A stretch of DNA of 64,000 nt from Planococcus versutus (GTDB taxonomy: Bacteria > Bacillota > Bacilli > Bacillales_A > Planococcaceae): the NCBI RefSeq assembly GCF_001186155.3, contig NZ_CP016540.2, positions 3,140,001 through 3,204,000 of the forward strand, written 5' to 3'. Below are positions 1-64,000 of the stretch, in pieces. How positions within the stretch are numbered: the stretch's first letter is position 1; every line of letters starts with the position of its first letter. The translations under genes were made by a program, and so were the position numbers. The notes beneath the pieces are model-generated. The model was not told the origin of the DNA. It searched no databases and saw only the letters and a program-made list of their open reading frames with translations.

Positions 1-105
1 TGCAAGTGACAAGAGTGAATTTTCATTTCCGCCTGTTCCGTGTAATAACAGTAATACCGGTTTTTCTGGATTTGTTCCTTTTCTAAAAATATGTTCCATT
101 TCCAT
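1..105 (-). CDS. Carboxylesterase/phospholipase-like alpha/beta hydrolase, N-terminal fragment (MhqD-like)
   Basis: Only the first 35 codons lie in the window; the gene runs off the left edge. The translation starts MEMEHIFRKG and continues through LLLLHGTGGNENSL, the oxyanion-hole HGTGG motif of small carboxylesterases related to B. subtilis MhqD (YodD). An AAAGAGGAA ribosome binding site lies about 7 nt before the ATG at 105; a second in-frame ATG at 99 is possible. It follows the flavin reductase-like gene by 23 nt on the same strand, so it is probably the distal gene of the quinone-stress operon. The MhqD assignment rests on the motif plus the context. Confidence 0.7.
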   Translation of the reverse strand, partial: MEMEHIFRKGTNPEKPVLLLLHGTGGNENSLLSLA

Positions 106-128
106 TTATTATTCCTCTTTTCTTTTTA

Positions 129-734
129 TTATTTTGGTCTTTCGATTGAAAAGATTTCGCCTATATGCGCATAATTTGTACCTGCTAAACGGCTAACTGC
201 CCCTAATCCTCTAGGATCAATGCGACCACTTTCATATATTTCTTCATCCACGTGAAATTGAATAACTTCTCCAATAAACAAATCACTACCAGGTCCATCT
301 CCACCTAATGGGATGGCTTGTACTAAACGACATTCCATACGCACTTTCGCTTCTTTTACACCAGGTACCGAAATTTCTTTACTTGGAATGAGTGTTAAAT
401 CAGCTTTTTCTATTTCACTTTCTGACGGTGGCAAAGATGCTGCTGTTTCATTGATTTTTGCAACGTTTTCATCATCTACAATATGCACAACGAATTCGTC
501 TGAATCATAAATATTTCGCGCCGTGTCTTTCAATTCACCCGTTGGTCGTTGTATTGCTACAGAAACCATTGGTGGATTTGAAGAGACGATGTTGAAATAA
601 CTAAATGGTGCTCCGTTAACAACACCTGATTCAGATTGTGTGGTGATAAATGCAATTGGCCGCGGAATAATCGAACCAATTAATAATTTGTAATTGTCTC
701 GCTCGCTATTTTCTTTCGGATTGATCGAAATCAT
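129..734 (-). CDS. Flavin reductase family protein (FMN-binding split barrel)
   Basis: A 201-residue protein of the flavin reductase-like, FMN-binding split-barrel family (the DIM6/NTAB type, similar in size to B. subtilis YwrF). The typical N-terminal pattern is visible: LIGSIIPRPIAFITT followed by NGAPFSYFNIVSSNPP, which in the family holds FMN. Such proteins bind FMN and use NAD(P)H; the exact substrate cannot be read from sequence. A GAGG ribosome binding site lies 8-9 nt before the ATG at 734. It sits between the glyoxalase-like dioxygenase gene and the esterase, so a role in reducing or handling quinoid compounds is an inference from neighbours. Confidence 0.85.
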   Translation of the reverse strand: MISINPKENSERDNYKLLIGSIIPRPIAFITTQSESGVVNGAPFSYFNIVSSNPPMVSVAIQRPTGELKDTARNIYDSDEFVVHIVDDENVAKINETAASLPPSESEIEKADLTLIPSKEISVPGVKEAKVRMECRLVQAIPLGGDGPGSDLFIGEVIQFHVDEEIYESGRIDPRGLGAVSRLAGTNYAHIGEIFSIERPK

Positions 735-778
735 TGTGAATTACCTCTTTTCTATTTGAGTATTAAATATGGATTAAG

Positions 779-1720
779 TTATTCAATTGGTTCTAACATT
801 TCTTCAATTTCAGCTCTTCTATCTTCTAGAAAAGGTGGTAAGTCCAGATTTTTTCCTAACAACTCGATTGTTGAATCGATTGTAAAACCAGGTCCGTCTG
901 TTGCCATCTCAAACAATATTCCGTTTTCATCTCTGAAATACAAACTCTCAAAATAATAACGGTCGATTATTTTCGTGACTTCTAAACCATACTCTTTAAT
1001 CTTTTGTTCCCATTCTCTTAGTTCCTCGCCGTCTTTCACGCGAATCGCCAAGTGATGAATACTCCCTTTTCCAGGCTTTTCTTTTGGCCCATCTTGTTCA
1101 ATAATTACGATTTCTCCAAATGCTCGTCCTTTAATGGATTGATAAACAGCTTCATGATCTTGTTCTAAAGCAAGTTCGTAGCCCAATAAGTCTGTTAATA
1201 CGTTCGCCAAACTTTGTTTTGACTGAACCGTCGTTTCCACTGCACCCATTCCTAATATTCGGTGTTCAGTAGGAAGCTCTGACTCTTGCCATTCTTGCCA
1301 ATGGTCTGGGACGTCTTCACCATTATTGTTTAATAAAACGAGTCGCAATCCTTCGCCATCTTCAAAATAAAGCGCTTCTCGACCAGCATATTTGGTGATT
1401 TCTCCATGCTGTACTTCTAGTGATTCAAATCTTTTCTTCCAATACAGTAAACTGTCATAAGACGGAACAAGCAATCCAATGCGTGTGATCGCATTTGTTC
1501 CGCGTTTCGTTCTACCAACCATCAGAATTTCAAAGAAAGAGAGTTCGGTACCGGCACTTCCCGTCAAGTCACCATAAAATAAATGATACATACTTGGGTC
1601 TTCCTGGTTAACCGTCTTTTTCACTCGGCGAAGCCCTAATATTTCCCGGTAAAAATGATCTGTTTCATGTCCTTTTTTAGTAACCATTGAAATATGATGA
1701 TGCCCTTCAATTTTATTCAT
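779..1720 (-). CDS. Ring-cleaving VOC/glyoxalase-family dioxygenase (MhqA/E/O-like)
   Basis: A two-domain vicinal oxygen chelate protein of about 313 residues, paralogous to the gene at 2471-3454. Both share a GHHHIS or GIHHVT start, RRVKKTVNQEDPSMYHLFYGD near residues 35-55, an IHHLAIRV or VHHAAFRV motif opening the second half, and a C-terminal DRYYFESLYFRD metal-ligand region. B. subtilis MhqA, MhqE and MhqO have this layout and are induced by hydroquinones. An open frame extends upstream to 1768, but a GGGAGGG ribosome binding site sits immediately before tandem ATGs at 1723 and 1720, so translation should begin there. Same strand as, and 44 nt before, the flavin reductase-like gene. Confidence 0.85.
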   Translation of the reverse strand: MNKIEGHHHISMVTKKGHETDHFYREILGLRRVKKTVNQEDPSMYHLFYGDLTGSAGTELSFFEILMVGRTKRGTNAITRIGLLVPSYDSLLYWKKRFESLEVQHGEITKYAGREALYFEDGEGLRLVLLNNNGEDVPDHWQEWQESELPTEHRILGMGAVETTVQSKQSLANVLTDLLGYELALEQDHEAVYQSIKGRAFGEIVIIEQDGPKEKPGKGSIHHLAIRVKDGEELREWEQKIKEYGLEVTKIIDRYYFESLYFRDENGILFEMATDGPGFTIDSTIELLGKNLDLPPFLEDRRAEIEEMLEPIE

Positions 1721-1828
1721 CATTACCCTCCCTTTCTTTGAAAAAACGCCTGTTGGCTTTTTCTTCATAAATTCTCAGCAAAACCTTTGAGCGAATTCAA
1801 ACGTTTTGCTCAATTTTTATAATGAATC

Positions 1829-1860
1829 ACAGAATGCACATAAACAATTGTGCATTCTGT
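1829..1860. repeat. Perfect 12-bp inverted repeat between azoreductase-like and dioxygenase genes
   Basis: ACAGAATGCACA at 1829-1840 and its exact complement at 1849-1860 are separated by 8 nt. The hairpin lies 21 nt after the FMN reductase stop codon on the minus strand. No U-run follows directly (GATTCATTATAAAAATTG comes next), so it is either a poor terminator or an mRNA processing/stability hairpin inside the cluster. Confidence 0.6.
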
Positions 1861-1880
1861 AACCTTTTATGAAACTCAGC

Positions 1881-2423
1881 TTAACGAATTGTTTTCAACG
1901 CTGTTGCCCAAGGAATCACTTGGTCTAACATTTGGTTCACTGAGTCTGCTTGAACCGGTGCCGCTTTTAATGTTGAGCCGTTTTCAAAGTCAGTGAATAA
2001 TGATAACGCTGGGTGTACACGTACATCTGCTACCGACAGTTCGCCTAAAATGCCACGTAAATGTTCTGCTGCACGAGCGCCACCGACTGAACCATACGAA
2101 ACAATTCCGGCTGCCTTGTTATTCCATTCTGCACGCAAATAATCCAACGCATTTTTCAACGATCCCGTAATGGAATGGTTGTATTCTTGTGTAATAAAGA
2201 CAAAGCCATCTTGTTTTGCAATCGCTTCTGACCATGCGACAGCTCCTGATGCATCTGTACCTTCTTCTCCAAGCAATGGCAATTTGTAATCTGCAATGTC
2301 AATCACTGTATAGTTCGCGTCTCCGCGTTTGTCTGCTAATTCTTTTACCCAGTTTCCTACTTGCGGGCTTAAGCGCCCTTCACGTGTTGATCCTAAAATT
2401 ATACCGATGTTTAAGTTTGTCAT
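1881..2423 (-). CDS. NADPH-dependent FMN reductase / azoreductase-like flavoprotein
   Basis: A 180-residue flavodoxin-fold protein of the NADPH-dependent FMN reductase family (PF03358 type). It has the FMN phosphate loop GSTREGRLSP at residues 11-20, the EYNHSITGSLKNALDYL motif at about 100-116 and YGSVGGARAAEHLR at about 129-142. Members reduce FMN, quinones or azo compounds by two-electron transfer, avoiding semiquinones. GGAGG lies about 8 nt before the ATG. It follows the dioxygenase gene by 47 nt on the same strand and fits a quinone-detoxification operon, paralleling azoreductases of the B. subtilis MhqR regulon (family knowledge; substrate is inferred). Confidence 0.88.
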   Translation of the reverse strand: MTNLNIGIILGSTREGRLSPQVGNWVKELADKRGDANYTVIDIADYKLPLLGEEGTDASGAVAWSEAIAKQDGFVFITQEYNHSITGSLKNALDYLRAEWNNKAAGIVSYGSVGGARAAEHLRGILGELSVADVRVHPALSLFTDFENGSTLKAAPVQADSVNQMLDQVIPWATALKTIR

Positions 2424-2470
2424 TGTTGTTGCCTCCTCAAATTTGGTTCCAATTAATTTACTAGATAGGT

Positions 2471-3454
2471 TTATAAATATTCTTTTTCAAACGTCCGTGT
2501 GCTGCGCACTGTGTCAATTGGGCGAACTAATTTTTCAATTCTCTCGCGTTCACCTTCTAAGAATGGTGGTAGAGATAATTTTTCTCCTACTGTTTCATAT
2601 GACTCATCGCCCATAAATCCTGGACCATCTGTTGCCCATTCGAACAAAACTCCTGGTGCGACGCGTGCATACAACGATTCAAAGAAGAAACGATCGACAT
2701 AACCAGAAGTTTGGAACCCTTGGTTTTGCATATGGTTGATCCACTCTTCTAAAACGTTTCGATCTGCTACACGGAATGCGGCGTGGTGAACCGTACCAAA
2801 GCCTTGACGACCTTGTGGCAATAATTTATTGTGCTCAACAATCACTTGCGCGCCGTTACCGCCTTCTCCGATTTCAAACAAATAGAACGAGTCTTCTTTA
2901 GCGATTTGACGCATTAACATCGCTTTTTCTAATACTTCTTTGAATGCATCAAAGTCTGCAATGCGGATATGAACAGGTCCTAACCCTGTAATCGCAAACT
3001 CAAGTGGTACCGGACCGTTTTGCCACGGTGTACCCGATGCTACGCCCTCGTTTGTTTCATCTGAAATCAGCATGTATTGCTGGTCGTCAAAATCAACGAA
3101 TGAAATGGTTTTTTTACCGAATACTTCTTGAATACCTTTGTGTGCAACTTCGTATTTTTCAAAACGTTTAATCCAGTAGTCGAGTGCAGCATCTGTTGGT
3201 ACGCGGAATGCGGTTTTGTAAATTTCGTTCGTGCCATGCGTTCCTTTCGGGATATTCGGGAAGTCAAAGAACGTCATATCGGTCCCAGCAGATCCTTTAT
3301 CATCGGCAAAGAATAAGTGATACGTTTGAATATCATCTTGGTTAACGGTTTTCTTTACTAAACGCATCCCTAATACGTATGTGAAAAATTCATAGTTTTT
3401 CTCGGCAGAGCTTGTAATAGCAGTTACGTGGTGAATTCCTTTTAGTTCATTCAT
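2471..3454 (-). CDS. Ring-cleaving VOC/glyoxalase-family dioxygenase (MhqA/E/O-like), operator-proximal
   Basis: A 327-residue VOC dioxygenase paralogous to the gene at 779-1720. Visible features: KGIHHVTAIT at the N terminus, VKKTVNQDDIQTYHLFFADD near residue 35, FGTVHHAAFRVADR in the second half and DRFFFESLYARV near the C terminus, the last two being expected metal-ligand regions. It is the first gene after the 18-bp MhqR-type palindrome and has an AGAGGAG ribosome binding site. In Bacillus these enzymes are induced by catechol and hydroquinone compounds and protect against them. Which of MhqA, MhqE or MhqO is the closest relative cannot be settled here. Confidence 0.88.
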   Translation of the reverse strand: MNELKGIHHVTAITSSAEKNYEFFTYVLGMRLVKKTVNQDDIQTYHLFFADDKGSAGTDMTFFDFPNIPKGTHGTNEIYKTAFRVPTDAALDYWIKRFEKYEVAHKGIQEVFGKKTISFVDFDDQQYMLISDETNEGVASGTPWQNGPVPLEFAITGLGPVHIRIADFDAFKEVLEKAMLMRQIAKEDSFYLFEIGEGGNGAQVIVEHNKLLPQGRQGFGTVHHAAFRVADRNVLEEWINHMQNQGFQTSGYVDRFFFESLYARVAPGVLFEWATDGPGFMGDESYETVGEKLSLPPFLEGERERIEKLVRPIDTVRSTRTFEKEYL

Positions 3455-3481
3455 GGGTCATTCTCCTCTTTGATTGTATTT

Positions 3482-3499
3482 TATCTCGAATTCGAGATA
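3482..3499. promoter_or_regulatory. MhqR-type operator, 18-bp perfect palindrome
   Basis: TATCTCGAATTCGAGATA is perfectly self-complementary. It fits the B. subtilis MhqR operator consensus (TATCT-CGAATTCG-AGATA), as I remember it. It lies 27 nt upstream of the first dioxygenase gene and between that gene and the MarR-type regulator, so it should control the detoxification cluster. Confidence 0.88.
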
Positions 3500-3513
3500 T
3501 ATATTTAAAAAAA

Positions 3514-3945
3514 TTAAAATTTTACTGCCTGATAACCAATTTTCTTAACACTTTCAATTAATATTGCTACTTCAGATGGTTCAATGTTTTGAAATACTTC
3601 ATTGATAGCTTTTTCGTGATCCGGGAATATTTTCTTCATTAAATCTTGTCCTTCTTCTGTCAGCTCGACGAACGTTACACGTCGATCAGTAGAACATGCA
3701 TTTCGAACAACATAATTTTTTGCTTCCAGTTTATCAATAACATAAGTGATACTGTTGGCAATCAATGCTTTTTTACCAATAAGTTGTATTGGCTGACTTC
3801 CCTGGTGGTACAGTAACTCCAATACCGAAAATTCGGTTGGGTTCAAACCATACTGGGCAACATCCTTTTTTATAACTTCATGAAGAGCATCTGTTGCCCG
3901 TATTAAAACAGTTAAAGCTTTTAAATTGATATTCGACAATTCCAT
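3514..3945 (-). CDS. mhqR: MarR-family repressor, MhqR-like
   Basis: A winged-helix MarR protein of about 143 residues. The recognition region (LIGKKALIANSITYVIDKLEAKNYVVR, about 50-76) and the wing with the family DRR motif (CSTDRRVTFVELTEEG) are clear. MhqR in B. subtilis represses hydroquinone/catechol-induced dioxygenases and azoreductases; the perfect MhqR operator downstream and the target genes beside it support orthology. A GTG at 3954 could start translation, but GAGG is spaced 8 nt from the ATG at 3945, which I prefer. The regulator is encoded on the same strand as the cluster, and a degenerate operator precedes it, suggesting autoregulation (inference). Confidence 0.85.
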   Translation of the reverse strand: MELSNINLKALTVLIRATDALHEVIKKDVAQYGLNPTEFSVLELLYHQGSQPIQLIGKKALIANSITYVIDKLEAKNYVVRNACSTDRRVTFVELTEEGQDLMKKIFPDHEKAINEVFQNIEPSEVAILIESVKKIGYQAVKF

Positions 3946-3990
3946 TTGATCCACCTCATTTCTCTCGAATTAAATTATCTTTAATTAATT

Positions 3991-4008
3991 TATCTTTAAT
4001 ATGAGATA
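3991..4008. promoter_or_regulatory. Degenerate MhqR-like operator before mhqR
   Basis: TATCTTTAATATGAGATA keeps both TATCT/AGATA arms at the same 18-bp spacing as the perfect site at 3482-3499 but has a divergent centre. It lies about 45 nt upstream of the mhqR start, where it could mediate weak autorepression. A lone half-site (TCTCGAATT) lies closer to the gene at about 3963-3971. Confidence 0.5.
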
Positions 4009-4124
4009 ATAATATCATGGTAAATAAAATTCGTCAACAATTTTAATTAACTAATTAAAGGTAGCCAAATTTATTTGGCTACCTTTAACAAGCGTATTGT
4101 CGCTTTCGCCTGTAGCTATCCTTA

Positions 4125-4400
4125 TTAAGTAGCTAAGACATCTTCATATTCTGGATGACTTGAAAACTCTTTTTTAGCAAACGGACACAGCGGTACAATT
4201 CGTATATCTTCTTGTCGTGCATAATCTACCGCTTTTTTCACAAGCTTTTCACCTACACCTTGTCCTCGTAAACTCTCGCTAACATATGTGTGATCAATAA
4301 TCATTAGTTTAGGTCCTGTCGGTACAAAATGAACCTCAGCGTCCGGCTCTACCGGGTCATTGCCAATATAAAATTTGTTTTCCCCAGCTTTAATTTCCAT
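4125..4400 (-). CDS. Small GNAT-fold N-acetyltransferase (YidJ/YjdJ-like)
   Basis: A 91-residue protein of the short GCN5-related acetyltransferase group (PF14542 type). It retains the acetyl-CoA loop SLRGQGVGEKLVKKAVDYAR (about 43-62) and the family-typical ending VPLCPFAKKEFSSHPEYEDV. The substrate is unknown for the group. AGGAGG precedes the ATG at good spacing. It starts 15 nt after the DUF5996-like gene, so the two are probably cotranscribed. Confidence 0.85.
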   Translation of the reverse strand: MEIKAGENKFYIGNDPVEPDAEVHFVPTGPKLMIIDHTYVSESLRGQGVGEKLVKKAVDYARQEDIRIVPLCPFAKKEFSSHPEYEDVLAT

Positions 4401-4415
4401 TATTCATTTCCTCCT

Positions 4416-5315
4416 CTAATTCATTTTCAATGGTATAAAGTAATGGGAACAATCGTCCCATTCCAACTCAACTTTTAAGACATCAAAAGTTGATTGGAAA
4501 AATTCTTGAACTGTCTTGCTCGGATTTTCCGATTTCATGACACTTTCAAGATCTAAAAAATATTCGCTTAAATTCGCATCGTAATAGGCTTCTTCCGGCT
4601 TTATAGAAGTATGATTTAAATCTTTGTTGACAAATGGATAAGGCAACACAAAGAAAGAAGGTGTGTCTACATTATCATCGCCTAGCCAAAACCCATACTC
4701 AATCATATGCTCATCAAATGCCGCTTTTTCTATAACGCGATCTTCAGGAAACTCTTCCATAATTCCGTGCAAAACAAGCATTGCGACATCAAACGTTCCC
4801 CAAAAAAGTGCCGGTTTCACTTTGCGGCTGCGCATAGGAGCAATAAACTTCATTTGTTCGTGCAGCGCTAATTGAAATAGTTTTAATCCCCTTACCGCAT
4901 CTTTCTGATTAAAAGTTAATGGCGTATCATCCTCGTTTAATAATTTTTTGTACGCCATTTCTTGAGGTTTCAGATTAATTGTTACATCTACTCCTCTTGA
5001 ATGGATGCTATGAAAAATTTCGTCAAAATAATCTTTAATAGATTTTGACGTTTCAATTGCAATGTTTTCAGTTGCTCCATTGACATTGACAGAGATTAAA
5101 CTATTTATGACATCTACTTCAAGCTGCAAAAGATCATCTTCTGCAAATAACAAACCCGTTGTAAACCCATTGGGTGTTAACGGAAGCATGACATGTGCCC
5201 ATTGCGGTTCTTTGTGAGCCGTTACTAATTTAATCTTCCCTAAAATTTGAGAGATTAAATGTAATGTAAATTTTGTATCTGCCCATTCAGAATGCTTAAT
5301 AATATCTACTTTCAT
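4416..5315 (-). CDS. DUF5996-family protein of unknown function
   Basis: A 299-residue soluble protein with no signal peptide or membrane segment. It resembles the DUF5996 family, with an early W...HL pattern, PLTPNGFTTGLL near residue 45, KPALFWGTFDVAMLVLHG in the middle and a D-H-rich tail (WDDCSHYFIPL). No activity is established for the family as far as I know. The frame is open upstream to 5402, but a GGGAGGAG ribosome binding site directly precedes ATG 5315. It is 15 nt upstream of the GNAT gene on the same strand, so a shared transcript is likely. Family assignment is from pattern memory and moderately sure. Confidence 0.65.
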   Translation of the reverse strand: MKVDIIKHSEWADTKFTLHLISQILGKIKLVTAHKEPQWAHVMLPLTPNGFTTGLLFAEDDLLQLEVDVINSLISVNVNGATENIAIETSKSIKDYFDEIFHSIHSRGVDVTINLKPQEMAYKKLLNEDDTPLTFNQKDAVRGLKLFQLALHEQMKFIAPMRSRKVKPALFWGTFDVAMLVLHGIMEEFPEDRVIEKAAFDEHMIEYGFWLGDDNVDTPSFFVLPYPFVNKDLNHTSIKPEEAYYDANLSEYFLDLESVMKSENPSKTVQEFFQSTFDVLKVELEWDDCSHYFIPLKMN

Positions 5316-5406
5316 ATTGTCTCCTCCCTCATTTAATTTTCTCATTATTAAATTTACATACCCGCCAAATTCACTTTCTAACATAATCGAAGGAAAAGTC
5401 ACCTTT

Positions 5407-5442
5407 AAAAAAAGAGAGCAGCATTTTTGCTACTCTACTTTT
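5407..5442 (-). terminator. Intrinsic terminator downstream of pdaC
   Basis: On the minus strand an AGAGtAGCA/TGCTgCTCT stem with an AAAAA loop is followed by TTTTTTT. It lies 44 nt after the pdaC stop codon. Confidence 0.8.
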
Positions 5443-5485
5443 TTCGACAGATATTTTACTTTTCCCTCTATTAGTTAAGCAGTTA

Positions 5486-6868
5486 TTATAAATCGGAAGC
5501 TTTTACAAATGTGTAGCCTTCACTTTGTAAATAAGCTAATACTGCATCAAGGCCGTCTGCTGTTGATTGGTGGATATCGTGCATAAGGACTGTACTGCCA
5601 TTTTTCACATCACGTTTCACATTAACCAGTAATTGATAGGCATCACGATCTTTCCAATCGAGCGTATCCACGTTCCACAAAACTATAGGTAAATTTGTTT
5701 GTTGGCGAACAGCCGCATTTACTGCTCCGTATGGCGGTCTGAAGCTAGTTGGTTTTTCACCTGTAACCATTTCAATAATTATGTTCGTGTCTCTGATTTC
5801 ACTTTGTACCTTTTCTGTACTTTGCTTTGTTAAATCCGGATGGTTCCACGAATGATTACCAATTTCATGACCTTCTTCTTGAACTTTTTTCGCGATTTCA
5901 GGATAGGCTTTTACCATATTTCCTAACATAAAAAACGTGGCCTGAGCATCATATTTATCTAATGTCTCGAGTATTTGCATAGTTGTTTTTGGATTGGGTC
6001 CATCGTCAAATGTTAAAGCGACTTTCTTCGTTGTCTCGCCAGGTGCTTGTGTCATTCCCTCTTCCTTCTCTTCTTTCGGTAATTGGAATGGCTCAGCCAG
6101 TAACTCATTAATAGTAGTTAATGGAACGGTTGCAACTAGAGGATTACCAATGCCTATCCCTTCTTCAGATTCACCGAAATAAAACGTGATAGCTTCATCT
6201 GTAACTGCAAATCGTTCAAATTTTGCCCAAATTGGTTCTGTCTCTACACGAATTTTCTCTTGGAAAAACTCTTTAGTCACAGTTGAATTATTATATAGAT
6301 CGTGACGTACTAACGTAGATAAAACCATTAAATGTTTTGAATCATTGCTGAGGATATCCGAAATGGTGAAACTTTCACCTGTTTCAAGATTCCAATGAAA
6401 TGATTCTACTCCTTGCTGTTCACTAGCATCTCCAATCACTCGATTGGTTGTTAGCACAATTGAATAATTTTTTGAAGAATGAGGGATGATTTCATAAGAA
6501 ATCGTCAAATCTCCTTCGACTTTGCCATTCTGTGTTTTCGTTAAATAATCTTCTTTCGCTCTTTTTATGTATTGAAAAACAGCTTTATTATGAGTGCTAT
6601 GTTCAGTTTGTGGATATTGAAGAACAAAAGGAGCCGCTGCATTAGTTGACGTTTCCGTAATAATTTTTATACTTGGAACATCAGAGTCAGCTGTATTAAA
6701 CATAATTTTAGTTGGTACCGTTACTTTAGTTGCTTCAGATGTTGAGGCATTTTCTTTCTTTGTAGCCATTGTGATTAAACTAAATGTAGAAACTGTGAGT
6801 ACCCCTATAAAAAAGATTAATAAAGCATTTATCCAAAAAGAACGACGTTTTTGATTTTTTCTGTTCAC
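5486..6868 (-). CDS. pdaC: Membrane-anchored peptidoglycan/polysaccharide deacetylase, PdaC type
   Basis: A 460-residue protein close in size and layout to B. subtilis PdaC: an N-terminal membrane segment (about 13-35), a DUF4163/DUF3298-like extracellular region (about 60-265) and a C-terminal NodB deacetylase domain (about 280-455). NodB motifs are intact: TFDDGP with the metal-binding second Asp, NHSWNHP carrying both metal His, RPPYG, and LMHDI with the late catalytic His. PdaC de-N-acetylates MurNAc in peptidoglycan and gives lysozyme resistance (family knowledge). The start is GTG with AAAGGAG about 10 nt before it. A separate ECF-type promoter at 6904-6930 matches that of the sigV-like gene, and the DUF3298 region is shared with the neighbouring RsiV-like protein. 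Confidence 0.88.
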   Translation of the reverse strand: MNRKNQKRRSFWINALLIFFIGVLTVSTFSLITMATKKENASTSEATKVTVPTKIMFNTADSDVPSIKIITETSTNAAAPFVLQYPQTEHSTHNKAVFQYIKRAKEDYLTKTQNGKVEGDLTISYEIIPHSSKNYSIVLTTNRVIGDASEQQGVESFHWNLETGESFTISDILSNDSKHLMVLSTLVRHDLYNNSTVTKEFFQEKIRVETEPIWAKFERFAVTDEAITFYFGESEEGIGIGNPLVATVPLTTINELLAEPFQLPKEEKEEGMTQAPGETTKKVALTFDDGPNPKTTMQILETLDKYDAQATFFMLGNMVKAYPEIAKKVQEEGHEIGNHSWNHPDLTKQSTEKVQSEIRDTNIIIEMVTGEKPTSFRPPYGAVNAAVRQQTNLPIVLWNVDTLDWKDRDAYQLLVNVKRDVKNGSTVLMHDIHQSTADGLDAVLAYLQSEGYTFVKASDL

Positions 6869-6903
6869 GACTAAAACTCCTTTAATTGTTTATAAAAAAG
6901 TTA

Positions 6904-6930
6904 GACGGATACTTATCAAAAATAGTTTGG
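6904..6930 (-). promoter_or_regulatory. ECF-sigma-type promoter of pdaC
   Basis: On the minus strand CCAAAC (6925-6930) and CGTC (6904-6907) are separated by exactly 17 nt. This matches the AAC/CGT pattern of group-IV sigma promoters and the promoter before sigV at 8441-8467 (TCAAAC-N17-CGTC). It lies about 36 nt upstream of the pdaC GTG. Confidence 0.7.
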
Positions 6931-6970
6931 ATAAAGTAAGAAATATTTTAAAATTCTTATGAAATTTTAT

Positions 6971-7006
6971 AGAAGCAGTAAACTCCTTGAGTTGTTTACT
7001 GCTTCT
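6971..7006 (-). terminator. Hairpin after rsiV
   Basis: AGAAGCAGTAAAC at 6971-6983 pairs perfectly with 6994-7006 around a 10-nt loop, just after the rsiV stop. The following ATAAAATTTC is only weakly U-rich. It separates rsiV from the pdaC promoter. Confidence 0.65.
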
Positions 7007-7016
7007 ACAATCAGAA

Positions 7017-7889
7017 CTAGTTGATGTATCGATCACTTACCAACAAGTCTTTCAATATGTTTGTTGGGATTTCAAAAGTTACAACTCCCATATACCCCGC
7101 TGCCACTTCGTATTCATCAAATGCAATTATCAACTTATTTGTTGGGGTGATATAAAATTTTTGATCCGGTTTAATTGTGCTAAATTCTGATGTTATACCG
7201 TCTGAAGTAAAATAAGAAATTTCTTCATCCACAGCCATTTGTCGCTTCATCTCAGCTGAAATATATGAACTAATCACGTCAATATACTGGTCGTCTTTGA
7301 AAAGACTTGGCAATGTGATTAATACACTATTTTCTTTATCAACGGTGTCATACTTCATCGTCATCGAAGCCGAACCACCAATTTCAACTTCATAACGCGC
7401 AATAGACAGCAATTGCTCTGTGTCAGTGATGACTTCATATCCTGTATCAATTCCAAGGTGACCCTCGCCAATCTCTTTCATGCCCGCAATTTCTTGTTCA
7501 AATTGTTCTAACAGCACTTTATTTTCCTCAATGTATTTTTCATTTAACGAATTTTGTAACTCACTGTTTTCTAAGCCTTCAATCGCAGGGGTCGTAAGAT
7601 TTGCTTGGTAGGTTTCTTCATCTATTGCTACTTTTTGAACAGTGAAGACTTCCACAATCGCGCCAAGTCCAGGAATCGATGACATCGATTGTGCCCATGC
7701 TGGACTTACATTGATGCTCCCAACAAATATTGCCGCTGCTGCAGCTGAAGCGAGAGACCATTTTTTTACACGCTTTGGCTTTTTCTGTGCTAGTTTTGCT
7801 TGTCTTATCGAATCTTTTACAAGACCTTCTAGTTCTGATGGAATTTCAATTTCATCATAGTCTTTTTTTAATTTCTCAAGTTTTTTCAT
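7017..7889 (-). CDS. rsiV: RsiV-like anti-sigma factor with extracellular DUF3298 domain
   Basis: About 290 residues. A short cytoplasmic N terminus (MKKLEKLKKDYDEIEIPSEL), alike to that of B. subtilis RsiV, is followed by a single membrane segment (about 46-66, SLASAAAAAIFVGSINVSPA) and a large extracellular DUF3298-type region. RsiV holds SigV inactive and binds lysozyme through this domain, which triggers its cleavage (family knowledge). The gene overlaps the sigma gene by an ATGA (start at 7889), typical of translational coupling. A TTG at 7895 spaced 6 nt from GGAGG is an alternative start two codons longer. Confidence 0.85.
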   Translation of the reverse strand: MKKLEKLKKDYDEIEIPSELEGLVKDSIRQAKLAQKKPKRVKKWSLASAAAAAIFVGSINVSPAWAQSMSSIPGLGAIVEVFTVQKVAIDEETYQANLTTPAIEGLENSELQNSLNEKYIEENKVLLEQFEQEIAGMKEIGEGHLGIDTGYEVITDTEQLLSIARYEVEIGGSASMTMKYDTVDKENSVLITLPSLFKDDQYIDVISSYISAEMKRQMAVDEEISYFTSDGITSEFSTIKPDQKFYITPTNKLIIAFDEYEVAAGYMGVVTFEIPTNILKDLLVSDRYIN

Positions 7890-8383
7890 GACCAAAGGTC
7901 CCCTCCGATTTCAATACGCAATTTTTTCAATGCACTATACAGTCTGGATTTGACCGTATTAACATTTTGTTCGGTTATTTCTGCTATGGTATCGATTTTT
8001 AAATCCTCAAAAAACCGGAGAATAATTACTGTTTTGTCTTCTGGAGAAAGCTGTTCAATGGCTTCTTGTATATCCATATCATGTAATTCATTTTCTAAAT
8101 GAGGCAAATGGATTTTCAACAGCTCATCATCCATCACCGTTGATCGTTTATTTTTTCGAATAAAATCAATCGATGTGTTAATAACAATTCGGTAAAACCA
8201 GGTTTTCAATAAATTGATGTCGTCTAGGCGGTCAATCGAGTTGAGCGCTTTCAAAATAGCATCTTGCACAATATCGAGTGCTGTATCTTTGTTTCTTACA
8301 TAGCTATAAGCAAGTCGGTAATGCGATTCTCGATTTTCAATTATAAATTTCTCTATGAGTTTAAATTTTTCTGCTTTTGTCAT
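7886..8383 (-). CDS. sigV: ECF RNA polymerase sigma factor, SigV-like
   Basis: A 165-residue group-IV sigma factor with region 2 (HYRLAYSYVRNKDTALDIVQD, then LKTWFYRIVINTSIDFIRK) and region 4 (LSPEDKTVIILRFFEDLKIDTIAEI and VNTVKSRLYSALKKL). The adjacent RsiV-like anti-sigma factor and downstream pdaC point to the lysozyme-responsive SigV group. Translation most likely starts at the ATG at 8383 behind AAAGGTGA; the frame is open to 8416 but that start lacks a ribosome binding site. An ECF-type promoter at 8441-8467 suggests positive autoregulation. Confidence 0.85.
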   Translation of the reverse strand: MTKAEKFKLIEKFIIENRESHYRLAYSYVRNKDTALDIVQDAILKALNSIDRLDDINLLKTWFYRIVINTSIDFIRKNKRSTVMDDELLKIHLPHLENELHDMDIQEAIEQLSPEDKTVIILRFFEDLKIDTIAEITEQNVNTVKSRLYSALKKLRIEIGGDLWS

Positions 8384-8440
8384 GACAAAGTTTTCACCTT
8401 TTCTAATTTCCAACATGTCGCGTACACGTTCTTATTATTT

Positions 8441-8467
8441 GACGGATTAGACGATCAAAAAGTTTGA
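8441..8467 (-). promoter_or_regulatory. ECF-sigma-type autoregulatory promoter of sigV-rsiV
   Basis: Minus-strand TCAAAC (8462-8467) and CGTC (8441-8444) are 17 nt apart, fitting ECF promoter geometry. It is followed by an AT-rich start region and lies about 57 nt before the sigV ATG. The same elements and spacing precede pdaC. Confidence 0.7.
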
Positions 8468-8559
8468 ATCATTTTTTTTCTTACTAGAAGATATTTGTTT
8501 GTATATTGGCAACTCTTTTATACAATCCTCTATTTTACGCTCTTATTTGTAGACAGAGT

Positions 8560-8584
8560 AAAAAAAGCCCTTAAAGGACTTTTT
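8560..8584 (-). terminator. Intrinsic terminator after the 80-residue small-protein gene
   Basis: Minus strand AAAAAGtCC/GGgCTTTTT stem with a TTTAA loop and a T-run. It lies about 90 nt downstream of the gene at 8673-8915. Confidence 0.65.
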
Positions 8585-8672
8585 CAAATTTAGATCTCAT
8601 AATTTAGTTGTATTCTTTATTTTACTTTTTCTATTATCAGCAAGAAGAAAAAGTCGACAGGTATAGAATTGT

Positions 8673-8915
8673 TTAAAGGTCACCTGATTTTTGTTGCAAT
8701 CTATTGTAATATTGCACACTTGTTAAAGCACCTTCTTCTACCATGTCAGAATCGTCTATATCAGATGGCTTTCCTAAGTTTTTCACATACGGCGTTTTTA
8801 AATCTTTCATGTCGATATCGAAGGCTTTTGCTTTTTTCTGCTTTTTACTTTTTGCAAGGTATACTGTTCCTGCAGCGAGTCCTGCAAGCCCCAATACTTT
8901 TGTCTTTTTCTTCAT
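8673..8915 (-). CDS. Small basic protein of unknown function
   Basis: An 80-residue protein that I do not recognise. A short hydrophobic stretch near the N terminus (VLGLAGLAAGTVYLA) is followed by a Lys-rich segment (KSKKQKKAKA) and an acidic, polar C-terminal half. It could be a small membrane-associated protein with one N-terminal segment. The ATG at 8915 is behind AAAGGAAG; a TTG three codons upstream is possible. It lies between a 33-residue gene and the sigV operon, same strand, with its own terminator downstream. Confidence 0.6.
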   Translation of the reverse strand: MKKKTKVLGLAGLAAGTVYLAKSKKQKKAKAFDIDMKDLKTPYVKNLGKPSDIDDSDMVEEGALTSVQYYNRLQQKSGDL

Positions 8916-8957
8916 TCCATTCAACTTCCTTTCATTATTTTTTAACTAAAAGAAGCC

Positions 8958-8973
8958 GTAGTTAATTAACTAC
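8958..8973. repeat. 16-bp perfect palindrome at the end of the 33-residue gene
   Basis: GTAGTTAATTAACTAC spans the stop codon of the small gene at 8966-9067. On the minus strand it is followed by GGCTTCTTTTAG. It could be a weak terminator or a processing hairpin. Confidence 0.5.
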
Positions 8974-9067
8974 CGCCTCCATGCATCTTCATATAATAAA
9001 TGTCTACATCTGTTTTTTCGTATTTTTTATAAGCCTTGTGTAAGTTCTTGTGTTTTGTCCCGTTCAT
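8966..9067 (-). CDS. 33-residue small protein, unknown function
   Basis: A short reading frame with a strong start: AAGGTGG is 8 nt before the ATG at 9067. The peptide is basic and aromatic-rich, beginning MNGTKHKNLHKAYKKYEK and ending YYMKMHGGGS. It has no membrane segment or recognisable domain. The good ribosome binding site, the isolated position and the same-strand neighbour support a real gene, but there is no homology evidence here. Confidence 0.5.
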   Translation of the reverse strand: MNGTKHKNLHKAYKKYEKTDVDIYYMKMHGGGS

Positions 9068-9198
9068 TTTTTCAACCACCTTTTTCTAGTGAAGTTGCAT
9101 TAAATGTAAAGTTAAAAACATGACTTACTACTAACATAATACATTCAGGAGAGGTTTACAATCGATTTTCAGCCTTCTAAAAGAAATATTCAGTCAAT

Positions 9199-10098
9199 TC
9201 ATTGCTTTTCGATGGTGCGAAAAGATTTTGTTCGTAAAGAGATTAGAATTCCAGTAATGATAATCAATCCACCTATAAGCTGTGGTGCACTGATGATCTG
9301 TTTCAATAAAATATAACTGAAGATCATGGCTATAAAAGGCTCTAAATTTAATAGGAGCGAAATATTTGATGCTCCTGCCTCTCGAATAATCCCGTTCCAT
9401 AAATACGTACATAAGCCGTGCATAATAACTGCCGTAATGATTAGCAAGACACAATATTTCCATTCCACATTCAGCGCTGAAGGAAAAGATTTCCACGAAA
9501 CAAACGGCAACAACCCAATCATTCCGATTAAGTTGGTATACCACGTTATCGCGCCAACACTCATTGTTTTAGACATATGTTGAACGAGTAAGATAAATAT
9601 AGAAAACGATAACATCGTCCCTCCGATAAGTAACTCGCCTAGCCCAATTGATGGTACAAACCATGTACCTTGTGTAATGACGAGCCAAACACCAGATAAA
9701 CCTACTAAAGCGCCTACCCAAAACATTAATTGCTTTTTCTCTTTTAAATAGTAAGCAGATAATGCGACCGTTACGATAGGCGAAAGCGCTAAAATAAGCG
9801 AAGCTGTTACAGGTTCTGTGTACTGTAAGCTAGCGTAAAAGCTCCATTGATTAAATGAAACTCCGATTAATCCTCCTGCAATCAGGAGCAGCCATCCTTT
9901 TTTATCAAACCTCGTCCCACGCACTTGCTGATGTGTTACGGTATACAAGAACATTAAAATAAATACTAAGCGAATAACTGCAATGATTCCAGGGTCAAAT
10001 TGCTTTACCAAGATCGATCCAAAAACGAAGTTACTGCCCCACGCTGTTACACAAAATATACCGATTAAATACAATTTCAATTGACTATTTATGTTCAT
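9199..10098 (-). CDS. EamA-family DMT transporter (10 TM)
   Basis: A 299-residue integral membrane protein with two EamA repeats, roughly residues 8-140 and 155-290, each with about five membrane segments. Typical motifs include CVTAWGSNFVFG in the first helix and NISLLLNLEPFIAMIFSYILL near the end of repeat two. Family members export amino acids or other metabolites; substrate not predictable. The frame is open ten codons further upstream, but GGTGGGTG directly before ATG 10098 decides the start. Separated from panB by a terminator. Confidence 0.85.
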   Translation of the reverse strand: MNINSQLKLYLIGIFCVTAWGSNFVFGSILVKQFDPGIIAVIRLVFILMFLYTVTHQQVRGTRFDKKGWLLLIAGGLIGVSFNQWSFYASLQYTEPVTASLILALSPIVTVALSAYYLKEKKQLMFWVGALVGLSGVWLVITQGTWFVPSIGLGELLIGGTMLSFSIFILLVQHMSKTMSVGAITWYTNLIGMIGLLPFVSWKSFPSALNVEWKYCVLLIITAVIMHGLCTYLWNGIIREAGASNISLLLNLEPFIAMIFSYILLKQIISAPQLIGGLIIITGILISLRTKSFRTIEKQ

Positions 10099-10190
10099 CA
10101 CCCACCATCTAAAAAGGCATAGTTGCATTCAACTACCCATTTTCTATTATATAGGGAGTGTTGTAGGGTTACAATTTCGCTTTCGATGAC

Positions 10191-10221
10191 AAAAAAACTG
10201 GCATCTTTTTCAAGATACCAG
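10191..10221 (-). terminator. Intrinsic terminator after panB
   Basis: Minus strand CTGGtATCTT/AAGATgCCAG hairpin followed by TTTTTTT, 16 nt after the panB stop. Confidence 0.85.
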
Positions 10222-10236
10222 GCTCTGTCTTATTAC

Positions 10237-11073
10237 TTATTCTTTTCCACCATATAATTGCTTTAGCTCTTCTTCTTTCATCGTAAAACGATGTTCTTCT
10301 GCAGGAAATGCGCCTGATTTCACTTCATTTACATACGCCATCAAGCCGTTTTTCATACTTTCTCCTGTTTCAGCGTAGGAGCGAACAAATTTCGGCAAAT
10401 GGTGGGAGCCATATTTAAGCGTATCGTGGTATACCAACACTTGGCCGTCTGTTTCGCTGCCCGCTCCAATGCCAATAACAGGTATTGTGAGCGCCGCAGT
10501 TACTTTTTCAGCTAGTTGATAAGGAATGCATTCAAGCACAAGCATACATGCGCCTGCTGCTTCACAAGCGAGAGCATCGTCGATTAGTTTTTGTGCCGCA
10601 TCTGCGGTTTTCCCTTGCACTTTATAGCCACCGAGAACACCTGCCGATTGAGGCAACAATCCGAGATGCGCGACAACTGGAATGCCGGTATGAGTTAGTA
10701 ATTTGATGGCATCTAAAACACTATCTGCGCCTTCCACTTTGACTGCTTCCGCTCCAGTTTCTTGAAAAATCTGGACGGCGTTATCGAGTATGCGCTGTTC
10801 ACTTCCGTGAAACGAAGCAAACGGCATATCTATAACTAAAAAGGTATCGGGTGCTCCGCGTCGAGCCGCTTTTCCGTGATGAATCATGTCGTTAATTGTG
10901 ACTTTAACTGTCGAATCGTACCCAAGAACCACCATTCCTAGAGAATCTCCAACTAAAATAACATCCACTCCAGCTTCCTCAGCAAGCTTGGCTGACGGAT
11001 AATCATAAGCTGTAAGCATGGCGATTTTTTCATTTTGTGTTTTCATTTTGATAAGTGAAGCTGTATTCTTCAT
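10237..11073 (-). CDS. panB: 3-methyl-2-oxobutanoate hydroxymethyltransferase (ketopantoate hydroxymethyltransferase)
   Basis: A 278-residue PanB that transfers a hydroxymethyl group from 5,10-methylene-THF to ketoisovalerate, the first step of pantothenate synthesis. Family signatures are complete: [38 protein letters not shown] with metal-binding Asp, [24 protein letters not shown] and the VIGIGAG loop. The frame is open far upstream to 11301, but AAAGGAGAG is 7 nt before ATG 11073 and the extra region is the structured leader. panC and panD are not adjacent; the gene appears monocistronic. Confidence 0.96.
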
Positions 11074-11099
11074 TTTTCTCTCTCCTTTTGGGAGGGAAA

Positions 11100-11275
11100 C
11101 CAAAAATAAAGCCCATCTCTCCAACTTTGGACAGACGGGCAGGAAGTTTATCGTAGGTTTTCTCCGTCCCTGTCGATTTAAGATCAAGGCAGAACTATGC
11201 AGTTGTTGAGTATTTTTATAGGTGCAGTTCAGCAATGATACTGCCCTTAATGTCACTATAGCAGAAGTATGTGTG
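11100..11275 (-). promoter_or_regulatory. Structured panB leader with terminator/antiterminator; possible pan-type element
   Basis: On the minus strand the leader forms a strong hairpin (11111-11140; GCCCGTCTGTCC pairs with GGAGAGATGGGC, one mismatch) followed by TTTATTTTT, an intrinsic terminator 38 nt before panB. An upstream segment at 11164-11174 (GACAGGGACGG) can pair with CCGTCTGTC at 11130-11138, which would break the terminator. Farther upstream, GGCAGT and ACTGC elements can form another stem-loop, and AAGGGCAG can pair with CTGCCTT. The pan RNA motif is reported upstream of panB in Firmicutes; identity with it is plausible but unverified. Confidence 0.6.
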
Positions 11276-11314
11276 TTGGAACATGGTTTGTGTTTACTCA
11301 TAGAGAGCTTGAAG

Positions 11315-12019
11315 CTAAGGATTCAGAAGATTTCGCTCCCCCAAGTACTCAACCATCAATTCCTTTTCTCCACCTTTATACACGCGGTACGCTTTAGCTG
11401 CAGGTCTTGAGCTAACAATCTTTTTGATGTCGTGGTCAATATAATGAATTGCTGCTCCATCATCTGCTGCGATACCGGATTGCAATGCTCCTCGGTCCAC
11501 AAACTGACGATAGGTCGGTCTTCTTTCAGCTTCGCCGTCGTAATGCGGACAATGACTTCCTGGTAAAAAGCCGAGCGCATCGAGTGGTTCTAATTTGTCG
11601 CCGTAAGAATCCGTAACGCCTTGTTCATACCAGCAAATCGATCCTGCACTAAGTCCCGCAAGAATGACTCCTTGCTCCCAGGCCTTTCTCAACAATCGAT
11701 CCAGTTTCCACTCTTTCCAAAGCACCAATAAGTTTTTGGTATTGCCGCCGCCAACATAAATGATGTCTTGCTGTAATACAAACGCTTCTATGTTTCGTGT
11801 ATGTGGTTTGAATAATGATAAATGACTTGGCTCGCAGTCTTGCTGATTGAAGAAATCATAAAATTTGTCAATATAACTATCTGCATCTCCACTCGCTGTC
11901 GGGATAAAACAGATTTTTGGCCGAGCTTTGTTTGCTTGTTTCAATATGTAGTGATCGAGTAGCGGATTATCTGGTTCCATGGAGAATCCACCGCCTCCCA
12001 TCGCGATAATTTGACGCAT
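11315..12019 (-). CDS. Peptidase E-like protein (family S51)
   Basis: A 234-residue protein of serine peptidase family S51. The nucleophile elbow GLSAGSICW (about 131-139) has the catalytic Ser, and [13 protein letters not shown] (about 84-96) is the second conserved loop. Family members include dipeptidase E (Asp-X) and cyanophycinase; which reaction applies here is open. A GTG three codons upstream overlaps the ribosome binding site, so ATG 12019, with GAGGTG six nt before it, is the start. Upstream and divergent lies the nucleotidyltransferase gene. Confidence 0.88.
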
Positions 12020-12041
12020 GTAAAACACCTCTTTTTTTGAA

Positions 12042-12070
12042 TTGGAATTTTTATCCTCTTCTGATATAAT
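12042..12070 (+). promoter_or_regulatory. Sigma-A promoter of the nucleotidyltransferase gene
   Basis: TTGGAA (12042-12047), 17-nt spacer, TATAAT (12065-12070); GGAGGA and the ATG at 12101 follow. Confidence 0.75.
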
Positions 12071-12100
12071 ATAAAAATTCAGTTATTGGAGGAATCACCT

Positions 12101-12868
12101 ATGCTTATTCAAGAAATTGCAGTCGAAGAAATCACAACGAGTTTAATCACTAGTCCCCATGTAAGGGCTATTTTCTTGAAAGGTTCTATGGGCAGAAATG
12201 AACACGATGAACATTCAGACATCGATCTTTATTGCTTAGTCCATCAAGAACAAGAAGAACTGTTTCTGAAACAGCGACTCTCTCACTTAGAAGCTTATCG
12301 ACCGGTGTTGTTTCAAGATGATATCTTCATTATTGCGCCTCAACTAATCGCGGTTTTTGATAATTTATTACACATCGATTTGTTTACCGTGACCGTTGAA
12401 TCGTTTACTACGAAGGATTTTTTCAAAGTGTTATACGATCCCGAAAACTTGCTCGATCAATTTGTGGAATCGCAAAATCTCGAGCTTAGCAAAGAAGAAT
12501 ATACAGATCATGTTATTGATGTTGCGTGGTTTTTATTTCAATACCGCAAAGCGGGTGGTAGAGGAAATGGCGTTTGGGCAGCGAAAATGCTATCTCATGT
12601 ACTTGAGCATTTAGCCCGTGTTTTGTTATACCGATATGCCCCTCACCGCGCTCAATTAGGATTAAAAACAATCAGTCAATCGCTACCAAAGGCTGTGTTT
12701 TTAGAAGTAGAGTCTATATCTAATTTCATGACGCCTGAAAACCATGCACAAGCTGCTTTTCAAATACGGCAATTAGTTGCTAAGGAAGCTAGTTGGATCG
12801 ATGAACATGTTGAAGAGCGCAAAACGATGATGCCGCTAATGACGGCGATGCTCAACGAGTCCTGCTAA
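12101..12868 (+). CDS. Nucleotidyltransferase domain protein
   Basis: A 255-residue protein with a Pol-beta-type nucleotidyltransferase N-terminal domain. FLKGSMGRNEHDEHSDIDLY carries the GS...D-x-D motif for metal/NTP binding, and LLHIDLFTVT could hold the third acidic residue. The C-terminal half is helical (about 140-250), resembling the regions found in aminoglycoside or lincosamide nucleotidyltransferases, but the substrate cannot be assigned. GGAGGA is 8 nt before the ATG at 12101; an in-frame TTG at 12086 precedes the ribosome binding site and is rejected. Its end nearly meets the convergent GNAT gene (4-nt gap). Confidence 0.8.
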   Translation: MLIQEIAVEEITTSLITSPHVRAIFLKGSMGRNEHDEHSDIDLYCLVHQEQEELFLKQRLSHLEAYRPVLFQDDIFIIAPQLIAVFDNLLHIDLFTVTVESFTTKDFFKVLYDPENLLDQFVESQNLELSKEEYTDHVIDVAWFLFQYRKAGGRGNGVWAAKMLSHVLEHLARVLLYRYAPHRAQLGLKTISQSLPKAVFLEVESISNFMTPENHAQAAFQIRQLVAKEASWIDEHVEERKTMMPLMTAMLNESC

Positions 12869-12872
12869 GGCT

Positions 12873-13424
12873 TTACTCAAGGTTTTCTAGCCATTCGGTT
12901 TTTAATAAAGAAAAAATATAAGCATCATGAGACTGATTTCGCTGGTGCAAATAGCCACGGAGGCGGCCTTCTAATATAAAGCCAAGCTTTTCCAATAATT
13001 GGTTTGATGCTGTGTTTTCTGGAAAAGTCACAGCTCCTATACGGTGTAAATCCAGTTCAGAAAAAGCGTAGTTTAATACGGCTTGATTCGCTTCTTGTGT
13101 ATAGTATTGATGCCAATAATCCGGATGAAGCTCGTATCCAACTTCCGCTTTTTTTGCTTTTACATTTAAATTATTTAACCCGATCGTCCCAATAAACTCA
13201 TTGTTTTCTTTCAAGCGTATCGCCCACCGCATCCCACGATTTGCGATTAAAACGGCTTCAAACGACCGAATGATTTCAACGGCTTCTTCAGGATCAGTCA
13301 AACTATCCATCCCGTAATACTCGGTTACACTATCGCGCGACATAATATCAAAAAAGCGGGGTGCATCACTTTCTTCGACTTTCGTTAACGTTAATCGTTT
13401 GGTGGTCAGTGTTGAAAGTTCCAT
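12873..13424 (-). CDS. GNAT acetyltransferase, RimJ/RimL type
   Basis: A 183-residue Acetyltransf_3-type GNAT: TLTTKRLTLTKVEESDAPRFF at the N terminus, IGTIGLNNLN on the central strand, YYTQEANQAVLNYAFSELDLHRI in the acetyl-CoA region and NTASNQLLEKLGF near the end. Relatives acetylate ribosomal protein N termini or amino-sugars; target unknown. The loop normally reading RG.G is replaced by HQYYTQEA, common in this subgroup. ATG 13424 has GAGG at 8 nt; upstream extension overlaps the next gene. Paralogous to the neighbouring gene at 13445-13984, and probably cotranscribed (20-nt gap). Confidence 0.85.
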   Translation of the reverse strand: MELSTLTTKRLTLTKVEESDAPRFFDIMSRDSVTEYYGMDSLTDPEEAVEIIRSFEAVLIANRGMRWAIRLKENNEFIGTIGLNNLNVKAKKAEVGYELHPDYWHQYYTQEANQAVLNYAFSELDLHRIGAVTFPENTASNQLLEKLGFILEGRLRGYLHQRNQSHDAYIFSLLKTEWLENLE

Positions 13425-13444
13425 CGTTCTACCTCTTTTCGATT

Positions 13445-13984
13445 TCACAAATCTCGTGGATTGATGATCGCCAGTATTTGGTGGTCCTGCCATTTGCCAT
13501 TGATTTCAACATTTTTCGAAGCAATGCCTTCCCGATGAAAACCGGCTTTTTCCAGCACGCGAATAGAAGCTTCATTTCCTGGCATAACGCCTGCTTCGAT
13601 CCGGTGTAGCGCTAGCTTTTTAAAAGCGTATGCCACGGTTAACTCGATTGCCTCTGTCATATAGCCCCTATTGTTATAGATTTTGTCTAGTGCGTATCCC
13701 AATATCGCGCTTTGCATTGGCCCCCTAATGACTTGTACTAAGCTAATCGTTCCGACCAACAAATCGGATTCATTCTCAAAAATTCCAAAGCTATACGATA
13801 GATCATCTTCTTTTTGATCAGCGTAAATTTCAATAAGCTCTTGTTGCATCTCAAGTGTATAAAAGTCCGAATAACGCGTCACCGAATAGGTTTCAAAAAA
13901 GTCACGATTTGCTATTTCTAGTTTCAGTTTTTGCGCAGCATCTCTTGGCTGAAAAAAACGAATATGCACTTTTCTACCTTTCAC
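13445..13984 (-). CDS. GNAT acetyltransferase, RimJ/RimL type
   Basis: A 179-residue GNAT protein similar in layout to the downstream gene. IGIFE/LVGTISLVQVI forms the core strand, NNRGYMTEAIELTVAYAFKKLALHRIEA the CoA-binding loop and helix, and NEASIRVLEKAGFHREG the family C-terminal motif. Target unknown. The start is GTG with AGGAGGG about 7 nt upstream. The parS-like palindrome lies 18-33 nt upstream of this start. Confidence 0.85.
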   Translation of the reverse strand: MKGRKVHIRFFQPRDAAQKLKLEIANRDFFETYSVTRYSDFYTLEMQQELIEIYADQKEDDLSYSFGIFENESDLLVGTISLVQVIRGPMQSAILGYALDKIYNNRGYMTEAIELTVAYAFKKLALHRIEAGVMPGNEASIRVLEKAGFHREGIASKNVEINGKWQDHQILAIINPRDL

Positions 13985-14001
13985 TGAAGACCCTCCTCTA
14001 A

Positions 14002-14017
14002 AGTTTCACGTGAAACA
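14002..14017. other. parS: parS-like Spo0J/ParB binding site
   Basis: AGTTTCACGTGAAACA contains the 14-bp perfect palindrome GTTTCACGTGAAAC and matches the B. subtilis parS consensus TGTTNCACGTGAAACA at all but the first base. It is intergenic, 18 nt upstream of the GNAT gene start. ParB nucleates here to load SMC and partition the origin region; such sites cluster near oriC in Firmicutes (established). Confidence 0.85.
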
Positions 14018-14075
14018 ACTTTATTCTTGTATGGTTTTTGAGAATCTTGATAGTATGTCAAAAATCATTACTCTT

Positions 14076-14234
14076 CTAATTCATTCGTTTACTTTCCTTC
14101 AATAACGCAATGATTTCATTGTTTTGCTCAATTTGTTTCTCAGAATTTAGACGAATTTGCCGAATCCATCTAAATGCAAATGCCATAATAAAAATAGGGA
14201 TTAGGATAAAGAGTGTTCCAATGATGTCGCCCAT
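14076..14234 (-). CDS. Small single-pass membrane protein, DUF4083-like
   Basis: A 52-residue protein: one N-terminal membrane helix (about 4-24, IIGTLFILIPIFIMAFAFRW) followed by a charged helix ending NNEIIALLKESK, the pattern of DUF4083 proteins. Function unknown. GGAGGTAACAAG immediately precedes ATG 14234, rejecting the longer open frame. It lies 19 nt after the DUF4181-like gene on the same strand and is probably cotranscribed with it. Confidence 0.7.
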   Translation of the reverse strand: MGDIIGTLFILIPIFIMAFAFRWIRQIRLNSEKQIEQNNEIIALLKESKRMN

Positions 14235-14253
14235 CTTGTTACCTCCTTCCTTT

Positions 14254-14727
14254 TTAAAAACCTGGTGATAAAATCCACAACAGCGCCAGAACAACAGCAC
14301 CTGCTAATCCCATGACTGATATTGTGTATAAGTATTCATTGGGGTTTGCTGCATATTTTCGTTCAAATCCTATTTGAACCAATATCGGTAAAATCATAAA
14401 GACTGAACATACAAGAAATAGCGGTGTACTCATGGAAAGATCTGTATTCCAAAGGATAAGTAGGATTGTTATTAATACAATACTTGATACTATGCTTACA
14501 ATTCTGTCCCATTTTTTGTGTAAATCATTTACGTATTTATCTTTAACAGGTTTCTCTTTTTCATCCCCACTGATTCTTTTTAACAAGCTATTCGTTAAAA
14601 AAATAACTGCTATGCTGCCACCTACAAAAAGAATAAAACGGAATGCCATTTCACTTTCTGAAACTCCGTCTCCAACTAATATAGGAATGCTCTCTCTCAT
14701 GCTCATCACATCGAAATCCACCCGCAT
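14254..14727 (-). CDS. DUF4181-like membrane protein
   Basis: A 157-residue protein with about four membrane helices (around 30-47, 75-92, 98-116, 134-153). The segments LLKRISGDEKEK...NDLHKKWDRI and GFERKYAANPNEYLYTI match the DUF4181 pattern and correspond closely to the gene at 14956-15381, its paralogue. Function unknown. AAGGGGG precedes the ATG at 14727 by 4-5 nt. A duplicated upstream element begins about 38 nt before the start. Confidence 0.7.
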   Translation of the reverse strand: MRVDFDVMSMRESIPILVGDGVSESEMAFRFILFVGGSIAVIFLTNSLLKRISGDEKEKPVKDKYVNDLHKKWDRIVSIVSSIVLITILLILWNTDLSMSTPLFLVCSVFMILPILVQIGFERKYAANPNEYLYTISVMGLAGAVVLALLWILSPGF

Positions 14728-14764
14728 TATACCCCCTTGATTCTGAATAAGTGCTTTATTTCTC

Positions 14765-14852
14765 TTATCGTATCATGTGAGATTGGAAAATTATAGATAT
14801 TTTCAGATAGTTTTATATATTCTGCAAACAAACTCTTTGGAACGCGCGTATT
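14765..14852. repeat. Duplicated upstream element, copy A
   Basis: About 88 bp highly similar to 17082-17180: shared runs include TTATCGTATCATGT and GGAAAATTATAGATATTTT, then a GATAGTT...TAT.TATT segment and a GCGCGTATT end. Copy B has a roughly 9-nt insertion. Both lie about 40 nt upstream of a minus-strand gene start, so they may carry a shared promoter or operator. Confidence 0.7.
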
Positions 14853-14902
14853 TTTGTTTTACCGCGCGCATTCCACTCGCAATCGCTCATAAGCATTACA
14901 GA

Positions 14903-14945
14903 AAACAAAAACACACAAAACCAGTCTCCTAGTTCTGCGTGTGCG
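14903..14945 (-). terminator. Intrinsic terminator after the second DUF4181-like gene
   Basis: Minus strand CACAC...AACtAG-GAGA-CTgGTT...GTGTG hairpin followed by TTTTTGTTTTC, just after the stop at 14956. Confidence 0.75.
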
Positions 14946-14955
14946 TCGTCTTTTG

Positions 14956-15381
14956 TTAGTAGATATTGAGTACAAACGTAATAAAATCTGGAAATAAACT
15001 TACGCCAAAGGTCAGTAAGATAATAACGTTCGTTAAAGCTTCTAAAATAGTAAATAAATAATCATTCGGGTTTTCTGCATGATTTTTTTCGAACCCTGCA
15101 CGCAGCAAAACTTGCGCAATCCCAATGACAACAGTTAGTCCTAATACAACTAGGCTTGCTGTGGGTCCAAACTTAATCACCGCCATCGACGCGCAAAAAA
15201 TAGCGATGCCCGAGCCTATATTTAATATTCTCTCCCACTTTTTATGAAGTTCGTTTATTGGCTCAGCTTTCTTTTTCTCGACACCTAAGACTCTTCTAAG
15301 GAGTAAGTTCATTAGATATATACTCGATCCACTGCCGAGTGCGAATAAGAAAACTTGCCACGCGATTCCATCAAAGAGCAC
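14956..15381 (-). CDS. DUF4181-like membrane protein
   Basis: A 141-residue protein with about four predicted membrane helices. INELHKKWERILNIGSG and GFEKNHAENPNDYLFTI align with the paralogue at 14254-14727. Function unknown for the family. The start is GTG with GGAGG 8 nt upstream. The gene starts 36 nt after the FAD dehydrogenase stop on the same strand, so it could be transcribed with it. Confidence 0.7.
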   Translation of the reverse strand: MLFDGIAWQVFLFALGSGSSIYLMNLLLRRVLGVEKKKAEPINELHKKWERILNIGSGIAIFCASMAVIKFGPTASLVVLGLTVVIGIAQVLLRAGFEKNHAENPNDYLFTILEALTNVIILLTFGVSLFPDFITFVLNIY

Positions 15382-15417
15382 TTGCCGAACCTCCTTTATC
15401 GGCTACTGCCCTTCCTG

Positions 15418-17040
15418 CTACTCTTCCTGAAAACAAGCAACCCCTAGAAATGTTCCTTCTAGTGAACGGTATCCATGAACGCCACCGCCACCAAAACCAG
15501 CGACTTCTCCTGCCGCATATAAGCCAGGTACAGGTTGACCTTCATCATCGAGTACCCGTGCAGATAAATCCGTTTGCAAGCCGCCTAAGGTTTTTCGGCT
15601 TAATATATTTAACCGCACTGCAATGAGCGGACCTTTTTTGCGGTCGAGTAATTTATGCGGTGTCGCTACACGAATTAACCGGTCTCCTCGGTAATTTCGA
15701 GCACCTCGCATCGCTGTGATTTGAAGATCTTTTGAAAATTCATTATCAAGTTGTCCGTCGCGTGCTTTGATTTGTTGCTTGATTCGCGAAACATCCAATA
15801 AGTTTTTTCCAGTTAACGTATTCATGCCCGCAACTAGCTCTTCGAGTGTATGAGCGACAATAAAATCTTCACCTTTATCCATAAATGCTTGCACCGGCGC
15901 GGTCGCTCCTGCACGAACGCGTGACAAAACTTGCGGAATACTTTTGCCGGTTAAATCCGGATTTTGTTCAGAACCCGACAACGCAAACTCTTTTTCAATA
16001 ATTTTCTGCGTTAAAATAAACCACGAATAGCTATAGCCGGTTTTTTGAATGGCTTCCAGTGTCCCAAGCGTATCAAACCCCGGGAAATTGGGTGATGGCA
16101 AACGCTCACCTGTCGCATCAAACCACATAGAGGAAGGTCCCGGCAGAATTCGAATGCCGTGTTTGTTCCAAACCGGAGCCCAATTTTTTATTCCTTCTGT
16201 GTAATGCCACATGCGGTCACGATTAACGATTCGTCCTCCCGCTTTTTCAGTAATCGCCAGCATTCGTCCATCGACATATGCCGGAACGCCTGTCAGCATC
16301 GTTTCTGGTGCCGTGCCTAAACGGCTTGGCCAATTTTTCCGAATCAATTCGTGATTGGCACCGATTCCACCGCTTGTGACAAGGACTGCTTTTGCTTCGC
16401 AACGAAAGTTGCTAATAACCTTTCGTGAACTGGCTTCTCCCCGTCTGGCATCACTCGGTTCTAATAACGAACCTGTAACTCCGACCACGCGACCCTCTTT
16501 TGTAATTAATTCATCTACTTGGTGACGTGGTTGGTATTCAATCAAGCCGTTTTTGATATGTTCTCGAATGCGTTGCTCAAAAGGAGCTACAATTCCTGGA
16601 CCCGTTCCCCAGACAATGTGAAAGCGTGGCACGGAATTGCCATGGCCTTCTGCTAAATGGCCACCACGCTCTGCCCATCCAACTACCGGAAAAAACTTAA
16701 CACCCATTGAGGCTAGCCAGTTTCGTTTTTCATGCGTTGCAAAGTCAACGTAGGCTTGTGCCCACTTCTTGCCCCAATAATCTTCATCTTGTTGTCGATC
16801 AAAGCCAGCTGCCCCAAGCCAGTCTTGCCAAGCCAATGCATTTGAATCTTTGATGCCCATTCGTCGTTGCTCAGGTGAGTCAACTAAAAATAAGCCGCCA
16901 AACGACCACCACGCCTGTCCACCTAAAGAAGCTGCCGGTTCTTGGTCAAGCAATAACACTTTTTTGCCAGCGTCTGCGATTTCCGCAGCCGCCACTAACC
17001 CCGCAAGTCCCGCTCCTACCACAATCGCACTCGGTTCCAT
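15418..17040 (-). CDS. FAD-binding dehydrogenase (fumarate reductase/ketosteroid dehydrogenase-like flavoprotein)
   Basis: A 540-residue flavoprotein. The N-terminal Rossmann motif VVGAGLAGLVAAAEIADAGKKVLLLDQE binds FAD, and YAAGEVAGFGGGGVHGYRSLEGTFLG closes the FAD domain near the C terminus. It fits the group annotated as FAD-binding dehydrogenase, related to 3-ketosteroid dehydrogenase and fumarate reductase subunits. No signal peptide or cytochrome partner is nearby, so the substrate and acceptor are unknown. AAAGGGG precedes ATG 17040. Repeat copy B and the 20-bp tandem repeat lie upstream. Confidence 0.85.
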   Translation of the reverse strand: MEPSAIVVGAGLAGLVAAAEIADAGKKVLLLDQEPAASLGGQAWWSFGGLFLVDSPEQRRMGIKDSNALAWQDWLGAAGFDRQQDEDYWGKKWAQAYVDFATHEKRNWLASMGVKFFPVVGWAERGGHLAEGHGNSVPRFHIVWGTGPGIVAPFEQRIREHIKNGLIEYQPRHQVDELITKEGRVVGVTGSLLEPSDARRGEASSRKVISNFRCEAKAVLVTSGGIGANHELIRKNWPSRLGTAPETMLTGVPAYVDGRMLAITEKAGGRIVNRDRMWHYTEGIKNWAPVWNKHGIRILPGPSSMWFDATGERLPSPNFPGFDTLGTLEAIQKTGYSYSWFILTQKIIEKEFALSGSEQNPDLTGKSIPQVLSRVRAGATAPVQAFMDKGEDFIVAHTLEELVAGMNTLTGKNLLDVSRIKQQIKARDGQLDNEFSKDLQITAMRGARNYRGDRLIRVATPHKLLDRKKGPLIAVRLNILSRKTLGGLQTDLSARVLDDEGQPVPGLYAAGEVAGFGGGGVHGYRSLEGTFLGVACFQEE

Positions 17041-17081
17041 TTAGACATCCCCTTTGATGTTCAATGAGTTTTTTGTTTGTT

Positions 17082-17180
17082 TTATCGTATCATGTCCGTT
17101 TGGAAAATTATAGATATTTTTCATTATTTTCTGATAGTTCTATCTATTGTGCAAAGAAATTTGCTGGAATGCGCGTATTC
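17082..17180. repeat. Duplicated upstream element, copy B
   Basis: Homologous to 14765-14852 (see there), 42 nt upstream of the FAD dehydrogenase. The gene-free stretch 17041-17349 contains this element and the tandem repeat at 17171-17264; the remainder (17265-17349) is unremarkable apart from AT-rich sequence downstream of gntK. Confidence 0.7.
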
Positions 17181-17264
17181 TCCGCTGAACGTGCATATCT
17201 TCTGTTGAACGTGCGTATCTCCCGCTGAACGTGCGTATCTTCTGCTGACCGTGCATATTCCTCA
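17171..17264. repeat. 20-bp tandem repeat, about 4.7 copies
   Basis: Four full 20-bp units start at 17171, 17191, 17211 and 17231, and a partial one at 17251. The consensus is GTGCGTATCTYCYGCTGAAC; units differ at one to five positions. No spacer separates the units, so this is a satellite, not a CRISPR array. It continues directly from the end of repeat copy B, and GCGCGTATT also ends copy A. Confidence 0.85.
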
Positions 17265-17349
17265 AAAATCGCGTACACCCCCATCCACTCACAAGAAAAT
17301 CCAACAAAAAAACATCCAAAACCAGCGAGACGGGTCTTGGATGTTGCAC

Positions 17350-18894
17350 TTACTCTAAATGCTTTCGTTGAAAATCGGCAATGCTTTCATATTCTGCTGT
17401 TAAAAGACGTGATAAACGGATGTAAATTGGCAAGAGTTCACGATAAATACCAGCTGCTGTTTCATCTGGCTCATGTGTGTGTGTTTGACCGATCATTTCG
17501 GAAACGATACTGAAATCATCAATTTCGCCGATCGCATACATGCCGAGAACGACTGCACCGAGGCACGAACTTTCAAAGCTTTCTGGAATAACTACGGGTT
17601 TATCGAAGACATCGGCCATCAGTTGACGCCACATTCCCGAACGAGCAAAGCCGCCAGATGCTTGAATACGCGTTGGTTCGCCGGTCAATTCCTCGACCGC
17701 CAGCAACACGGTATACAAATTAAAGACAATGCCTTCTAACACAGCTCGAATCATATGTTGCTTTTTATGATGAATGCTTAATCCGAAAAACGATCCACGC
17801 GCATTAGCATCCCACAGTGGCGCTCGTTCTCCTGTTAAATAAGGATGAAACAGCAAGCCGTCCGCTCCAGGATTGACCGTCTCGGCGATTTTCGTCAGTA
17901 CATCGTACGGATCGATACCGAGACGCTTTGCGGTTTCCACTTCAGATGAAGCAAACTCATCACGCAGCCAGCGTAAAACGATGCCGCCATTATTAACAGG
18001 ACCACCAACTACCCAGTGATTTTCCGTTAAGGCATAACAAAATGTCCGCCCTTTTGGATCAGTTTTTGGCTCAGTCGTGACCGTACGGATGGCACCACTC
18101 GTACCGATTGTTACGGCTAGGACACCTGGTTCGATAGCATTTACGCCCAAATTGGCTAATACTCCGTCACTTGCACCAATAACAAATGGCACATTTTTGG
18201 GAATGCCCATAAATGCGGCATGTTCCGAGTCCATTCCTGTTAGTTTATACGTCGTTGGTACGGGACGAGATAAATTCCCAGGCGTAATGCCTGCTACTCT
18301 TAATGCCTCTTCGTCCCAATCCAATTGCTGCAAATTGAATAATCCTGTAGCTGAAGCAATTGAATGATCGACTACATATTCATTGAACAATCTCTGAAAC
18401 ACAAATTCCTTAATGCCAATAAATTTCGCTGTCTGCTCGAAGATTTCCCGCTTTTCGTCTTTTAACCATAACAATTTTGATAGCGGCGACATCGCGTGAA
18501 TCGGCGTACCTGTGCGCAAGTAAATTTCATGACCATTCAGTCTTTCTTTAATATACTTTGCATGCTTTGAACTTCTCGTATCGGCCCACGTGATACTTTG
18601 TGTTAGTAAATCGCCTTTTGCATCCACTGCGATGAGGCTGTGCATTGCTGAACTAAACGATACGAGTTTGAGCTGAGTTGTATCGATCGCGCTGTTGCGA
18701 ATGGTTTTTCGAACAGAACTTAACACCGCTCGGAAAATTTCCTCTGGGTCTTGTTCGGCTATTAACGGATTTGGCGTTTCAAGCGCATAAAAAACCGTAT
18801 CTGCTGATATGATTTTACCGGCTTTATCAAATAACACCGCTTTGGTGGATGTGGTACCGATATCTACTCCAAGATAATATGACTGTTCAGGCAT
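17350..18894 (-). CDS. gntK: Gluconokinase (FGGY carbohydrate kinase)
   Basis: A 514-residue FGGY kinase that phosphorylates gluconate to 6-phosphogluconate. LGVDIGTTSTKAVLFD is the N-terminal phosphate loop, GASDGVLANLGVNAI and TIGTSGAIR the central sites, and GGFARSGMWRQLMADV the C-terminal signature. The length and neighbours (gntP, gnd) identify it as GntK rather than glycerol or xylulose kinase. AGGAGG lies about 6 nt before the ATG. It is last of gnd-gntP-gntK, 66 nt after gntP. Confidence 0.93.
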   Translation of the reverse strand: MPEQSYYLGVDIGTTSTKAVLFDKAGKIISADTVFYALETPNPLIAEQDPEEIFRAVLSSVRKTIRNSAIDTTQLKLVSFSSAMHSLIAVDAKGDLLTQSITWADTRSSKHAKYIKERLNGHEIYLRTGTPIHAMSPLSKLLWLKDEKREIFEQTAKFIGIKEFVFQRLFNEYVVDHSIASATGLFNLQQLDWDEEALRVAGITPGNLSRPVPTTYKLTGMDSEHAAFMGIPKNVPFVIGASDGVLANLGVNAIEPGVLAVTIGTSGAIRTVTTEPKTDPKGRTFCYALTENHWVVGGPVNNGGIVLRWLRDEFASSEVETAKRLGIDPYDVLTKIAETVNPGADGLLFHPYLTGERAPLWDANARGSFFGLSIHHKKQHMIRAVLEGIVFNLYTVLLAVEELTGEPTRIQASGGFARSGMWRQLMADVFDKPVVIPESFESSCLGAVVLGMYAIGEIDDFSIVSEMIGQTHTHEPDETAAGIYRELLPIYIRLSRLLTAEYESIADFQRKHLE

Positions 18895-18918
18895 GAGAGC
18901 CCTCCTCTATAGACAAGA

Positions 18919-18948
18919 AGAGAAAAAGGAGAAATCCCCTTTTTCTCT
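18919..18948 (-). repeat. Hairpin in the gntP-gntK gap
   Basis: AGAGAAAAAGG and its complement CCTTTTTCTCT flank an 8-nt loop. On the minus strand no U-run follows, so it more likely shapes relative expression or mRNA stability than ends transcription. Confidence 0.6.
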
Positions 18949-18960
18949 TTCAAGTTTAAT

Positions 18961-20301
18961 TTAGATAAAAAAGCTGATAATTAACACTACCACGAAACCG
19001 GTCAACCCGATAATGGTTTCCATAACTGTCCAGGATTTCAAGGTATCCTTAACGTCCATGCCGAAATATCGGTTAACCAACCAGAATCCAGAATCGTTGA
19101 CGTGTGACAAGACAGTCGCGCCTGAAGCGATGGCAATGACGATCAATCCAAGAGCAGGTCCAGTCATTCCCACCATTTCAAGAAGTGGCGTGATAAGCCC
19201 TGCTGCTGTTACCATCGCAACCGTTGCAGATCCTTGCGCAACACGAACTGCTGCAGCGATCAAGAATGCTAAAACAATTGGCGGCAATGCTGAATCACCC
19301 ATCATGTCACCAAGTACTTCGCCAACTCCCGAATCGATTAATACTTGTTTGAAGACTCCACCTGCACCTGTTACTAAGATGATAATCCCAGCAGGCTCAA
19401 GCGCTTTAGTAGCAATATTTTGCACTTCTTGACGTGAATAGCCACGTTTTGTCCCAAGTAGATAAAACGTTAGTAATGTGGCAATGGTCAGCGCCACAAA
19501 TGGATGTCCAAGGAACGTCAAAATCTCACGAACCATATTGCCTTCTTCTAGTAATACCCCTGATAAAGTATTAAATAAGATCAACACAAGCGGAATCAAA
19601 ATCAACGATGTGATCATCGCAAAGCTTGGCAAATCCTTATCGTATTCCTTTTCTTCAAGTTCCATGTAATCTGGAATTAACACATGAATTTTTTTGCCAA
19701 TAAAGCGTCCAAATACCGGTCCCGCCAAAATCATCGCAGGAATACCAGCAAGCACACCGAACAAAATAACCCAACCCAGTTCTGCACCAACTAATTCAGC
19801 AACCGCAATCGGTCCTGGTGTTGGTGGGATAAAACTATGCGTAACCGCAAGACCTGCTAGTAATGGAATCCCATAATGCAAAAGCGACTTGCCTGTTTTT
19901 CTAGCCAATCCGTATACAATCGGCACTAAAATAATAAATCCAACATCAAAAAATACAGGAATCGCAACAATAAATCCAGTAACTCCTAATGCCCATTGTG
20001 CTTTGTCTTCACCAAATTTGCTAATCATCGTCGAAGCCAGACGTTCTGCTCCACCCGATACTTCTAGCATTTTACCGAACATGGCACCAAGACCCACTAC
20101 AACAGCAACAAAGCCGAGTGTCCCACCCATACCGTTTTGAATAGATATAATAACTTCGTTAAGTGGCATGCCCGCTGCGATGCCTACCAATAAACTAACT
20201 AGTAATAATGCCACAAAAGCGTGTAATTTTGTACGAATAACTAAGAATAGCAATAAGAATATACCTGCAAGTGCGACCATAATCAACGTTGAACCTGACA
20301 T
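18961..20301 (-). CDS. gntP: Gluconate permease
   Basis: A 446-residue GntP-family H+ symporter with about 12-14 membrane helices. Diagnostic stretches are FVAVVVGLGAMFGKMLEVSGGAERLA, VPVFFDVGFIILVPI, HSFIPPTPGPIAVAELVGAELG and the late SHVNDSGFWLVNRYFGM. It imports gluconate for GntK. AAGGGGG precedes the ATG at 20301; an upstream in-frame start at 20334 lacks a proper site. Encoded between gnd and gntK on the same strand. Confidence 0.94.
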   Translation of the reverse strand: MSGSTLIMVALAGIFLLLFLVIRTKLHAFVALLLVSLLVGIAAGMPLNEVIISIQNGMGGTLGFVAVVVGLGAMFGKMLEVSGGAERLASTMISKFGEDKAQWALGVTGFIVAIPVFFDVGFIILVPIVYGLARKTGKSLLHYGIPLLAGLAVTHSFIPPTPGPIAVAELVGAELGWVILFGVLAGIPAMILAGPVFGRFIGKKIHVLIPDYMELEEKEYDKDLPSFAMITSLILIPLVLILFNTLSGVLLEEGNMVREILTFLGHPFVALTIATLLTFYLLGTKRGYSRQEVQNIATKALEPAGIIILVTGAGGVFKQVLIDSGVGEVLGDMMGDSALPPIVLAFLIAAAVRVAQGSATVAMVTAAGLITPLLEMVGMTGPALGLIVIAIASGATVLSHVNDSGFWLVNRYFGMDVKDTLKSWTVMETIIGLTGFVVVLIISFFI

Positions 20302-20363
20302 ATTTTTTCCCCCTTGGTATATAGCTTTCATCAAATGCTATTTAAGAAATATAGAAATCGCTC

Positions 20364-20401
20364 CAGGCGGTTGCCGTCATCCGCTCGTACTCTACCGCCT
20401 G
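20364..20401 (-). repeat. Hairpin in the gnd-gntP gap
   Basis: CAGGCGGT at 20364-20371 and ACCGCCTG at 20394-20401 can pair over a 22-nt loop, followed on the minus strand by GAGCGATTTC without a U-run. Probably an mRNA processing or stability element within the operon. Confidence 0.5.
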
Positions 20402-20435
20402 TTGCTCTTTCTTTTTGTAAATTAAAGCTAAAACC

Positions 20436-21320
20436 TTATTTTTTCTCTACTGCATGTCCACCAAATTCGTTGCGTTGTGCGGCCACGACTTTACCTGCGA
20501 ACGTGTCTTCTTCTAATGAACGGTAGCGCATCATTAGCGATAAAGTAATCACCGGTGCAGGAACGTTCAAATCAAGTGCTGTTTCTACTGTCCATTTGCC
20601 TTCACCTGAAGAATTCATCACCCCTTTGATGCCTTCAAGTTTCGCGTCTTTCGAAAATGCATTTTTCGTCATTTCCATTAAATATGAGCTGATGATCGAG
20701 CCATTGTTCCAAACACCTGCCACTTTTTCAAAGTCATAGCCAAAAGGACTTTTGTTGAGAATGTCAAAACCTTCCGCAATCGATTGCATCATGCCGTATT
20801 CGATTCCATTATGGATCATTTTTAAGAAATGACCGCTGCCCGCTTCGCCAGTATATAAATAGCCGTCTTCTACAGAAATATCTTTCAATAGAGGTTCAAT
20901 CGTTTTAAATTTTTCCGCGTCGCCACCAATCATCGAACAAATGCCGTGACGTGCTCCGTCTGTTCCACCACTTGTTCCACAATCAAAGAAGAAAATTCCA
21001 TGCTCTTTCAAGTTGGCTGCACGACGAACTGTATCTTTATAGTTAGAGTTACCCCCATCAATAATCGAATCTCCCTCTTCTAGTAACGGAGTCAATTCTT
21101 GAATAACCGATTCTGTAATTTCACCAGCTGGTACCATTAACCACAACGTGCGCGGTGCTTTTAATTCTTTTATCATTGTTTCAATAGAAGAAACTTGAGT
21201 AAAATCGACTTCTTCAACTGCCGCATGACTGTCGTAGCCGACAACTTTATGATTATGGTCGATTAAGTTTAACGCCAAGTTCAACCCCATTTTACCTAAA
21301 CCAATAATTCCAATTTCCAT
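20436..21320 (-). CDS. gnd: 6-phosphogluconate dehydrogenase, decarboxylating (short form)
   Basis: A 294-residue short-form enzyme (B. subtilis YqeC type), oxidising 6-phosphogluconate to ribulose 5-phosphate and CO2. GIIGLGKMGLNLALNL is the dinucleotide-binding motif; VGYDSHAAV follows the second strand, where the Asp favours NAD+ over NADP+ (inference). DGGNSNYKDT, FFDCGTSGG and KMIHNGIEYGMMQ carry the substrate and catalytic Lys/Asn residues. AGGAGG precedes the ATG. First gene of the gluconate operon, divergent from the RpiR regulator. Confidence 0.93.
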   Translation of the reverse strand: MEIGIIGLGKMGLNLALNLIDHNHKVVGYDSHAAVEEVDFTQVSSIETMIKELKAPRTLWLMVPAGEITESVIQELTPLLEEGDSIIDGGNSNYKDTVRRAANLKEHGIFFFDCGTSGGTDGARHGICSMIGGDAEKFKTIEPLLKDISVEDGYLYTGEAGSGHFLKMIHNGIEYGMMQSIAEGFDILNKSPFGYDFEKVAGVWNNGSIISSYLMEMTKNAFSKDAKLEGIKGVMNSSGEGKWTVETALDLNVPAPVITLSLMMRYRSLEEDTFAGKVVAAQRNEFGGHAVEKK

Positions 21321-21365
21321 TTTAAATCCTCCTGTTCTAAAAGAATATTTTTCTTTAATAAGAAT

Positions 21366-21393
21366 ATTGTATCAAATATTTTTCCGCTTGCAA
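21366..21393 (-). promoter_or_regulatory. Sigma-A promoter of gnd-gntP-gntK
   Basis: Minus strand TTGCAA (21388-21393), 16-nt spacer, TACAAT (21366-21371). Downstream lie two copies of AGAATATT (21342-21349 and 21361-21368), possible operator half-sites for the divergent RpiR-type regulator. Confidence 0.6.
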
Positions 21394-21444
21394 CATGTTA
21401 TTCTATAATAGACGAAACTAATTAACAGAAACGAGGCGCGGATC

Positions 21445-22296
21445 ATGAAACAACAGCAATTTGCGCTGGCTGCCATACGCGGTAGTTACCGCCATTTTAG
21501 TGAAAAAGAAAAAAAGATTGCCGACTATGTCTTAAATGACCCGAAAAACATCATTCATTTGACCATCAATCAAATCGCTGATGAGTTGGGATTAGCAGAA
21601 TCAACCATTTTCCGTTTTTGCCAACGAATCGGCTTTAAAGGTTTCCAAGCGTTCAAAATTTCGCTAGCTGCGGAAGTTGTCGCTCCTTTAAAAGACATTC
21701 ATGAAAAAATTGAAGAAGGCGACAGTATTAGCGCTGTCACCGAAAAAGTATTCCGCTCTAATATTAAAACGCTTGAAGAAACTCTTCAGATTGTTGATGC
21801 AGAAGCGATGGAACAAGCAACTCAAAAATTACTAGAAGCTCGGAAAATAGATTTTTATGGCAATGGCGGTTCCGCTATGGTGGCAATGGACGGTTACCAT
21901 AAATTTGTCCGTTTAGGTCTTCACGTTTCCATGAATTTAGACTCTCATATGCAACTTATGGCTGCTTCTCAACTTCAATCAAATGATGTAGCGATTGTCA
22001 TTTCCCATTCGGGTTCGACTACTGACGTCCTTGACGTTTTACGTGTGTTAAAAGAAAAAGGAGTGACCATTATCTCTGTCACCAATTTCGCTAAATCGCC
22101 TTTGTCTAAAGAAGCGGACATCGCTCTTTATACTGTTTCAGAAGAAACCGATTTCCGTTCTGAAGCACTGGCTTCTCGAATTGCTCAGCTGAGCTTGATC
22201 GATGCTCTTTATACCAACTTGATGATTCTCCGAGGCCATAAGGGAAAAAAAGCACTTCAAGACATGCGTCACGCAATGACTCATAAACGGCTATGA
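21445..22296 (+). CDS. MurR/RpiR-family regulator, probable gluconate operon regulator
   Basis: A 283-residue regulator with an N-terminal HTH_6 domain (about 1-77; LTINQIADELGLAESTIFRFCQRIGFKGFQAFK) and a SIS phosphosugar-binding domain (about 125-255; DFYGNGGSAMVAMDGYHKFVRLG and AIVISHSGSTTDVLDVLRV). Members sense sugar phosphates. Divergence from gnd, 124 nt away, suggests it regulates the gluconate operon, perhaps with 6-phosphogluconate as ligand (inference). B. subtilis uses the GntR-family regulator GntR instead, and no such gene is here. GAGG precedes the ATG. Confidence 0.87.
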   Translation: MKQQQFALAAIRGSYRHFSEKEKKIADYVLNDPKNIIHLTINQIADELGLAESTIFRFCQRIGFKGFQAFKISLAAEVVAPLKDIHEKIEEGDSISAVTEKVFRSNIKTLEETLQIVDAEAMEQATQKLLEARKIDFYGNGGSAMVAMDGYHKFVRLGLHVSMNLDSHMQLMAASQLQSNDVAIVISHSGSTTDVLDVLRVLKEKGVTIISVTNFAKSPLSKEADIALYTVSEETDFRSEALASRIAQLSLIDALYTNLMILRGHKGKKALQDMRHAMTHKRL

Positions 22297-22300
22297 TCAC

Positions 22301-22337
22301 AAAAAGCCCGTTCCTTTAAAAGGAACGGGCTTTTTTT
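22301..22337. terminator. Bidirectional terminator between rpiR-like gene and quinone reductase
   Basis: AAAAAGCCCGTTCCTTT and its complement form a long stem with T-runs on both strands. It serves the two convergent genes. Confidence 0.92.
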
Positions 22338-23259
22338 ACTTTGGTTCTTCCATAGACACAACAAGCTTTCCTCTGGCATGTCCTGTCTCTGTTTTTTCCA
22401 ATGCATCCAATGCTTGTTCAAATGAGTAGACGCGCTCTATTACTAGATGGAGCTTTTTTTCTACCATATCTTGAATTAGCATGTTTACTGCCTCTTGTAT
22501 GCTGAGTTGATGCTGCATTTGCTCTACTTTAATCTTTCTTTCCGAATCTACTTGGTCACCCGAAACCGTCACAACTTTTCCGCCAGCTTTTACTATATCC
22601 ATGCTATCTTTGCTTGTTCCGCGGTGAATAGCTAAAGCTGCGTCTACTCCTTCTGGCATCCATTGCTTGATTTGATCTTTCCATTCAGCACTTGAATAAT
22701 CAACTGCTTTTTCAGCTCCAAGTGACAGTAAGTGTGGATGGTTTTTGCTGGATGCGGAACCTATTACTCGAATCCCTCGATTTTTAGCCAATTGTGTAAC
22801 GATTGTTCCAATAGCTCCGGAAGCTCCCGCCACAAATAAGGTCTCTCCTGCTTTACAATCTAGAGTGCGCAAGCTTTCTAGAGCTGTTTTGCCAGCTACT
22901 GGAATAGCAGCACCTTGCGTAAAGCTAATTTCATTTGGCATCGCTACAAGCATTTGAGATGAAACAGCTGCATACTGTGCCCAACATCCGCCTTTTAGTT
23001 GAAAGCTACTCGACAAAATCACTCGATCGCCTAGTTCAAAATCAGAAACTTCGCTCCCCATCTCTACAATGACACCCGCTCCTTCAGATCCAATTGTATA
23101 AGGAAACGTCACATTTGGCGGAATGAAGTACCGGTCATGCATACCGACTCCGAAAGCTCGAACTTCCACTAGCACTTCATTATCGTCTATTTGCGGAATG
23201 GTTATTTCCTGTATTTCTACTTTATCATTTAATGCGTTTGTTCTAACAAAAGCTTTCAT
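22336..23259 (-). CDS. NAD(P)H:quinone oxidoreductase-like / zinc-free alcohol dehydrogenase family
   Basis: A 307-residue MDR-superfamily protein. An N-terminal GroES-like domain (YTIGSEGAGVIVEMGSEV) is followed by a Rossmann domain with AGASGAIGTIVTQLAKNRGIRVIGSASS. The zinc-ligand cysteines of alcohol dehydrogenases are absent, as in quinone oxidoreductases. Substrate unknown. The start at ATG 23259 follows AAAGGATGATAAAC; an ATG three codons earlier abuts the ribosome binding site. Confidence 0.88.
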   Translation of the reverse strand: MKAFVRTNALNDKVEIQEITIPQIDDNEVLVEVRAFGVGMHDRYFIPPNVTFPYTIGSEGAGVIVEMGSEVSDFELGDRVILSSSFQLKGGCWAQYAAVSSQMLVAMPNEISFTQGAAIPVAGKTALESLRTLDCKAGETLFVAGASGAIGTIVTQLAKNRGIRVIGSASSKNHPHLLSLGAEKAVDYSSAEWKDQIKQWMPEGVDAALAIHRGTSKDSMDIVKAGGKVVTVSGDQVDSERKIKVEQMQHQLSIQEAVNMLIQDMVEKKLHLVIERVYSFEQALDALEKTETGHARGKLVVSMEEPK

Positions 23260-23420
23260 GTTTATCATCCTTTCTTATTTATCTAAAACAGTGCACTGAC
23301 AAGTATTATTTTTTTGAAACTCAGATGAAAAATCCTATGGTATTTAGTTATCTCAATAAAATCTAACTATTCAATTTTTATGATCTCGATTCAAAGATTC
23401 TTTTCGTACAAACAGATGTT

Positions 23421-23448
23421 TTGACATTAAGCTATAGACTGTTATAAA
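23421..23448 (+). promoter_or_regulatory. Strong sigma-A promoter of the symporter gene
   Basis: TTGACA (23421-23426), 16-nt spacer, TATAAA (23443-23448), 65 nt upstream of the ATG at 23514. Confidence 0.8.
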
Positions 23449-23513
23449 TTAATGAAATGAATCCCGATAGATTTTATAAGGATTAACAGTAATTGAAAAA
23501 TAGGAGTGAAAAT

Positions 23514-24740
23514 ATGAAAGCTGTATGGAATCGATACCTTACGACATCATTGATTTTAAAAATCACAATTGCACTTATACTCGGCGTTGCCGTTGGACTA
23601 ATTTTTGGAGAGCAAGCAGCTGTTTTGGCGCCTCTTGGGGACTTATTGTTGAATTTATTGACCTTATTGATCATCCCTTTAATTTTGTTTACGATGATGG
23701 TTGGGATTAACCAGTCTTCCATTGGAGATCTTGGGCGAATGGGTGGAAAAGTGTTTATTTATTACGCCTTGAGCTCCGCATTTGCCATTATTGTCGGTCT
23801 TGCGGTAGCTAGCCTGCTACAGCCTGGCATGGGGATGCAATTGCAAGGCAATGAAACCTTTGATGTTCCAGAAAACCCAGGGATAATTAGCGTCTTGTTG
23901 AACATTGTTCCATCTAATATTTTTACAGCATTTACAGAACTCAATTTGCTGGGTATTATTTTTATTGCTTTTGCTTTTGGTATCGCTTTGTCTTATATGC
24001 GCAATTCTACTGAATTGGGAAGCTTAGGCGAACATTTGTATAAAACTGTTAATGCATTAAACGAAATGACTTTGATTGTGCTGAAAGCGATTCTTCAATA
24101 TGTACCGATTGGGATTTTTGCCATAATGGCAAAAACCGTAGGAAGCCAAGGTCTAGATACACTCTTCTCTCTAGGTGAGATGATTTTAGTATTATATGCT
24201 GCATTGTTTGTTCAAATTTTGCTTTATGTGCTGGTTCTAGTGATATTCAAAATAAACCCGTTAGAGTTTTTCAAACAAGCACGCACACCGATGTTGACGG
24301 CTTTTGTAACGCAAAGTAGTTCTGGTACATTGCCATTAACTTTGAATGCCGCTAAAAACTTAGGATTATCAAAAAGTTTGTATGGCTTTAGTTTGCCACT
24401 TGGCGCTACGATTAATATGGATGGCGCGGCAATACGAATTGCGGTTTCGGCTGTTTTCGCAGCAAACCTTGTTGGCGATCCGTTGAGTCTTTCTGAAATG
24501 CTCATGGTCGTCCTCATTGGTACACTGGCATCAATCGGAACTGCTGGTGTTCCAGGTGCTGGGATTGTCATGATTGCTACTGTTTTCGTTCAGCTAGGAT
24601 TGCCGATAGAAGCTGTCGCATTACTGACTGCTATTGATGCATTAGTAGGAATGGGCGCTACTGGGCTTAACGTTACAGGAGACTTAGTAGGTACTACGCT
24701 AATTGATAAAAATGAAAAAAAACGGCAAACTGCATCTTAA
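23514..24740 (+). CDS. Dicarboxylate/amino acid:cation symporter (DAACS/SDF family)
   Basis: A 408-residue membrane symporter of the GltP/DctA family. Family marks are TQSSSGTLPLTLNAAKNLG (first re-entrant loop serine-rich motif), LPLGATINMDGAAIRIAV (NMDG substrate/cation site), GTLASIGTAGVPGAG (second re-entrant loop) and the C-terminal DRTLNVTGDL-like segment, here MGATGLNVTGDLVGT. It probably takes up glutamate/aspartate or C4-dicarboxylates with Na+ or H+. AGGAG lies before ATG 23514; an in-frame TTG seven codons earlier is less likely. Confidence 0.92.
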   Translation: MKAVWNRYLTTSLILKITIALILGVAVGLIFGEQAAVLAPLGDLLLNLLTLLIIPLILFTMMVGINQSSIGDLGRMGGKVFIYYALSSAFAIIVGLAVASLLQPGMGMQLQGNETFDVPENPGIISVLLNIVPSNIFTAFTELNLLGIIFIAFAFGIALSYMRNSTELGSLGEHLYKTVNALNEMTLIVLKAILQYVPIGIFAIMAKTVGSQGLDTLFSLGEMILVLYAALFVQILLYVLVLVIFKINPLEFFKQARTPMLTAFVTQSSSGTLPLTLNAAKNLGLSKSLYGFSLPLGATINMDGAAIRIAVSAVFAANLVGDPLSLSEMLMVVLIGTLASIGTAGVPGAGIVMIATVFVQLGLPIEAVALLTAIDALVGMGATGLNVTGDLVGTTLIDKNEKKRQTAS

Positions 24741-24753
24741 TCTGTCGCTAGAT

Positions 24754-24796
24754 AAAATCCCCTGAACTGAGCTAGCGCTCAGTTCAGGGGATTTTT
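24754..24796 (+). terminator. Intrinsic terminator after the symporter
   Basis: AAAATCCCCTGAACTGAGC pairs with its complement over a TAGC loop and ends in TTTTTT. Confidence 0.92.
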
Positions 24797-24826
24797 TAAT
24801 GTATTTCTACAAGTTACTATTGTGTT

Positions 24827-25396
24827 CTACAAATTTTTACTAGACTTTCCTTTTTTAACAGCAAGCAGATGATAGTCAACACTCGCTTCGCGGTATTCTA
24901 TGTAGTCATCAGTGAGAATTTTCCATTCGTGTGGCGATTTCTCAATAATTTTCTTTAAGGTCTTTTCACCTTTATCGCCTTTAATGATACAGTTCACGAA
25001 AACTCCGCCTTCTTTAAGCTGAGTTAGAATCGTCTCTACAAATTGGGTTTCTTTTTTTAAATCATTTTTGTAAAAATGCAGCATCGAATCTAGTAACACA
25101 ACATCGACATCTTTTGAAATTTGATATGTGTATATATCACCAACTATTCCTTCTACAGTTAACTTTCTCTTCTTAGCTTCTCGATTCAATTGTTCGATAC
25201 CAACAGCCGAATGGTCAACTCCAATTACTTTGTAACCAAGCTCGCCTAGTGACAATGTATCTCTTCCTTGCCCACAACCTAAATCGACAACAGTTCCTTT
25301 AGGTTGAAAAGTCGAGAAAAATTCCAGTAGCCCTGGATAAGGGTTTCCAAAATAGTTTTCTTCTTTATAATAGCCATCATATTCTACTTTTTTCAT
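24827..25396 (-). CDS. Class I SAM-dependent methyltransferase
   Basis: A 189-residue methyltransferase with the SAM motif I VVDLGCGQGRDTLSLGELGY, motif II VIGVDHSAVGIEQLN and DVVLLDSMLHFY as motif IV/post region. It resembles TehB-like small-molecule methyltransferases, but the acceptor is unknown. GAGGTGGG precedes the ATG. Divergent from the phosphatase gene at 25556. Confidence 0.85.
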   Translation of the reverse strand: MKKVEYDGYYKEENYFGNPYPGLLEFFSTFQPKGTVVDLGCGQGRDTLSLGELGYKVIGVDHSAVGIEQLNREAKKRKLTVEGIVGDIYTYQISKDVDVVLLDSMLHFYKNDLKKETQFVETILTQLKEGGVFVNCIIKGDKGEKTLKKIIEKSPHEWKILTDDYIEYREASVDYHLLAVKKGKSSKNL

Positions 25397-25555
25397 CTGA
25401 ACCCACCTCTATTAAAATTCTTTTTTTAATTAGAAAGCAACAAGTTCTTCGCTAGGATAAATCGACTTTCAATCTTTCTCCTAAACTATTCCCCTTGTTG
25501 TTTCCGATCTCTTTCAGTTATCCTGTTAAAGAGTATAGCAAAGGAGTTGACTTGA

Positions 25556-26149
25556 ATGACGACTATTGGATTTGTACGGCATGGCATCACAGATTGGAAC
25601 ATACAAGGCATCGCGCAAGGTTCTGCAGACGTTCCTCTCAATGAAACCGGCAGACAACAAGCCGCGTCACTTGCAGAACGACTCGTTTCTGAAGAAAAAT
25701 GGGATGTCATCATCTCTAGTGATTTAGCACGTGCTAAAGAAACCGCTGAAATTATTGGCAACACGCTTGGTTTACCCGTTCATCATTTTGAACCACGGCT
25801 GCGTGAGCAAAGTGGTGGCAAAATCGAAGGCACAACAGAAGAAGAGCGTCTTGAAAAATGGGGAGCCGATTGGCGTACCTTAGATTTAGCGATGGAAAAC
25901 TTGGAAGACGCTGCTGAAAGAGGACTGGCCTGTGTTCTAGAGATCTTAGAAAATTTCGACGATCAACGCGTATTGCTTGTCAGCCATGGCGCTTTGATTG
26001 GTCTAACGTTGCAAAAAATCATGCCTGAAACGTTCCAAAAAACGTCTATGGATAATACTTCTATCACGTTATTAACGCATACTGAAAGTCAGTGGACTTG
26101 CTCTTTATTTAACTGCACGACACATTTAGTAAAAAGCGAAAGCTATTGA
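25556..26149 (+). CDS. Histidine phosphatase family protein (phosphoglycerate mutase-like)
   Basis: A 197-residue enzyme with the RHG catalytic motif (FVRHGITDWN, His9 as phospho-acceptor), LNETGRQQA, ISSDLARAKETAEI with the second Arg, RLREQSGGKIEG and VSHGALIG with the second catalytic His. Members are broad phosphatases or cofactor-dependent mutases; the length favours a phosphatase. AGGAG precedes the ATG. Its last 7 nt overlap the convergent PP2C-like gene. Confidence 0.88.
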   Translation: MTTIGFVRHGITDWNIQGIAQGSADVPLNETGRQQAASLAERLVSEEKWDVIISSDLARAKETAEIIGNTLGLPVHHFEPRLREQSGGKIEGTTEEERLEKWGADWRTLDLAMENLEDAAERGLACVLEILENFDDQRVLLVSHGALIGLTLQKIMPETFQKTSMDNTSITLLTHTESQWTCSLFNCTTHLVKSESY

Positions 26150-26955
26150 TTGCTAGCGTAACTTACTGGTTCTCCTACATTTACATTCCATGAAACCACT
26201 GTTGTGCTGTCACGAACGTGGTTTTTTTGAATCGTAGCGAGTAGAGCACTTACGCTATCAGTGGTAGCGATGTCCTTACATTGTTGCCAAATACTGTCGG
26301 GTTCAGAAAATACGGCGCCAGGACATTCTACCAGTCCATCTGTTGTCAGCAAGAGCTGATTTTCTCCTTGTCGTAATTCTCGGACGCCACTGCTAAAACA
26401 GGGCACAAGTTGTTCAAATGTATTCACTTGTCCAATCCATTCGTAAAATTGCCGTTGGTTGATTTGGTATTGACCAAATGCGGCTAGTTCTGGATGAAAT
26501 ACGTATAATAGGCAATCTCCAACCGAAAACCAATACAGGTATTTACCTTTTCTAACTGCTATCAAAAGAGCCGTTTCACCTTTTGTATCGCGGCATGCTG
26601 CTAAAAAGCTTTCTGCTTGCAACAGCTTTAACAAAGCAGTTTCAACTCCTTTAAAAAGTTCAACACTCACCTTACCTGATAGTAAAGAAGTAAGGATTTC
26701 TTTATTTTGCTCCATGTATTGGATAACTAATTCGGCACTTTTAGCTGAATGATGCGCATCTAAGACCATAACAAATTCCCACTCTTCTTCACCGTTAACC
26801 CAAATTAAACAACCATCTTCGTTTTTCGTTTGCCCTGCAGCGGCAGTGCCGCCAAATCGTCCAAGCACTATATGTTGAACTGAGAGAACATTAAATCGGT
26901 CAATAAAAGGATTTTCACTACCAACCCACATTACGGCAGCTGATTTCTTCTTCAT
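26143..26955 (-). CDS. PP2C-like serine/threonine phosphatase, divergent
   Basis: A 270-residue protein with recognisable PP2C motifs: AAGQTKNEDG (motif 1), VLDAHHSAKSAELV (motif 2), YLYWFSVGDCLLYVF (motif 5/6), LLLTTDGLVE (motif 8) and RDSTTVVSW (motif 11). The metal-binding aspartates appear conserved, but the usual DGHGG of motif 2 reads DAHHS, and the DN.T of motif 11 reads DSTT, so activity or metal use may differ. The ATG at 26955 sits 8 nt behind GAGG. No kinase partner is adjacent. Confidence 0.78.
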   Translation of the reverse strand: MKKKSAAVMWVGSENPFIDRFNVLSVQHIVLGRFGGTAAAGQTKNEDGCLIWVNGEEEWEFVMVLDAHHSAKSAELVIQYMEQNKEILTSLLSGKVSVELFKGVETALLKLLQAESFLAACRDTKGETALLIAVRKGKYLYWFSVGDCLLYVFHPELAAFGQYQINQRQFYEWIGQVNTFEQLVPCFSSGVRELRQGENQLLLTTDGLVECPGAVFSEPDSIWQQCKDIATTDSVSALLATIQKNHVRDSTTVVSWNVNVGEPVSYASNQ

Positions 26956-27043
26956 ATTCAACACCTCACTTTTTCTATTGTTATAAGTATAAATCAGCTT
27001 TTAAAATTCGAGTAGAAATTTTGAGTTATGCACCTCACATACA

Positions 27044-27073
27044 TTCAAATGACAAATGTGATAAAGTTATAAT
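27044..27073 (+). promoter_or_regulatory. Probable promoter of heme monooxygenase gene
   Basis: TTCAAA (27044-27049), 18-nt spacer, TATAAT (27068-27073), 41 nt before the ATG. No Fur box is recognisable here. Confidence 0.55.
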
Positions 27074-27114
27074 AGTTAGCAACTCAAATCCGAACATAAA
27101 AGGAGAGATTCTTC

Positions 27115-27459
27115 ATGTATGTCGTAACCAACCGCATCAAAATGAAATCCGGATTCGCAGAAAAAATGGCTCCTAACTTTTCACGACCTGGTGCTTTGCA
27201 AGAATTAGACGGATTTATAAAAGTCGAAGTCGCGATTACACAAGATTCGACTGAGTATGATGAACTGAATGTCAGTATGTACTGGGAGACTCTTGAAAAT
27301 TATGAAGCATGGAAAACGAGTGATGTCTTTAAAGAAGCACACAAACGACCTGAAGCAAGTACGGACAGCAATGAACCGAAAAAAGAATCACCAATGCTAG
27401 GCAGTCAACTAACAATTACAAAAATCGTTGGCCTACTTGAAGCTAAAACTTCAAACTGA
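27115..27459 (+). CDS. Heme-degrading monooxygenase, IsdG/HmoA-like
   Basis: A 114-residue ABM-domain protein. The residues that form the IsdG catalytic triad appear as Asn6 (VVTNRIKM), Trp66 (ENYEAWKTS) and His76 (FKEAHKR), in the right order and spacing, supporting heme cleavage for iron release. The best-known relatives are IsdG/IsdI and Bacillus HmoA/HmoB. GGAGAG precedes the ATG. It is monocistronic, flanked by its own promoter and terminator. Confidence 0.87.
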   Translation: MYVVTNRIKMKSGFAEKMAPNFSRPGALQELDGFIKVEVAITQDSTEYDELNVSMYWETLENYEAWKTSDVFKEAHKRPEASTDSNEPKKESPMLGSQLTITKIVGLLEAKTSN

Positions 27460-27465
27460 TAAAAA

Positions 27466-27502
27466 CTGACAGATAGCCTAGACGGGCTGTCTGTTTCTTT
27501 TG
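27466..27502 (+). terminator. Intrinsic terminator after heme monooxygenase gene
   Basis: ACAGATAGCC pairs with GGCTGTCTGT (one G-T pair) over a 6-nt loop and is followed by TTCTTTTG. Confidence 0.75.
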
Positions 27503-27557
27503 TGCTTCTCTGTTCTCAGCTTTACGAATTATTTTACTTAACAAGGAGCATTTCTAT

Positions 27558-28751
27558 ATGAATACTACTAAACCCATTTTATGGACAAGAGATTTTATCA
27601 TTACCTCATTAGTGAACTTCTTTTTAATTCTCATTTTCTATCTCTTAATGGTAACCATTGCAGTATACGCAGTCGAAGAATATGGTGCTTCAACGAGCGA
27701 AGCCGGACTGGTAACAGGAATATTCATCTTAGGTGCATTGACGGGCCGAATTTTTATTGGCCGTAGTATTGATAAAATTGGCCGTAAAAAAACACTGATT
27801 ATCGGTACGACCTTATTTACACTGACTACATTATTTTACTTTCTGAATTTGGGACTCTCTTTCTTAATGGTTAATCGTTTTTTGCATGGAATGACGTTAG
27901 GAATGGCGAGTACGGCCGCAGGAACCATTGTCGCGCAAATTATTCCCATGACGCGCAAAGGTGAAGGCATTGGCTATTTTAGTATGAGCTCGACATTAGC
28001 AGCTGCTTTTGGCCCGTTTATCGGCTTGATGTTGAGTCAATATAGCAGCTACGAAATGATCTTCTCTGTTTGTCTGGCTCTTGGTGTGGTCAGCCTTGTC
28101 GTCTCTTTGTTGGTTTATGTACCACCAGTCGAAGTGCCACTAACAACGAACGTTACGAAAGGGTTCAAAATCTCGGAATTTGTTGAACTGAAAGCAGTTC
28201 CTATTGCCATCGTTTGTTTAGTGGTTGCACTTTGTTATTCAAGCGTCCTATCATTTATCAATTTTTATGCGATGGAAGAAAACCTTGTACAAGCTGCTAG
28301 TTACTTCTTCTTAGTTTATGCAATTGCGATTTTGCTATCTCGTCCTTTTACAGGAAGACTGATGGATTTAAAAGGCGCTAATTTTATTATGTATCCAGCG
28401 TTCGTCATTTTTGCAGCAGGTTTGTTCTTGCTGAGCATTTCCACGAGTAGTACGGGACTACTCGTAGCGGGTGCCTTGATTGGACTGGGCTTTGGGAATA
28501 TGCAATCGACAACACAGGCTGTAGCAGTAAAGCTAACACCTCCTCATCGTATGGGGCTGGCCACATCGACGTTCTTTATTTCTATGGACGCGGGACTTGG
28601 CTTTGGTCCATACTTACTAGGGTTTATCATTCCGTTGATCGGTTATAGCTCGCTATACGGCGTACTTGGTTTTGTGGTTTTAGCTACTGCGATTTTGTAT
28701 TATTTCATGCACGGCAAAAAAGAACAGGCCGAAGCTTTAGCCTATAAGTAA
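27558..28751 (+). CDS. MFS transporter, 12 TM
   Basis: A 397-residue major facilitator with the loop 2-3 motif GRIFIGRSIDKIGRKKTL (GX3DR.GRK pattern) and a second RPFTGRLMDLKG loop in the C-terminal half. It probably exports drugs or small metabolites; substrate not predictable. AAGGAG lies about 8 nt before the ATG. Terminated by a long bidirectional hairpin. Confidence 0.87.
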   Translation: MNTTKPILWTRDFIITSLVNFFLILIFYLLMVTIAVYAVEEYGASTSEAGLVTGIFILGALTGRIFIGRSIDKIGRKKTLIIGTTLFTLTTLFYFLNLGLSFLMVNRFLHGMTLGMASTAAGTIVAQIIPMTRKGEGIGYFSMSSTLAAAFGPFIGLMLSQYSSYEMIFSVCLALGVVSLVVSLLVYVPPVEVPLTTNVTKGFKISEFVELKAVPIAIVCLVVALCYSSVLSFINFYAMEENLVQAASYFFLVYAIAILLSRPFTGRLMDLKGANFIMYPAFVIFAAGLFLLSISTSSTGLLVAGALIGLGFGNMQSTTQAVAVKLTPPHRMGLATSTFFISMDAGLGFGPYLLGFIIPLIGYSSLYGVLGFVVLATAILYYFMHGKKEQAEALAYK

Positions 28752-28756
28752 TAAGA

Positions 28757-28799
28757 CAACAAAAAAAACGGCCATTGGGGCCGTTTTTTTTGTTGTTTT
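28757..28799 (+). terminator. Intrinsic terminator after the MFS gene
   Basis: AACAAAAAAAACGGCC pairs with GGCCGTTTTTTTTGTT. T-runs exist on both strands, so it might also work for the minus-strand reductase downstream at 28920. Confidence 0.9.
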
Positions 28800-28919
28800 T
28801 CTAAAGCAATTACTTTAGTTTGATGGACGATGCAGTGGAGATGACCAGTAAAAGAAATAGATTGCCAATAGCCGATTACTTCTGTTCGGGCTATGTCAAA
28901 CAATCTAGAAAGCTTTTTT

Positions 28920-29969
28920 CTAGACCAATAATTGCTTAACCAATTCTTTGTTGCGTTTTTTGAATACTTCATTGTGAGAAGAAACCATTGCGATTTCGTT
29001 AGCGTCTGGCTGAATATGGTGCTTGGCTTTATTGACTGCATTTGCCGCATCGTGGAACGTTCCAGCAATCAAATTCAATTTTCCTTCGTGCTGCAGAATG
29101 TCACCTGCTGCAAAAAGACCTTCCTCTGAAGATTCACTATTTGATGTACCCGCAATGTAATAATCATCAGCAATTTCAATATTTAATGGGCTGTTGCCGA
29201 GTAAACTAATGTCGCGTTCATAACCATGATTAATAATCATTTCATCGATTCGCAACAGCTGTATTTCTCCTGTTTCTTGATGAGTGAGTTCAACAAATTC
29301 AATGGCATCTCGATCGTCTGAAGCGATCAAACGTGTGATCGTGGTATGAAGACAACAAATGGCTGATCCGGTCATTAGCTGTGTCACTTGCGCTTCGTGT
29401 CCGGCAAGCTCTGGTTTACGATAAGTGACATATACTTGTTTAGCAATTGGCTCAAGCTCGTTGGCCCAATCGATTGCTGAATTTCCACCGCCCGAAATGA
29501 GAACGGTCTTGTCTTTGAATCGTTCAAGGGACTTGACCGTATAATTCAAGTTCGACACTTCAAAACGTTCGGCCCCTTCAATCTTCAGCTTTTGAGGGTT
29601 CAAAATACCTCCACCCACAGCTACAATAACCGTTTTTGATAAATGAATCTGGCCGGAAGAGCCAATTAGTTCAAAAAAACCATTCTCGTTTTTCGCTATA
29701 GCCTCTATTTTTTCATTCAATACGACTTCTGGTTGGAAGGTTAGCCCTTGTGCAACTAGTTGATCAATAAGCTTTGCTCCTTGAATTGGTGGCTGTCCTC
29801 CTACATCCCAAATCATCTTCTCCGGGTACACATGAATTTTACCGCCCAATTGTGGCTGAAATTCAACAAGCTTGGTTTTCATTTCTCGTAAACCACTATA
29901 AAAGGCTGAATATAAACCCGCAGGACCTCCGCCTATAATCGTTACATCAAAAAGCTCTTTTTCCACCAT
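28920..29969 (-). CDS. Ferredoxin/flavodoxin-NADP+ reductase, YumC type
   Basis: A 349-residue FAD/NADPH enzyme of the thioredoxin-reductase-like FNR group. The FAD site is DVTIIGGGPAGLYSAFYSG, the NADPH site VLISGGGNSAIDWANEL, and the C-terminal FAD motif GLFAAGDILQHEGKLNLIAG. There is no CxxC redox pair, separating it from thioredoxin reductase. Such reductases feed electrons to ferredoxin or flavodoxin, and some support siderophore iron release. It is divergent from a Fur-controlled siderophore transporter. Confidence 0.9.
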   Translation of the reverse strand: MVEKELFDVTIIGGGPAGLYSAFYSGLREMKTKLVEFQPQLGGKIHVYPEKMIWDVGGQPPIQGAKLIDQLVAQGLTFQPEVVLNEKIEAIAKNENGFFELIGSSGQIHLSKTVIVAVGGGILNPQKLKIEGAERFEVSNLNYTVKSLERFKDKTVLISGGGNSAIDWANELEPIAKQVYVTYRKPELAGHEAQVTQLMTGSAICCLHTTITRLIASDDRDAIEFVELTHQETGEIQLLRIDEMIINHGYERDISLLGNSPLNIEIADDYYIAGTSNSESSEEGLFAAGDILQHEGKLNLIAGTFHDAANAVNKAKHHIQPDANEIAMVSSHNEVFKKRNKELVKQLLV

Positions 29970-30041
29970 CTATCTTCACTCCTATCGCATTGTATTTCTA
30001 TTGACAACCTTATAATTTAGTCTTATAGTGTTGATTGTACT

Positions 30042-30060
30042 GAAAATGAGAATCATTATC
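30042..30060. promoter_or_regulatory. Fur box
   Basis: GAAAATGAGAATCATTATC matches the 19-bp Fur consensus GATAATGATAATCATTATC at 17 positions. It lies 41 nt upstream of the ABC ATPase start and about 72 nt upstream of the divergent reductase. Confidence 0.88.
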
Positions 30061-30100
30061 AATGAAAAAGATAATAAAATTAAATTAGGAGGTTTTTTGG

Positions 30101-30892
30101 ATGGTGCGTTTGTTCACCGAGGAGCTAAATATTGGCTATGGAGACCGCTTGATTGTCAAAGATTTGACTGTCCAAATTCCAGACAAAAAAATTACGACGA
30201 TTATTGGTTCGAATGGCTGCGGCAAATCAACGCTGCTAAAAGCGCTTACTCGTGTGATTCCGCATCAATCTGGAACAGTCGTATTAGATGGTAGTAATAT
30301 CGCACAGGAAAACACAAAGTCTTTAGCTAAAAAAATGGCGATTCTTCCTCAAACACTAGACAGTGCTGCTGGATTGACTGTTGGCGAACTGGTTTCGTAC
30401 GGACGATTTCCTTATCAAAAAGGATTTGGTCGACTATCTAAAAGAGATTACGAAATTATCAACTGGGCGCTAGATGTCACCGGTACGCAATTTTTCAAAT
30501 ACCATCCAGTTGATGCTTTATCTGGTGGCCAGCGTCAGCGCGTCTGGATTGCGATGGCTCTTGCTCAGGAAACTGAAATGATTTTTTTAGACGAGCCTAC
30601 CACATACTTGGATATGGCTCATCAGCTAGAAATTCTTGAATTGCTTCAGCAACTAAACCAGCAACAAGAACGAACCATTATCATGGTGCTCCACGACCTG
30701 AACCAAGCAGCACGTTTTGCAGATCACATCATCGCCATGAAAGACGGACAAATCATTAAATCTGGCAACTGCCATGAAGTCATCACTCAACCGGTTTTAA
30801 AAGAAGTATTCCGGATTGATGCGGACATCGGTCTGGACCCCCGAACACAAAAACCGATGTGCATAACATATAACTTAATTGGAGGAGTTTAA
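30101..30892 (+). CDS. Iron-siderophore ABC transporter ATP-binding protein (FecE/YusV type)
   Basis: A 263-residue ABC ATPase with Walker A GSNGCGKST (36-44), Q-loop ILPQTLDSAAGLTV, signature LSGGQRQRV, Walker B MIFLDEPT and the H-loop VLHDLNQAA. Sequence and context fit ferric-siderophore importers; B. subtilis YusV serves the YfiYZ-YfhA system. AGGAGG precedes the ATG, and the Fur box upstream shows iron control. First gene of a four-gene transport operon, followed after 5 nt by the binding protein. Confidence 0.93.
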   Translation: MVRLFTEELNIGYGDRLIVKDLTVQIPDKKITTIIGSNGCGKSTLLKALTRVIPHQSGTVVLDGSNIAQENTKSLAKKMAILPQTLDSAAGLTVGELVSYGRFPYQKGFGRLSKRDYEIINWALDVTGTQFFKYHPVDALSGGQRQRVWIAMALAQETEMIFLDEPTTYLDMAHQLEILELLQQLNQQQERTIIMVLHDLNQAARFADHIIAMKDGQIIKSGNCHEVITQPVLKEVFRIDADIGLDPRTQKPMCITYNLIGGV

Positions 30893-30897
30893 CCCCT

Positions 30898-31824
30898 ATG
30901 AAAAAAATATTTTTACCACTATTTCTATTTACGTTATTGCTAATTCTTGGTGCCTGTAATTCTGAGTCAACTGCTGAGGAAACAAAAACACCGGATACAG
31001 ATAAAAAGGCCGAAACTATTACATATGAGTCTGAAAGCGGTCCCGTTGAAGTTCCTGCGGATCCACAACGCGTTATTGTTCTTTCCACGTATAGCGGTGA
31101 CGTGATGTCTCTAGACGTTCCTTTAGTAGGCGTTGATTCATGGTCAAAAAACAACCCGCGTTTTGAAGAAAAGTTAACAGATGTAGAAGAAGTGGCAGAT
31201 ACAGATCTCGAAAAAATTATTGAATTAGAGCCTGACTTGATCATTGGCGGTTCAACCATCAACAATATCGACAAATTAAGTGAAATTGCCCCAACTGTTA
31301 CATTTACTTATGGCAAATTGGGTTATTTGGAGCAACACCTAGAAATCGGTAAAGTACTCAATAAAGAAAAAGAAGCACAAACTTGGATTACCGACTTCCA
31401 AGAACGTGCACAGCAAGCTGGCGAAGATATCCGAGCTGAAATCGGTGAAGATGCAACCGTTTCTGTTATTGAAAACTTCGACAAGCAACTGTATGTGTTC
31501 GGAGATAACTGGGGCCGCGGAACAGAAATTCTGTATCAAGAAATGAAACTAAAAATGCCTGCCAAAGTGAAAGAAATGGCATTAGCAGACGGTTATTACA
31601 TGTTGTCTCAAGAAGTGTTGCCTGAATACATGGGCGACTACGTGATCTTCAGTAAAGACAGCACACAGGACAATTCGTTCCAAGAAACGGACCTTTACAA
31701 AAACACACCTGCTGCTAAAAACGGACAAATTTTCGTAGCAAACGCTAAAGAATTTTACTTTAATGATCCGATTACACTGGAATATCAATTAGAATTTTTT
31801 ATTGAAAACTTTTTAGGCAAGTAA
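30898..31824 (+). CDS. Iron-siderophore ABC transporter substrate-binding lipoprotein (YfiY-like)
   Basis: A 308-residue periplasmic-binding-type protein with a lipoprotein signal: hydrophobic helix and the lipobox LILGAC, Cys20 being the lipidation site. The body (VEVPADPQRVIVLSTYSGDVMSLDV and LEPDLIIGG) is typical of the FecB/FhuD-type two-lobe fold with a single linking helix. It captures Fe-siderophore, probably hydroxamate type by analogy with YfiY (inference). GGAGGAG precedes the ATG. A terminator separates it from the permease genes. Confidence 0.93.
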   Translation: MKKIFLPLFLFTLLLILGACNSESTAEETKTPDTDKKAETITYESESGPVEVPADPQRVIVLSTYSGDVMSLDVPLVGVDSWSKNNPRFEEKLTDVEEVADTDLEKIIELEPDLIIGGSTINNIDKLSEIAPTVTFTYGKLGYLEQHLEIGKVLNKEKEAQTWITDFQERAQQAGEDIRAEIGEDATVSVIENFDKQLYVFGDNWGRGTEILYQEMKLKMPAKVKEMALADGYYMLSQEVLPEYMGDYVIFSKDSTQDNSFQETDLYKNTPAAKNGQIFVANAKEFYFNDPITLEYQLEFFIENFLGK

Positions 31825-31856
31825 TGGACTACCAGTAAGTTCCACGTATATAACAA

Positions 31857-31889
31857 AAAAGAGGGATTCTTTAGCAGAATCCCTCTTTT
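31857..31889 (+). terminator. Intra-operon terminator between binding protein and permeases
   Basis: AAAAGAGGGATTCT pairs exactly with AGAATCCCTCTTTT, followed by ATTCTC. Readthrough must supply the permease genes, so it probably sets a higher ATPase/binding-protein to permease ratio. Confidence 0.85.
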
Positions 31890-31913
31890 ATTCTCAGGAA
31901 AAGATGATGATTT

Positions 31914-32912
31914 ATGAATCCTAAAATACCCTTTCCCGTAAAATTCATTTTGAGCCTGTTTCTATTAGTACTGACACTTATCGTCTCGTTGATTTTTGGG
32001 GCGGCAGATATCAGTCTAAAAGAAGTGGTGCTGGCATTGTTTTCAACTCGTTTTAGTGATGGCATCGGTGTGATCCGAGAAATCCGTCTACCCCGCGAAA
32101 TTGCTGCTATTTTTGTTGGGGCGGCGTTGGCCGTTTCTGGAGCGATGATGCAAGGCATGACACGGAATCCGCTAGCCGATCCAGGTCTCCTTGGCCTAAC
32201 GGCTGGAGCAAATGCCGCGTTGGCTATTACTTTGGCCTTTATCCCTGCAGCCAATTATTTCGGTATCATGATTGCCTGCTTTATCGGTGCCGCTGTTGGT
32301 GCCGCTTTGGTATTCGGCATTGGCGCTGTAAAAAAAGGTGGCTTTTCACCTTTTCGAATCGTCCTTGCAGGAGCGGCTATTTCGGCTTTTCTAACCGCGA
32401 TTGCTGAAGGAGTCGGTCTCTACTTTAATATCTCTAAAAATATTTCACAATGGACAGCAGGTGGATTGATTGGCACCTCCTGGGGACAATTACAAGTCGT
32501 TGTTCCGTTTATCGCTGTTTCTTTACTGATTGCTATATTCTTATCAAGACAATTGACCATTCTTAGTTTGAGCGAAGAAGCCGCAATTGGGCTGGGGCAA
32601 AAAACAGCACAAATCAAAGCCATTCTCTTTGTTATTATTACATTGCTTGCGGGAGCTGCTGTTGCACTTGCTGGCAATATGGCTTTTATCGGCTTAATGA
32701 TTCCTCACGTCGTAAGAGCAATTGTGGGAACTGATTACCGCTTTATCATCCCAATGTCTGCAGTAGCTGGAGCTATTTTTATGCTGTTGGCTGATCTTAT
32801 CGGCCGAACCATCAATGCACCGTTCGAAACACCCGTAGCAGCAATCATCGCGATTATTGGCTTGCCTTTCTTCTTGATCATTGTTCGTAAAGGAGGCAAA
32901 GCATTCTCATGA
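31914..32912 (+). CDS. FecCD-family siderophore permease (YfiZ-like)
   Basis: A 332-residue permease with about ten membrane helices. Family marks are RLPREIAAIFVGAALAVSGAMMQGMTRNPLADPGLLG, AAIGLGQK and AFIGLMIPHVVRAIVGTDYRF (coupling EAA-type loop). It pairs with the second permease, overlapping it by four bases. The ATG lies an unusually long distance after AGGAAAAG, so translation may be weak. Contains no signal peptide beyond the first helix. Confidence 0.92.
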   Translation: MNPKIPFPVKFILSLFLLVLTLIVSLIFGAADISLKEVVLALFSTRFSDGIGVIREIRLPREIAAIFVGAALAVSGAMMQGMTRNPLADPGLLGLTAGANAALAITLAFIPAANYFGIMIACFIGAAVGAALVFGIGAVKKGGFSPFRIVLAGAAISAFLTAIAEGVGLYFNISKNISQWTAGGLIGTSWGQLQVVVPFIAVSLLIAIFLSRQLTILSLSEEAAIGLGQKTAQIKAILFVIITLLAGAAVALAGNMAFIGLMIPHVVRAIVGTDYRFIIPMSAVAGAIFMLLADLIGRTINAPFETPVAAIIAIIGLPFFLIIVRKGGKAFS

Positions 32913-33916
32913 TTCATCCGACCTTACGAAAAAAACAACGAATTTCGTATTACGTATTACTCGCGTTAATCTTATTGACTGCTATTACTAGTATTGGCTT
33001 AGGTTATTCTCCTATCTCTTATGATCGCTTAATGCCTGCTATTCTAGGAGAAGGTACTTTTAAAGAAGAATTCATCTTGTTTTCCATTCGCTTGCCGCGT
33101 ATTTTAATAACCTTACTAGCTGGAATGGCATTGGCGTTATCTGGTGCGATTTTACAAAGTGTAACACGCAATGATCTCGCAGATCCTGGTATTATCGGCA
33201 TCAACTCCGGAGCAGGTGTAGCCATTTCAGTATTCTTCTTATTTGTACCTGTAGAAGCTGGTGCCTTTGCTTATTTACTTCCTATCGTTGCTTTTGCAGG
33301 AGCACTTTTAACTGCTGTTTTAATTTATATATTTTCATACTCTCGCAGCACGGGGCTGCAGCCTATTCGTTTAGTGCTCGTCGGAATTGGTTTTTCGATG
33401 GCCTTATCTGGCGTGATGATTGTACTGATTTCTTCTGCTGAACCAGAAAAAGTCGATTTTATCGCCAATTGGTTAGCAGGGAGTATTTGGGGAGCAGATT
33501 GGCCGTTTATCGTTGCTATTGTGCCATGGCTATTAGTATTAATTCCATTTACATTGTACAAAGCAAACCGCATGAATGTTCTTAGTTTGAGTGATCCTGT
33601 CGCTATTGGCATTGGCGTTTCTCTTGAAAAAGAACGTCTTGTTTTACTACTTGCGGCTGTCGCCTTGGCCGCTTCTGCCGTTTCTGTTACCGGTGGAATT
33701 GCGTTTATTGGATTAATGGCACCGCATATAGCCAAAGCAATTGTCGGACCTCGCCACCAATTATTCTTGCCACTCGCGATTTTGATTGGCGGTTGGTTAT
33801 TGTTACTAGCAGACACCATCGGACGAAACTTACTTGAGCCTTCTGGGATTCCAGCAGGCATTATGGCTGCGTTGATCGGTGCTCCTTATTTTATTTATTT
33901 ATTGTTGAGAAAATAA
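32909..33916 (+). CDS. FecCD-family siderophore permease (YfhA-like)
   Basis: A 335-residue FecCD permease, paralogue of the preceding gene, with RLPRILITLLAGMALALSGAILQSVTRNDLADPGIIG and AFIGLMAPHIAKAIVG. About ten membrane helices. Its ATG overlaps the stop of the upstream permease (ATGA), indicating translational coupling and a heterodimeric membrane channel. GGAGG lies about 12 nt upstream. The operon ends in a 19-bp stem terminator. Confidence 0.92.
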   Translation: MIHPTLRKKQRISYYVLLALILLTAITSIGLGYSPISYDRLMPAILGEGTFKEEFILFSIRLPRILITLLAGMALALSGAILQSVTRNDLADPGIIGINSGAGVAISVFFLFVPVEAGAFAYLLPIVAFAGALLTAVLIYIFSYSRSTGLQPIRLVLVGIGFSMALSGVMIVLISSAEPEKVDFIANWLAGSIWGADWPFIVAIVPWLLVLIPFTLYKANRMNVLSLSDPVAIGIGVSLEKERLVLLLAAVALAASAVSVTGGIAFIGLMAPHIAKAIVGPRHQLFLPLAILIGGWLLLLADTIGRNLLEPSGIPAGIMAALIGAPYFIYLLLRK

Positions 33917-33956
33917 ACAGACAGGATCTTTCATGAGTGAAAGATCCTGTCTGTTT
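33915..33956 (+). terminator. Intrinsic terminator of the siderophore operon
   Basis: A 19-bp perfect stem (33915-33933 with 33938-33956) with a TGAG loop, followed by a T-rich stretch. Confidence 0.93.
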
Positions 33957-34131
33957 GTTTTATTTTGGATTGATTTTTTTATTTTGGATTTGCACAGATA
34001 CTCTTACGATCAAGCTCAACATAACCCCAATACTTGTAATCATGTAAAATAGAGTGGCAATTTCACCAAAACTCGTTGCAGACTCTTGTTTCCAATTAAA
34101 GAGTAGTCATTTCTACAGCCTACGTTTTTTC

Positions 34132-35124
34132 TCAGACTTCAGATAAAGGCGATGCCGCTGGTTTCCCAAAATAATAACCTTGGAATAATTGATAGCCAAG
34201 CTGTTTTAACCACTCAAAATCCTGATAGGTTTCAATGCCTTCTGCTAACGGAATAGAACCGATTTCTAAAGCCTTTTCCAAAAATCTCCTCGCTATCTTT
34301 TGCTTTTCTATGTCTTTAGCGACATTAAAAACATATTGCATGTCGAGCTTCATGTACTTTGGTTTTAAGTCCGCTAAAAGTTCAATTGTGCTATATCCTT
34401 CACCGACGTCATCTAATGCATAATCGAATCCTCGATCTCTATAGTAACGGAGGATTTTCTTTAAATGATTAAGGTCGTCTACTTTTTCCGTTTCCACAAC
34501 TTCAAATACTAACGACTTTGGATTGACGCCTAATCGCTCTGACAACTCAATTGTCGAACGCAAGCAAAATTCGGGTGAGTATATAGACGTCGGAATAAAG
34601 TTAATAAACGCTTTTTTCCCCTTTAATGCAGCTGCGTATTTTACAGCAGTCATGCGGCAAACACGGTCTAATGCGTATAAACGGCCGCGTGTTTTTGCTG
34701 CAGGAAACACCTCATTGGGATAAATCATCGAACCTTCTTTACTGTGAAAACGTGCAAGCATTTCATAAGCATAAACCGTTTCACTACTATCGACGATTGG
34801 TTGATAATGGCAAACGAGCTGTTCGTTTTTGATGACTTCATCAATCCACTCTGTCGCAAAAACGTCAGTCATTTTTTCTACCGGTTGCCACGCTTCTTGA
34901 TTGATGCGATAAACGACATTTTCCTTTTCCAACAAATCAGTGCAAAAATCCAGAAATTCTCTAGCACCTTGTTCATCTAACTGTAGTTTGTTGTCTTTTT
35001 GCACGACTTTTATTTTTTGTCTTTCCAAATGATCTATGACAAGTTGCAACGCCGAAAGATTTTTCTGTCCTTCTAGCTTAATTTCAAAATTGATGGCTGT
35101 AACTGCACAGCTATTGCATGGCAT
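34132..35124 (-). CDS. EAL-domain protein (c-di-GMP phosphodiesterase-like)
   Basis: A 330-residue protein. An N-terminal region of about 95 residues (starting MPCNSC) precedes an EAL domain from about 100. The signature EAL reads EML in YEMLARF; other catalytic positions appear present: N in FINFIPTS, E in FEVVETE, DD in YALDDVGEGYS (usually DDFGTGYS), K in KLD and E in AEGIET, plus QGYYFGKP. It may therefore hydrolyse c-di-GMP, though loop 6 is unusual and a sensor role is possible. AGGAGG precedes the ATG. No GGDEF domain is present here. Confidence 0.85.
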   Translation of the reverse strand: MPCNSCAVTAINFEIKLEGQKNLSALQLVIDHLERQKIKVVQKDNKLQLDEQGAREFLDFCTDLLEKENVVYRINQEAWQPVEKMTDVFATEWIDEVIKNEQLVCHYQPIVDSSETVYAYEMLARFHSKEGSMIYPNEVFPAAKTRGRLYALDRVCRMTAVKYAAALKGKKAFINFIPTSIYSPEFCLRSTIELSERLGVNPKSLVFEVVETEKVDDLNHLKKILRYYRDRGFDYALDDVGEGYSTIELLADLKPKYMKLDMQYVFNVAKDIEKQKIARRFLEKALEIGSIPLAEGIETYQDFEWLKQLGYQLFQGYYFGKPAASPLSEV

Positions 35125-35348
35125 TTGTTACCCCTCCTCTTTTACTATAGTTTACTTGATGGATTCAAATAAATGTTACTTTTTCATAATAAAATCCATT
35201 TATTTTACTTTTAATTCATTTATCTGATAATTACAATTCTCAATTTAAAGGATATTTTCAGTTGAGCACGAATTAAATCTATTAAGTTCTAAATCTTATG
35301 GGAACAAAATGATAGCCACTTTTATTTCATTCACAAAGGAGAATGATC

Positions 35349-35885
35349 ATGGGAAAAATTATTGTAGCTATGTATGTAACACTTGATGGTGTAATGGAAG
35401 AACCGTCGTGGACAGCCCCTTATTGGGATGACGAACTAGCTAAATTTCAACTAGACTTATTGTTTGGTAGTGATGCATTGCTTCTTGGACGTGTAACATA
35501 TGAAGGATTCGCTGCTGCTTGGCCCTCAGCTGAAGATGAAGAAGGGTTTGCTGATCGAATTAATCAGTTACCAAAATATATCGTATCCACAACGTTGCAA
35601 CGTACTGAATGGAATGCTCGGCTCATCACCAGTAATTTTGTGCAAGAAGTCGTTAAGTTGAAAAAAACGGGACAGCGGTTATTGGTCTATGGGAGTGCCG
35701 AGTTGATCGAGACTTTGTTAAAGCATGATTTAATCGATGAACTGCATTTAATGACCTTCCCTCTTGTCTTGGGTGAAGGCAAACGACTATTTAAAGAAAA
35801 TGCCGATCAAAAAATGTTCAACCTTCAAACAATCCGTTCTACTGACTCTGGTGTCTTGATCGCTAGTTACATACCAGATAAATAA
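35349..35885 (+). CDS. Dihydrofolate reductase family protein (RibD C-terminal-like)
   Basis: A 178-residue protein of the DHFR/RibD-C fold: IIVAMYVTLDGVMEEPSW at the N terminus, LLLGRVTYEGFAAAWP as the cofactor loop, and LLVYGSAELIETLLKHDLIDELHLMTFPLVLGEGKRLF at the C terminus. The family has many poorly characterised reductases; NADPH use is likely, substrate unknown. AAAGGAG is well placed for the ATG at 35349 rather than the ATG two codons earlier. Confidence 0.85.
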   Translation: MGKIIVAMYVTLDGVMEEPSWTAPYWDDELAKFQLDLLFGSDALLLGRVTYEGFAAAWPSAEDEEGFADRINQLPKYIVSTTLQRTEWNARLITSNFVQEVVKLKKTGQRLLVYGSAELIETLLKHDLIDELHLMTFPLVLGEGKRLFKENADQKMFNLQTIRSTDSGVLIASYIPDK

Positions 35886-36019
35886 GCACAAAGGATCGAA
35901 TACTCCTTTTATAGGGATTCTTTTATTTGTATAAATAAGTAATTTCTTTCTATTTGTTATATCTTTTAAGCTATAATGGCATGAGAATACTATTTTGCAA
36001 CTTGGAAAGAGTGACATAA

Positions 36020-39000
36020 GTGAAGAAAACATTATTATACTTGTCTGGAATTATTCTATTACTAGCACTTCCTATCTTATTTTGGTTTTTAAAAGGAGAG
36101 AAAATAGTTAATATAACAATCATTGATAAGACAGTTCCGACTGAAAACTATCGAGAGCACAAAGGGTTAACGTGGCTATTGAATCATCAACGTTATGTGT
36201 CAAAAGCTGGAGAAATGTATAAGACTGATACGGACTATTATGGCTTTTTTCCAAATGAAAAAGAAAAAGACTATAGCATTCGTGAACTTCCTGAAGATTT
36301 TTCTGGAACCGACCTTATTTACCTTGCAGATACATACGGAGTTTTTGAAGAAGACCTTTCTTGGAACACTAAAGAAAAAAATTCTGGCGGTTCGTCTATG
36401 ATTTCAGGTGGACTTCAGATGATTGAATGGCAAAAAATTAAACAGCAAGTTCAGTCTCAAGGCACAGACTTGGTTATGGAGTTTAATACGTTTGCTTCTC
36501 CAACACCGAAAGATGTTTCTGAAGATATGAATGAATTCCTAGGATTGGAATGGAGCGGTTGGAGCGGACGTCATTTTCCAGAACTCCAAACTACTGATAG
36601 CGAAGTTCCTCAATGGATTATTACCAATTATGAGAAAAGTGATAGAAAATGGGATTTTGAAGGTGCTGGATTTGTCCTTGTTCATGACGAGACCAGTGAA
36701 ATTATTGTTCTTTCTGAAAAAGCAGCTGAAGTTGGGACAGATGGATTACATCTTGAGTTTACTGAAAAAGGGACGGAACAGTTTGATTTAAAAAATAGTC
36801 CGGCTTTTGGTTATTGGTTTGATATTAATATAGCTTCTCCTGATACCGAGGTTTTGGCTGATTATAAATGGGATGTTAAAAAATCTGGTAGTGACAAGTT
36901 AGAGGCAGCGGGAATCCCACTCAACTTCCCAGCTGTCTTCCACCAATCAAAGTACGGCGCAGATATTTATTATTTTGCAGGAGATTTTGTCGATATGGAC
37001 GATGTTCCGCGCTTTACTCGTTATGCAGGATTTTCGAAAATCCGTTCTTTTCTTTCTTCTGAACTAGTAGATGCCGAAAAAAGCTTTTATTGGAAGACTT
37101 ATATCCCAATGATGGAAGCTATTTTAGCAACTACAGAGAAAAAAAGAACTTTGGCTGAAACAACGAAAAAAGCTGAGGTTGTAGAAGAGGGCATTTCTTA
37201 TCCTTCTCGTATTAACGGAGATGCATTTGAAGTTTATGAAGATGGAAAATGGCAATCATTTACGATCAAAGGCGTTAATATGGGAATGGCCAAGCCCGGT
37301 ACATTCCCAGGAGAAGCCGCAATTTCACGTGATGAATACGATCGTTGGTTTAAGGAAATCGGTGAAATGAACGTCAACGCGCTTCGTGTGTATACTCTTC
37401 ATCCACCTGCTTTTTATGAAGCATTTGCTGATTATAATGCTAGCGCTGATAAACCACTATATTTATACCATGGCGTTTGGATTGATGAAGAGCCTTTAGT
37501 AGAATCTTTAGATGCATTCGATCCGGAAATTACTGAGCGTTTCCAGAAAGAAGTTAAAAAAGTTGTAGACGTTGTTCATGGTGATGCTGTTGTAAAAAAA
37601 GAACCTGGACATGCTTATGGTAAGTACAAAGCGGATATTTCTCCTTATGTTATCGGATGGATAATCGGTATTGAATGGTTCCCAATCATGGTCGATCAAA
37701 TGAATATAGATTATCCAGACCTTGGTGATTATCAGGGCCAATATGTATACTCAGAAAATGCCAATCCGATGGAAAATTGGGTAGCGCAGCAAATGGACCA
37801 TCTTGCATCTTACGAACTAGACACGTATCAAAGTATGCGTCCGTTAAGCTTTACAAACTGGGTGACCACTGACAACATAGATCAGCAAGCAGAACCAAGT
37901 GATCAAGAAGACTTGGCAACTGTCGATCCAAATCATATCAAAACGAAAGGTATAACAGATACAGTCGGCATGTTTGCTTCTTATCATGTCTATCCGTATT
38001 ATCCTGACTTCTTGAATTTAGAAGAGCGCTATGTTGAATATGTAGATCATCGTGGTGAATTTAATAACTACGCAGGCTATTTGAAGGATTTAAAAAATTC
38101 TCACGACATGCCAATTGTCATCGCCGAGTTTGGCATTCCTGCTTCGCGTGGCATGACTCATGAAAACCCGTTTGGTTGGAATCAAGGTTTTATCTCTGAA
38201 CAACAGCAAGGAGAAATCGTTAGCCATATGTACGAAGATATATTGGAAGAAGGCATGCTTGGCGGCATGGTTTTTACTTGGCAAGATGAATGGTTTAAAC
38301 GAACTTGGAACACTATGGATTATGATAATCCGAACGAACGACCGTTTTGGTCTAATGCGCAAACGAACGAGCAACAATTTGGGTTGTTAAGCTTTGATCG
38401 TCATAAAGTCAAAGTCGATGGCATCGACGATTGGGAAGAAGAACAAACTCTCTACGAAAAAGAAGATGGTGCACTTCGCACATTGACGATGGATTCAGAC
38501 GAGCGTTATGTTTATATTAAAGCACAATTCGAACCCACCTATAAAAACTGGTGGACTGAACAAGACTTCAATCTTTACTTTAGTCTTCGAAATAACGATG
38601 GTATTGCCGTTAATGCTTTAAAGAATACCGAATTTCTTGCAGACTATCAGTTGAAAATTGAAAACCTAGAACAAGCTCAATTACGAGTTGCAGGTGATTA
38701 CGACACTTTCTACTACGATTACCATAAACGTTTAGAAATGATTCCTGCTGAAAAAAATATCGAATCGACTTTTCATCCCATTCGATTAGCGTTGAACAAA
38801 GAATTCGTGCGCCCAGACACCGGAGAAAAGCTTCCGTTTTCTTCATACGAAACAGGCATTTTCCAATTTGGGATTGCCAATCCGGAGCATCAAGACTACA
38901 ATTCGTTAAATGATTATTATTACGATCCGCAAACGGGAATTATGGAGATTCGGATTCCTTGGATGCTGTTGAATGCAAAAGATCCTACTAAACGAGAATT

Positions 39001-39220
39001 TATGGGCAACCTTCAAAAAGATGGACTTGAATCTACAATTACAATTGAAGGACTAGATTTTGCAGCTAGTTTAACTAGCAAAAACGGAAAAATCGTCGAA
39101 GCTTTTGATACATCTCAAGTAGCCCATTATTCTTGGGATACCTGGGGATTACCTAAATCCGAAGAACGTTTGAAACAATCCTATTACATTCTTCAAAAAA
39201 CGTTTGAAGAAACCGAATAA
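36020..39220 (+). CDS. Large membrane-anchored glycoside-hydrolase-like protein
   Basis: A 1066-residue protein. One N-terminal membrane segment (about 4-24) anchors a long extracytoplasmic part. Residues about 30-370 form a region I cannot assign. Residues about 395-790 look like a clan-A TIM-barrel (GH2-like) domain: FTIKGVNMGMAKPGTFPGEA, YDRWFKEIGEMNVNALRVYTLHPPAFY, then IGWIIGIEWFPI with E552 and MPIVIAEFGIPASRG with E703, spaced as acid/base and nucleophile. The C-terminal 250 residues may be beta-rich. Start is GTG behind GGAAAGAG. It ends in a strong terminator and appears monocistronic. The substrate, perhaps a surface polysaccharide, is an inference. Confidence 0.72.
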   Translation: MKKTLLYLSGIILLLALPILFWFLKGEKIVNITIIDKTVPTENYREHKGLTWLLNHQRYVSKAGEMYKTDTDYYGFFPNEKEKDYSIRELPEDFSGTDLIYLADTYGVFEEDLSWNTKEKNSGGSSMISGGLQMIEWQKIKQQVQSQGTDLVMEFNTFASPTPKDVSEDMNEFLGLEWSGWSGRHFPELQTTDSEVPQWIITNYEKSDRKWDFEGAGFVLVHDETSEIIVLSEKAAEVGTDGLHLEFTEKGTEQFDLKNSPAFGYWFDINIASPDTEVLADYKWDVKKSGSDKLEAAGIPLNFPAVFHQSKYGADIYYFAGDFVDMDDVPRFTRYAGFSKIRSFLSSELVDAEKSFYWKTYIPMMEAILATTEKKRTLAETTKKAEVVEEGISYPSRINGDAFEVYEDGKWQSFTIKGVNMGMAKPGTFPGEAAISRDEYDRWFKEIGEMNVNALRVYTLHPPAFYEAFADYNASADKPLYLYHGVWIDEEPLVESLDAFDPEITERFQKEVKKVVDVVHGDAVVKKEPGHAYGKYKADISPYVIGWIIGIEWFPIMVDQMNIDYPDLGDYQGQYVYSENANPMENWVAQQMDHLASYELDTYQSMRPLSFTNWVTTDNIDQQAEPSDQEDLATVDPNHIKTKGITDTVGMFASYHVYPYYPDFLNLEERYVEYVDHRGEFNNYAGYLKDLKNSHDMPIVIAEFGIPASRGMTHENPFGWNQGFISEQQQGEIVSHMYEDILEEGMLGGMVFTWQDEWFKRTWNTMDYDNPNERPFWSNAQTNEQQFGLLSFDRHKVKVDGIDDWEEEQTLYEKEDGALRTLTMDSDERYVYIKAQFEPTYKNWWTEQDFNLYFSLRNNDGIAVNALKNTEFLADYQLKIENLEQAQLRVAGDYDTFYYDYHKRLEMIPAEKNIESTFHPIRLALNKEFVRPDTGEKLPFSSYETGIFQFGIANPEHQDYNSLNDYYYDPQTGIMEIRIPWMLLNAKDPTKREFMGNLQKDGLESTITIEGLDFAASLTSKNGKIVEAFDTSQVAHYSWDTWGLPKSEERLKQSYYILQKTFEETE

Positions 39221-39236
39221 GATAGCGTTGAAAAAT

Positions 39237-39283
39237 AAAAACCTGACAGTGAAAAGTGAAATACTTTTCACTGTCAGGTTTTT
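39237..39283. terminator. Bidirectional terminator
   Basis: A 21-bp perfect stem (39237-39257 with 39263-39283) with a GAAAT loop, A- and T-runs at its ends, between convergent genes 36020-39220 and 39304-40173. Confidence 0.93.
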
Positions 39284-39303
39284 AGACTTTATTAGCCTAG
39301 TTT

Positions 39304-40173
39304 TTATGGTTTCATTGTTTTCCAGCTGTCTACATGATGAACTGCGATGCCGCCAAATCCTTGTATTCCCGAATAATAAGCAGCTACTGTCGCTAATTCA
39401 TTTTCCATGTAAGTTTCGCCTTCTTCATAAAACGAAATATTGTCGCCTTCGTCTGTTTGATCTGTTTCAATACCGACCACTACCACTTTTCCATATTTCT
39501 CTGCATACGCTACTTCGTTTTTCACCAGTTCTGTAATCATAGCTGCTGAATCTCGGTAAGCCATCAACGTCACACTTGCTGTATTCGCAATAACCCATTC
39601 TGCGAGCACGCCTTTGCCATAGGTGTTTTTATAGAGAATTTCATCAAACCAAAAAGGCATATCCACTTCTAATAGCAAACTTAATGCCGCTGTACTCGCC
39701 TTTGCTTTGTGTAACAGCGATTGATAGGATTTTACCGTTGCTGCATGGTTTGTATTCCAACCGCTATAAAGATACGGTTCCACATCCAGATGAACTCCAG
39801 TGAATTTTTGAGACGGTGTTGCTTGTTGTTGATACGTGGTTAACCAATTCATAAGTCGGTCTTGTTTCACAAACCCTTTTGGCGCTACCCAATCACTTGC
39901 CCCATCTAGCGCATAAATGGTCATGCCTGCCGCTCCTGCTTTTTCAATAAAATCGCTATAGACATTGACTGGAATATCCTCATCGATTTGCACATAAACT
40001 TTGTTCACATTTTTACTTTGTAAAAAAGCGAGTGTTCCCGCTTCGTCACTGTTAATCATCCACGGATTCCATAACCACGTGCCTCGAGTATCCTTTTCAA
40101 CCGCTTGCACACCAAAACTATTTTGTGTCAGCATAAACACCAACCACACACCTGCTATCATTATTTTTTTCAC
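39304..40173 (-). CDS. Secreted protein, TIM-barrel/glycosidase-like, under c-di-GMP riboswitch
   Basis: A 289-residue protein with a cleavable signal peptide (MKKIMIAGVWLVFMLTQNSFGVQA, cut near 24). The mature part starts RGTWLWNPWMI and has barrel-like alternation, with LDVEPYLYSGW, LEVDMPFWFDEIL, VTLMAYRDSA and VVVVGIETDQTDEG, a pattern seen in glycosidase-like or poorly named 'amidase' proteins; the acidic residues could be catalytic. Function not established. Start is probably GTG 40173; an ATG at 40161 is possible. A c-di-GMP-I riboswitch lies in the leader, implying a role in sessile-motile lifestyle or surface polymers (inference). Confidence 0.72.
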   Translation of the reverse strand: MKKIMIAGVWLVFMLTQNSFGVQAVEKDTRGTWLWNPWMINSDEAGTLAFLQSKNVNKVYVQIDEDIPVNVYSDFIEKAGAAGMTIYALDGASDWVAPKGFVKQDRLMNWLTTYQQQATPSQKFTGVHLDVEPYLYSGWNTNHAATVKSYQSLLHKAKASTAALSLLLEVDMPFWFDEILYKNTYGKGVLAEWVIANTASVTLMAYRDSAAMITELVKNEVAYAEKYGKVVVVGIETDQTDEGDNISFYEEGETYMENELATVAAYYSGIQGFGGIAVHHVDSWKTMKP

Positions 40174-40213
40174 CTTCTCATATCCTCTCGCTCTAAAAGC
40201 CCTAGTTCAAGAA

Positions 40214-40305
40214 ATGAGACTCGGCAACCTGACAACCTTGCGCTTTTCAACGGGTAGGCTCATGACTTTGCGTCCTCCCCTTTCGGTGAAGTTTGCCTTT
40301 TTAGA
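40214..40305 (-). ncRNA. c-di-GMP-I (GEMM) riboswitch
   Basis: The minus strand reads GGCAAAC, then a GAAA-tetraloop stem, GGACGCAAAG, a second stem-loop, and CAGGTTGCCGAG. These are the conserved core elements of the c-di-GMP-I aptamer in the correct order. Downstream, TCTCAT can pair with ATGAGA beside the AAGGTG/GTG translation start, so the expression platform probably controls translation. A TATAAT sequence lies about 10 nt upstream of the aptamer. Confidence 0.9.
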
Positions 40306-40435
40306 TTTTTCTTATTATATGTTAATTTATGCATTTCTACCATCTTTTTTAAATAACCCTTTCAATATGTTGCATTTAAGGCAATAATCAACGTTAGGGT
40401 TTCCCTATATCATTTATTAAAAGGAGTGACCTATC

Positions 40436-41794
40436 ATGTCTACAGCGGTACGTGAAGACGAAATTACATTGACGCTAATTCAGTCTTTACAAGAAGGCAA
40501 TAGCATTGAATTTCAAGAAATATTGAACGAACTTCAACCCTATGATATGGGTGTTCATTATCAACATTTACCAGAAAAGCACAGAAACAAATTTTTGCTT
40601 TATTTAACGATTTTTCAACTAACTGATTTAATGCAAGAGCTTCCCAAAACGGAACAAGCTAATATTCTTCAAAAACTAGGTGTAGAAAAATCAACACAAG
40701 TTCTAGACCGTATGGATAACGATGATTTAGCTTTGTTTTTGGCTGATTTAGAACCTGAACGTATTGAAGAATTATTATCTCAAATTAACCAAGTTGACTC
40801 AGAATTTGTTCAAAAGAATATGAACTACCCCCCTGAAACTGCAGGACGTCTCATGAATAATCGATACGTATGGATTCCACGACACTATACAATACGAGAT
40901 GCCATTGATAAAATCAGACATTTTGTAGAAATAGCAGAATACCTTAACTATCTTTATGTAGTAGATGAAGACAAAAAACTACTCGGTGTTATTTCTTATA
41001 AAGATTTGATTCTTGGAAATCTTGGAGATAAAGTTGAAGACATTATGTACAACCGTGTTGTCAAAGCCGATGTATTGATGGACCAAGAAGATGTCGCTCA
41101 AATAATTAGTCGATATGATTTTGTTACACTTCCCATCATTGAAGAAGACAATACACTTGCCGGTGTCGTAACGGTTGACGACGTAATTGATGTCGTCATG
41201 CAAGAAGCTAACGAAGATATCGAAAAATTATCTGCTTCTGGAAAATCGATTGATTTTGATACTCCCTCTTTAACGGCTGCATATCGACGCTTACCTTGGT
41301 TGATTATCTTATTGTTTATTGGTTTGTTTTCAGGAAGTATTATTAGTCGTTTTGAAGAAACCTTACAAGCTGTTGTAGCATTAACTTTCTTTATGCCATT
41401 AATTGCGGGGATGACTGGGAACACAGGAACGCAATCTTTGTCGGTGGTCGTGCGTGGCTTGGCTTCACAAAAGCTAAATACCAAACAAACCATTAAGCTG
41501 ATTATTCGTGAATTGTGGGTAGGAATTATTATTGGCGTTATTTGTTCTGTCCTTATTTTGCTGATTGCTTATGTGTGGCAAGGTAACTTTATATTGGGTG
41601 TTGTCGTTGGTGGATCGTTACTGATGACGTTGATTATTGGTACTTTAGCTGGCACTATTATACCGCTTATTTTGTACAGATTAAATATTGATCCAGCCGT
41701 TGCTTCAGGACCGCTCATTACTACAATTAATGATATTCTATCTCTATTAATTTACTTTGGCATGGCTACTTTATTTATTTCTCAGTTGATGTAA
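40436..41794 (+). CDS. mgtE: Magnesium transporter MgtE
   Basis: A 452-residue MgtE: N-terminal helical domain (about 10-130), a CBS pair (about 137-255; NNRYVWIPRHYTIRDAIDKI and VVKADVLMDQEDVAQIISRYDFVTLPIIEE) and a five-helix pore (about 280-450; AGMTGNTGTQSLSVVVRGLA and PLITTINDILSLLIYF). The N/CBS domains gate the pore by sensing Mg2+. AAAGGAG precedes the ATG. The short upstream region leaves no room for an M-box riboswitch. Confidence 0.95.
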   Translation: MSTAVREDEITLTLIQSLQEGNSIEFQEILNELQPYDMGVHYQHLPEKHRNKFLLYLTIFQLTDLMQELPKTEQANILQKLGVEKSTQVLDRMDNDDLALFLADLEPERIEELLSQINQVDSEFVQKNMNYPPETAGRLMNNRYVWIPRHYTIRDAIDKIRHFVEIAEYLNYLYVVDEDKKLLGVISYKDLILGNLGDKVEDIMYNRVVKADVLMDQEDVAQIISRYDFVTLPIIEEDNTLAGVVTVDDVIDVVMQEANEDIEKLSASGKSIDFDTPSLTAAYRRLPWLIILLFIGLFSGSIISRFEETLQAVVALTFFMPLIAGMTGNTGTQSLSVVVRGLASQKLNTKQTIKLIIRELWVGIIIGVICSVLILLIAYVWQGNFILGVVVGGSLLMTLIIGTLAGTIIPLILYRLNIDPAVASGPLITTINDILSLLIYFGMATLFISQLM

Positions 41795-41914
41795 AAAAAG
41801 ATTACTTTATTTTTCTAGGTCGATAACTTAGCTATGGCGGCTGATATACGAGTTCAATATGCAAATTACTTGTTTAGCTTTTGTAAAATAGTGAGAAAAA
41901 CATTTTTAAGCACT

Positions 41915-41943
41915 ATAAAAAGCCCAGAACCAGTTCTGGGCTT
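41915..41943 (-). terminator. Intrinsic terminator of Bcr/CflA gene
   Basis: Minus strand AAGCCCAGAAC/GTTCTGGGCTT hairpin ending TTTTTATAG, immediately after the stop of the efflux gene. Confidence 0.88.
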
Positions 41944-41947
41944 CCAC

Positions 41948-43153
41948 TTACTTAGCAGGAGATGAAATTGCGTTTTTCGCTAGTAGTAAATAAGCGAGTA
42001 ACGCAATCAAACACATCGAAAAAATAACTACGCCCATCGGGACCGCTGTATTTTCTCCAGCTATTCCGACAAGTGGCGCTGTCGCAGCTCCAAGGATAAA
42101 AGGCAACAATCCGAGTAGCGCAGAAGCACTTCCTGCAACATGTCCTTGACTTTCCATTGCAAGCGTAAAAGAAGATGTTCCGACGACGCCAATAGACAGA
42201 ATGAAAAAGAAAATTGGGATCGCGACTGCCCACAAAGGGCCTTGCATCAGCACTACAACTAATAAAATAGCGCCTGCTACAGTTGCTGTATAAAGAGCTG
42301 TTTCTAAAAATCTTTTTTCAGACCAAATATGCGTAAATCGACCGACTGAATAGCTACCAATAATTAACGCAATGCCGTTCACACCAAACAACAAACTGAA
42401 CATTTGAGGAGAAGCACCGTAAATATTTTGATAAATAAAAGGTGTACCCGATACATATGCAAAAACGCCACCAATCAGAAACCCTTGTGCTAATGCATAC
42501 CCTGTAAACTGACGATTTTTTAAAATCCCTGCAAAATTACCAATAGTTGATTTTAAATTACTCGGCACACGTTTTTCCAGCGGTAAACTTTCTTTTAGCT
42601 GGAAAGTAGCGAGGACAAGCAACAGGATGCCGAGCACTGTCAATAGCATGAAAATCCCTTTCCAATCTGCAAACAATAGCACACCACTGCCAATTGAAGG
42701 TGCAATTAACGGTACCAAGTTGCCAATCACCATCAGTAAAGCAAACAATCGTGTCAGCTCTGGACCATGACTAACATCGCGCACTATTGCCCGGGAAATA
42801 ACGAGTGCTCCTGAAGCGGCGAACCCTTGAACAAAGCGAAGAAATACGAAGAGGTAGATGTTTGGAGCAACTAGACAGGCAATTGATGCCACAATATACG
42901 CAACTAAAGAAATTAACAAAGGCTTACGTCTTCCGTGCATATCACTAAATGCACCTGCAACCAATTGACCAATCGCTAGACCTAACAAACATGTTGTCAG
43001 ACTCAATTGAACAAGACTGGCATTTGTTTTATAAACGTCCGCTAAAATCGGGAATGCGGGCAAATACATATCAATTGTGAATGGCACCAAAGTAGTTAAA
43101 GCACCTACCAATAAAATAAAATGAATACGTTTTAGACCTGTCGAACTTTCCAC
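41948..43153 (-). CDS. Bcr/CflA-family multidrug efflux MFS transporter
   Basis: A 401-residue 12-TM transporter. FTIDMYLPAFPILADVYKTNASLVQLSLTT is the family N terminus, followed by GAFSDMHGRRKPLL and LRFVQGFAASGALVISRAIVRD (motif C region). Homologues export bicyclomycin, chloramphenicol or sulfonamides. The start is GTG with GAAGGTG upstream. A near-match to the Noc binding palindrome lies within the coding sequence at 42786-42799. Confidence 0.9.
   Translation of the reverse strand: MESSTGLKRIHFILLVGALTTLVPFTIDMYLPAFPILADVYKTNASLVQLSLTTCLLGLAIGQLVAGAFSDMHGRRKPLLISLVAYIVASIACLVAPNIYLFVFLRFVQGFAASGALVISRAIVRDVSHGPELTRLFALLMVIGNLVPLIAPSIGSGVLLFADWKGIFMLLTVLGILLLVLATFQLKESLPLEKRVPSNLKSTIGNFAGILKNRQFTGYALAQGFLIGGVFAYVSGTPFIYQNIYGASPQMFSLLFGVNGIALIIGSYSVGRFTHIWSEKRFLETALYTATVAGAILLVVVLMQGPLWAVAIPIFFFILSIGVVGTSSFTLAMESQGHVAGSASALLGLLPFILGAATAPLVGIAGENTAVPMGVVIFSMCLIALLAYLLLAKNAISSPAK
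42786..42799. other. Noc-binding-site-like sequence, one mismatch
   Basis: ATTGCCCGGGAAAT differs from the B. subtilis Noc consensus ATTTCCCGGGAAAT at one base. Located inside the efflux gene. Weaker near-matches are at 43847-43860 and 1641-1654. Confidence 0.4.
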
Positions 43154-43291
43154 TTTCTTTACACCTTCTTTTCTTTCTTTGCTTTTGGATCTTTTATTTT
43201 ACTAGTGACCATAACAAAAAACCGCAACTATTAGTTTATCACAATGGATAAGCTGATAGTTGCGGGCTGACATCAAACCATTAACTAGATT

Positions 43292-44368
43292 TCATTTTAC
43301 TTCTACAGTCCAACCAAGTGTATCTTCAATTTTTCCTGTTTGAATGCCTGTGATGGTATCATAAATTTTTTGTGATAATTCACCAATTTCATGGTTGTTT
43401 ACAATCATTTTTTTGCCTTTCCAGTTTAGTTCTCCTACCGGGGAAATAACGGCTGCTGTTCCTGTACCAAAGACCTCTTCAACATGACCCGCATCATATG
43501 CTTCGTAAAGTTCATCAATGGACATACGTTTTTCTGTTACTTTAATTCCCCACGTATCAAGCAGTTCAATGATTGACATACGCGTAATCCCTTTTAAAAT
43601 ACTACCGTTCAATTCCGGTGTGATGACTTCTCCGTTGATTTTGAAGAAGATGTTCATACTGCCAACTTCTTCGATGTACTTTTTCTCAACACCATCTAAC
43701 CAAAGAACATCTGCATTTCCTTCTTTTTTAGCATTAGCTTGTGCTTGATAACCAGAAGAATAGTTTCCAGCTGTTTTGGCCATACCTGTTCCACCTTTTA
43801 CGGCTCGCGTGAATTTATCTTCTACATGAATAACAACAGGCTGTAGACCTCCCGGGAAATAAGAACCCACTGGCGACAAAATTACCATGTATTTGTAAGT
43901 TTGAGAGGGTCCGACTGCAAGGTTTGCATCTGTCGAAATGATATAAGGACGAATATAAAGAGACGTTCCAGGTGTTTTCGGCACCCAATCCTTTTCTAAT
44001 TTAATCAATGCGGTTAAATGTTCTAGTGCTAATTTTTCGTCTAGTGCGGGAATGCTTAGCCGTTCACTAGAAAGATTTAAGCGCTCAAAGTTCTTTTCAG
44101 GTCGAAATAACAAAACACGTCCGTCTTCAGTATGGTAGGCTTTCATGCCTTCAAAAACGGTTTGTCCATAATGGAAAATCATCGCTGCAGGATCTAAGCT
44201 AATCGGTCCATAAGGAACAATTTTTGGATCATACCAGCCCTTTTCAGTTTCATATTCAAGAACATACATATGATCTGTGAATGTAGTTCCAAATGGCACT
44301 TGATCTTTCACTGGTTTTTCTTTTTTGTTGGTGTTTTCAACAACTTGTAGCTGGTATGTATTCATCAT
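43292..44368 (-). CDS. ilvE: Branched-chain amino acid aminotransferase
   Basis: A 358-residue fold-type IV PLP aminotransferase, the long bacterial/eukaryotic BCAT2-like form. FHYGQTVFEGMKAYH, RPYIISTDANLAVGPS, GGTGMAKTAGNYSSGY with the PLP Lys, and EVGSMNIFF are diagnostic. It makes or degrades Leu, Ile and Val. Tandem ATGs at 44368 and 44365 lie behind GGAG; either may be used. A TATAAT (minus strand 44418-44423) and a CodY-like box are upstream. Confidence 0.95.
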   Translation of the reverse strand: MMNTYQLQVVENTNKKEKPVKDQVPFGTTFTDHMYVLEYETEKGWYDPKIVPYGPISLDPAAMIFHYGQTVFEGMKAYHTEDGRVLLFRPEKNFERLNLSSERLSIPALDEKLALEHLTALIKLEKDWVPKTPGTSLYIRPYIISTDANLAVGPSQTYKYMVILSPVGSYFPGGLQPVVIHVEDKFTRAVKGGTGMAKTAGNYSSGYQAQANAKKEGNADVLWLDGVEKKYIEEVGSMNIFFKINGEVITPELNGSILKGITRMSIIELLDTWGIKVTEKRMSIDELYEAYDAGHVEEVFGTGTAAVISPVGELNWKGKKMIVNNHEIGELSQKIYDTITGIQTGKIEDTLGWTVEVK

Positions 44369-44397
44369 CAGGACTCCTTTTTTATAAATATGATTTA

Positions 44398-44412
44398 AAT
44401 TATCAGTTATTT
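44398..44412. promoter_or_regulatory. CodY-like box before ilvE
   Basis: AATTATCAGTTATTT matches AATTTTCWGAAAATT at 11 of 15 positions and overlaps the expected transcription start. CodY represses B. subtilis ybgE, but the match is modest. Confidence 0.35.
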
Positions 44413-44511
44413 GAATAATTATACACGTTATTTTCTTTTTTAAAAGCTCTTCTCTCTATAATTCATAAATCATGATAAAAGACCTGTTCTTTTCCATAAA
44501 AAAGAGATCAT

Positions 44512-45126
44512 TCAGCGAATGACCTCAACAAAATGAGCAAGAATTTCGGCAGTTAAGCCCCAAATAACCTTGTCACCATAAATATAAAAATGTTCATCGA
44601 CTTGTCGTGTACGCCAATTGTAATTCTCTCCGCCTACGATTAAATCATAAGGAAAGCTTTCTTCTGGTTGGATATCAAAATTAATGCGATAAATTTTTGG
44701 ATCTTTTTCCATAAAGAACGATAACGGCACTGTAAAAATATGATCAACTTCTGGCGGATTGGGATTGAATGCCGTTTTTGAATCAATGACACCAGCAAAT
44801 GGATAAACGATCATTCCAAAAGGCGAGACAATATAATCCAATGGGAAAATATCCGAAATAGCATTTCTTTCTATTCCTAGTTCTTCTATGGTTTCTCGAA
44901 CTGCAGCATCTTCTTTTGTTTTGTCTTGAAAATCAATTTTTCCTCCAGGAAAACAAATTTCTCCTGGTTGGTTTCTGAGATCATATGAACGAACTTCAAA
45001 GAGGACATGGACTTCTCCATTCCTTTCGATAAGAGGCAAAAGAATTGCGTATTTTGAAAAATCTTTATTTCCCATTACTTCAGGAACTCGATTCCCCATT
45101 TTTTCAAGCATCTGTTTGGGATCCAT
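44512..45126 (-). CDS. Nudix hydrolase, CoA pyrophosphatase-like
   Basis: A 204-residue Nudix protein. The CoA-specific motif region LFEVRSYDLRNQPGEICFPGGK precedes the Nudix box, GGKIDFQDKTKEDAAVRETIEELGI, which keeps the metal-binding RE..EE. The family hydrolyses CoA to 3',5'-ADP and phosphopantetheine. The usual first Glu position of the box is Asp, common in this subgroup. GAGG precedes the ATG. No operon partner is obvious. Confidence 0.88.
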   Translation of the reverse strand: MDPKQMLEKMGNRVPEVMGNKDFSKYAILLPLIERNGEVHVLFEVRSYDLRNQPGEICFPGGKIDFQDKTKEDAAVRETIEELGIERNAISDIFPLDYIVSPFGMIVYPFAGVIDSKTAFNPNPPEVDHIFTVPLSFFMEKDPKIYRINFDIQPEESFPYDLIVGGENYNWRTRQVDEHFYIYGDKVIWGLTAEILAHFVEVIR

Positions 45127-45187
45127 ATCAACACCTCTTCTCTTTTATCCATTTTATCAAACTTAGAGAAATAAGTCCTTTGAAGCA

Positions 45188-48100
45188 CTACATTGTCAAA
45201 ATTTCTCGTATGTCTTCTTGCGTCATTGCTTTTAATGGCTCTTCTCCTGAAAGAATAACGTCGTCAATTAAGTTTTTCTTTTTTAACTGCAACTCATTAA
45301 TTTTTTCTTCAATTGTGCCTTTTGCTATTAAACGGATAACTTGAACTTCTTTTTTCTGGCCCATGCGATGTGCACGGTCGGCTGCTTGTTGCTCCACAGC
45401 TGGATTCCACCATAAATCATATAAAATCACTGTGTCAGCACCGGTTAAATTCAAACCGGTACCTCCCGCTTTTAGCGATATTAAAAACAAATTGCCTTGT
45501 CCTTCATTAAATTGCTCGCAAAGGCCGACTCGATCTGCAGGCGGTGTTTGTCCATCCAAATAAAAATAAGAAACTCCTTCTCTCGTCAATTGATTGCCGA
45601 TAATTCCAAGCATTTGTGTAAACTGCGAAAATACGAGTACACGCCGTCCCGAAGAACGGCATTCCGCCAGCAACTCGATCAATTGATCAAACTTAGCAGA
45701 ACCTCCATCATAGCCTTCTACAAATAATGCTGGGTGACAGCATAATTGACGTAGACGTGTCAGTCCAGCTAAAATACGAATACGGTTTTTTTGAAAACTG
45801 TCTTTATTCAAATGCTTGAAAGCATCTTGTTTTAATTCAGCTAAATAAGCTGCATAGAGTTTTTTCTGTGTTGCTTGCAGCTCGGAAAATTGAATTGACT
45901 CTACTTTCTCAGGAAGCTCGGTTAATACATCGGCTTTGATGCGACGTAAAATAAAAGGACGTACTCGTTTTTTTATGTTGTCATGTCTCATTTCACTAAA
46001 TAGCCTACGGTTAGGCAACAGCTCGGGAAACACCACATTGAAAATTGACCATAGCTCGTCTAATGAGTTTTCAATAGGCGTACCCGTTAGTGCAAATCGG
46101 TAATCTGCGCGAATGCTCTTAACCGCTTTAGCAGTTTGGGTAACTGGATTTTTAAACGCTTGTGCTTCATCTAAGAAGACGGTATGGAAAGTTTGATCTC
46201 GGTACAGCACTTGGTCTGTGCGCAAAGATGGATAAGACGTGATTACCACGTCTAACGCCTTTGTATTTTTAGTTAAAGCCATTCGCTGCGCTTTACCGCC
46301 ATCAATAATTCCTACTTTAACACTTGGAGCAAACTTGCTTAGTTCGTTGAACCAATTGTAAACCAGTGACGACGGAGCAACTACTAGTACAGATCGCTGC
46401 TGTTTACGAACTTCGGGGAGTACCGAGACAATAAAAGCAATACTTTGCAAGGTCTTCCCAAGCCCCATATCATCTGCTAAAATACCGCCAAAATTGTATT
46501 TTGCCAATAGCTTCATCCAACGAAATCCAGCTGCTTGGTAATCGCGTAAGACTCCATTTAGGCTTTTCGGCACAGCAAAATCTAATTGTCCTGGCTGATT
46601 TAAATTCTGTAATAAATTTGTGAAATTCGTACTTGGGTCAAGCAACTGTCCTTCATCTAACGAAGCTGCTACCTGCAGTCCATGAATTAATGGAATCCGA
46701 ATTTCTTCTCTACCAAAATTAGCTGAGCTGATATCCATTTCCCGTAGAAAATCACTCAAATCAAGGAATTCTTGTGTTTCTAAGGACATTAACGTACCGT
46801 TAGGGATACGGTAATAAGGACGTCTTTCTTCTAATGCCGCTATTATTTTCTTAATTTCGGTTTCTGAAATGCCTTGCATATCGAAACGAAATTCTAGCCA
46901 GTCTGTACGCTCACTAATTTCAACTTTTACTTTTGGACCGCCGTAATTTTTTTGAACACGCAGCTTAACCGCAATGGTTGCGTAAATCTGCATCATTTCT
47001 TCAAGCACAGGAATGATGTGATACAAAAAATGATATTCTGCTTCTTCGTCTTGCATATAAAAACCGCCATCCGTTTGTGTAAACTGGCTCTCTTTCATGA
47101 TGCGCAAAATGTCTCGTTCTTGTTGATGTTGTCTGCGTATGCCTGGATACTGACGAACTACATCTTCTGATTCTTCACAGGGATTAATAACCAAATGACC
47201 ATAATGAAATTCAACACCCGCTAGTAAGCGGTGTTTAATACGATCGAGAAAAAGCTTGGCACGAAGAGGTGTTTCGACAAGTCGCCCGACAACTGCATCC
47301 GCAATCTTCACATTGCCTAAACGTTCTAATCCTGGTACGACAGTAGCCATGAAATAATCCAGTTCTTCTGCTGGAATTAGCAATTGGTCTAGTCCCTTTG
47401 GCAGTAAATTTCTTAGTTCTGTCAATCGCTTGGCATCTTCATTTGCCAAATAAAAAAGAACCCCGTCTGCAAATGCCAATTCGTATGCTTGAAGAATTAG
47501 TAAAGTTTCAAGTCCTTCAATATCCAATCGAAAACCTCCGAAGCGATGCTCGTTAAAATGAAAAGATAGCGGTAATTCCTTTTCAATGTTGATGCCCTTT
47601 GTCATGTTCCCTTCCCAACTAACTTTAACGTTAGGGGCATCTTGTAAAAGAGGCAATAGTCGCTCCCAATCTGACCCTGCAAGAACAATCATGTCTTCTG
47701 TTTGTTCTGTTTTAACCACACCTGCAATTTGAGTTTTTGCTAAATATGCAAAGATTTTTTCGGATTTATCACTCAAACAGTGATCTTGTGGAGAATAATA
47801 TACGCCAGTTAGTTGCTCGTATGCTTTGTTCACTTGCCACGCATTTATAAATTCATTGATGTGACCAATAGGTTCTAGCTCTTTTGTTCCTATAGCCATT
47901 CGTAACCCAAGATATGCTGTTTCACTAAGCGATACGGGAAATAAACTAAATTCAACTTCAAGCGTTTGACGTTGATCGAAATAGCGTTGTTTGCCTTGGG
48001 TCTCTTCTGCTCTTCGGCCAAACAATGACAACATTTTTGTTGTTGGGTTTTCGCGTTGTTGTAGATGATCAATCGCTAACAAAACTCCGGCAATATGATG

Positions 48101-48343
48101 ACAATAGGTCGTGACAAACCCGACAGGTGGACAACTACAAGAAGCCAGAATTTCGCCCTCTTCTGCTTGTTTCACGCTGACATAAAATTCATAACGTCCC
48201 GTAACGAGACCTTTGATAAGTTGTTCGTCACTCTTGTCGGGCGTTAGTTGGATTTTTCCAGCCAGAAAAAAAGACTTTCCTTTTTTGAAAGCTGCTTGTC
48301 CGCATAACTGTTTAATTTTTGAGTCGTTTAGTGAAAAATTCAT
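45188..48343 (-). CDS. SNF2-family helicase with SWIM zinc finger
   Basis: A 1051-residue protein like Bacillus YwqA. SWIM zinc residues are C69, C71, C81 and H83 (SCSCPP...YCHH). A long middle part (about 100-590) is followed by the SNF2 ATPase: Walker A GILADDMGLGKT (Lys630), DEAQ box VFLDEAQAFKN and FALTGTPIEN. The helicase C domain has VLVFSQFTQML, SLKAGGTGLNL and DRAHRMGQKKEVQVIRLI (motif VI). It moves on double-stranded DNA; physiological role in Bacillus is not clear. AGAGG precedes the ATG. Confidence 0.92.
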   Translation of the reverse strand: MNFSLNDSKIKQLCGQAAFKKGKSFFLAGKIQLTPDKSDEQLIKGLVTGRYEFYVSVKQAEEGEILASCSCPPVGFVTTYCHHIAGVLLAIDHLQQRENPTTKMLSLFGRRAEETQGKQRYFDQRQTLEVEFSLFPVSLSETAYLGLRMAIGTKELEPIGHINEFINAWQVNKAYEQLTGVYYSPQDHCLSDKSEKIFAYLAKTQIAGVVKTEQTEDMIVLAGSDWERLLPLLQDAPNVKVSWEGNMTKGINIEKELPLSFHFNEHRFGGFRLDIEGLETLLILQAYELAFADGVLFYLANEDAKRLTELRNLLPKGLDQLLIPAEELDYFMATVVPGLERLGNVKIADAVVGRLVETPLRAKLFLDRIKHRLLAGVEFHYGHLVINPCEESEDVVRQYPGIRRQHQQERDILRIMKESQFTQTDGGFYMQDEEAEYHFLYHIIPVLEEMMQIYATIAVKLRVQKNYGGPKVKVEISERTDWLEFRFDMQGISETEIKKIIAALEERRPYYRIPNGTLMSLETQEFLDLSDFLREMDISSANFGREEIRIPLIHGLQVAASLDEGQLLDPSTNFTNLLQNLNQPGQLDFAVPKSLNGVLRDYQAAGFRWMKLLAKYNFGGILADDMGLGKTLQSIAFIVSVLPEVRKQQRSVLVVAPSSLVYNWFNELSKFAPSVKVGIIDGGKAQRMALTKNTKALDVVITSYPSLRTDQVLYRDQTFHTVFLDEAQAFKNPVTQTAKAVKSIRADYRFALTGTPIENSLDELWSIFNVVFPELLPNRRLFSEMRHDNIKKRVRPFILRRIKADVLTELPEKVESIQFSELQATQKKLYAAYLAELKQDAFKHLNKDSFQKNRIRILAGLTRLRQLCCHPALFVEGYDGGSAKFDQLIELLAECRSSGRRVLVFSQFTQMLGIIGNQLTREGVSYFYLDGQTPPADRVGLCEQFNEGQGNLFLISLKAGGTGLNLTGADTVILYDLWWNPAVEQQAADRAHRMGQKKEVQVIRLIAKGTIEEKINELQLKKKNLIDDVILSGEEPLKAMTQEDIREILTM

Positions 48344-48435
48344 GAGCTAGGTTCCTCTCTGCGTTAAACTACCGGAGACCTTTTGAAAAAAATCTGATTC
48401 TCTCTAACTGCGGAGCTATTCAACGATTGCGATAC

Positions 48436-48470
48436 AAAGCCCTCTTCAACAGTGTTGAGGAGGGCTCTTT
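48436..48470 (-). terminator. Intrinsic terminator after mnmH
   Basis: AAAGCCCTCtTCAACA pairs with its near-complement over a GT-containing loop, just after the stop codon, with a short TTT run. Confidence 0.75.
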
Positions 48471-48473
48471 GTA

Positions 48474-49520
48474 CTAGACTGGAGAATTCTCAAGCTCTGG
48501 TATCTGTTCTTTTATCGCTTTAATGGCCTCTTCAAGATTGCGAACGTGCAAGATCTTTTTTTGTGTATCGGGATATTGAAGACCCGTATGTTGGTAACGC
48601 GAATCGTAGTAATACTCTAGCAATAAATGCACGGCAGAGGCAAATTCGCTCGTTTCTAGACTCGTCTCAATTTGTTTAGAAACTTCCAAAGGCATGCGTG
48701 TTTTAATTCGTTGGAACGCAGCTATGCATTCTGCTTGGTATTCTACTGGGCGATAATCTTCAATAATCTCTTTAATCCGTTCTTCAATCGGCATTTCAAT
48801 GATCAACTGGAGGCTATTTGCTTTTAACTCCATTACCCAAGACGGAATAACCACTTTACCGATTCGCGCACTTTCCGCTTCAAAGAGCACAAAAGGTGCT
48901 TTTCGAAGCTTTCGAAATTGCTGAACAAGTAAAGAATCAAATACTTTCTGGTTATGAGGTTCAACACCAATATGACCAAAGATAGAACCTTTATGATTGG
49001 CCAAACCTTCTAAGTCCATTACAGGATAGCCTTGCTTTTCTAATGCTTTTAAAATTCTAGTTTTTCCTGTTCCAGTTAATCCATTTAATACATAAGCCTT
49101 AAAAGGTGCTTCAGGTTGCTCAAGCTGTTCAAGCACCCACCTGCGGTATTCACGAATTCCACCTTCTAACCGGCTGACATGAACATCCATTAACGACAAA
49201 AGTGTAGCTGTTGTTCGACTACGCATGCCACCTCGCCAACAAAATACGGTTTTATGACCGTTGATTTGTTTAAACTGATGAACAAATTCCGGCAATTTAG
49301 CGGATAGGATTTCAAGTCCCCGTACTTTAGCCGCTTCTACACTTGCTTGTTTATAAAGCGTGCCTATTTCGGCTCGTTCTTCATCATCAAAAAAAGGAAT
49401 GTTAATACTTCCAGGGATTGAAAAGTTCTTATATTCAGATGGCGACCTGACATCGATTAGCACCATTTCGTTTTTTTCACTTAAAGGCATTAACTCTGTC
49501 ACTTCAATATTATTGAACAT
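48474..49520 (-). CDS. mnmH: tRNA 2-selenouridine synthase
   Basis: A 348-residue SelU/MnmH (E. coli YbbB). N-terminal rhodanese domain has the catalytic Cys94 in FCWRGGMRSRT; a P-loop domain follows with Walker A NGLTGTGKTRIL (about 146-157). It replaces the sulfur of 2-thiouridine-34 in tRNA with selenium through a geranylated intermediate. The needed selenophosphate synthase gene selD is not in the window. GGAGG lies before ATG 49520. Confidence 0.92.
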   Translation of the reverse strand: MFNNIEVTELMPLSEKNEMVLIDVRSPSEYKNFSIPGSINIPFFDDEERAEIGTLYKQASVEAAKVRGLEILSAKLPEFVHQFKQINGHKTVFCWRGGMRSRTTATLLSLMDVHVSRLEGGIREYRRWVLEQLEQPEAPFKAYVLNGLTGTGKTRILKALEKQGYPVMDLEGLANHKGSIFGHIGVEPHNQKVFDSLLVQQFRKLRKAPFVLFEAESARIGKVVIPSWVMELKANSLQLIIEMPIEERIKEIIEDYRPVEYQAECIAAFQRIKTRMPLEVSKQIETSLETSEFASAVHLLLEYYYDSRYQHTGLQYPDTQKKILHVRNLEEAIKAIKEQIPELENSPV

Positions 49521-49765
49521 CTATTTTCCTCCAAACACGCGCTCGTTTTACGTATTCTTTCAGTATACACTCATGTGGAACGGTTTTCTTTTTTGAGTAC
49601 TTGTTTTTTACCTGTCTGTCTTGTTGTGCAACAGCTAGTAAATTCTAGTAAACACTATTTTTCATAGCTTTTTCACTATCTCTATGTTTTAATTTTAAGA
49701 CGAGAAGGGAATAATACTAGAAATTGCTGAAATTAGTCATATTTTTACGTAGAGGAGAAAACCAT

Positions 49766-50749
49766 ATGAAAGAACTTTTCGGTTTGATGAAATTCGGAAC
49801 GCAATCCGCCTTATGGGCAGCTGTCATCAATACAGTTGTTGCCATCATTAAAACAGCTGCTTATTTAATTACTGGAAACGTTGCGATGTTTGCTGAAATG
49901 ATGCACAGTTTCGGAGATGCCGCCAATCAATTTTTTGTTTTTATCGGTTCTGCATTAAGTAAAAAAGAACCCACAGAACGATTTCCTGGAGGATTTGGTC
50001 GTTTGGTTAATCTTGTGTTACTCGGCGCTGTACTGATTGTCGGGGTACTAGCCTATGAGACCATCGTCGAAGGAGTTCATCACATTACAAACGCCACTCA
50101 ATCTGAAGATTGGTTTTGGTTAAATATTAGCGTTCTTGGGGCCTCGGCGTTACTAGAAGCCGGAGTGCTTTATAAAGCGATGAAAGAAATTACAGAACAC
50201 TTGCCCAAAGAACAAACAAAAGGGCTTAAGTTACTTCCGCTCAGTTACAAGCATGTAAAAGAAGCCAAACCTGCTACAAAGTTAGTGTTTCTAGAAGATA
50301 ATGTCGCCGTTGGTGGTGCATTACTCGCGATGCTTGCTATTATTATCGCAACCTATACGCCGTTTCACAGTGCTACAGGCTATGCTTCTATTATCATCGG
50401 TGTTGCTCTTATTTTTGTAGTTGGTCGTATATTCTTAGATAATGCTGCAGGTGCATTAGGAGTTGCTGATGTAAAAATGCAAGCAAGAATGGGCGCACGT
50501 ATTTTGCAACACGAGCACATTACTGATATCCAGGACTTGGATGTCATTAAAGAAGGCGATAGTCTTCACGTTGAATTACGAGTCGAAGTAGACCCGAACA
50601 TGACGATTAAACAAGCAGACGAAATCCGTAATTACATTGAGGAAAAAATTACTGAAAGTGTGGATAATGTCACAGATATTATCATTGAATTTGATGACGA
50701 TGATGGCATTGATACATGGCGCAATATTTCGAGCGAAGATAAAAAATAG
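49766..50749 (+). CDS. Cation diffusion facilitator family transporter
   Basis: A 327-residue CDF exporter. TM2 holds the first metal site MFAEMMHSFGDAANQ (H-x3-D), and VFLEDNVAVGGALLAM in TM5 carries a lone Asp where the second pair would lie, so metal choice may be atypical. The C-terminal metallochaperone-like domain (VELRVEVDPNMTIKQADEI) is present. Start at ATG 49766 follows GAGGAG; a frame start 14 codons earlier lacks a site. Metal unknown. Confidence 0.87.
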   Translation: MKELFGLMKFGTQSALWAAVINTVVAIIKTAAYLITGNVAMFAEMMHSFGDAANQFFVFIGSALSKKEPTERFPGGFGRLVNLVLLGAVLIVGVLAYETIVEGVHHITNATQSEDWFWLNISVLGASALLEAGVLYKAMKEITEHLPKEQTKGLKLLPLSYKHVKEAKPATKLVFLEDNVAVGGALLAMLAIIIATYTPFHSATGYASIIIGVALIFVVGRIFLDNAAGALGVADVKMQARMGARILQHEHITDIQDLDVIKEGDSLHVELRVEVDPNMTIKQADEIRNYIEEKITESVDNVTDIIIEFDDDDGIDTWRNISSEDKK

Positions 50750-50778
50750 GTTTACAAATTTTATCATTTAAATAAAAC

Positions 50779-50821
50779 AACTCAACCCAGAAAAGAAAAC
50801 TCTTCTGGGTTGGGTTGTTTT
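50779..50821 (+). terminator. Intrinsic terminator after CDF transporter
   Basis: AACtCAACCCAGAA pairs with TTCTGGGTTGgGTT (one mismatch), then TTTTT. Confidence 0.85.
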
Positions 50822-50906
50822 TATATATCACGCATATATTTTATCACTTCAAGGATTTGGAGCTTTCGCCAAAGCGATTAGAAAAATTTTTGAGATTGAT
50901 TTTTTA

Positions 50907-51782
50907 TTATTTTCCTACTTTTGCAAAAGCTGCTAACACAGACGTTTTTAAATAATGGGACACCCCATTTTCATCGCATGTAAATTCCGTAACTTCATCT
51001 ACTTGCGCTTTAATGTGATCTGATGCATTTTTCATTGCTACTGCATGACTGACATATTCAAACATTTTGATGTCATTATCACTATCTCCAATGGCTAGAG
51101 TTTCGCATCTTACTAAGTCGAACCGCTCCAGCATTTGCTCAATACCTGATGCTTTATTGATACCTGCAACCATGACTTCGGCGTTATGTGGAGAAGAAGG
51201 AGTCATCGAAAACTTCATGTCTTGTTGCAAATCCGCTAGTTCGGATTTCCACGCATCAATTTCGTCGCGAGTTCTAGCAAAAAAGTAAAATTTGGAAAAG
51301 TGATTTCCTGTAATCTCAGCTGTCCATTCAATGTCCTCTTTTATAGCTTTTTGTCGCGAAATCCATTCGTTGTTCTGAACAGAATCCGGCTTAGGCTCCC
51401 GAACTGCTGCTTCGACAAACGTTTTGTCTTGTTCTAGCACGATTCGTGAATGACCATGTGGAAAAAGTTCATAATACATTTTCTGCTGACGTGCTTTTTC
51501 AATGATGGTTTCTACCAACTCCAAAGAAAGTGCATGTTCAAAGATCACTTTCTCGCCAATATAGCCAGCCATGCCATTTGCGGTAATCATGCCATCTACT
51601 GCAAAGCCTTTTGGCAACATTTCTGCTAATTCATCTGCCGATCTACCAGTTGCAATGAAAACAAAAATGCCTTTAGTTCGTAGTTCGTCTATAACTTCTT
51701 TTGTTTCAATTGTCACTTTGTTCTGATGCGTCAAAATCGTTCCGTCCATATCCAAAAAGACGGCTTTTGGGTTAACACTCAC
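50907..51782 (-). CDS. Cof-type HAD phosphatase
   Basis: A 291-residue HAD hydrolase with motif I FLDMDGTIL (catalytic Asp11 and Asp13), motif II ATGRS, and motifs III/IV in INKASGIEQMLERF and AIGDSDNDIKMFEYV. The C2B cap in the middle is typical of Cof-type sugar phosphatases. Substrate unknown. The start is GTG behind GGAGG. Confidence 0.9.
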   Translation of the reverse strand: MSVNPKAVFLDMDGTILTHQNKVTIETKEVIDELRTKGIFVFIATGRSADELAEMLPKGFAVDGMITANGMAGYIGEKVIFEHALSLELVETIIEKARQQKMYYELFPHGHSRIVLEQDKTFVEAAVREPKPDSVQNNEWISRQKAIKEDIEWTAEITGNHFSKFYFFARTRDEIDAWKSELADLQQDMKFSMTPSSPHNAEVMVAGINKASGIEQMLERFDLVRCETLAIGDSDNDIKMFEYVSHAVAMKNASDHIKAQVDEVTEFTCDENGVSHYLKTSVLAAFAKVGK

Positions 51783-52012
51783 TTTATTCCCTCCTGTTGT
51801 TACTTACACATGATACTTCCCAGTATACGACTAGCTTTTTCTAAACTCAATGAAAGCCGCATCGATCACTGTTTTAGAAGGATTAAAGCTATTACAAAAA
51901 GGCAGAAAATGTTAGAATAATAATAAGAGCAATTTTTAGATTTTTATTTATTTATGAAAATTATTTGTCTATGCTAATCGTTTAAAAAGTTCCGCGGCAG
52001 ATGGAGGCTAAA

Positions 52013-52855
52013 ATGAAACAAGTTTTTACCATTCAAAAAATATTAAATAATAATGTCGTGATTGCATATAATAATATCTACAAAGAAGTTGTATTAATCG
52101 GCAATGGACTTGGTTTTAATCGAAAAAAAGGAGATCTTGTTCCTTTTGATGAAGCTGATAAAACTTTTTTGTTAACAGATGAAAAAGAAATGGAACAGTA
52201 CGTTAATTTGCTTCCTTATATTGAAGAAAAACTGATTTCTTTTATCCATGAACTGTTGCTTTTCATCGAAGAAAAAATGGAGAAAGAACTAAATGAGCAT
52301 ATTCACGTAGCTTTGACTGATCACATCGCTTTTGCTATTAATCGTGCTAAAAAAGACATTCAGTTTTCCAATCCTTTTCTATTTGAGATTGAATCTTTGT
52401 ATCCAAAAGAATACTCGGTCGCTAAAGACGTTGTTCAAAAAGTTGAGACCCAAACTGATGTTCTTTTTCCAGAAGGCGAGATTGGTTTTATTGCTCTTCA
52501 TATTCACAGCGCCGTGACGGACAAGTCCTTGCGTGACATCAACCGCTACCACTCCTTACTATCAAAATTGGTCACTATCATTCAAGATAGCCTGGATATT
52601 CGCTTGGAAAAAAACAACATCGACTATCACCGCTTAATTCAACACCTTCACCGAGCAATTGATCGCGCCGATAAAGGCACTCCTGTCGGTGAAGAAAATA
52701 AATTGGCTGCTATGTTGAAAAATGAATATCCTATATGCTATAATCTTGCTTGGAAGCTCATAAAAGTAATGCAAAATCAATTGAATAAGCCCGTAGATGA
52801 ATCAGAAGTCATGTATTTGACGATTCATTTGCAACGCTTGACACATAAATTCTAA
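52013..52855 (+). CDS. glcT: Transcription antiterminator GlcT (BglG family)
   Basis: A 280-residue antiterminator: RNA-binding CAT domain (about 1-56; NNNVVIAYNNIYKEVVLIGNGLGFNRKKGD) and two PRDs (about 65-170 and 175-278), with His residues at LTDHIAFAINR and LHIHSAV (PRD1) and HLHRAI and TIHLQRL (PRD2) for PTS phosphorylation. Without glucose, EIICB(glc) phosphorylates and inactivates GlcT; otherwise it binds the RAT and allows ptsG transcription. GGAGG precedes ATG 52013; an ATG four codons earlier overlaps that site. The RAT begins 4 nt after its stop. Confidence 0.93.
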   Translation: MKQVFTIQKILNNNVVIAYNNIYKEVVLIGNGLGFNRKKGDLVPFDEADKTFLLTDEKEMEQYVNLLPYIEEKLISFIHELLLFIEEKMEKELNEHIHVALTDHIAFAINRAKKDIQFSNPFLFEIESLYPKEYSVAKDVVQKVETQTDVLFPEGEIGFIALHIHSAVTDKSLRDINRYHSLLSKLVTIIQDSLDIRLEKNNIDYHRLIQHLHRAIDRADKGTPVGEENKLAAMLKNEYPICYNLAWKLIKVMQNQLNKPVDESEVMYLTIHLQRLTHKF

Positions 52856-52859
52856 CCAT

Positions 52860-52888
52860 ACGTGTTACTGATTCGATCAGGCATGAGT
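52860..52888 (+). promoter_or_regulatory. RAT, GlcT-binding antiterminator RNA
   Basis: Starts ACGTGTTACTG, ends ATCAGGCATGAGT; nearly the B. subtilis ptsG RAT as I remember it. Its 3' half overlaps the terminator's 5' arm, so the two structures exclude each other. Confidence 0.9.
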
Positions 52889-52968
52889 ATGAAAAGATGA
52901 AAATTAGAACAAATAGGACAAAACTGCCCTTTTGCTCATTTTCCTCTTTTCTACTCATGTCTTTTTTT
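52880..52968 (+). terminator. ptsG leader terminator controlled by GlcT
   Basis: GGCATGAGTATGAAAAG at 52880-52896 and the remainder to 52904 pair with 52938-52961 (ending TACTCATGTC), followed by TTTTTTT. Confidence 0.88.
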
Positions 52969-53047
52969 ATCGCGTCAACGTGCTTCTTTTATTCAACGGA
53001 GCTATTCAATTATTTTTACTCATTCACCCTATAGAGGAGGAAATTAC

Positions 53048-55081
53048 ATGTCACTCAATTTGTTCGGTACTTTGCAAAAAGTTGGTAAAGCCTTAATGCT
53101 TCCTGTTGCACTCTTACCTGCCGCTGGTATTTTGTTGGCTTTTGGTACGAGTTTTGCACAAGAATCATTTTTGGAAGCGGTTCCTTTTATGGGAGCTAAC
53201 TGGATTCAGCAATTATTATTTGTTATGGCAGAAGCTGGTGGCGTTGTTTTCGACAACTTACCTTTACTGTTTGCAGTAGGTGTTGCCATTGGCCTTGCCG
53301 GTGGTGATGGTGTTGCCGGACTCGCTGCGATCATCGGTTACTTAATCATGAATGTTACCATGAAAGCCTTTGGTGGAATTACCCTTGAAATGACTAGTGA
53401 CCCGGCATACGCCAACGTACTAGGAATTCCAACGCTACAAACGGGTGTGTTTGGCGGTATTATCGTCGGTATTTTAGCAGCCTTTTTGTACAATAAGTTC
53501 TTCAATATTCAATTACCGCAGTTTTTAGGATTTTTTGCAGGGAAACGATTTGTTCCTATCATTACTGCTTTTTCAGCCGTTTTCCTCGGAATTGTGATGT
53601 TTATGGTTTGGCCATTTGCGCAAAGTGGATTAAACACACTTTCTCATTTCATGTTAGAAACTAACCGCACACTTGCGGCGTTTGTATTCGGTGTTATTGA
53701 ACGTTCGTTAATTCCATTTGGTTTGCACCATATTTTCTACTCTCCTTTTTGGTTTGAGTTTGGTCAATATACTAGTGCTGCTGGTGAAATCATCCGTGGT
53801 GACCAACGTATTTTCTTTGCACAACTACAAGATGGAGTAGATTTTACAGCTGGTACATTTATGACGGGTAAATTTCCATTCATGATGTTTGGTCTTCCAG
53901 CTGCTGCACTTGCTATTTACCACACTGCACGTCCTGAGAAAAAGAAAATCGTCGGAGGCATCATGGCTTCTGGTGCGTTAACTTCATTTCTTACAGGGAT
54001 TACAGAACCACTTGAATTTACGTTCTTATTTGTTGCTCCTGTGTTGTTCGGAATTCATGCTGTTTTCGCAGGTCTATCGTTTATGACGATGCATTTGCTC
54101 GATGTTAAAATTGGCATGACATTTTCTGGCGGATTGATCGACTTCTTGCTCTTTGGTGTGCTGCCTGGTAGAACCGAATGGTTCTGGGTCATCGTGGTCG
54201 GATTGGTCTTCTCGTTTATTTATTATTTCGGTTTCCGTTTCGCGATTTTGAAATTCAATTTGATGACACCAGGACGCGAAGAAGATGAAGAAGATGAAGA
54301 AGTAGGTGAAATTGGTGAATTGCCATATGAAATTCTTGCAGCTATGGGCGGAGAAGAAAACATCAAGCATTTAGACGCTTGTATTACACGCTTACGTGTC
54401 AGTGTTGAAGATAAAGGCAATGTCGATAAAAAACGATTGAAAAAGCTTGGAGCTTCAGGTGTTATGGAAATTGGCAATAACATTCAAGCAATTTTCGGAC
54501 CGGTTTCGGATAGTTTACGAGGACAAATGCAAGACATTATTGATGGCAAATCGCCACGACCTGCTAAAAAGATAAACGTTTCCGCTGAAGAAACTAGTAG
54601 AACAGCTACACCTTTAGAATTTAATAATCCAATAACAGGTGAGCTTCTACCAATTTCCGAAGTGCCCGATCAAGTGTTTTCTGGAAAAATGGTAGGCGAT
54701 GGATTTGCGATCAAACCAACAGAAGGAAAAGTCTATTCTCCTGTAAATGGTAAAGTTGTTACGGTTTTTCCGACTAAGCATGCCATTGGGATTGAGGCAG
54801 ATAACGGCACGGAAATTCTAATTCACATTGGGATTGATACAGTGAATTTGAAAGGTCAAGGCTTTACTTCGCATATTGAACAAGGTGACTTGGTTGAACA
54901 AGGTCAGCTTTTGATGGAAATGGACTTGGCTTATATTGCTGAAAACGCAGCATCGATCATTACACCTATCGTCTTTACCAACCTTGAAGAAAGACAATCA
55001 ATCAAACTTAAGAAATCTGGTGGTGTTGTAGCTAAAGATACGGACATCGTAAAAATTATTAATGGCGAATCTGTCGTTTGA
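53048..55081 (+). CDS. ptsG: Glucose-specific PTS transporter EIICBA
   Basis: A 677-residue fused PTS permease. EIIC spans about 1-400 (EIIC-typical [18 protein letters not shown]), EIIB about 425-505 with the phospho-Cys445 in [10 protein letters not shown], and EIIA about 530-675 with the phospho-His593 in [17 protein letters not shown]. It takes up and phosphorylates glucose. GAGGAGG precedes the ATG. Expression depends on GlcT through the leader RAT; glcT is directly upstream. A strong terminator follows. Confidence 0.96.
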
Positions 55082-55097
55082 TGTAAGATCAATCTAT

Positions 55098-55145
55098 AAA
55101 GCCCGAACGCATTTGGACAATCTCCAAATGCGTCCGGGCTTTTTA
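55098..55145 (+). terminator. Intrinsic terminator of ptsG
   Basis: AAAGCCCGaACGCATTTGGA pairs with TCCAAATGCGtCCGGGCTTT, followed by TTT. Confidence 0.92.
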
Positions 55146-55249
55146 TCTAGTGAATCTGACCTCTATGTTTTGTTCGGAATTGACGCTTTTAACTAGTCCA
55201 CTTGTCTGCTATTCTTATTTGAAAAAGAAAAGAGAGGAGGCTACTCATT

Positions 55250-55792
55250 ATGCAAAAAACTACTAGCCATTCTTCTTCGGCTAATTCACGTACACTTGAT
55301 TTGATTTTAAGCTCGATGGCGATTGCACTTGTTTTTGTCGCTACGTTGTTGTTAAACATTCGTCTTCCCATTGCTGCAAATGGTGGGCTTGTCCACCTGG
55401 GTACAGCTATGCTCTTCATCATCGCCATTTTATTTGGACCTAAAAAAGGATTGATTGCTGGCGCAGTTGGCATGGGCTTGTTTGACTTGGTTTCAGGTTG
55501 GACGTTATGGGCACCTATCACAATTTTGGCACGGGGTCTGCAAGGGTATATGGTTGGCCGAATTGCTTGGTCTGGCAATAGAAATGGAGGCAGTACAACG
55601 TTTAATATTATTGCCTCTGCAGTTTCCATTCCATTCATGATCGCCATTTACTATGTTGGCGAAGCCATTATTTTTAGTAGCTGGATCATTCCTGCCGCTT
55701 CTATTCCCGGAAACATCGTTCAAAACGTAGTTGGATTAGTCATCGCAATTCCTGTAGCGGTTGCATTAAAGAAAACACCTTTTTTCAACTAA
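55250..55792 (+). CDS. ECF transporter S component
   Basis: A 180-residue protein with about five to six membrane helices, of the ECF-trnsprt S-component group (PF07155 type): GGLVHLGTAMLFIIAILFGPKKGLIAGAVGMGLFDLVSGW and TILARGLQGYMVGRIA. It would use a shared energising module encoded elsewhere. Vitamin substrate not identifiable; the leader shows no recognisable riboswitch. GAGGAGG precedes the ATG. Confidence 0.82.
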   Translation: MQKTTSHSSSANSRTLDLILSSMAIALVFVATLLLNIRLPIAANGGLVHLGTAMLFIIAILFGPKKGLIAGAVGMGLFDLVSGWTLWAPITILARGLQGYMVGRIAWSGNRNGGSTTFNIIASAVSIPFMIAIYYVGEAIIFSSWIIPAASIPGNIVQNVVGLVIAIPVAVALKKTPFFN

Positions 55793-55811
55793 TCTCTTTT
55801 TCTAGAATGAC

Positions 55812-55847
55812 AAAAGCCCTTTCATCATTAAAGATGAAAGGGCTTTT
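55812..55847. terminator. Bidirectional terminator
   Basis: AAAAGCCCTTTCATC and its exact complement over a short AT loop, between convergent genes, with T-runs on both sides. Confidence 0.92.
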
Positions 55848-55860
55848 TGAAACTTATGGT

Positions 55861-57360
55861 TTATATTTCGATGGTGTTTTTTTCATCTAATTTTAATGTT
55901 TTTGCCGTTGACGCATGAATTTCTTTAAGAAGTTCGGGATTCTCAGACAAAGAGACACCATAAGAAGGGATCATTTCTTTGATCTTTGGTTCCCATCCGT
56001 CTACTTGTTCTGGGAAACATCTGCGGAAAATTTCAAGCATTGCATGAACCGCTGTAGATGCACCAGGAGATGCTCCTAGCAATGCAGCAATTGAACCGTC
56101 AGCAGCGGTGACAATTTCTGTTCCAAACTGAAGCGTTCCTTTGCCTTTGTCTGTATCTTTAATCACTTGTACACGTTGTCCTGCAACTACTACATCCCAG
56201 TCTTCTAGTTTTGCAGTCGGGATGAATTCACGTAATTCTTCTACACGTTTTTCATTGGATAACAAGACTTGTTGAACCAAATACTTTGTTAAAGACATTT
56301 CTTTTGCTCCCGCAGCCAGCATTGTGAAAACGTTGTTTGGTTTTACAGAGCCGATCAAGTCCATATTCGATCCTGTTTTTAGGAACTTCGGTGAGAAGCC
56401 TGCAAATGGCCCGAATAACAATGATTTCTTGCCATCAATAAAGCGTGTATCTAAATGCGGTACGGACATTGGCGGAGCACCAACTTTTGCTTTTCCGTAT
56501 ACTTTTGCATGATGTTGCTCAACAATTTCAGGATCGTTGCACACTAAGAATAGTCCACTAACTGGGAATCCGCCTACATGCTTAGATTCTGGAATACCTG
56601 TTTTTTGTAACAATGGCAAACTTCCGCCACCGCCGCCGATAAAGACAAAGTCTGCATTATGGTATTCGATTTTGTTGTTTTCAAGATCCTGTACTTTTAC
56701 TTCCCATGTGCTATCGTCGTTGCGTTTAATGTCTTTAACAGTATGGTTGTAATTCATTTCAACTTGCTCTTCGTCCAAGTACTCGAACAACATTTTAGTC
56801 AAAGCGCCAAAGTTAACGTCTGTCCCAGAATCGATTTTTGTGGCTGCCATTGCTTCAGTTGAAGTACGTCCTTCCATGATAAGCGGAATCCATTCTGTCA
56901 ATTTCGATGGATCAGCAGAGTACTCCATTCCTTTAAACAACGGACTTTTCGATAAAGCTTCAAATCGCTTGTTCAAAAACTGTACATTGTTATCTCCTTG
57001 AACCCAGCTCATATGCGGAATCGACATGATAAAGTCTTCCGGATTTTCAATGCGTTTATTTTGGACAAGAAACGACCAAAATTGTCTTGAAAGTTGGAAT
57101 TGTTCATTGATGCTGCTAGCTTTTTTGATGTCGATCGAACCGTCAGCTTGTTCAGGTGTGTAGTTTAGCTCACAAAGTGCAGCATGACCTGTTCCTGCAT
57201 TGTTCCATTCGTTCGAGCTTTCAGAACCTGCTTTTTCAAGTTTTTCAAATACTTTAATGTTCCAGTTTGGAGCTAATTCTTTAAGCATTGCGCCCAAAGT
57301 TGCGCTCATCACACCAGCGCCGATTAAGATAATATTTTTGTTTTTCTGTTGGTTGTCCAT
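55861..57360 (-). CDS. mqo: Malate:quinone oxidoreductase
   Basis: A 499-residue membrane-associated FAD enzyme converting malate to oxaloacetate and passing electrons to quinone. [21 protein letters not shown] is the FAD motif; [38 protein letters not shown] and [18 protein letters not shown] are family signatures. AAGGAAGG precedes ATG 57360; the extra ten codons upstream lack a site. It complements or replaces cytosolic malate dehydrogenase. Confidence 0.95.
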
Positions 57361-57564
57361 TAAAACCTTCCTTATCCTGTATATTTGCAAATAGGTGCAG
57401 CTTGCTCCTGATCAAATAATACAAAAAGACAGGGTCAACCCTAAACACCTTTTCTGCTCTAATTATACAATTGTATCATAATTTTTGATTGTAGCTATCT
57501 GCTTTTGCCTGTCAATTATACCTTATTTGGAGTCTGTACAAAAGAATGAGCTCTTTCTGCTATT

Positions 57565-57599
57565 AAAAAGACAGCTACTTTTAAAAGTAGCTGTCTTTT
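57565..57599 (-). terminator. Intrinsic terminator of the mtlD gene
   Basis: AAAAGACAGCTACTTTT and its exact complement, T-run on the minus strand, 11 nt after the mtlD stop. Confidence 0.9.
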
Positions 57600-57609
57600 C
57601 TGTTTAGTT

Positions 57610-58758
57610 TTATTTACGTTTATTTTGCAATGCTTTATAACGGAGAACCACTTCTTTTGTGAACTCGCTCTTTTCATCGAGTCCACTAAGTGCATTTAGT
57701 GTAGCAGCAAGACCCTTTTCACGAATCATGGCTTGCATTTCCATTGCTTCTTCATCTTCTGGATAATCAAATAATAACGTAGCCGCAACTGCATTGGCGA
57801 GGTGTTTATAAGATAGACCTGCTTTTTGTGCTTGTGTTGCTGGGCGAATCAGACGATCTTCAGGTCCCAATTTCCGAATAGGAGCTCGCCCTACTCGTGT
57901 AACCCCATCGTCTAAATACGCATTCTTAAAACGTTCAATGTTTTTGTCAATATAGGCCAAATGCTCTTTTTCATCAAGTCCGTATTCTTTTACTAAATAA
58001 GCACCCGTTTCTTTTAATGTTTCTCTTACTTCTGCCACAATATGTTCATCTGCCAATGTTTCATCGATGGTCTTTTTACCAGCAAGATAACCTAGATAAG
58101 CAATAACGGCGTGTCCCGTATTGACTGTAAATAATTTTCGTTCGATAAATGGAGCAAGGTCTGCTACCATTTTCATACCCGTTACTGGCGGAATGTTTTC
58201 CGTTGTTTCCACAACCCATTCGAAATATGGTTCCACTAAGACATCTAATGAGTTTTGATTTTGAATTGGCACGATGCGATCAACAGCTGAGTTAAAGAAA
58301 TAAACTTTTCCCTCTAACGCAGTCTTTGTTGTGTCATCCAAATGCTCAAAGATGTGTTGCTTTAAGATATCGGTCGCTGCGATTTGGTTTTCGCAAGCGA
58401 TGATATAAAGTTTTTCATCTGTTGCTAACATACGTTCAGTTAATCCTTGAGCAATTAGCGGTGCAATTCTTGGCAAAATATTTGGACCGATCGCTGTTGT
58501 TAAATATGTCGCTTGCTGAATGGCTTGAATTACATCTTTTTCGTGCGTCATATTATTAATTCCTGACACGTTTTGAATAGTTATTGTTTCGTCCTTGGAT
58601 TGTGCTAATTTTACTTGATAGCTTTGTTGTTCGTTCAATTTATCGATTACTTGAGTTGCTACATCCACAAACGTTACGTGGTAATGCGATTCGGAAAACA
58701 AAGCTCCGATAAATCCTCTGCCAATGTTTCCTGCTCCAAAATGTACGGTTTGTTTCAC
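57610..58758 (-). CDS. mtlD: Mannitol-1-phosphate 5-dehydrogenase
   Basis: A 382-residue polyol dehydrogenase that makes fructose 6-phosphate from mannitol 1-phosphate using NAD+. FGAGNIGRGFIGALF is the nucleotide site, SAVDRIVP and KLFTVNTGHAVIAYLGYL the active-site region with the catalytic Lys. Start GTG with AAAGGACTGAGAATA. It starts 5 nt after mtlR, so the pair is cotranscribed. Confidence 0.95.
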   Translation of the reverse strand: MKQTVHFGAGNIGRGFIGALFSESHYHVTFVDVATQVIDKLNEQQSYQVKLAQSKDETITIQNVSGINNMTHEKDVIQAIQQATYLTTAIGPNILPRIAPLIAQGLTERMLATDEKLYIIACENQIAATDILKQHIFEHLDDTTKTALEGKVYFFNSAVDRIVPIQNQNSLDVLVEPYFEWVVETTENIPPVTGMKMVADLAPFIERKLFTVNTGHAVIAYLGYLAGKKTIDETLADEHIVAEVRETLKETGAYLVKEYGLDEKEHLAYIDKNIERFKNAYLDDGVTRVGRAPIRKLGPEDRLIRPATQAQKAGLSYKHLANAVAATLLFDYPEDEEAMEMQAMIREKGLAATLNALSGLDEKSEFTKEVVLRYKALQNKRK

Positions 58759-58763
58759 TATTC

Positions 58764-60854
58764 TCAGTCCTTTATCAATTTATTTTGTAGATAACTCATG
58801 AAAATCTCTTCTAGTCTTTGACGAATTGCTTTTTCGTTTGATGAAGTGAAAATCATCATTGAGTGTTCACTTTCGACCAAGCTTGTACTAATCAAACTTA
58901 GTATTTCCTGCGCTCGATCTGTTAATACCAAAGGAGCTAACATAAGCAATAGATTTTTCATTTCCATATCTTTGCCATCCATACCTTTAACGACTAATGG
59001 ATGGTCAAGATGAATCACTTGAAACACTAACTCTTGGATTGAATCATTGCGGCAATGAAAAAGAGCCATCGTGGTATTGGGAATTCCAAGACCACCTTTT
59101 TCTTCGCGTTGTTTAAGTTCTTGCACAACCGCGTTCGTATCTGAAAGAAGCTTATTCTTTTCAGCCATTTCCACGACCTGTCGCAAAACTTCCCAATGAT
59201 CTAGAGCACTCAGTTTATGAATAAGCATAAAATTATTCAAAATTGAATCCATGCTTTGATGCACTTGTTTTATCTCCTCCAAAACAACTTGAATAGTCGA
59301 TGAGTTTTTTATCTTTCCCACATCGCTCGACTTGTCGTGATTCAAGTATCGCTTTTTGCCAATAATTTTTTCAACGTTATTTTGTAAATAACTTTCGATA
59401 TAACCAATGTCTTGTTCGTTTAATAAAGGACTGACCATAATATAATCCACTTCCGTTACAGGTAAACGAATGGTGGAGATAACCAAGTCATAATCTTGAA
59501 AATGAGCCGTTTGAAAATCATTAATAGATAAAACTTCTACTGAGTTGATTTCAGGAAGCTCTTTTTTAATGCGACTTGCTAGCATTTTAGAAGTTCCAAT
59601 ACCCGTTGGACAAATAACGACGGCCTCGATTTGGACTTTTTCTTCATTCATCAACAACGCGGATCCAAAATGCAGCACAATAAAAGCCGTTTCGTCTGCG
59701 GAAAATTCAAATTCATTAAACTCATTTTCCAGTCCTTTTTTGATCGCCATAAATAAGACAGGATACTTCCGTCTAATTTCATCAGTTAGTGGATTAAAAG
59801 ACTCTAGGTTTTGAGTTAAGCGAAAAACTAAAGGTCCCATATGTGCAAGCAACCCTTGATACAGCGAAAAATCGTCTATTAAACTGACGTGCAGCTGTGA
59901 CGATACGTCACGGATTAAGTTCTTGATTTTCCGCCCCAACACGACGCTGTCATAATAAGCTCCATCAGCAGCTTGCACTTTTGACCCTCTTAAAATAACG
60001 GATAAAAACCGAACATCTGCCGCAGTCAGTTGAATACCCAATTGATCCGTGAACTCTTGACAAATGTTTATCATTAAAATGTACTCACTGTCACTTTCTG
60101 TTTTGTCGCTTTCCGTCAACAAAAACCCAGCTTCTGTCCGTTGAAGTGCCAGACAACTGTAGACAACCATCCCAATATAATCGCTATCGGCTAACCTTGT
60201 TTGTTCTTGATTAACCTTTTGGTCTATTAGTTGATCGACAATTTTTAAATACCGCGGTGTAAAATAACCAAGAATCTGTTCTTTTTGGCTTTTACCTTGC
60301 TGAAGAAAATACAAACTTTCAATTACTTCTTCATAGAAATGAGCCAAGATGTAACTACCCAGTGCATATCGCTTGTTAGCTTCTGTCCCATCCACTTCAA
60401 TTCCTACACCTCGTGTTCGCGATAGTTCAACAGTAAACTTCTTTAGCCAGTTGGATAAATCATCTAAGTGAGCTGTTAAAGTTGCCGGGCTGATGCCCAA
60501 TTGACTAGCCAATACTTGCCGTTTAAAAAATGGTCCTTCGTGTAAGAGCTTAACGAGCAACTTCAACTTTCTTTCTTCAGATGTTTCATCTGCTGGATTG
60601 ACCGTTATCAAAGCTTGTATTAATCGGTAAATTTGGTCATTCGGTCCCGCGATTAAAAGCCCTTCTTCAGCTGTCCGCTCAATAGTTAAATCAAATTCCC
60701 GTAAGGTCTTCTCTATCGACTTTAAGTCTCGTTGAATTGTTCGCGCACTGACATCTAAATACGAAGACAAAGAATGAACTGTATGTTTTCTAGAAGTTCG
60801 AACAATCAATTCAATAATAGATTTCTCTCTGAACGTGATAAACATGTTTTTCAC
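58764..60854 (-). CDS. mtlR: Mannitol operon activator MtlR
   Basis: A 696-residue PRD-containing DNA-binding activator. Two N-terminal HTH units (TVHSLSSYLDVSARTIQRDLK and VLASQLGISPATLTAHLD), two PRDs (about 190-400), an EIIB-gat-like domain with Cys in VVICPTGIGTSKMLASRI and an EIIA-mtl-like C-terminal domain (with HCRNDS and LDHPLV). In Bacillus, phosphorylation at these sites by HPr and EIIBA controls activity. The start codon is GTG 60854 or ATG 60845; neither has a strong ribosome binding site. Lies between mtlA and mtlD on one strand. Confidence 0.93.
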   Translation of the reverse strand: MKNMFITFREKSIIELIVRTSRKHTVHSLSSYLDVSARTIQRDLKSIEKTLREFDLTIERTAEEGLLIAGPNDQIYRLIQALITVNPADETSEERKLKLLVKLLHEGPFFKRQVLASQLGISPATLTAHLDDLSNWLKKFTVELSRTRGVGIEVDGTEANKRYALGSYILAHFYEEVIESLYFLQQGKSQKEQILGYFTPRYLKIVDQLIDQKVNQEQTRLADSDYIGMVVYSCLALQRTEAGFLLTESDKTESDSEYILMINICQEFTDQLGIQLTAADVRFLSVILRGSKVQAADGAYYDSVVLGRKIKNLIRDVSSQLHVSLIDDFSLYQGLLAHMGPLVFRLTQNLESFNPLTDEIRRKYPVLFMAIKKGLENEFNEFEFSADETAFIVLHFGSALLMNEEKVQIEAVVICPTGIGTSKMLASRIKKELPEINSVEVLSINDFQTAHFQDYDLVISTIRLPVTEVDYIMVSPLLNEQDIGYIESYLQNNVEKIIGKKRYLNHDKSSDVGKIKNSSTIQVVLEEIKQVHQSMDSILNNFMLIHKLSALDHWEVLRQVVEMAEKNKLLSDTNAVVQELKQREEKGGLGIPNTTMALFHCRNDSIQELVFQVIHLDHPLVVKGMDGKDMEMKNLLLMLAPLVLTDRAQEILSLISTSLVESEHSMMIFTSSNEKAIRQRLEEIFMSYLQNKLIKD

Positions 60855-60903
60855 TCATTTCGCTTTTAAATGCTTTTTTAAGACTATGAAATGTAGATAG
60901 AAC

Positions 60904-60929
60904 AAAAAGGCAGGAACTCCCGCCTTTTT
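60904..60929 (-). terminator. Intrinsic terminator after mtlA
   Basis: AAAAAGGCgGGA/TCCtGCCTTTTT hairpin with a T-run, between mtlA and mtlR. mtlR-mtlD need readthrough or their own promoter. Confidence 0.85.
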
Positions 60930-60940
60930 ATCCTACTAAT

Positions 60941-62851
60941 TTAATTGCCGTTAATGATGGCGATTATTTCTTGAGCTGATTTTGCTTTCACTAAGCGGTC
61001 TACATTGTTTTGATCGGCACAAATCACTGCGATGCCTGATAGAATTTCTAAATGCGTTCCATCTTTTCCAGCAATACCGAAAATCATTTTTGCACTCTCT
61101 CCGTCAAAGTCTACCCCGTTTGGAACTTGAATGACAGTAAAACCTGACTTGATAACGGATTTTTTTGCATCTTCTGTGCCATGAGGAATTGCGACATTAT
61201 TGCCCATATAAGTTGTGGTAATTTCTTCACGCTTTAACATTTCATCCACATATGAGGTTTCAACGTATCCCGCCTTCACTAAAGCTTGTCCCGCAAATCG
61301 AATCGCTTCTTCTTTTGAGCGAAAACGTTGTCCGATAAAAATATTTTCTTCACGCAATAAGTGATTTTCTTCTGCGTCTTGTGCAGCTACTGGCTGATTT
61401 TCTACTACTGGCTGTTGTTCATCGGTTTTATCATTTTGAAGACGGTCAATCAGCTGATCGTACTCTGGACTCGATAAAAAGTTATCGACCGATATATGAT
61501 ATGCATGTGGAATTTTGTTTTCTGCACGTGGTGTCAATTTTTCTTGTGTGATCACAATCTGTGAATCGGAAGGAATGGTGCTGATGGCTGTATTAGATAC
61601 CGATACATTCAGACCCGCTTCTTTTACTTTTTTACGTAACAAAGAAGCACCCATTGCACTCGACCCCATACCCGCATCACAAGCAAAGACAATTTTTCGA
61701 ATATTTTCTGGGAAAGTACTGCTAGTCGTTAAAGCAGATGGCGCTATTTCCCGGGAAATAGAACTTTTCTTGCCTTTCATTTGTTCCATTTTCTTTGTTG
61801 CTTCTTCGATGTCTTCATCTGTTTGTTTACTTGATTTCAAAACAATAGCTGAAATAGCGAAAGAGACAGCCGTTGCTACAAAGACTGCAGTAAAGTTAGC
61901 TAGGTAAGCCATTCCTTCAGGTGGTGTAACCGCCGCAATAGCTAAAATACTTCCTGGTGATGCAGGTGCAACTAATCCGCCGCCCATTAATACTAGTGTA
62001 AAAACACCGCTCATTCCGCCAAATACAACAGCCAACAATAGCATTGGTTTCATTAGCACATAAGGGAAATAAATCTCATGAATCCCACCGAAGAAATGAA
62101 TGATCGCTGCTCCAGGTGCCGATTGTTTCGCAATCCCTTTTCCAAAAAACATAAAGCCAAGTAAAACGCCAAGTCCTGGACCTGGATTTGCTTCAAGTAA
62201 AAACAAAATCGATTTTCCAGCTTGTTGAACTTGTTCCAAACCGATTGGCGTCAACACACCATGATTGATTGCATTGTTCAAGAACAAAATTTTCGCTGGT
62301 TCAATTAAAATACTTGTCAATGGCAACAATCCGGCTTCTAGCAACCAGTCTACCCCTGAAACAAGAACGCTTGTAAAGGCGCTTACAGCGGGTCCGATAC
62401 CAAGAAATGCAAAAATTGCGAGTGCACCACCCAGAATACCTGCTGAGAAGTTGTTAACCAACATTTCAAAGCCGGTCCGGATTTTCCCATCAATCAATTG
62501 GTCAAACTTCTTGATCACATACGCTCCGAGCGGTCCCATAATCATGGCACCTAAAAACATTGGCGTATCCGGAGCTCCAATAATGACACCCATTGTCGCA
62601 ATAGTTCCGACTACTGCACCCCGTTGGTCGTAAATCAATCGCCCACCTGTATAGCCAATAAGAAGAGGTAGCATAAAAGTAACCATTGGTCCTACTAATT
62701 TCCCTAGTTCTTCGTTAGGAAAAAATCCTGTAGGAATAAAGAGCGCTGTGATTAATCCCCATGCAATAAAAGCTCCAATATTCGGTAAAACCATCGAGCT
62801 CAAGAAATTCCCAAACTTTTGTACCCCGACCTTCATTTTTGAATCTTTCAT
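60941..62851 (-). CDS. mtlA: Mannitol-specific PTS transporter EIICBA
   Basis: A 636-residue fused mannitol permease. EIIC spans about 1-345, EIIB about 380-470 with phospho-Cys391 in FACDAGMGSSAMGA, and EIIA about 490-635 with phospho-His557 in NVAIPHGTEDAKKS. In B. subtilis the EIIA is a separate gene (mtlF), so the fusion is an E. coli-like arrangement. GGGAGG precedes the ATG. A cre site lies in the promoter region. The coding sequence contains a perfect Noc-type palindrome. Confidence 0.95.
   Translation of the reverse strand: MKDSKMKVGVQKFGNFLSSMVLPNIGAFIAWGLITALFIPTGFFPNEELGKLVGPMVTFMLPLLIGYTGGRLIYDQRGAVVGTIATMGVIIGAPDTPMFLGAMIMGPLGAYVIKKFDQLIDGKIRTGFEMLVNNFSAGILGGALAIFAFLGIGPAVSAFTSVLVSGVDWLLEAGLLPLTSILIEPAKILFLNNAINHGVLTPIGLEQVQQAGKSILFLLEANPGPGLGVLLGFMFFGKGIAKQSAPGAAIIHFFGGIHEIYFPYVLMKPMLLLAVVFGGMSGVFTLVLMGGGLVAPASPGSILAIAAVTPPEGMAYLANFTAVFVATAVSFAISAIVLKSSKQTDEDIEEATKKMEQMKGKKSSISREIAPSALTTSSTFPENIRKIVFACDAGMGSSAMGASLLRKKVKEAGLNVSVSNTAISTIPSDSQIVITQEKLTPRAENKIPHAYHISVDNFLSSPEYDQLIDRLQNDKTDEQQPVVENQPVAAQDAEENHLLREENIFIGQRFRSKEEAIRFAGQALVKAGYVETSYVDEMLKREEITTTYMGNNVAIPHGTEDAKKSVIKSGFTVIQVPNGVDFDGESAKMIFGIAGKDGTHLEILSGIAVICADQNNVDRLVKAKSAQEIIAIINGN
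61744..61761. other. Noc binding site-like palindrome (NBS)
   Basis: CTATTTCCCGGGAAATAG is an 18-bp perfect palindrome containing the exact B. subtilis Noc consensus ATTTCCCGGGAAAT (61746-61759). It lies within mtlA coding sequence, where Noc sites commonly fall. Noc blocks division septa over the nucleoid. Confidence 0.75.
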
Positions 62852-62908
62852 GTGATCCTCCCTTTCTAAAAAAGTTAGTTATGATGTTTCTTTATAATAG
62901 CTCATACA

Positions 62909-62922
62909 TGGAAGCGCATTCA
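62909..62922 (-). promoter_or_regulatory. Catabolite responsive element (cre) of mtlA
   Basis: Minus strand TGAATGCGCTTCCA matches the palindromic cre core TGAAAGCGCTTTCA at 12 of 14 positions, including the central CG. It lies about 60 nt upstream of the mtlA ATG. Confidence 0.7.
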
Positions 62923-62985
62923 ATAAGAAGGAAAGTCAACTTTGTCGGTCTTCTTACGACAAGACTATCTTTCATTGAAATCACA

Positions 62986-63013
62986 AAAAGCTGTCGAAAA
63001 AACGACAGCTTTT
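62986..63013 (-). terminator. Intrinsic terminator of ankyrin/TPR gene
   Basis: AAAAGCTGTCG and its exact complement flank a T/A hexamer loop, with a minus-strand T-run. Confidence 0.85.
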
Positions 63014-63049
63014 CTTCTGTTGCTATACATGTTGTGTCACTCAACGTAA

Positions 63050-63949
63050 CTAGGTTTCCAATAATTTCAGCGACTGATTTCGATGTTCTGTAAAAAGATC
63101 ATTGTCTCCATCTAACGCAATTGCCAAGTCTATCGTTTGAATAGCATCTCTATGTTTATTACTAGCGCGCAAACTATTTGCTTTGTGAAACAAGTAGTCA
63201 GTGCGTTCAGGTGACTTGTCTAGCAGTTGCTTCATCACACCAATGGCTTGTGGATGTCTGCTGAGTTCGCGTAAATAATTTGATTTATGGTATAGCAAAA
63301 AAGAATTTTCCGGATTTTCTTCTATTGCTACGTCGAATGTTTTTAATGCATCTTCTGGCTGCTGCATTAAACGGTAGCAATTTGCTATATAGAAATAAAA
63401 CTGGATGTCTTCAGTGTCCAACTCTAGCCCTTTTCTGTAAGCAATGATTGCTGATTTGTAGTTTTTTGCTTCTTGCAGTATGAATCCTTTCCAGAAATGC
63501 AGATTGCCTTTCTGGTTGTCTCTTGAAAGAGCTTCTTGTGTCATCACTAACGCTTCGTCATAGTATTCTTCTTTATAGAGGACGAATAGTTTGTCTTCTA
63601 ATGTTAAATCATTTACTAGCTTGTCTTCAAAAAGATGAACAACTGCTGTTTGGTCGCTTTGTTTAGCATACTCATAGGGCGTTATTCCTTGCCTGTCTTT
63701 AATATGCTTATCTGCACCCGCCTCTATCAACAGTTGAATGACTAGTGTATATAAATAGCCTCCATCTCCTAAAATCACAGCTTCGTGCAAAGCCGTCCAT
63801 CCCAATCTATTTATGTGATTTACCGAAACACCTGATGCTAAGCAGTATTGAACCGTTTTTGCATATCCATTTTCGCTGGATGGCAGTAGCGCTGTTCCAC
63901 TAAAACGGTTTACGCTATTCACATCTACAATTGGCCATACCATGTCCAT
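63050..63949 (-). CDS. Ankyrin-repeat plus TPR protein
   Basis: A 299-residue scaffold-like protein. Residues about 20-110 look like ankyrin repeats (GWTALHEAVILG and GADKHIKDRQGITPYEYAKQ); residues about 120-295 look like TPRs (FWKGFILQEAKNYKSAIIAYRKGLEL, FYFYIANCYRLMQQPEDALKTFDVAIEENPE). No catalytic domain, signal or TM. In-frame TGA upstream rules out a longer N terminus. ATG 63949 has only a weak ribosome binding site and lies 5 nt after the upstream gene's stop, suggesting coupled translation. Role unknown. Confidence 0.8.
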   Translation of the reverse strand: MDMVWPIVDVNSVNRFSGTALLPSSENGYAKTVQYCLASGVSVNHINRLGWTALHEAVILGDGGYLYTLVIQLLIEAGADKHIKDRQGITPYEYAKQSDQTAVVHLFEDKLVNDLTLEDKLFVLYKEEYYDEALVMTQEALSRDNQKGNLHFWKGFILQEAKNYKSAIIAYRKGLELDTEDIQFYFYIANCYRLMQQPEDALKTFDVAIEENPENSFLLYHKSNYLRELSRHPQAIGVMKQLLDKSPERTDYLFHKANSLRASNKHRDAIQTIDLAIALDGDNDLFTEHRNQSLKLLET

Positions 63950-63954
63950 AGTAT

Positions 63955-64000
63955 CTAGCTTTCAAGTGCTCGCATCGTTGCTTCAAGATTTTTCAATCCA
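63955..64000 (-). CDS. C-terminal fragment of a gene cut by the window edge
   Basis: An open frame from the right edge ends at the TAG at 63955-63957, with the last residues LKNLEATMRALES. It is immediately upstream of the ankyrin/TPR gene on the same strand. The closeness and codon use suggest a real gene tail, but it is too short to identify. Confidence 0.45.
   Translation of the reverse strand, partial: GLKNLEATMRALES

Follow-up and report, generated by a model that had tools for sequence, protein, structure and literature searches.

A conserved c-di-GMP-I riboswitch ahead of a secreted TIM-barrel protein, a predicted glycoside hydrolase, in Planococcus versutus

Introduction

Which protein stands behind the c-di-GMP-I riboswitch of Planococcus versutus, in which direction is it controlled, and for what purpose? 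In the window analysed here (the whole stretch of 64,000 nucleotides, contig NZ_CP016540.2, positions 3,140,001 to 3,204,000), the initial annotation had placed such an RNA upstream of a gene for a 289-aa protein. The RNA class is well known, and the target belongs to an unnamed, enzyme-like protein family. In the open-access literature, outside which most subscription papers lie, no paper was found that brings c-di-GMP, riboswitch and Planococcus together, and no description of this riboswitch target was found among the matches listed there.

Results

Identity of the aptamer

The match of the window RNA covered RF01051 model positions 1–87 of 87, with an E-value of 1.4e-11 for the whole window, and no non-standard pair was flagged in the alignment. 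The search with Infernal against Rfam RF01051, which had been suggested as a check, thus gave a covariance-model match above the curated cut-off, and the assignment to c-di-GMP-I was borne out by a full-length match of 69.6 bits against 35, which was obtained again on a short stretch. By sequence and structure match, the RNA is near certainly a c-di-GMP-I riboswitch, for which a ligand response is predicted. The span first given for it, 40174–40305, takes in the aptamer and the leader up to the start codon, but leaves the aptamer short by two bases. It was the single c-di-GMP-I match of RF01051 in the source genome (3.33 Mb).

The GG of AAGGCAAA, the first A of GACGCAAAG and the CC of UUGCC, which we take to be the positions of the c-di-GMP pocket, were all found in the RF01051 alignment of the window. 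The P1 helix closing the aptamer was calculated to be ∼0 kcal/mol in the window, and no covariation of P1 was observed over 34 leaders (688/2000). A G was present at the position which, according to the accessible part of PMC9262584, steers the choice between c-di-GMP and c-GAMP. Directly ahead of the aptamer a −10-like box was read, and boxes of similar kind were observed in many Planococcus relatives; the consensus promoter scan listed no promoter at that place on the minus strand.

Another RNA was noticed in the window, a pan motif (RF01749) at 11160–11247 on the minus strand (60 bits, cut-off of 36.2), together with an ORF at 10237–11301 on the same strand that reads like PanB by eye.

Table 1. 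Positions of the features at the riboswitch locus, in window coordinates
Feature	Position	Strand	Basis
TATAAT, −10-like box directly ahead of the aptamer	40314..40319	-	read in the sequence; promoter role presumed
c-di-GMP-I riboswitch aptamer	40220..40307	-	RF01051 match, 69.6 bits, cut-off 35 (Rfam, cmscan)
Proposed anti-sequester hairpin, takes in the last CC of the aptamer (40224-40223)	40201..40224	-	window fold of −4.8 kcal/mol; 0/2000 in the swap test with 34 leaders
Proposed sequester hairpin burying the Shine-Dalgarno sequence	40176..40219	-	−12.7 kcal/mol; counterpart hairpins in relatives; swap test 0/2000
Shine-Dalgarno sequence GAGAGG	40184..40189	-	aligns with that of relatives; predicted to be paired for the most part
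289-aa secreted TIM-barrel protein, GTG start	39304..40173	-	ORF; homologues; model; signal peptide by eye
Terminator-like inverted repeat between convergent genes, works in both directions	39237..39283		20 pairs, followed by a run of T on each strand
1066-aa convergent neighbour	36020..39220	+	cluster c7; glycosidase-like by eye only

The target protein

The 289-aa protein had 303 homologues at E ≤ 0.001, 120 of which were among the matches listed, and its gene gave one match in the source genome. The GTG start of the ORF aligned with the starts of the relatives. Neither Pfam nor NCBIfam gave a family match, and a comparison of 29 members of the protein family with Pfam, with E allowed up to 10, yielded nothing beyond scattered families attributable to chance. 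The predicted structure was a TIM barrel with a pLDDT of 93.0. With its N-terminus resembling a signal peptide by eye, the protein is as it had been described initially, a secreted barrel-like protein outside the named families. It had also been called a c-di-GMP effector; it is the target of the riboswitch, but nothing in the analysis suggests that the protein binds c-di-GMP, and the word effector was dropped. Database sources name the protein an amidase, but no amidase family-profile match was found in Pfam or NCBIfam.

Among the matches listed, the fold of the model was nearest to Cwp19, PgaB and GH18 enzymes. The identity to Cwp19, the C-terminal domain of PgaB and the GH18 enzymes was 8 to 16% in the fold alignments, and no family profile matched. 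The TIM-barrel fold is common to GH18 and the model, and GH18 chains were among the best structural matches. The GH18 motif is DxxDxDxE, from which the family consensus GVHLDVEPY departs, with H128 in place of one D; the last D and the E of this consensus (D130 and E132) were invariant in the protein family. The only solved chain found similar by sequence was PDB 10yv (E 1.5e-16; profile 4.3e-21), a 275-aa ‘Putative GH97 from Cellulomonas fimi’, which is by its name from another phylum and bears ‘putative’ as its depositors' own label. We predict, with good confidence, that the 289-aa protein is a glycoside hydrolase.

Conservation of the riboswitch upstream of the gene

By scanning species genomes with the 289-aa protein, 59 loci of relatives were obtained. 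The aptamer was located just upstream of the relative's gene at 53 of the 59, from Planococcus to Thermobrachium; the motif scan for the aptamer core gave 52, and L078 was added by the covariance model. Because this model was built partly from the window, 11 loci were checked against Rfam itself, and 10 of them gave a c-di-GMP-I clan match at the right place (eight RF01051; two RF03167, L078 and L084), while L072 gave none. It was found that L078, L079 and L084 scored best with RF03167, the c-di-GMP-I-GGC variant. The consensus of RF03167 has GACGCGAA; the three loci read GACGCAAA, as RF01051 does.

In the taxonomic family, the protein was present in 92 of 261 genomes (own genome counted), and the aptamer was present at 61 and absent at 29 of 90 loci, the window's own included; these loci were read out of 100 places listed, and the family sample overlaps in genomes with the 59-locus set. 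In the phylum sample the protein was present in 14 of 398 genomes, again counting our own, and the aptamer at 5 of 23 loci, two of these from another class, where the 23 include fragments, second copies and one locus shared with the family sample. Among the matches listed, each aptamer-bearing family genome contained one to five c-di-GMP-I matches, from which we estimate that an aptamer would fall ahead of a particular gene by chance in well below 1 of 100 cases. The aptamer label needed 7 changes on a tree of 70 protein rows, compared with 12.2 when shuffled (0/500 as low), although near-copies favour a low count and long branches leave the deep order unsure. An isolated case was therefore not borne out: the pair is kept across many genera, and these results showed that the pairing of riboswitch and gene is conserved.

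The six loci without the aptamer among the 59 were L043, L047, L072, L082, L088 and L090. Two of these, L043 and L047, are Planococcus copies, and P. chinensis holds both L057, with the aptamer, and L047, without it. When 20 of the 29 aptamer-less family loci were searched upstream for other RNA families, only one sub-threshold microRNA match appeared, which was taken as chance. At L072 (Lysinibacillus parviboronicapiens), upstream of position 6001, the platform is kept, but of the aptamer only the 3′ part; from its letters this locus appears to be a riboswitch caught decaying.

For the other c-di-GMP-I matches, the genes behind them were read as the first long ORFs of 31 loci only. At L006, L024 and L026, the aptamer was located about 480–490 nt before an ORF reading like flagellar FlgC; in these relatives the same RNA class probably controls a flagellar operon, as it does flgB in C. 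difficile. One recurring protein family of about 236–251 aa was observed about 470–590 nt after the aptamer in many family genomes (L003–L005, L007–L009, L011–L015, L017–L023, L025, L028 and L029).

Two competing hairpins in the leader

The hairpin that buries the Shine-Dalgarno sequence was predicted in the window from UCUCAUUUCUUG paired with CGAGAG and AUGAGA. The pairing of TCTCAT with ATGAGA, which had been proposed as the expression platform, was present inside this hairpin (40219–40214 with 40181–40176), but it makes up only the outer half of the longer structure, and its letters were peculiar to the source genome among the leaders compared. In the anti-sequester hairpin, the letters that directly follow the aptamer pair with the strand forming the loop of the burying one; since the two hairpins share letters, they cannot coexist.

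Taken alone, the energy of the burying hairpin in the window was not exceptional (z of −0.94; 35 of 200 shuffles folded as well), and the platform was therefore argued from comparison among leaders. When the sequence following the aptamer was folded to minimum energy, letters of the Shine-Dalgarno sequence were paired in all 54 leaders, and three or more letters in 48. Because the alignment shifts the anti-sequester strand between clades, swap tests were used instead of column counts, in which hairpin arms were exchanged between 34 non-redundant leaders (the window and 33 relatives). The energy of the burying hairpin was −12.46 kcal/mol with its own arms and −9.07 kcal/mol with swapped arms (0/2000), and the corresponding values of the anti-sequester hairpin were −7.31 and −6.07 kcal/mol (0/2000). 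A control stretch gave no support (926/2000). These permutations ignore shared descent, and the fairer figure is that of the distant set, which for the anti-sequester hairpin over 20 distant leaders was 2/2000.

When the final CC of the aptamer was folded with the stretch up to the loop, both C were paired in 26 of the 34 leaders, one in 3 and none in 5; in shuffled controls both were paired in 27%. The Thermobrachium leader (L086) has the same two hairpin options, built from different letters. The terminator scan listed no terminator in the leader. Control is likely to be exerted at the level of translation, as had been suggested at first, given that a hairpin burying the Shine-Dalgarno sequence was predicted, has counterparts in relatives and is supported by the swap test.

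Direction of control

The final CC of the aptamer corresponds by position to the ligand-pairing C of known aptamers. Transcription would start close to the aptamer. With c-di-GMP bound, the aptamer would hold its 3′ edge, this CC, and the anti-sequester hairpin would be blocked, so that the downstream hairpin could bury the Shine-Dalgarno sequence and translation would be off. At low c-di-GMP, the 3′ edge and the burying hairpin's loop strand would pair during transcription, and the Shine-Dalgarno sequence would be freed. Since the freeing hairpin consumes the edge of the ligand pocket, a bound aptamer should mean a buried Shine-Dalgarno sequence, i.e. OFF.

At equilibrium, the mean accessibility of the Shine-Dalgarno sequence over 54 leaders was 0.26 with the aptamer edge free and 0.26 with it held; holding the edge lowered it by more than 0.1 in 6 leaders and raised it in 3. 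Because the equilibrium values are equal, the direction rests on the argument of folding during transcription, and for this reason our estimate for a translational OFF switch, in which c-di-GMP represses, was lowered to somewhat probable. As a whole, the best explanation is an OFF switch on a secreted TIM-barrel enzyme that cuts glycan and is made at low c-di-GMP, which we hold to be about evenly poised between right and wrong. Also counting against it are the weak P1 of the window and its missing covariation, the ordinary stability of the window's burying hairpin, the 29 of 90 family loci that have no aptamer, and a window without the HEAT–GT2 pair.

The same riboswitch might also work with the opposite sign, c-di-GMP turning translation on and the protein trimming or releasing polymer during synthesis. 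An ON switch of this class is described, Bc2 of B. thuringiensis (PMC11218506, in part). Here, however, the hairpin that would free the Shine-Dalgarno sequence uses the aptamer's own 3′ edge, which the bound aptamer should hold, and the class I switches of C. difficile that were tested act OFF, and for one gene the promoter brings about an overall rise, as far as the available text of PMC6200980 goes. In the accessible part of PMC9262584, Vc2 is a translational OFF switch and the alternative fold of Cd1 pairs its ligand-binding C87. We regard the ON reading as rather unlikely. More doubtful still is a decayed or weak switch in the source genome, whose persisting aptamer would respond poorly and leave the gene nearly constitutive or always low: the weak P1, platform letters diverged from the nearest relatives, the ordinary stability of the burying hairpin, the loss of the aptamer at L043, L047 and L072, and Bc1 of B. 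thuringiensis, which binds c-di-GMP but hardly changes expression (PMC11218506, in part), would fit it, but the match to RF01051 is full-length with all model pairs standard, the burying hairpin has been rebuilt with other letters in the window, and for Cd1, function in the absence of P1 is described (PMC9262584, in part).

Gene neighbourhood

A GT2 glycosyltransferase-cluster protein was found downstream on the same strand at 20 of the 59 loci (19 Planococcus or Planomicrobium, and Niallia L054). A HEAT-cluster protein precedes it in 19 of these 20, and in 12 a GGDEF/response-regulator-cluster protein lies between the target gene and GT2. The domains were checked on L061 (Hpt, GGDEF and receiver; HEAT; GT2 with a chitin-synthase match) and on the GGDEF protein of L054. 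The window and L033 are without the HEAT–GT2 pair, and the gene for the 1066-aa protein abuts directly; it also neighbours the riboswitch gene, in a conserved manner, at nine more Planococcus/Planomicrobium loci, and its product gave no match in Pfam, in NCBIfam or, by sequence, in the PDB. In the source genome a GGDEF/HEAT/GT2/receiver set is located elsewhere, at about 1.897–1.901 Mb of C1.

The source genome gave 15 GGDEF matches, of which two are the halves of a single split match. This split match (G000:C1:1912483-1912946, minus strand) is in two pieces with a TGA inside one, and perhaps represents a broken gene. In the window, a 330-aa EAL-domain protein (PF00563; 34132–35124, minus strand) is encoded ∼4 kb from the riboswitch gene and is a possible c-di-GMP phosphodiesterase.

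Discussion

The secreted protein would be made at low c-di-GMP and would cut a glycan of the surface or matrix, helping cells to leave or remodel the biofilm; this glycan is probably the product of the GT2 synthase encoded beside the gene in many Planococcus. The likely role of the protein is that of a matrix glycoside hydrolase which is repressed when c-di-GMP is high. As to the substrate, the gene neighbours point to a matrix polymer, a choice that we make with slightly less than even confidence. Action on peptidoglycan, in cell-wall turnover or the spore cortex, instead of on exopolysaccharide is less probable, and we consider it improbable on balance.

Since the switch–gene pair recurs in many other Bacillota, the results suggest that a messenger of biofilm life directly controls an enzyme predicted to cut surface sugars. 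A protein family that had no function can thereby be assigned, strongly and in a testable way, to life in biofilms or on surfaces. Its link to c-di-GMP extends from Planococcus to Clostridia, and the pairing draws attention to a polysaccharide locus, connected with c-di-GMP, that contains GGDEF, HEAT and GT2 genes. More speculatively, a conserved Bacillota ‘release’ module may exist, in which a c-di-GMP-I riboswitch represses the translation of a member of a new glycoside hydrolase family, an enzyme degrading the exopolysaccharide of a GGDEF/HEAT/GT2 system. If so, one messenger would favour synthesis through proteins and block degradation through RNA. The related leaders, which build the same two hairpins from different letters, provide a set on which OFF and ON logic can be tested.

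Among known systems, the window RNA shares the aptamer sequence and structure of Vc2 and Cd1 (c-di-GMP-I, RF01051), and the alternative fold of Cd1 uses the edge of the ligand pocket, like the anti-sequester hairpin proposed here (PMC9262584, in part). The target gene differs from those of Vc2 (translational OFF) and Cd1 (transcriptional OFF), and P1 is weak in the window. The zmpI and flgB leaders of C. difficile belong to the class I c-di-GMP riboswitches, and their genes are lowered as c-di-GMP increases, according to the accessible text of PMC6200980, but their targets are a metalloprotease and flagella, compared with a barrel protein here. For the protein, the likeness is to PelAH (BCE_5582) of Bacillus cereus, a small secreted hydrolase beside a c-di-GMP-dependent polysaccharide locus, the loss of which raises biofilm; in PMC7112168, from which this is taken, the word ‘riboswitch’ has 0 occurrences. 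This likeness is drawn from the description and not from the protein sequence, and the neighbour in our case is a GT2 locus, not shown as pel. The best-fitting model would be a secreted matrix hydrolase like PelAH, but under RNA control.
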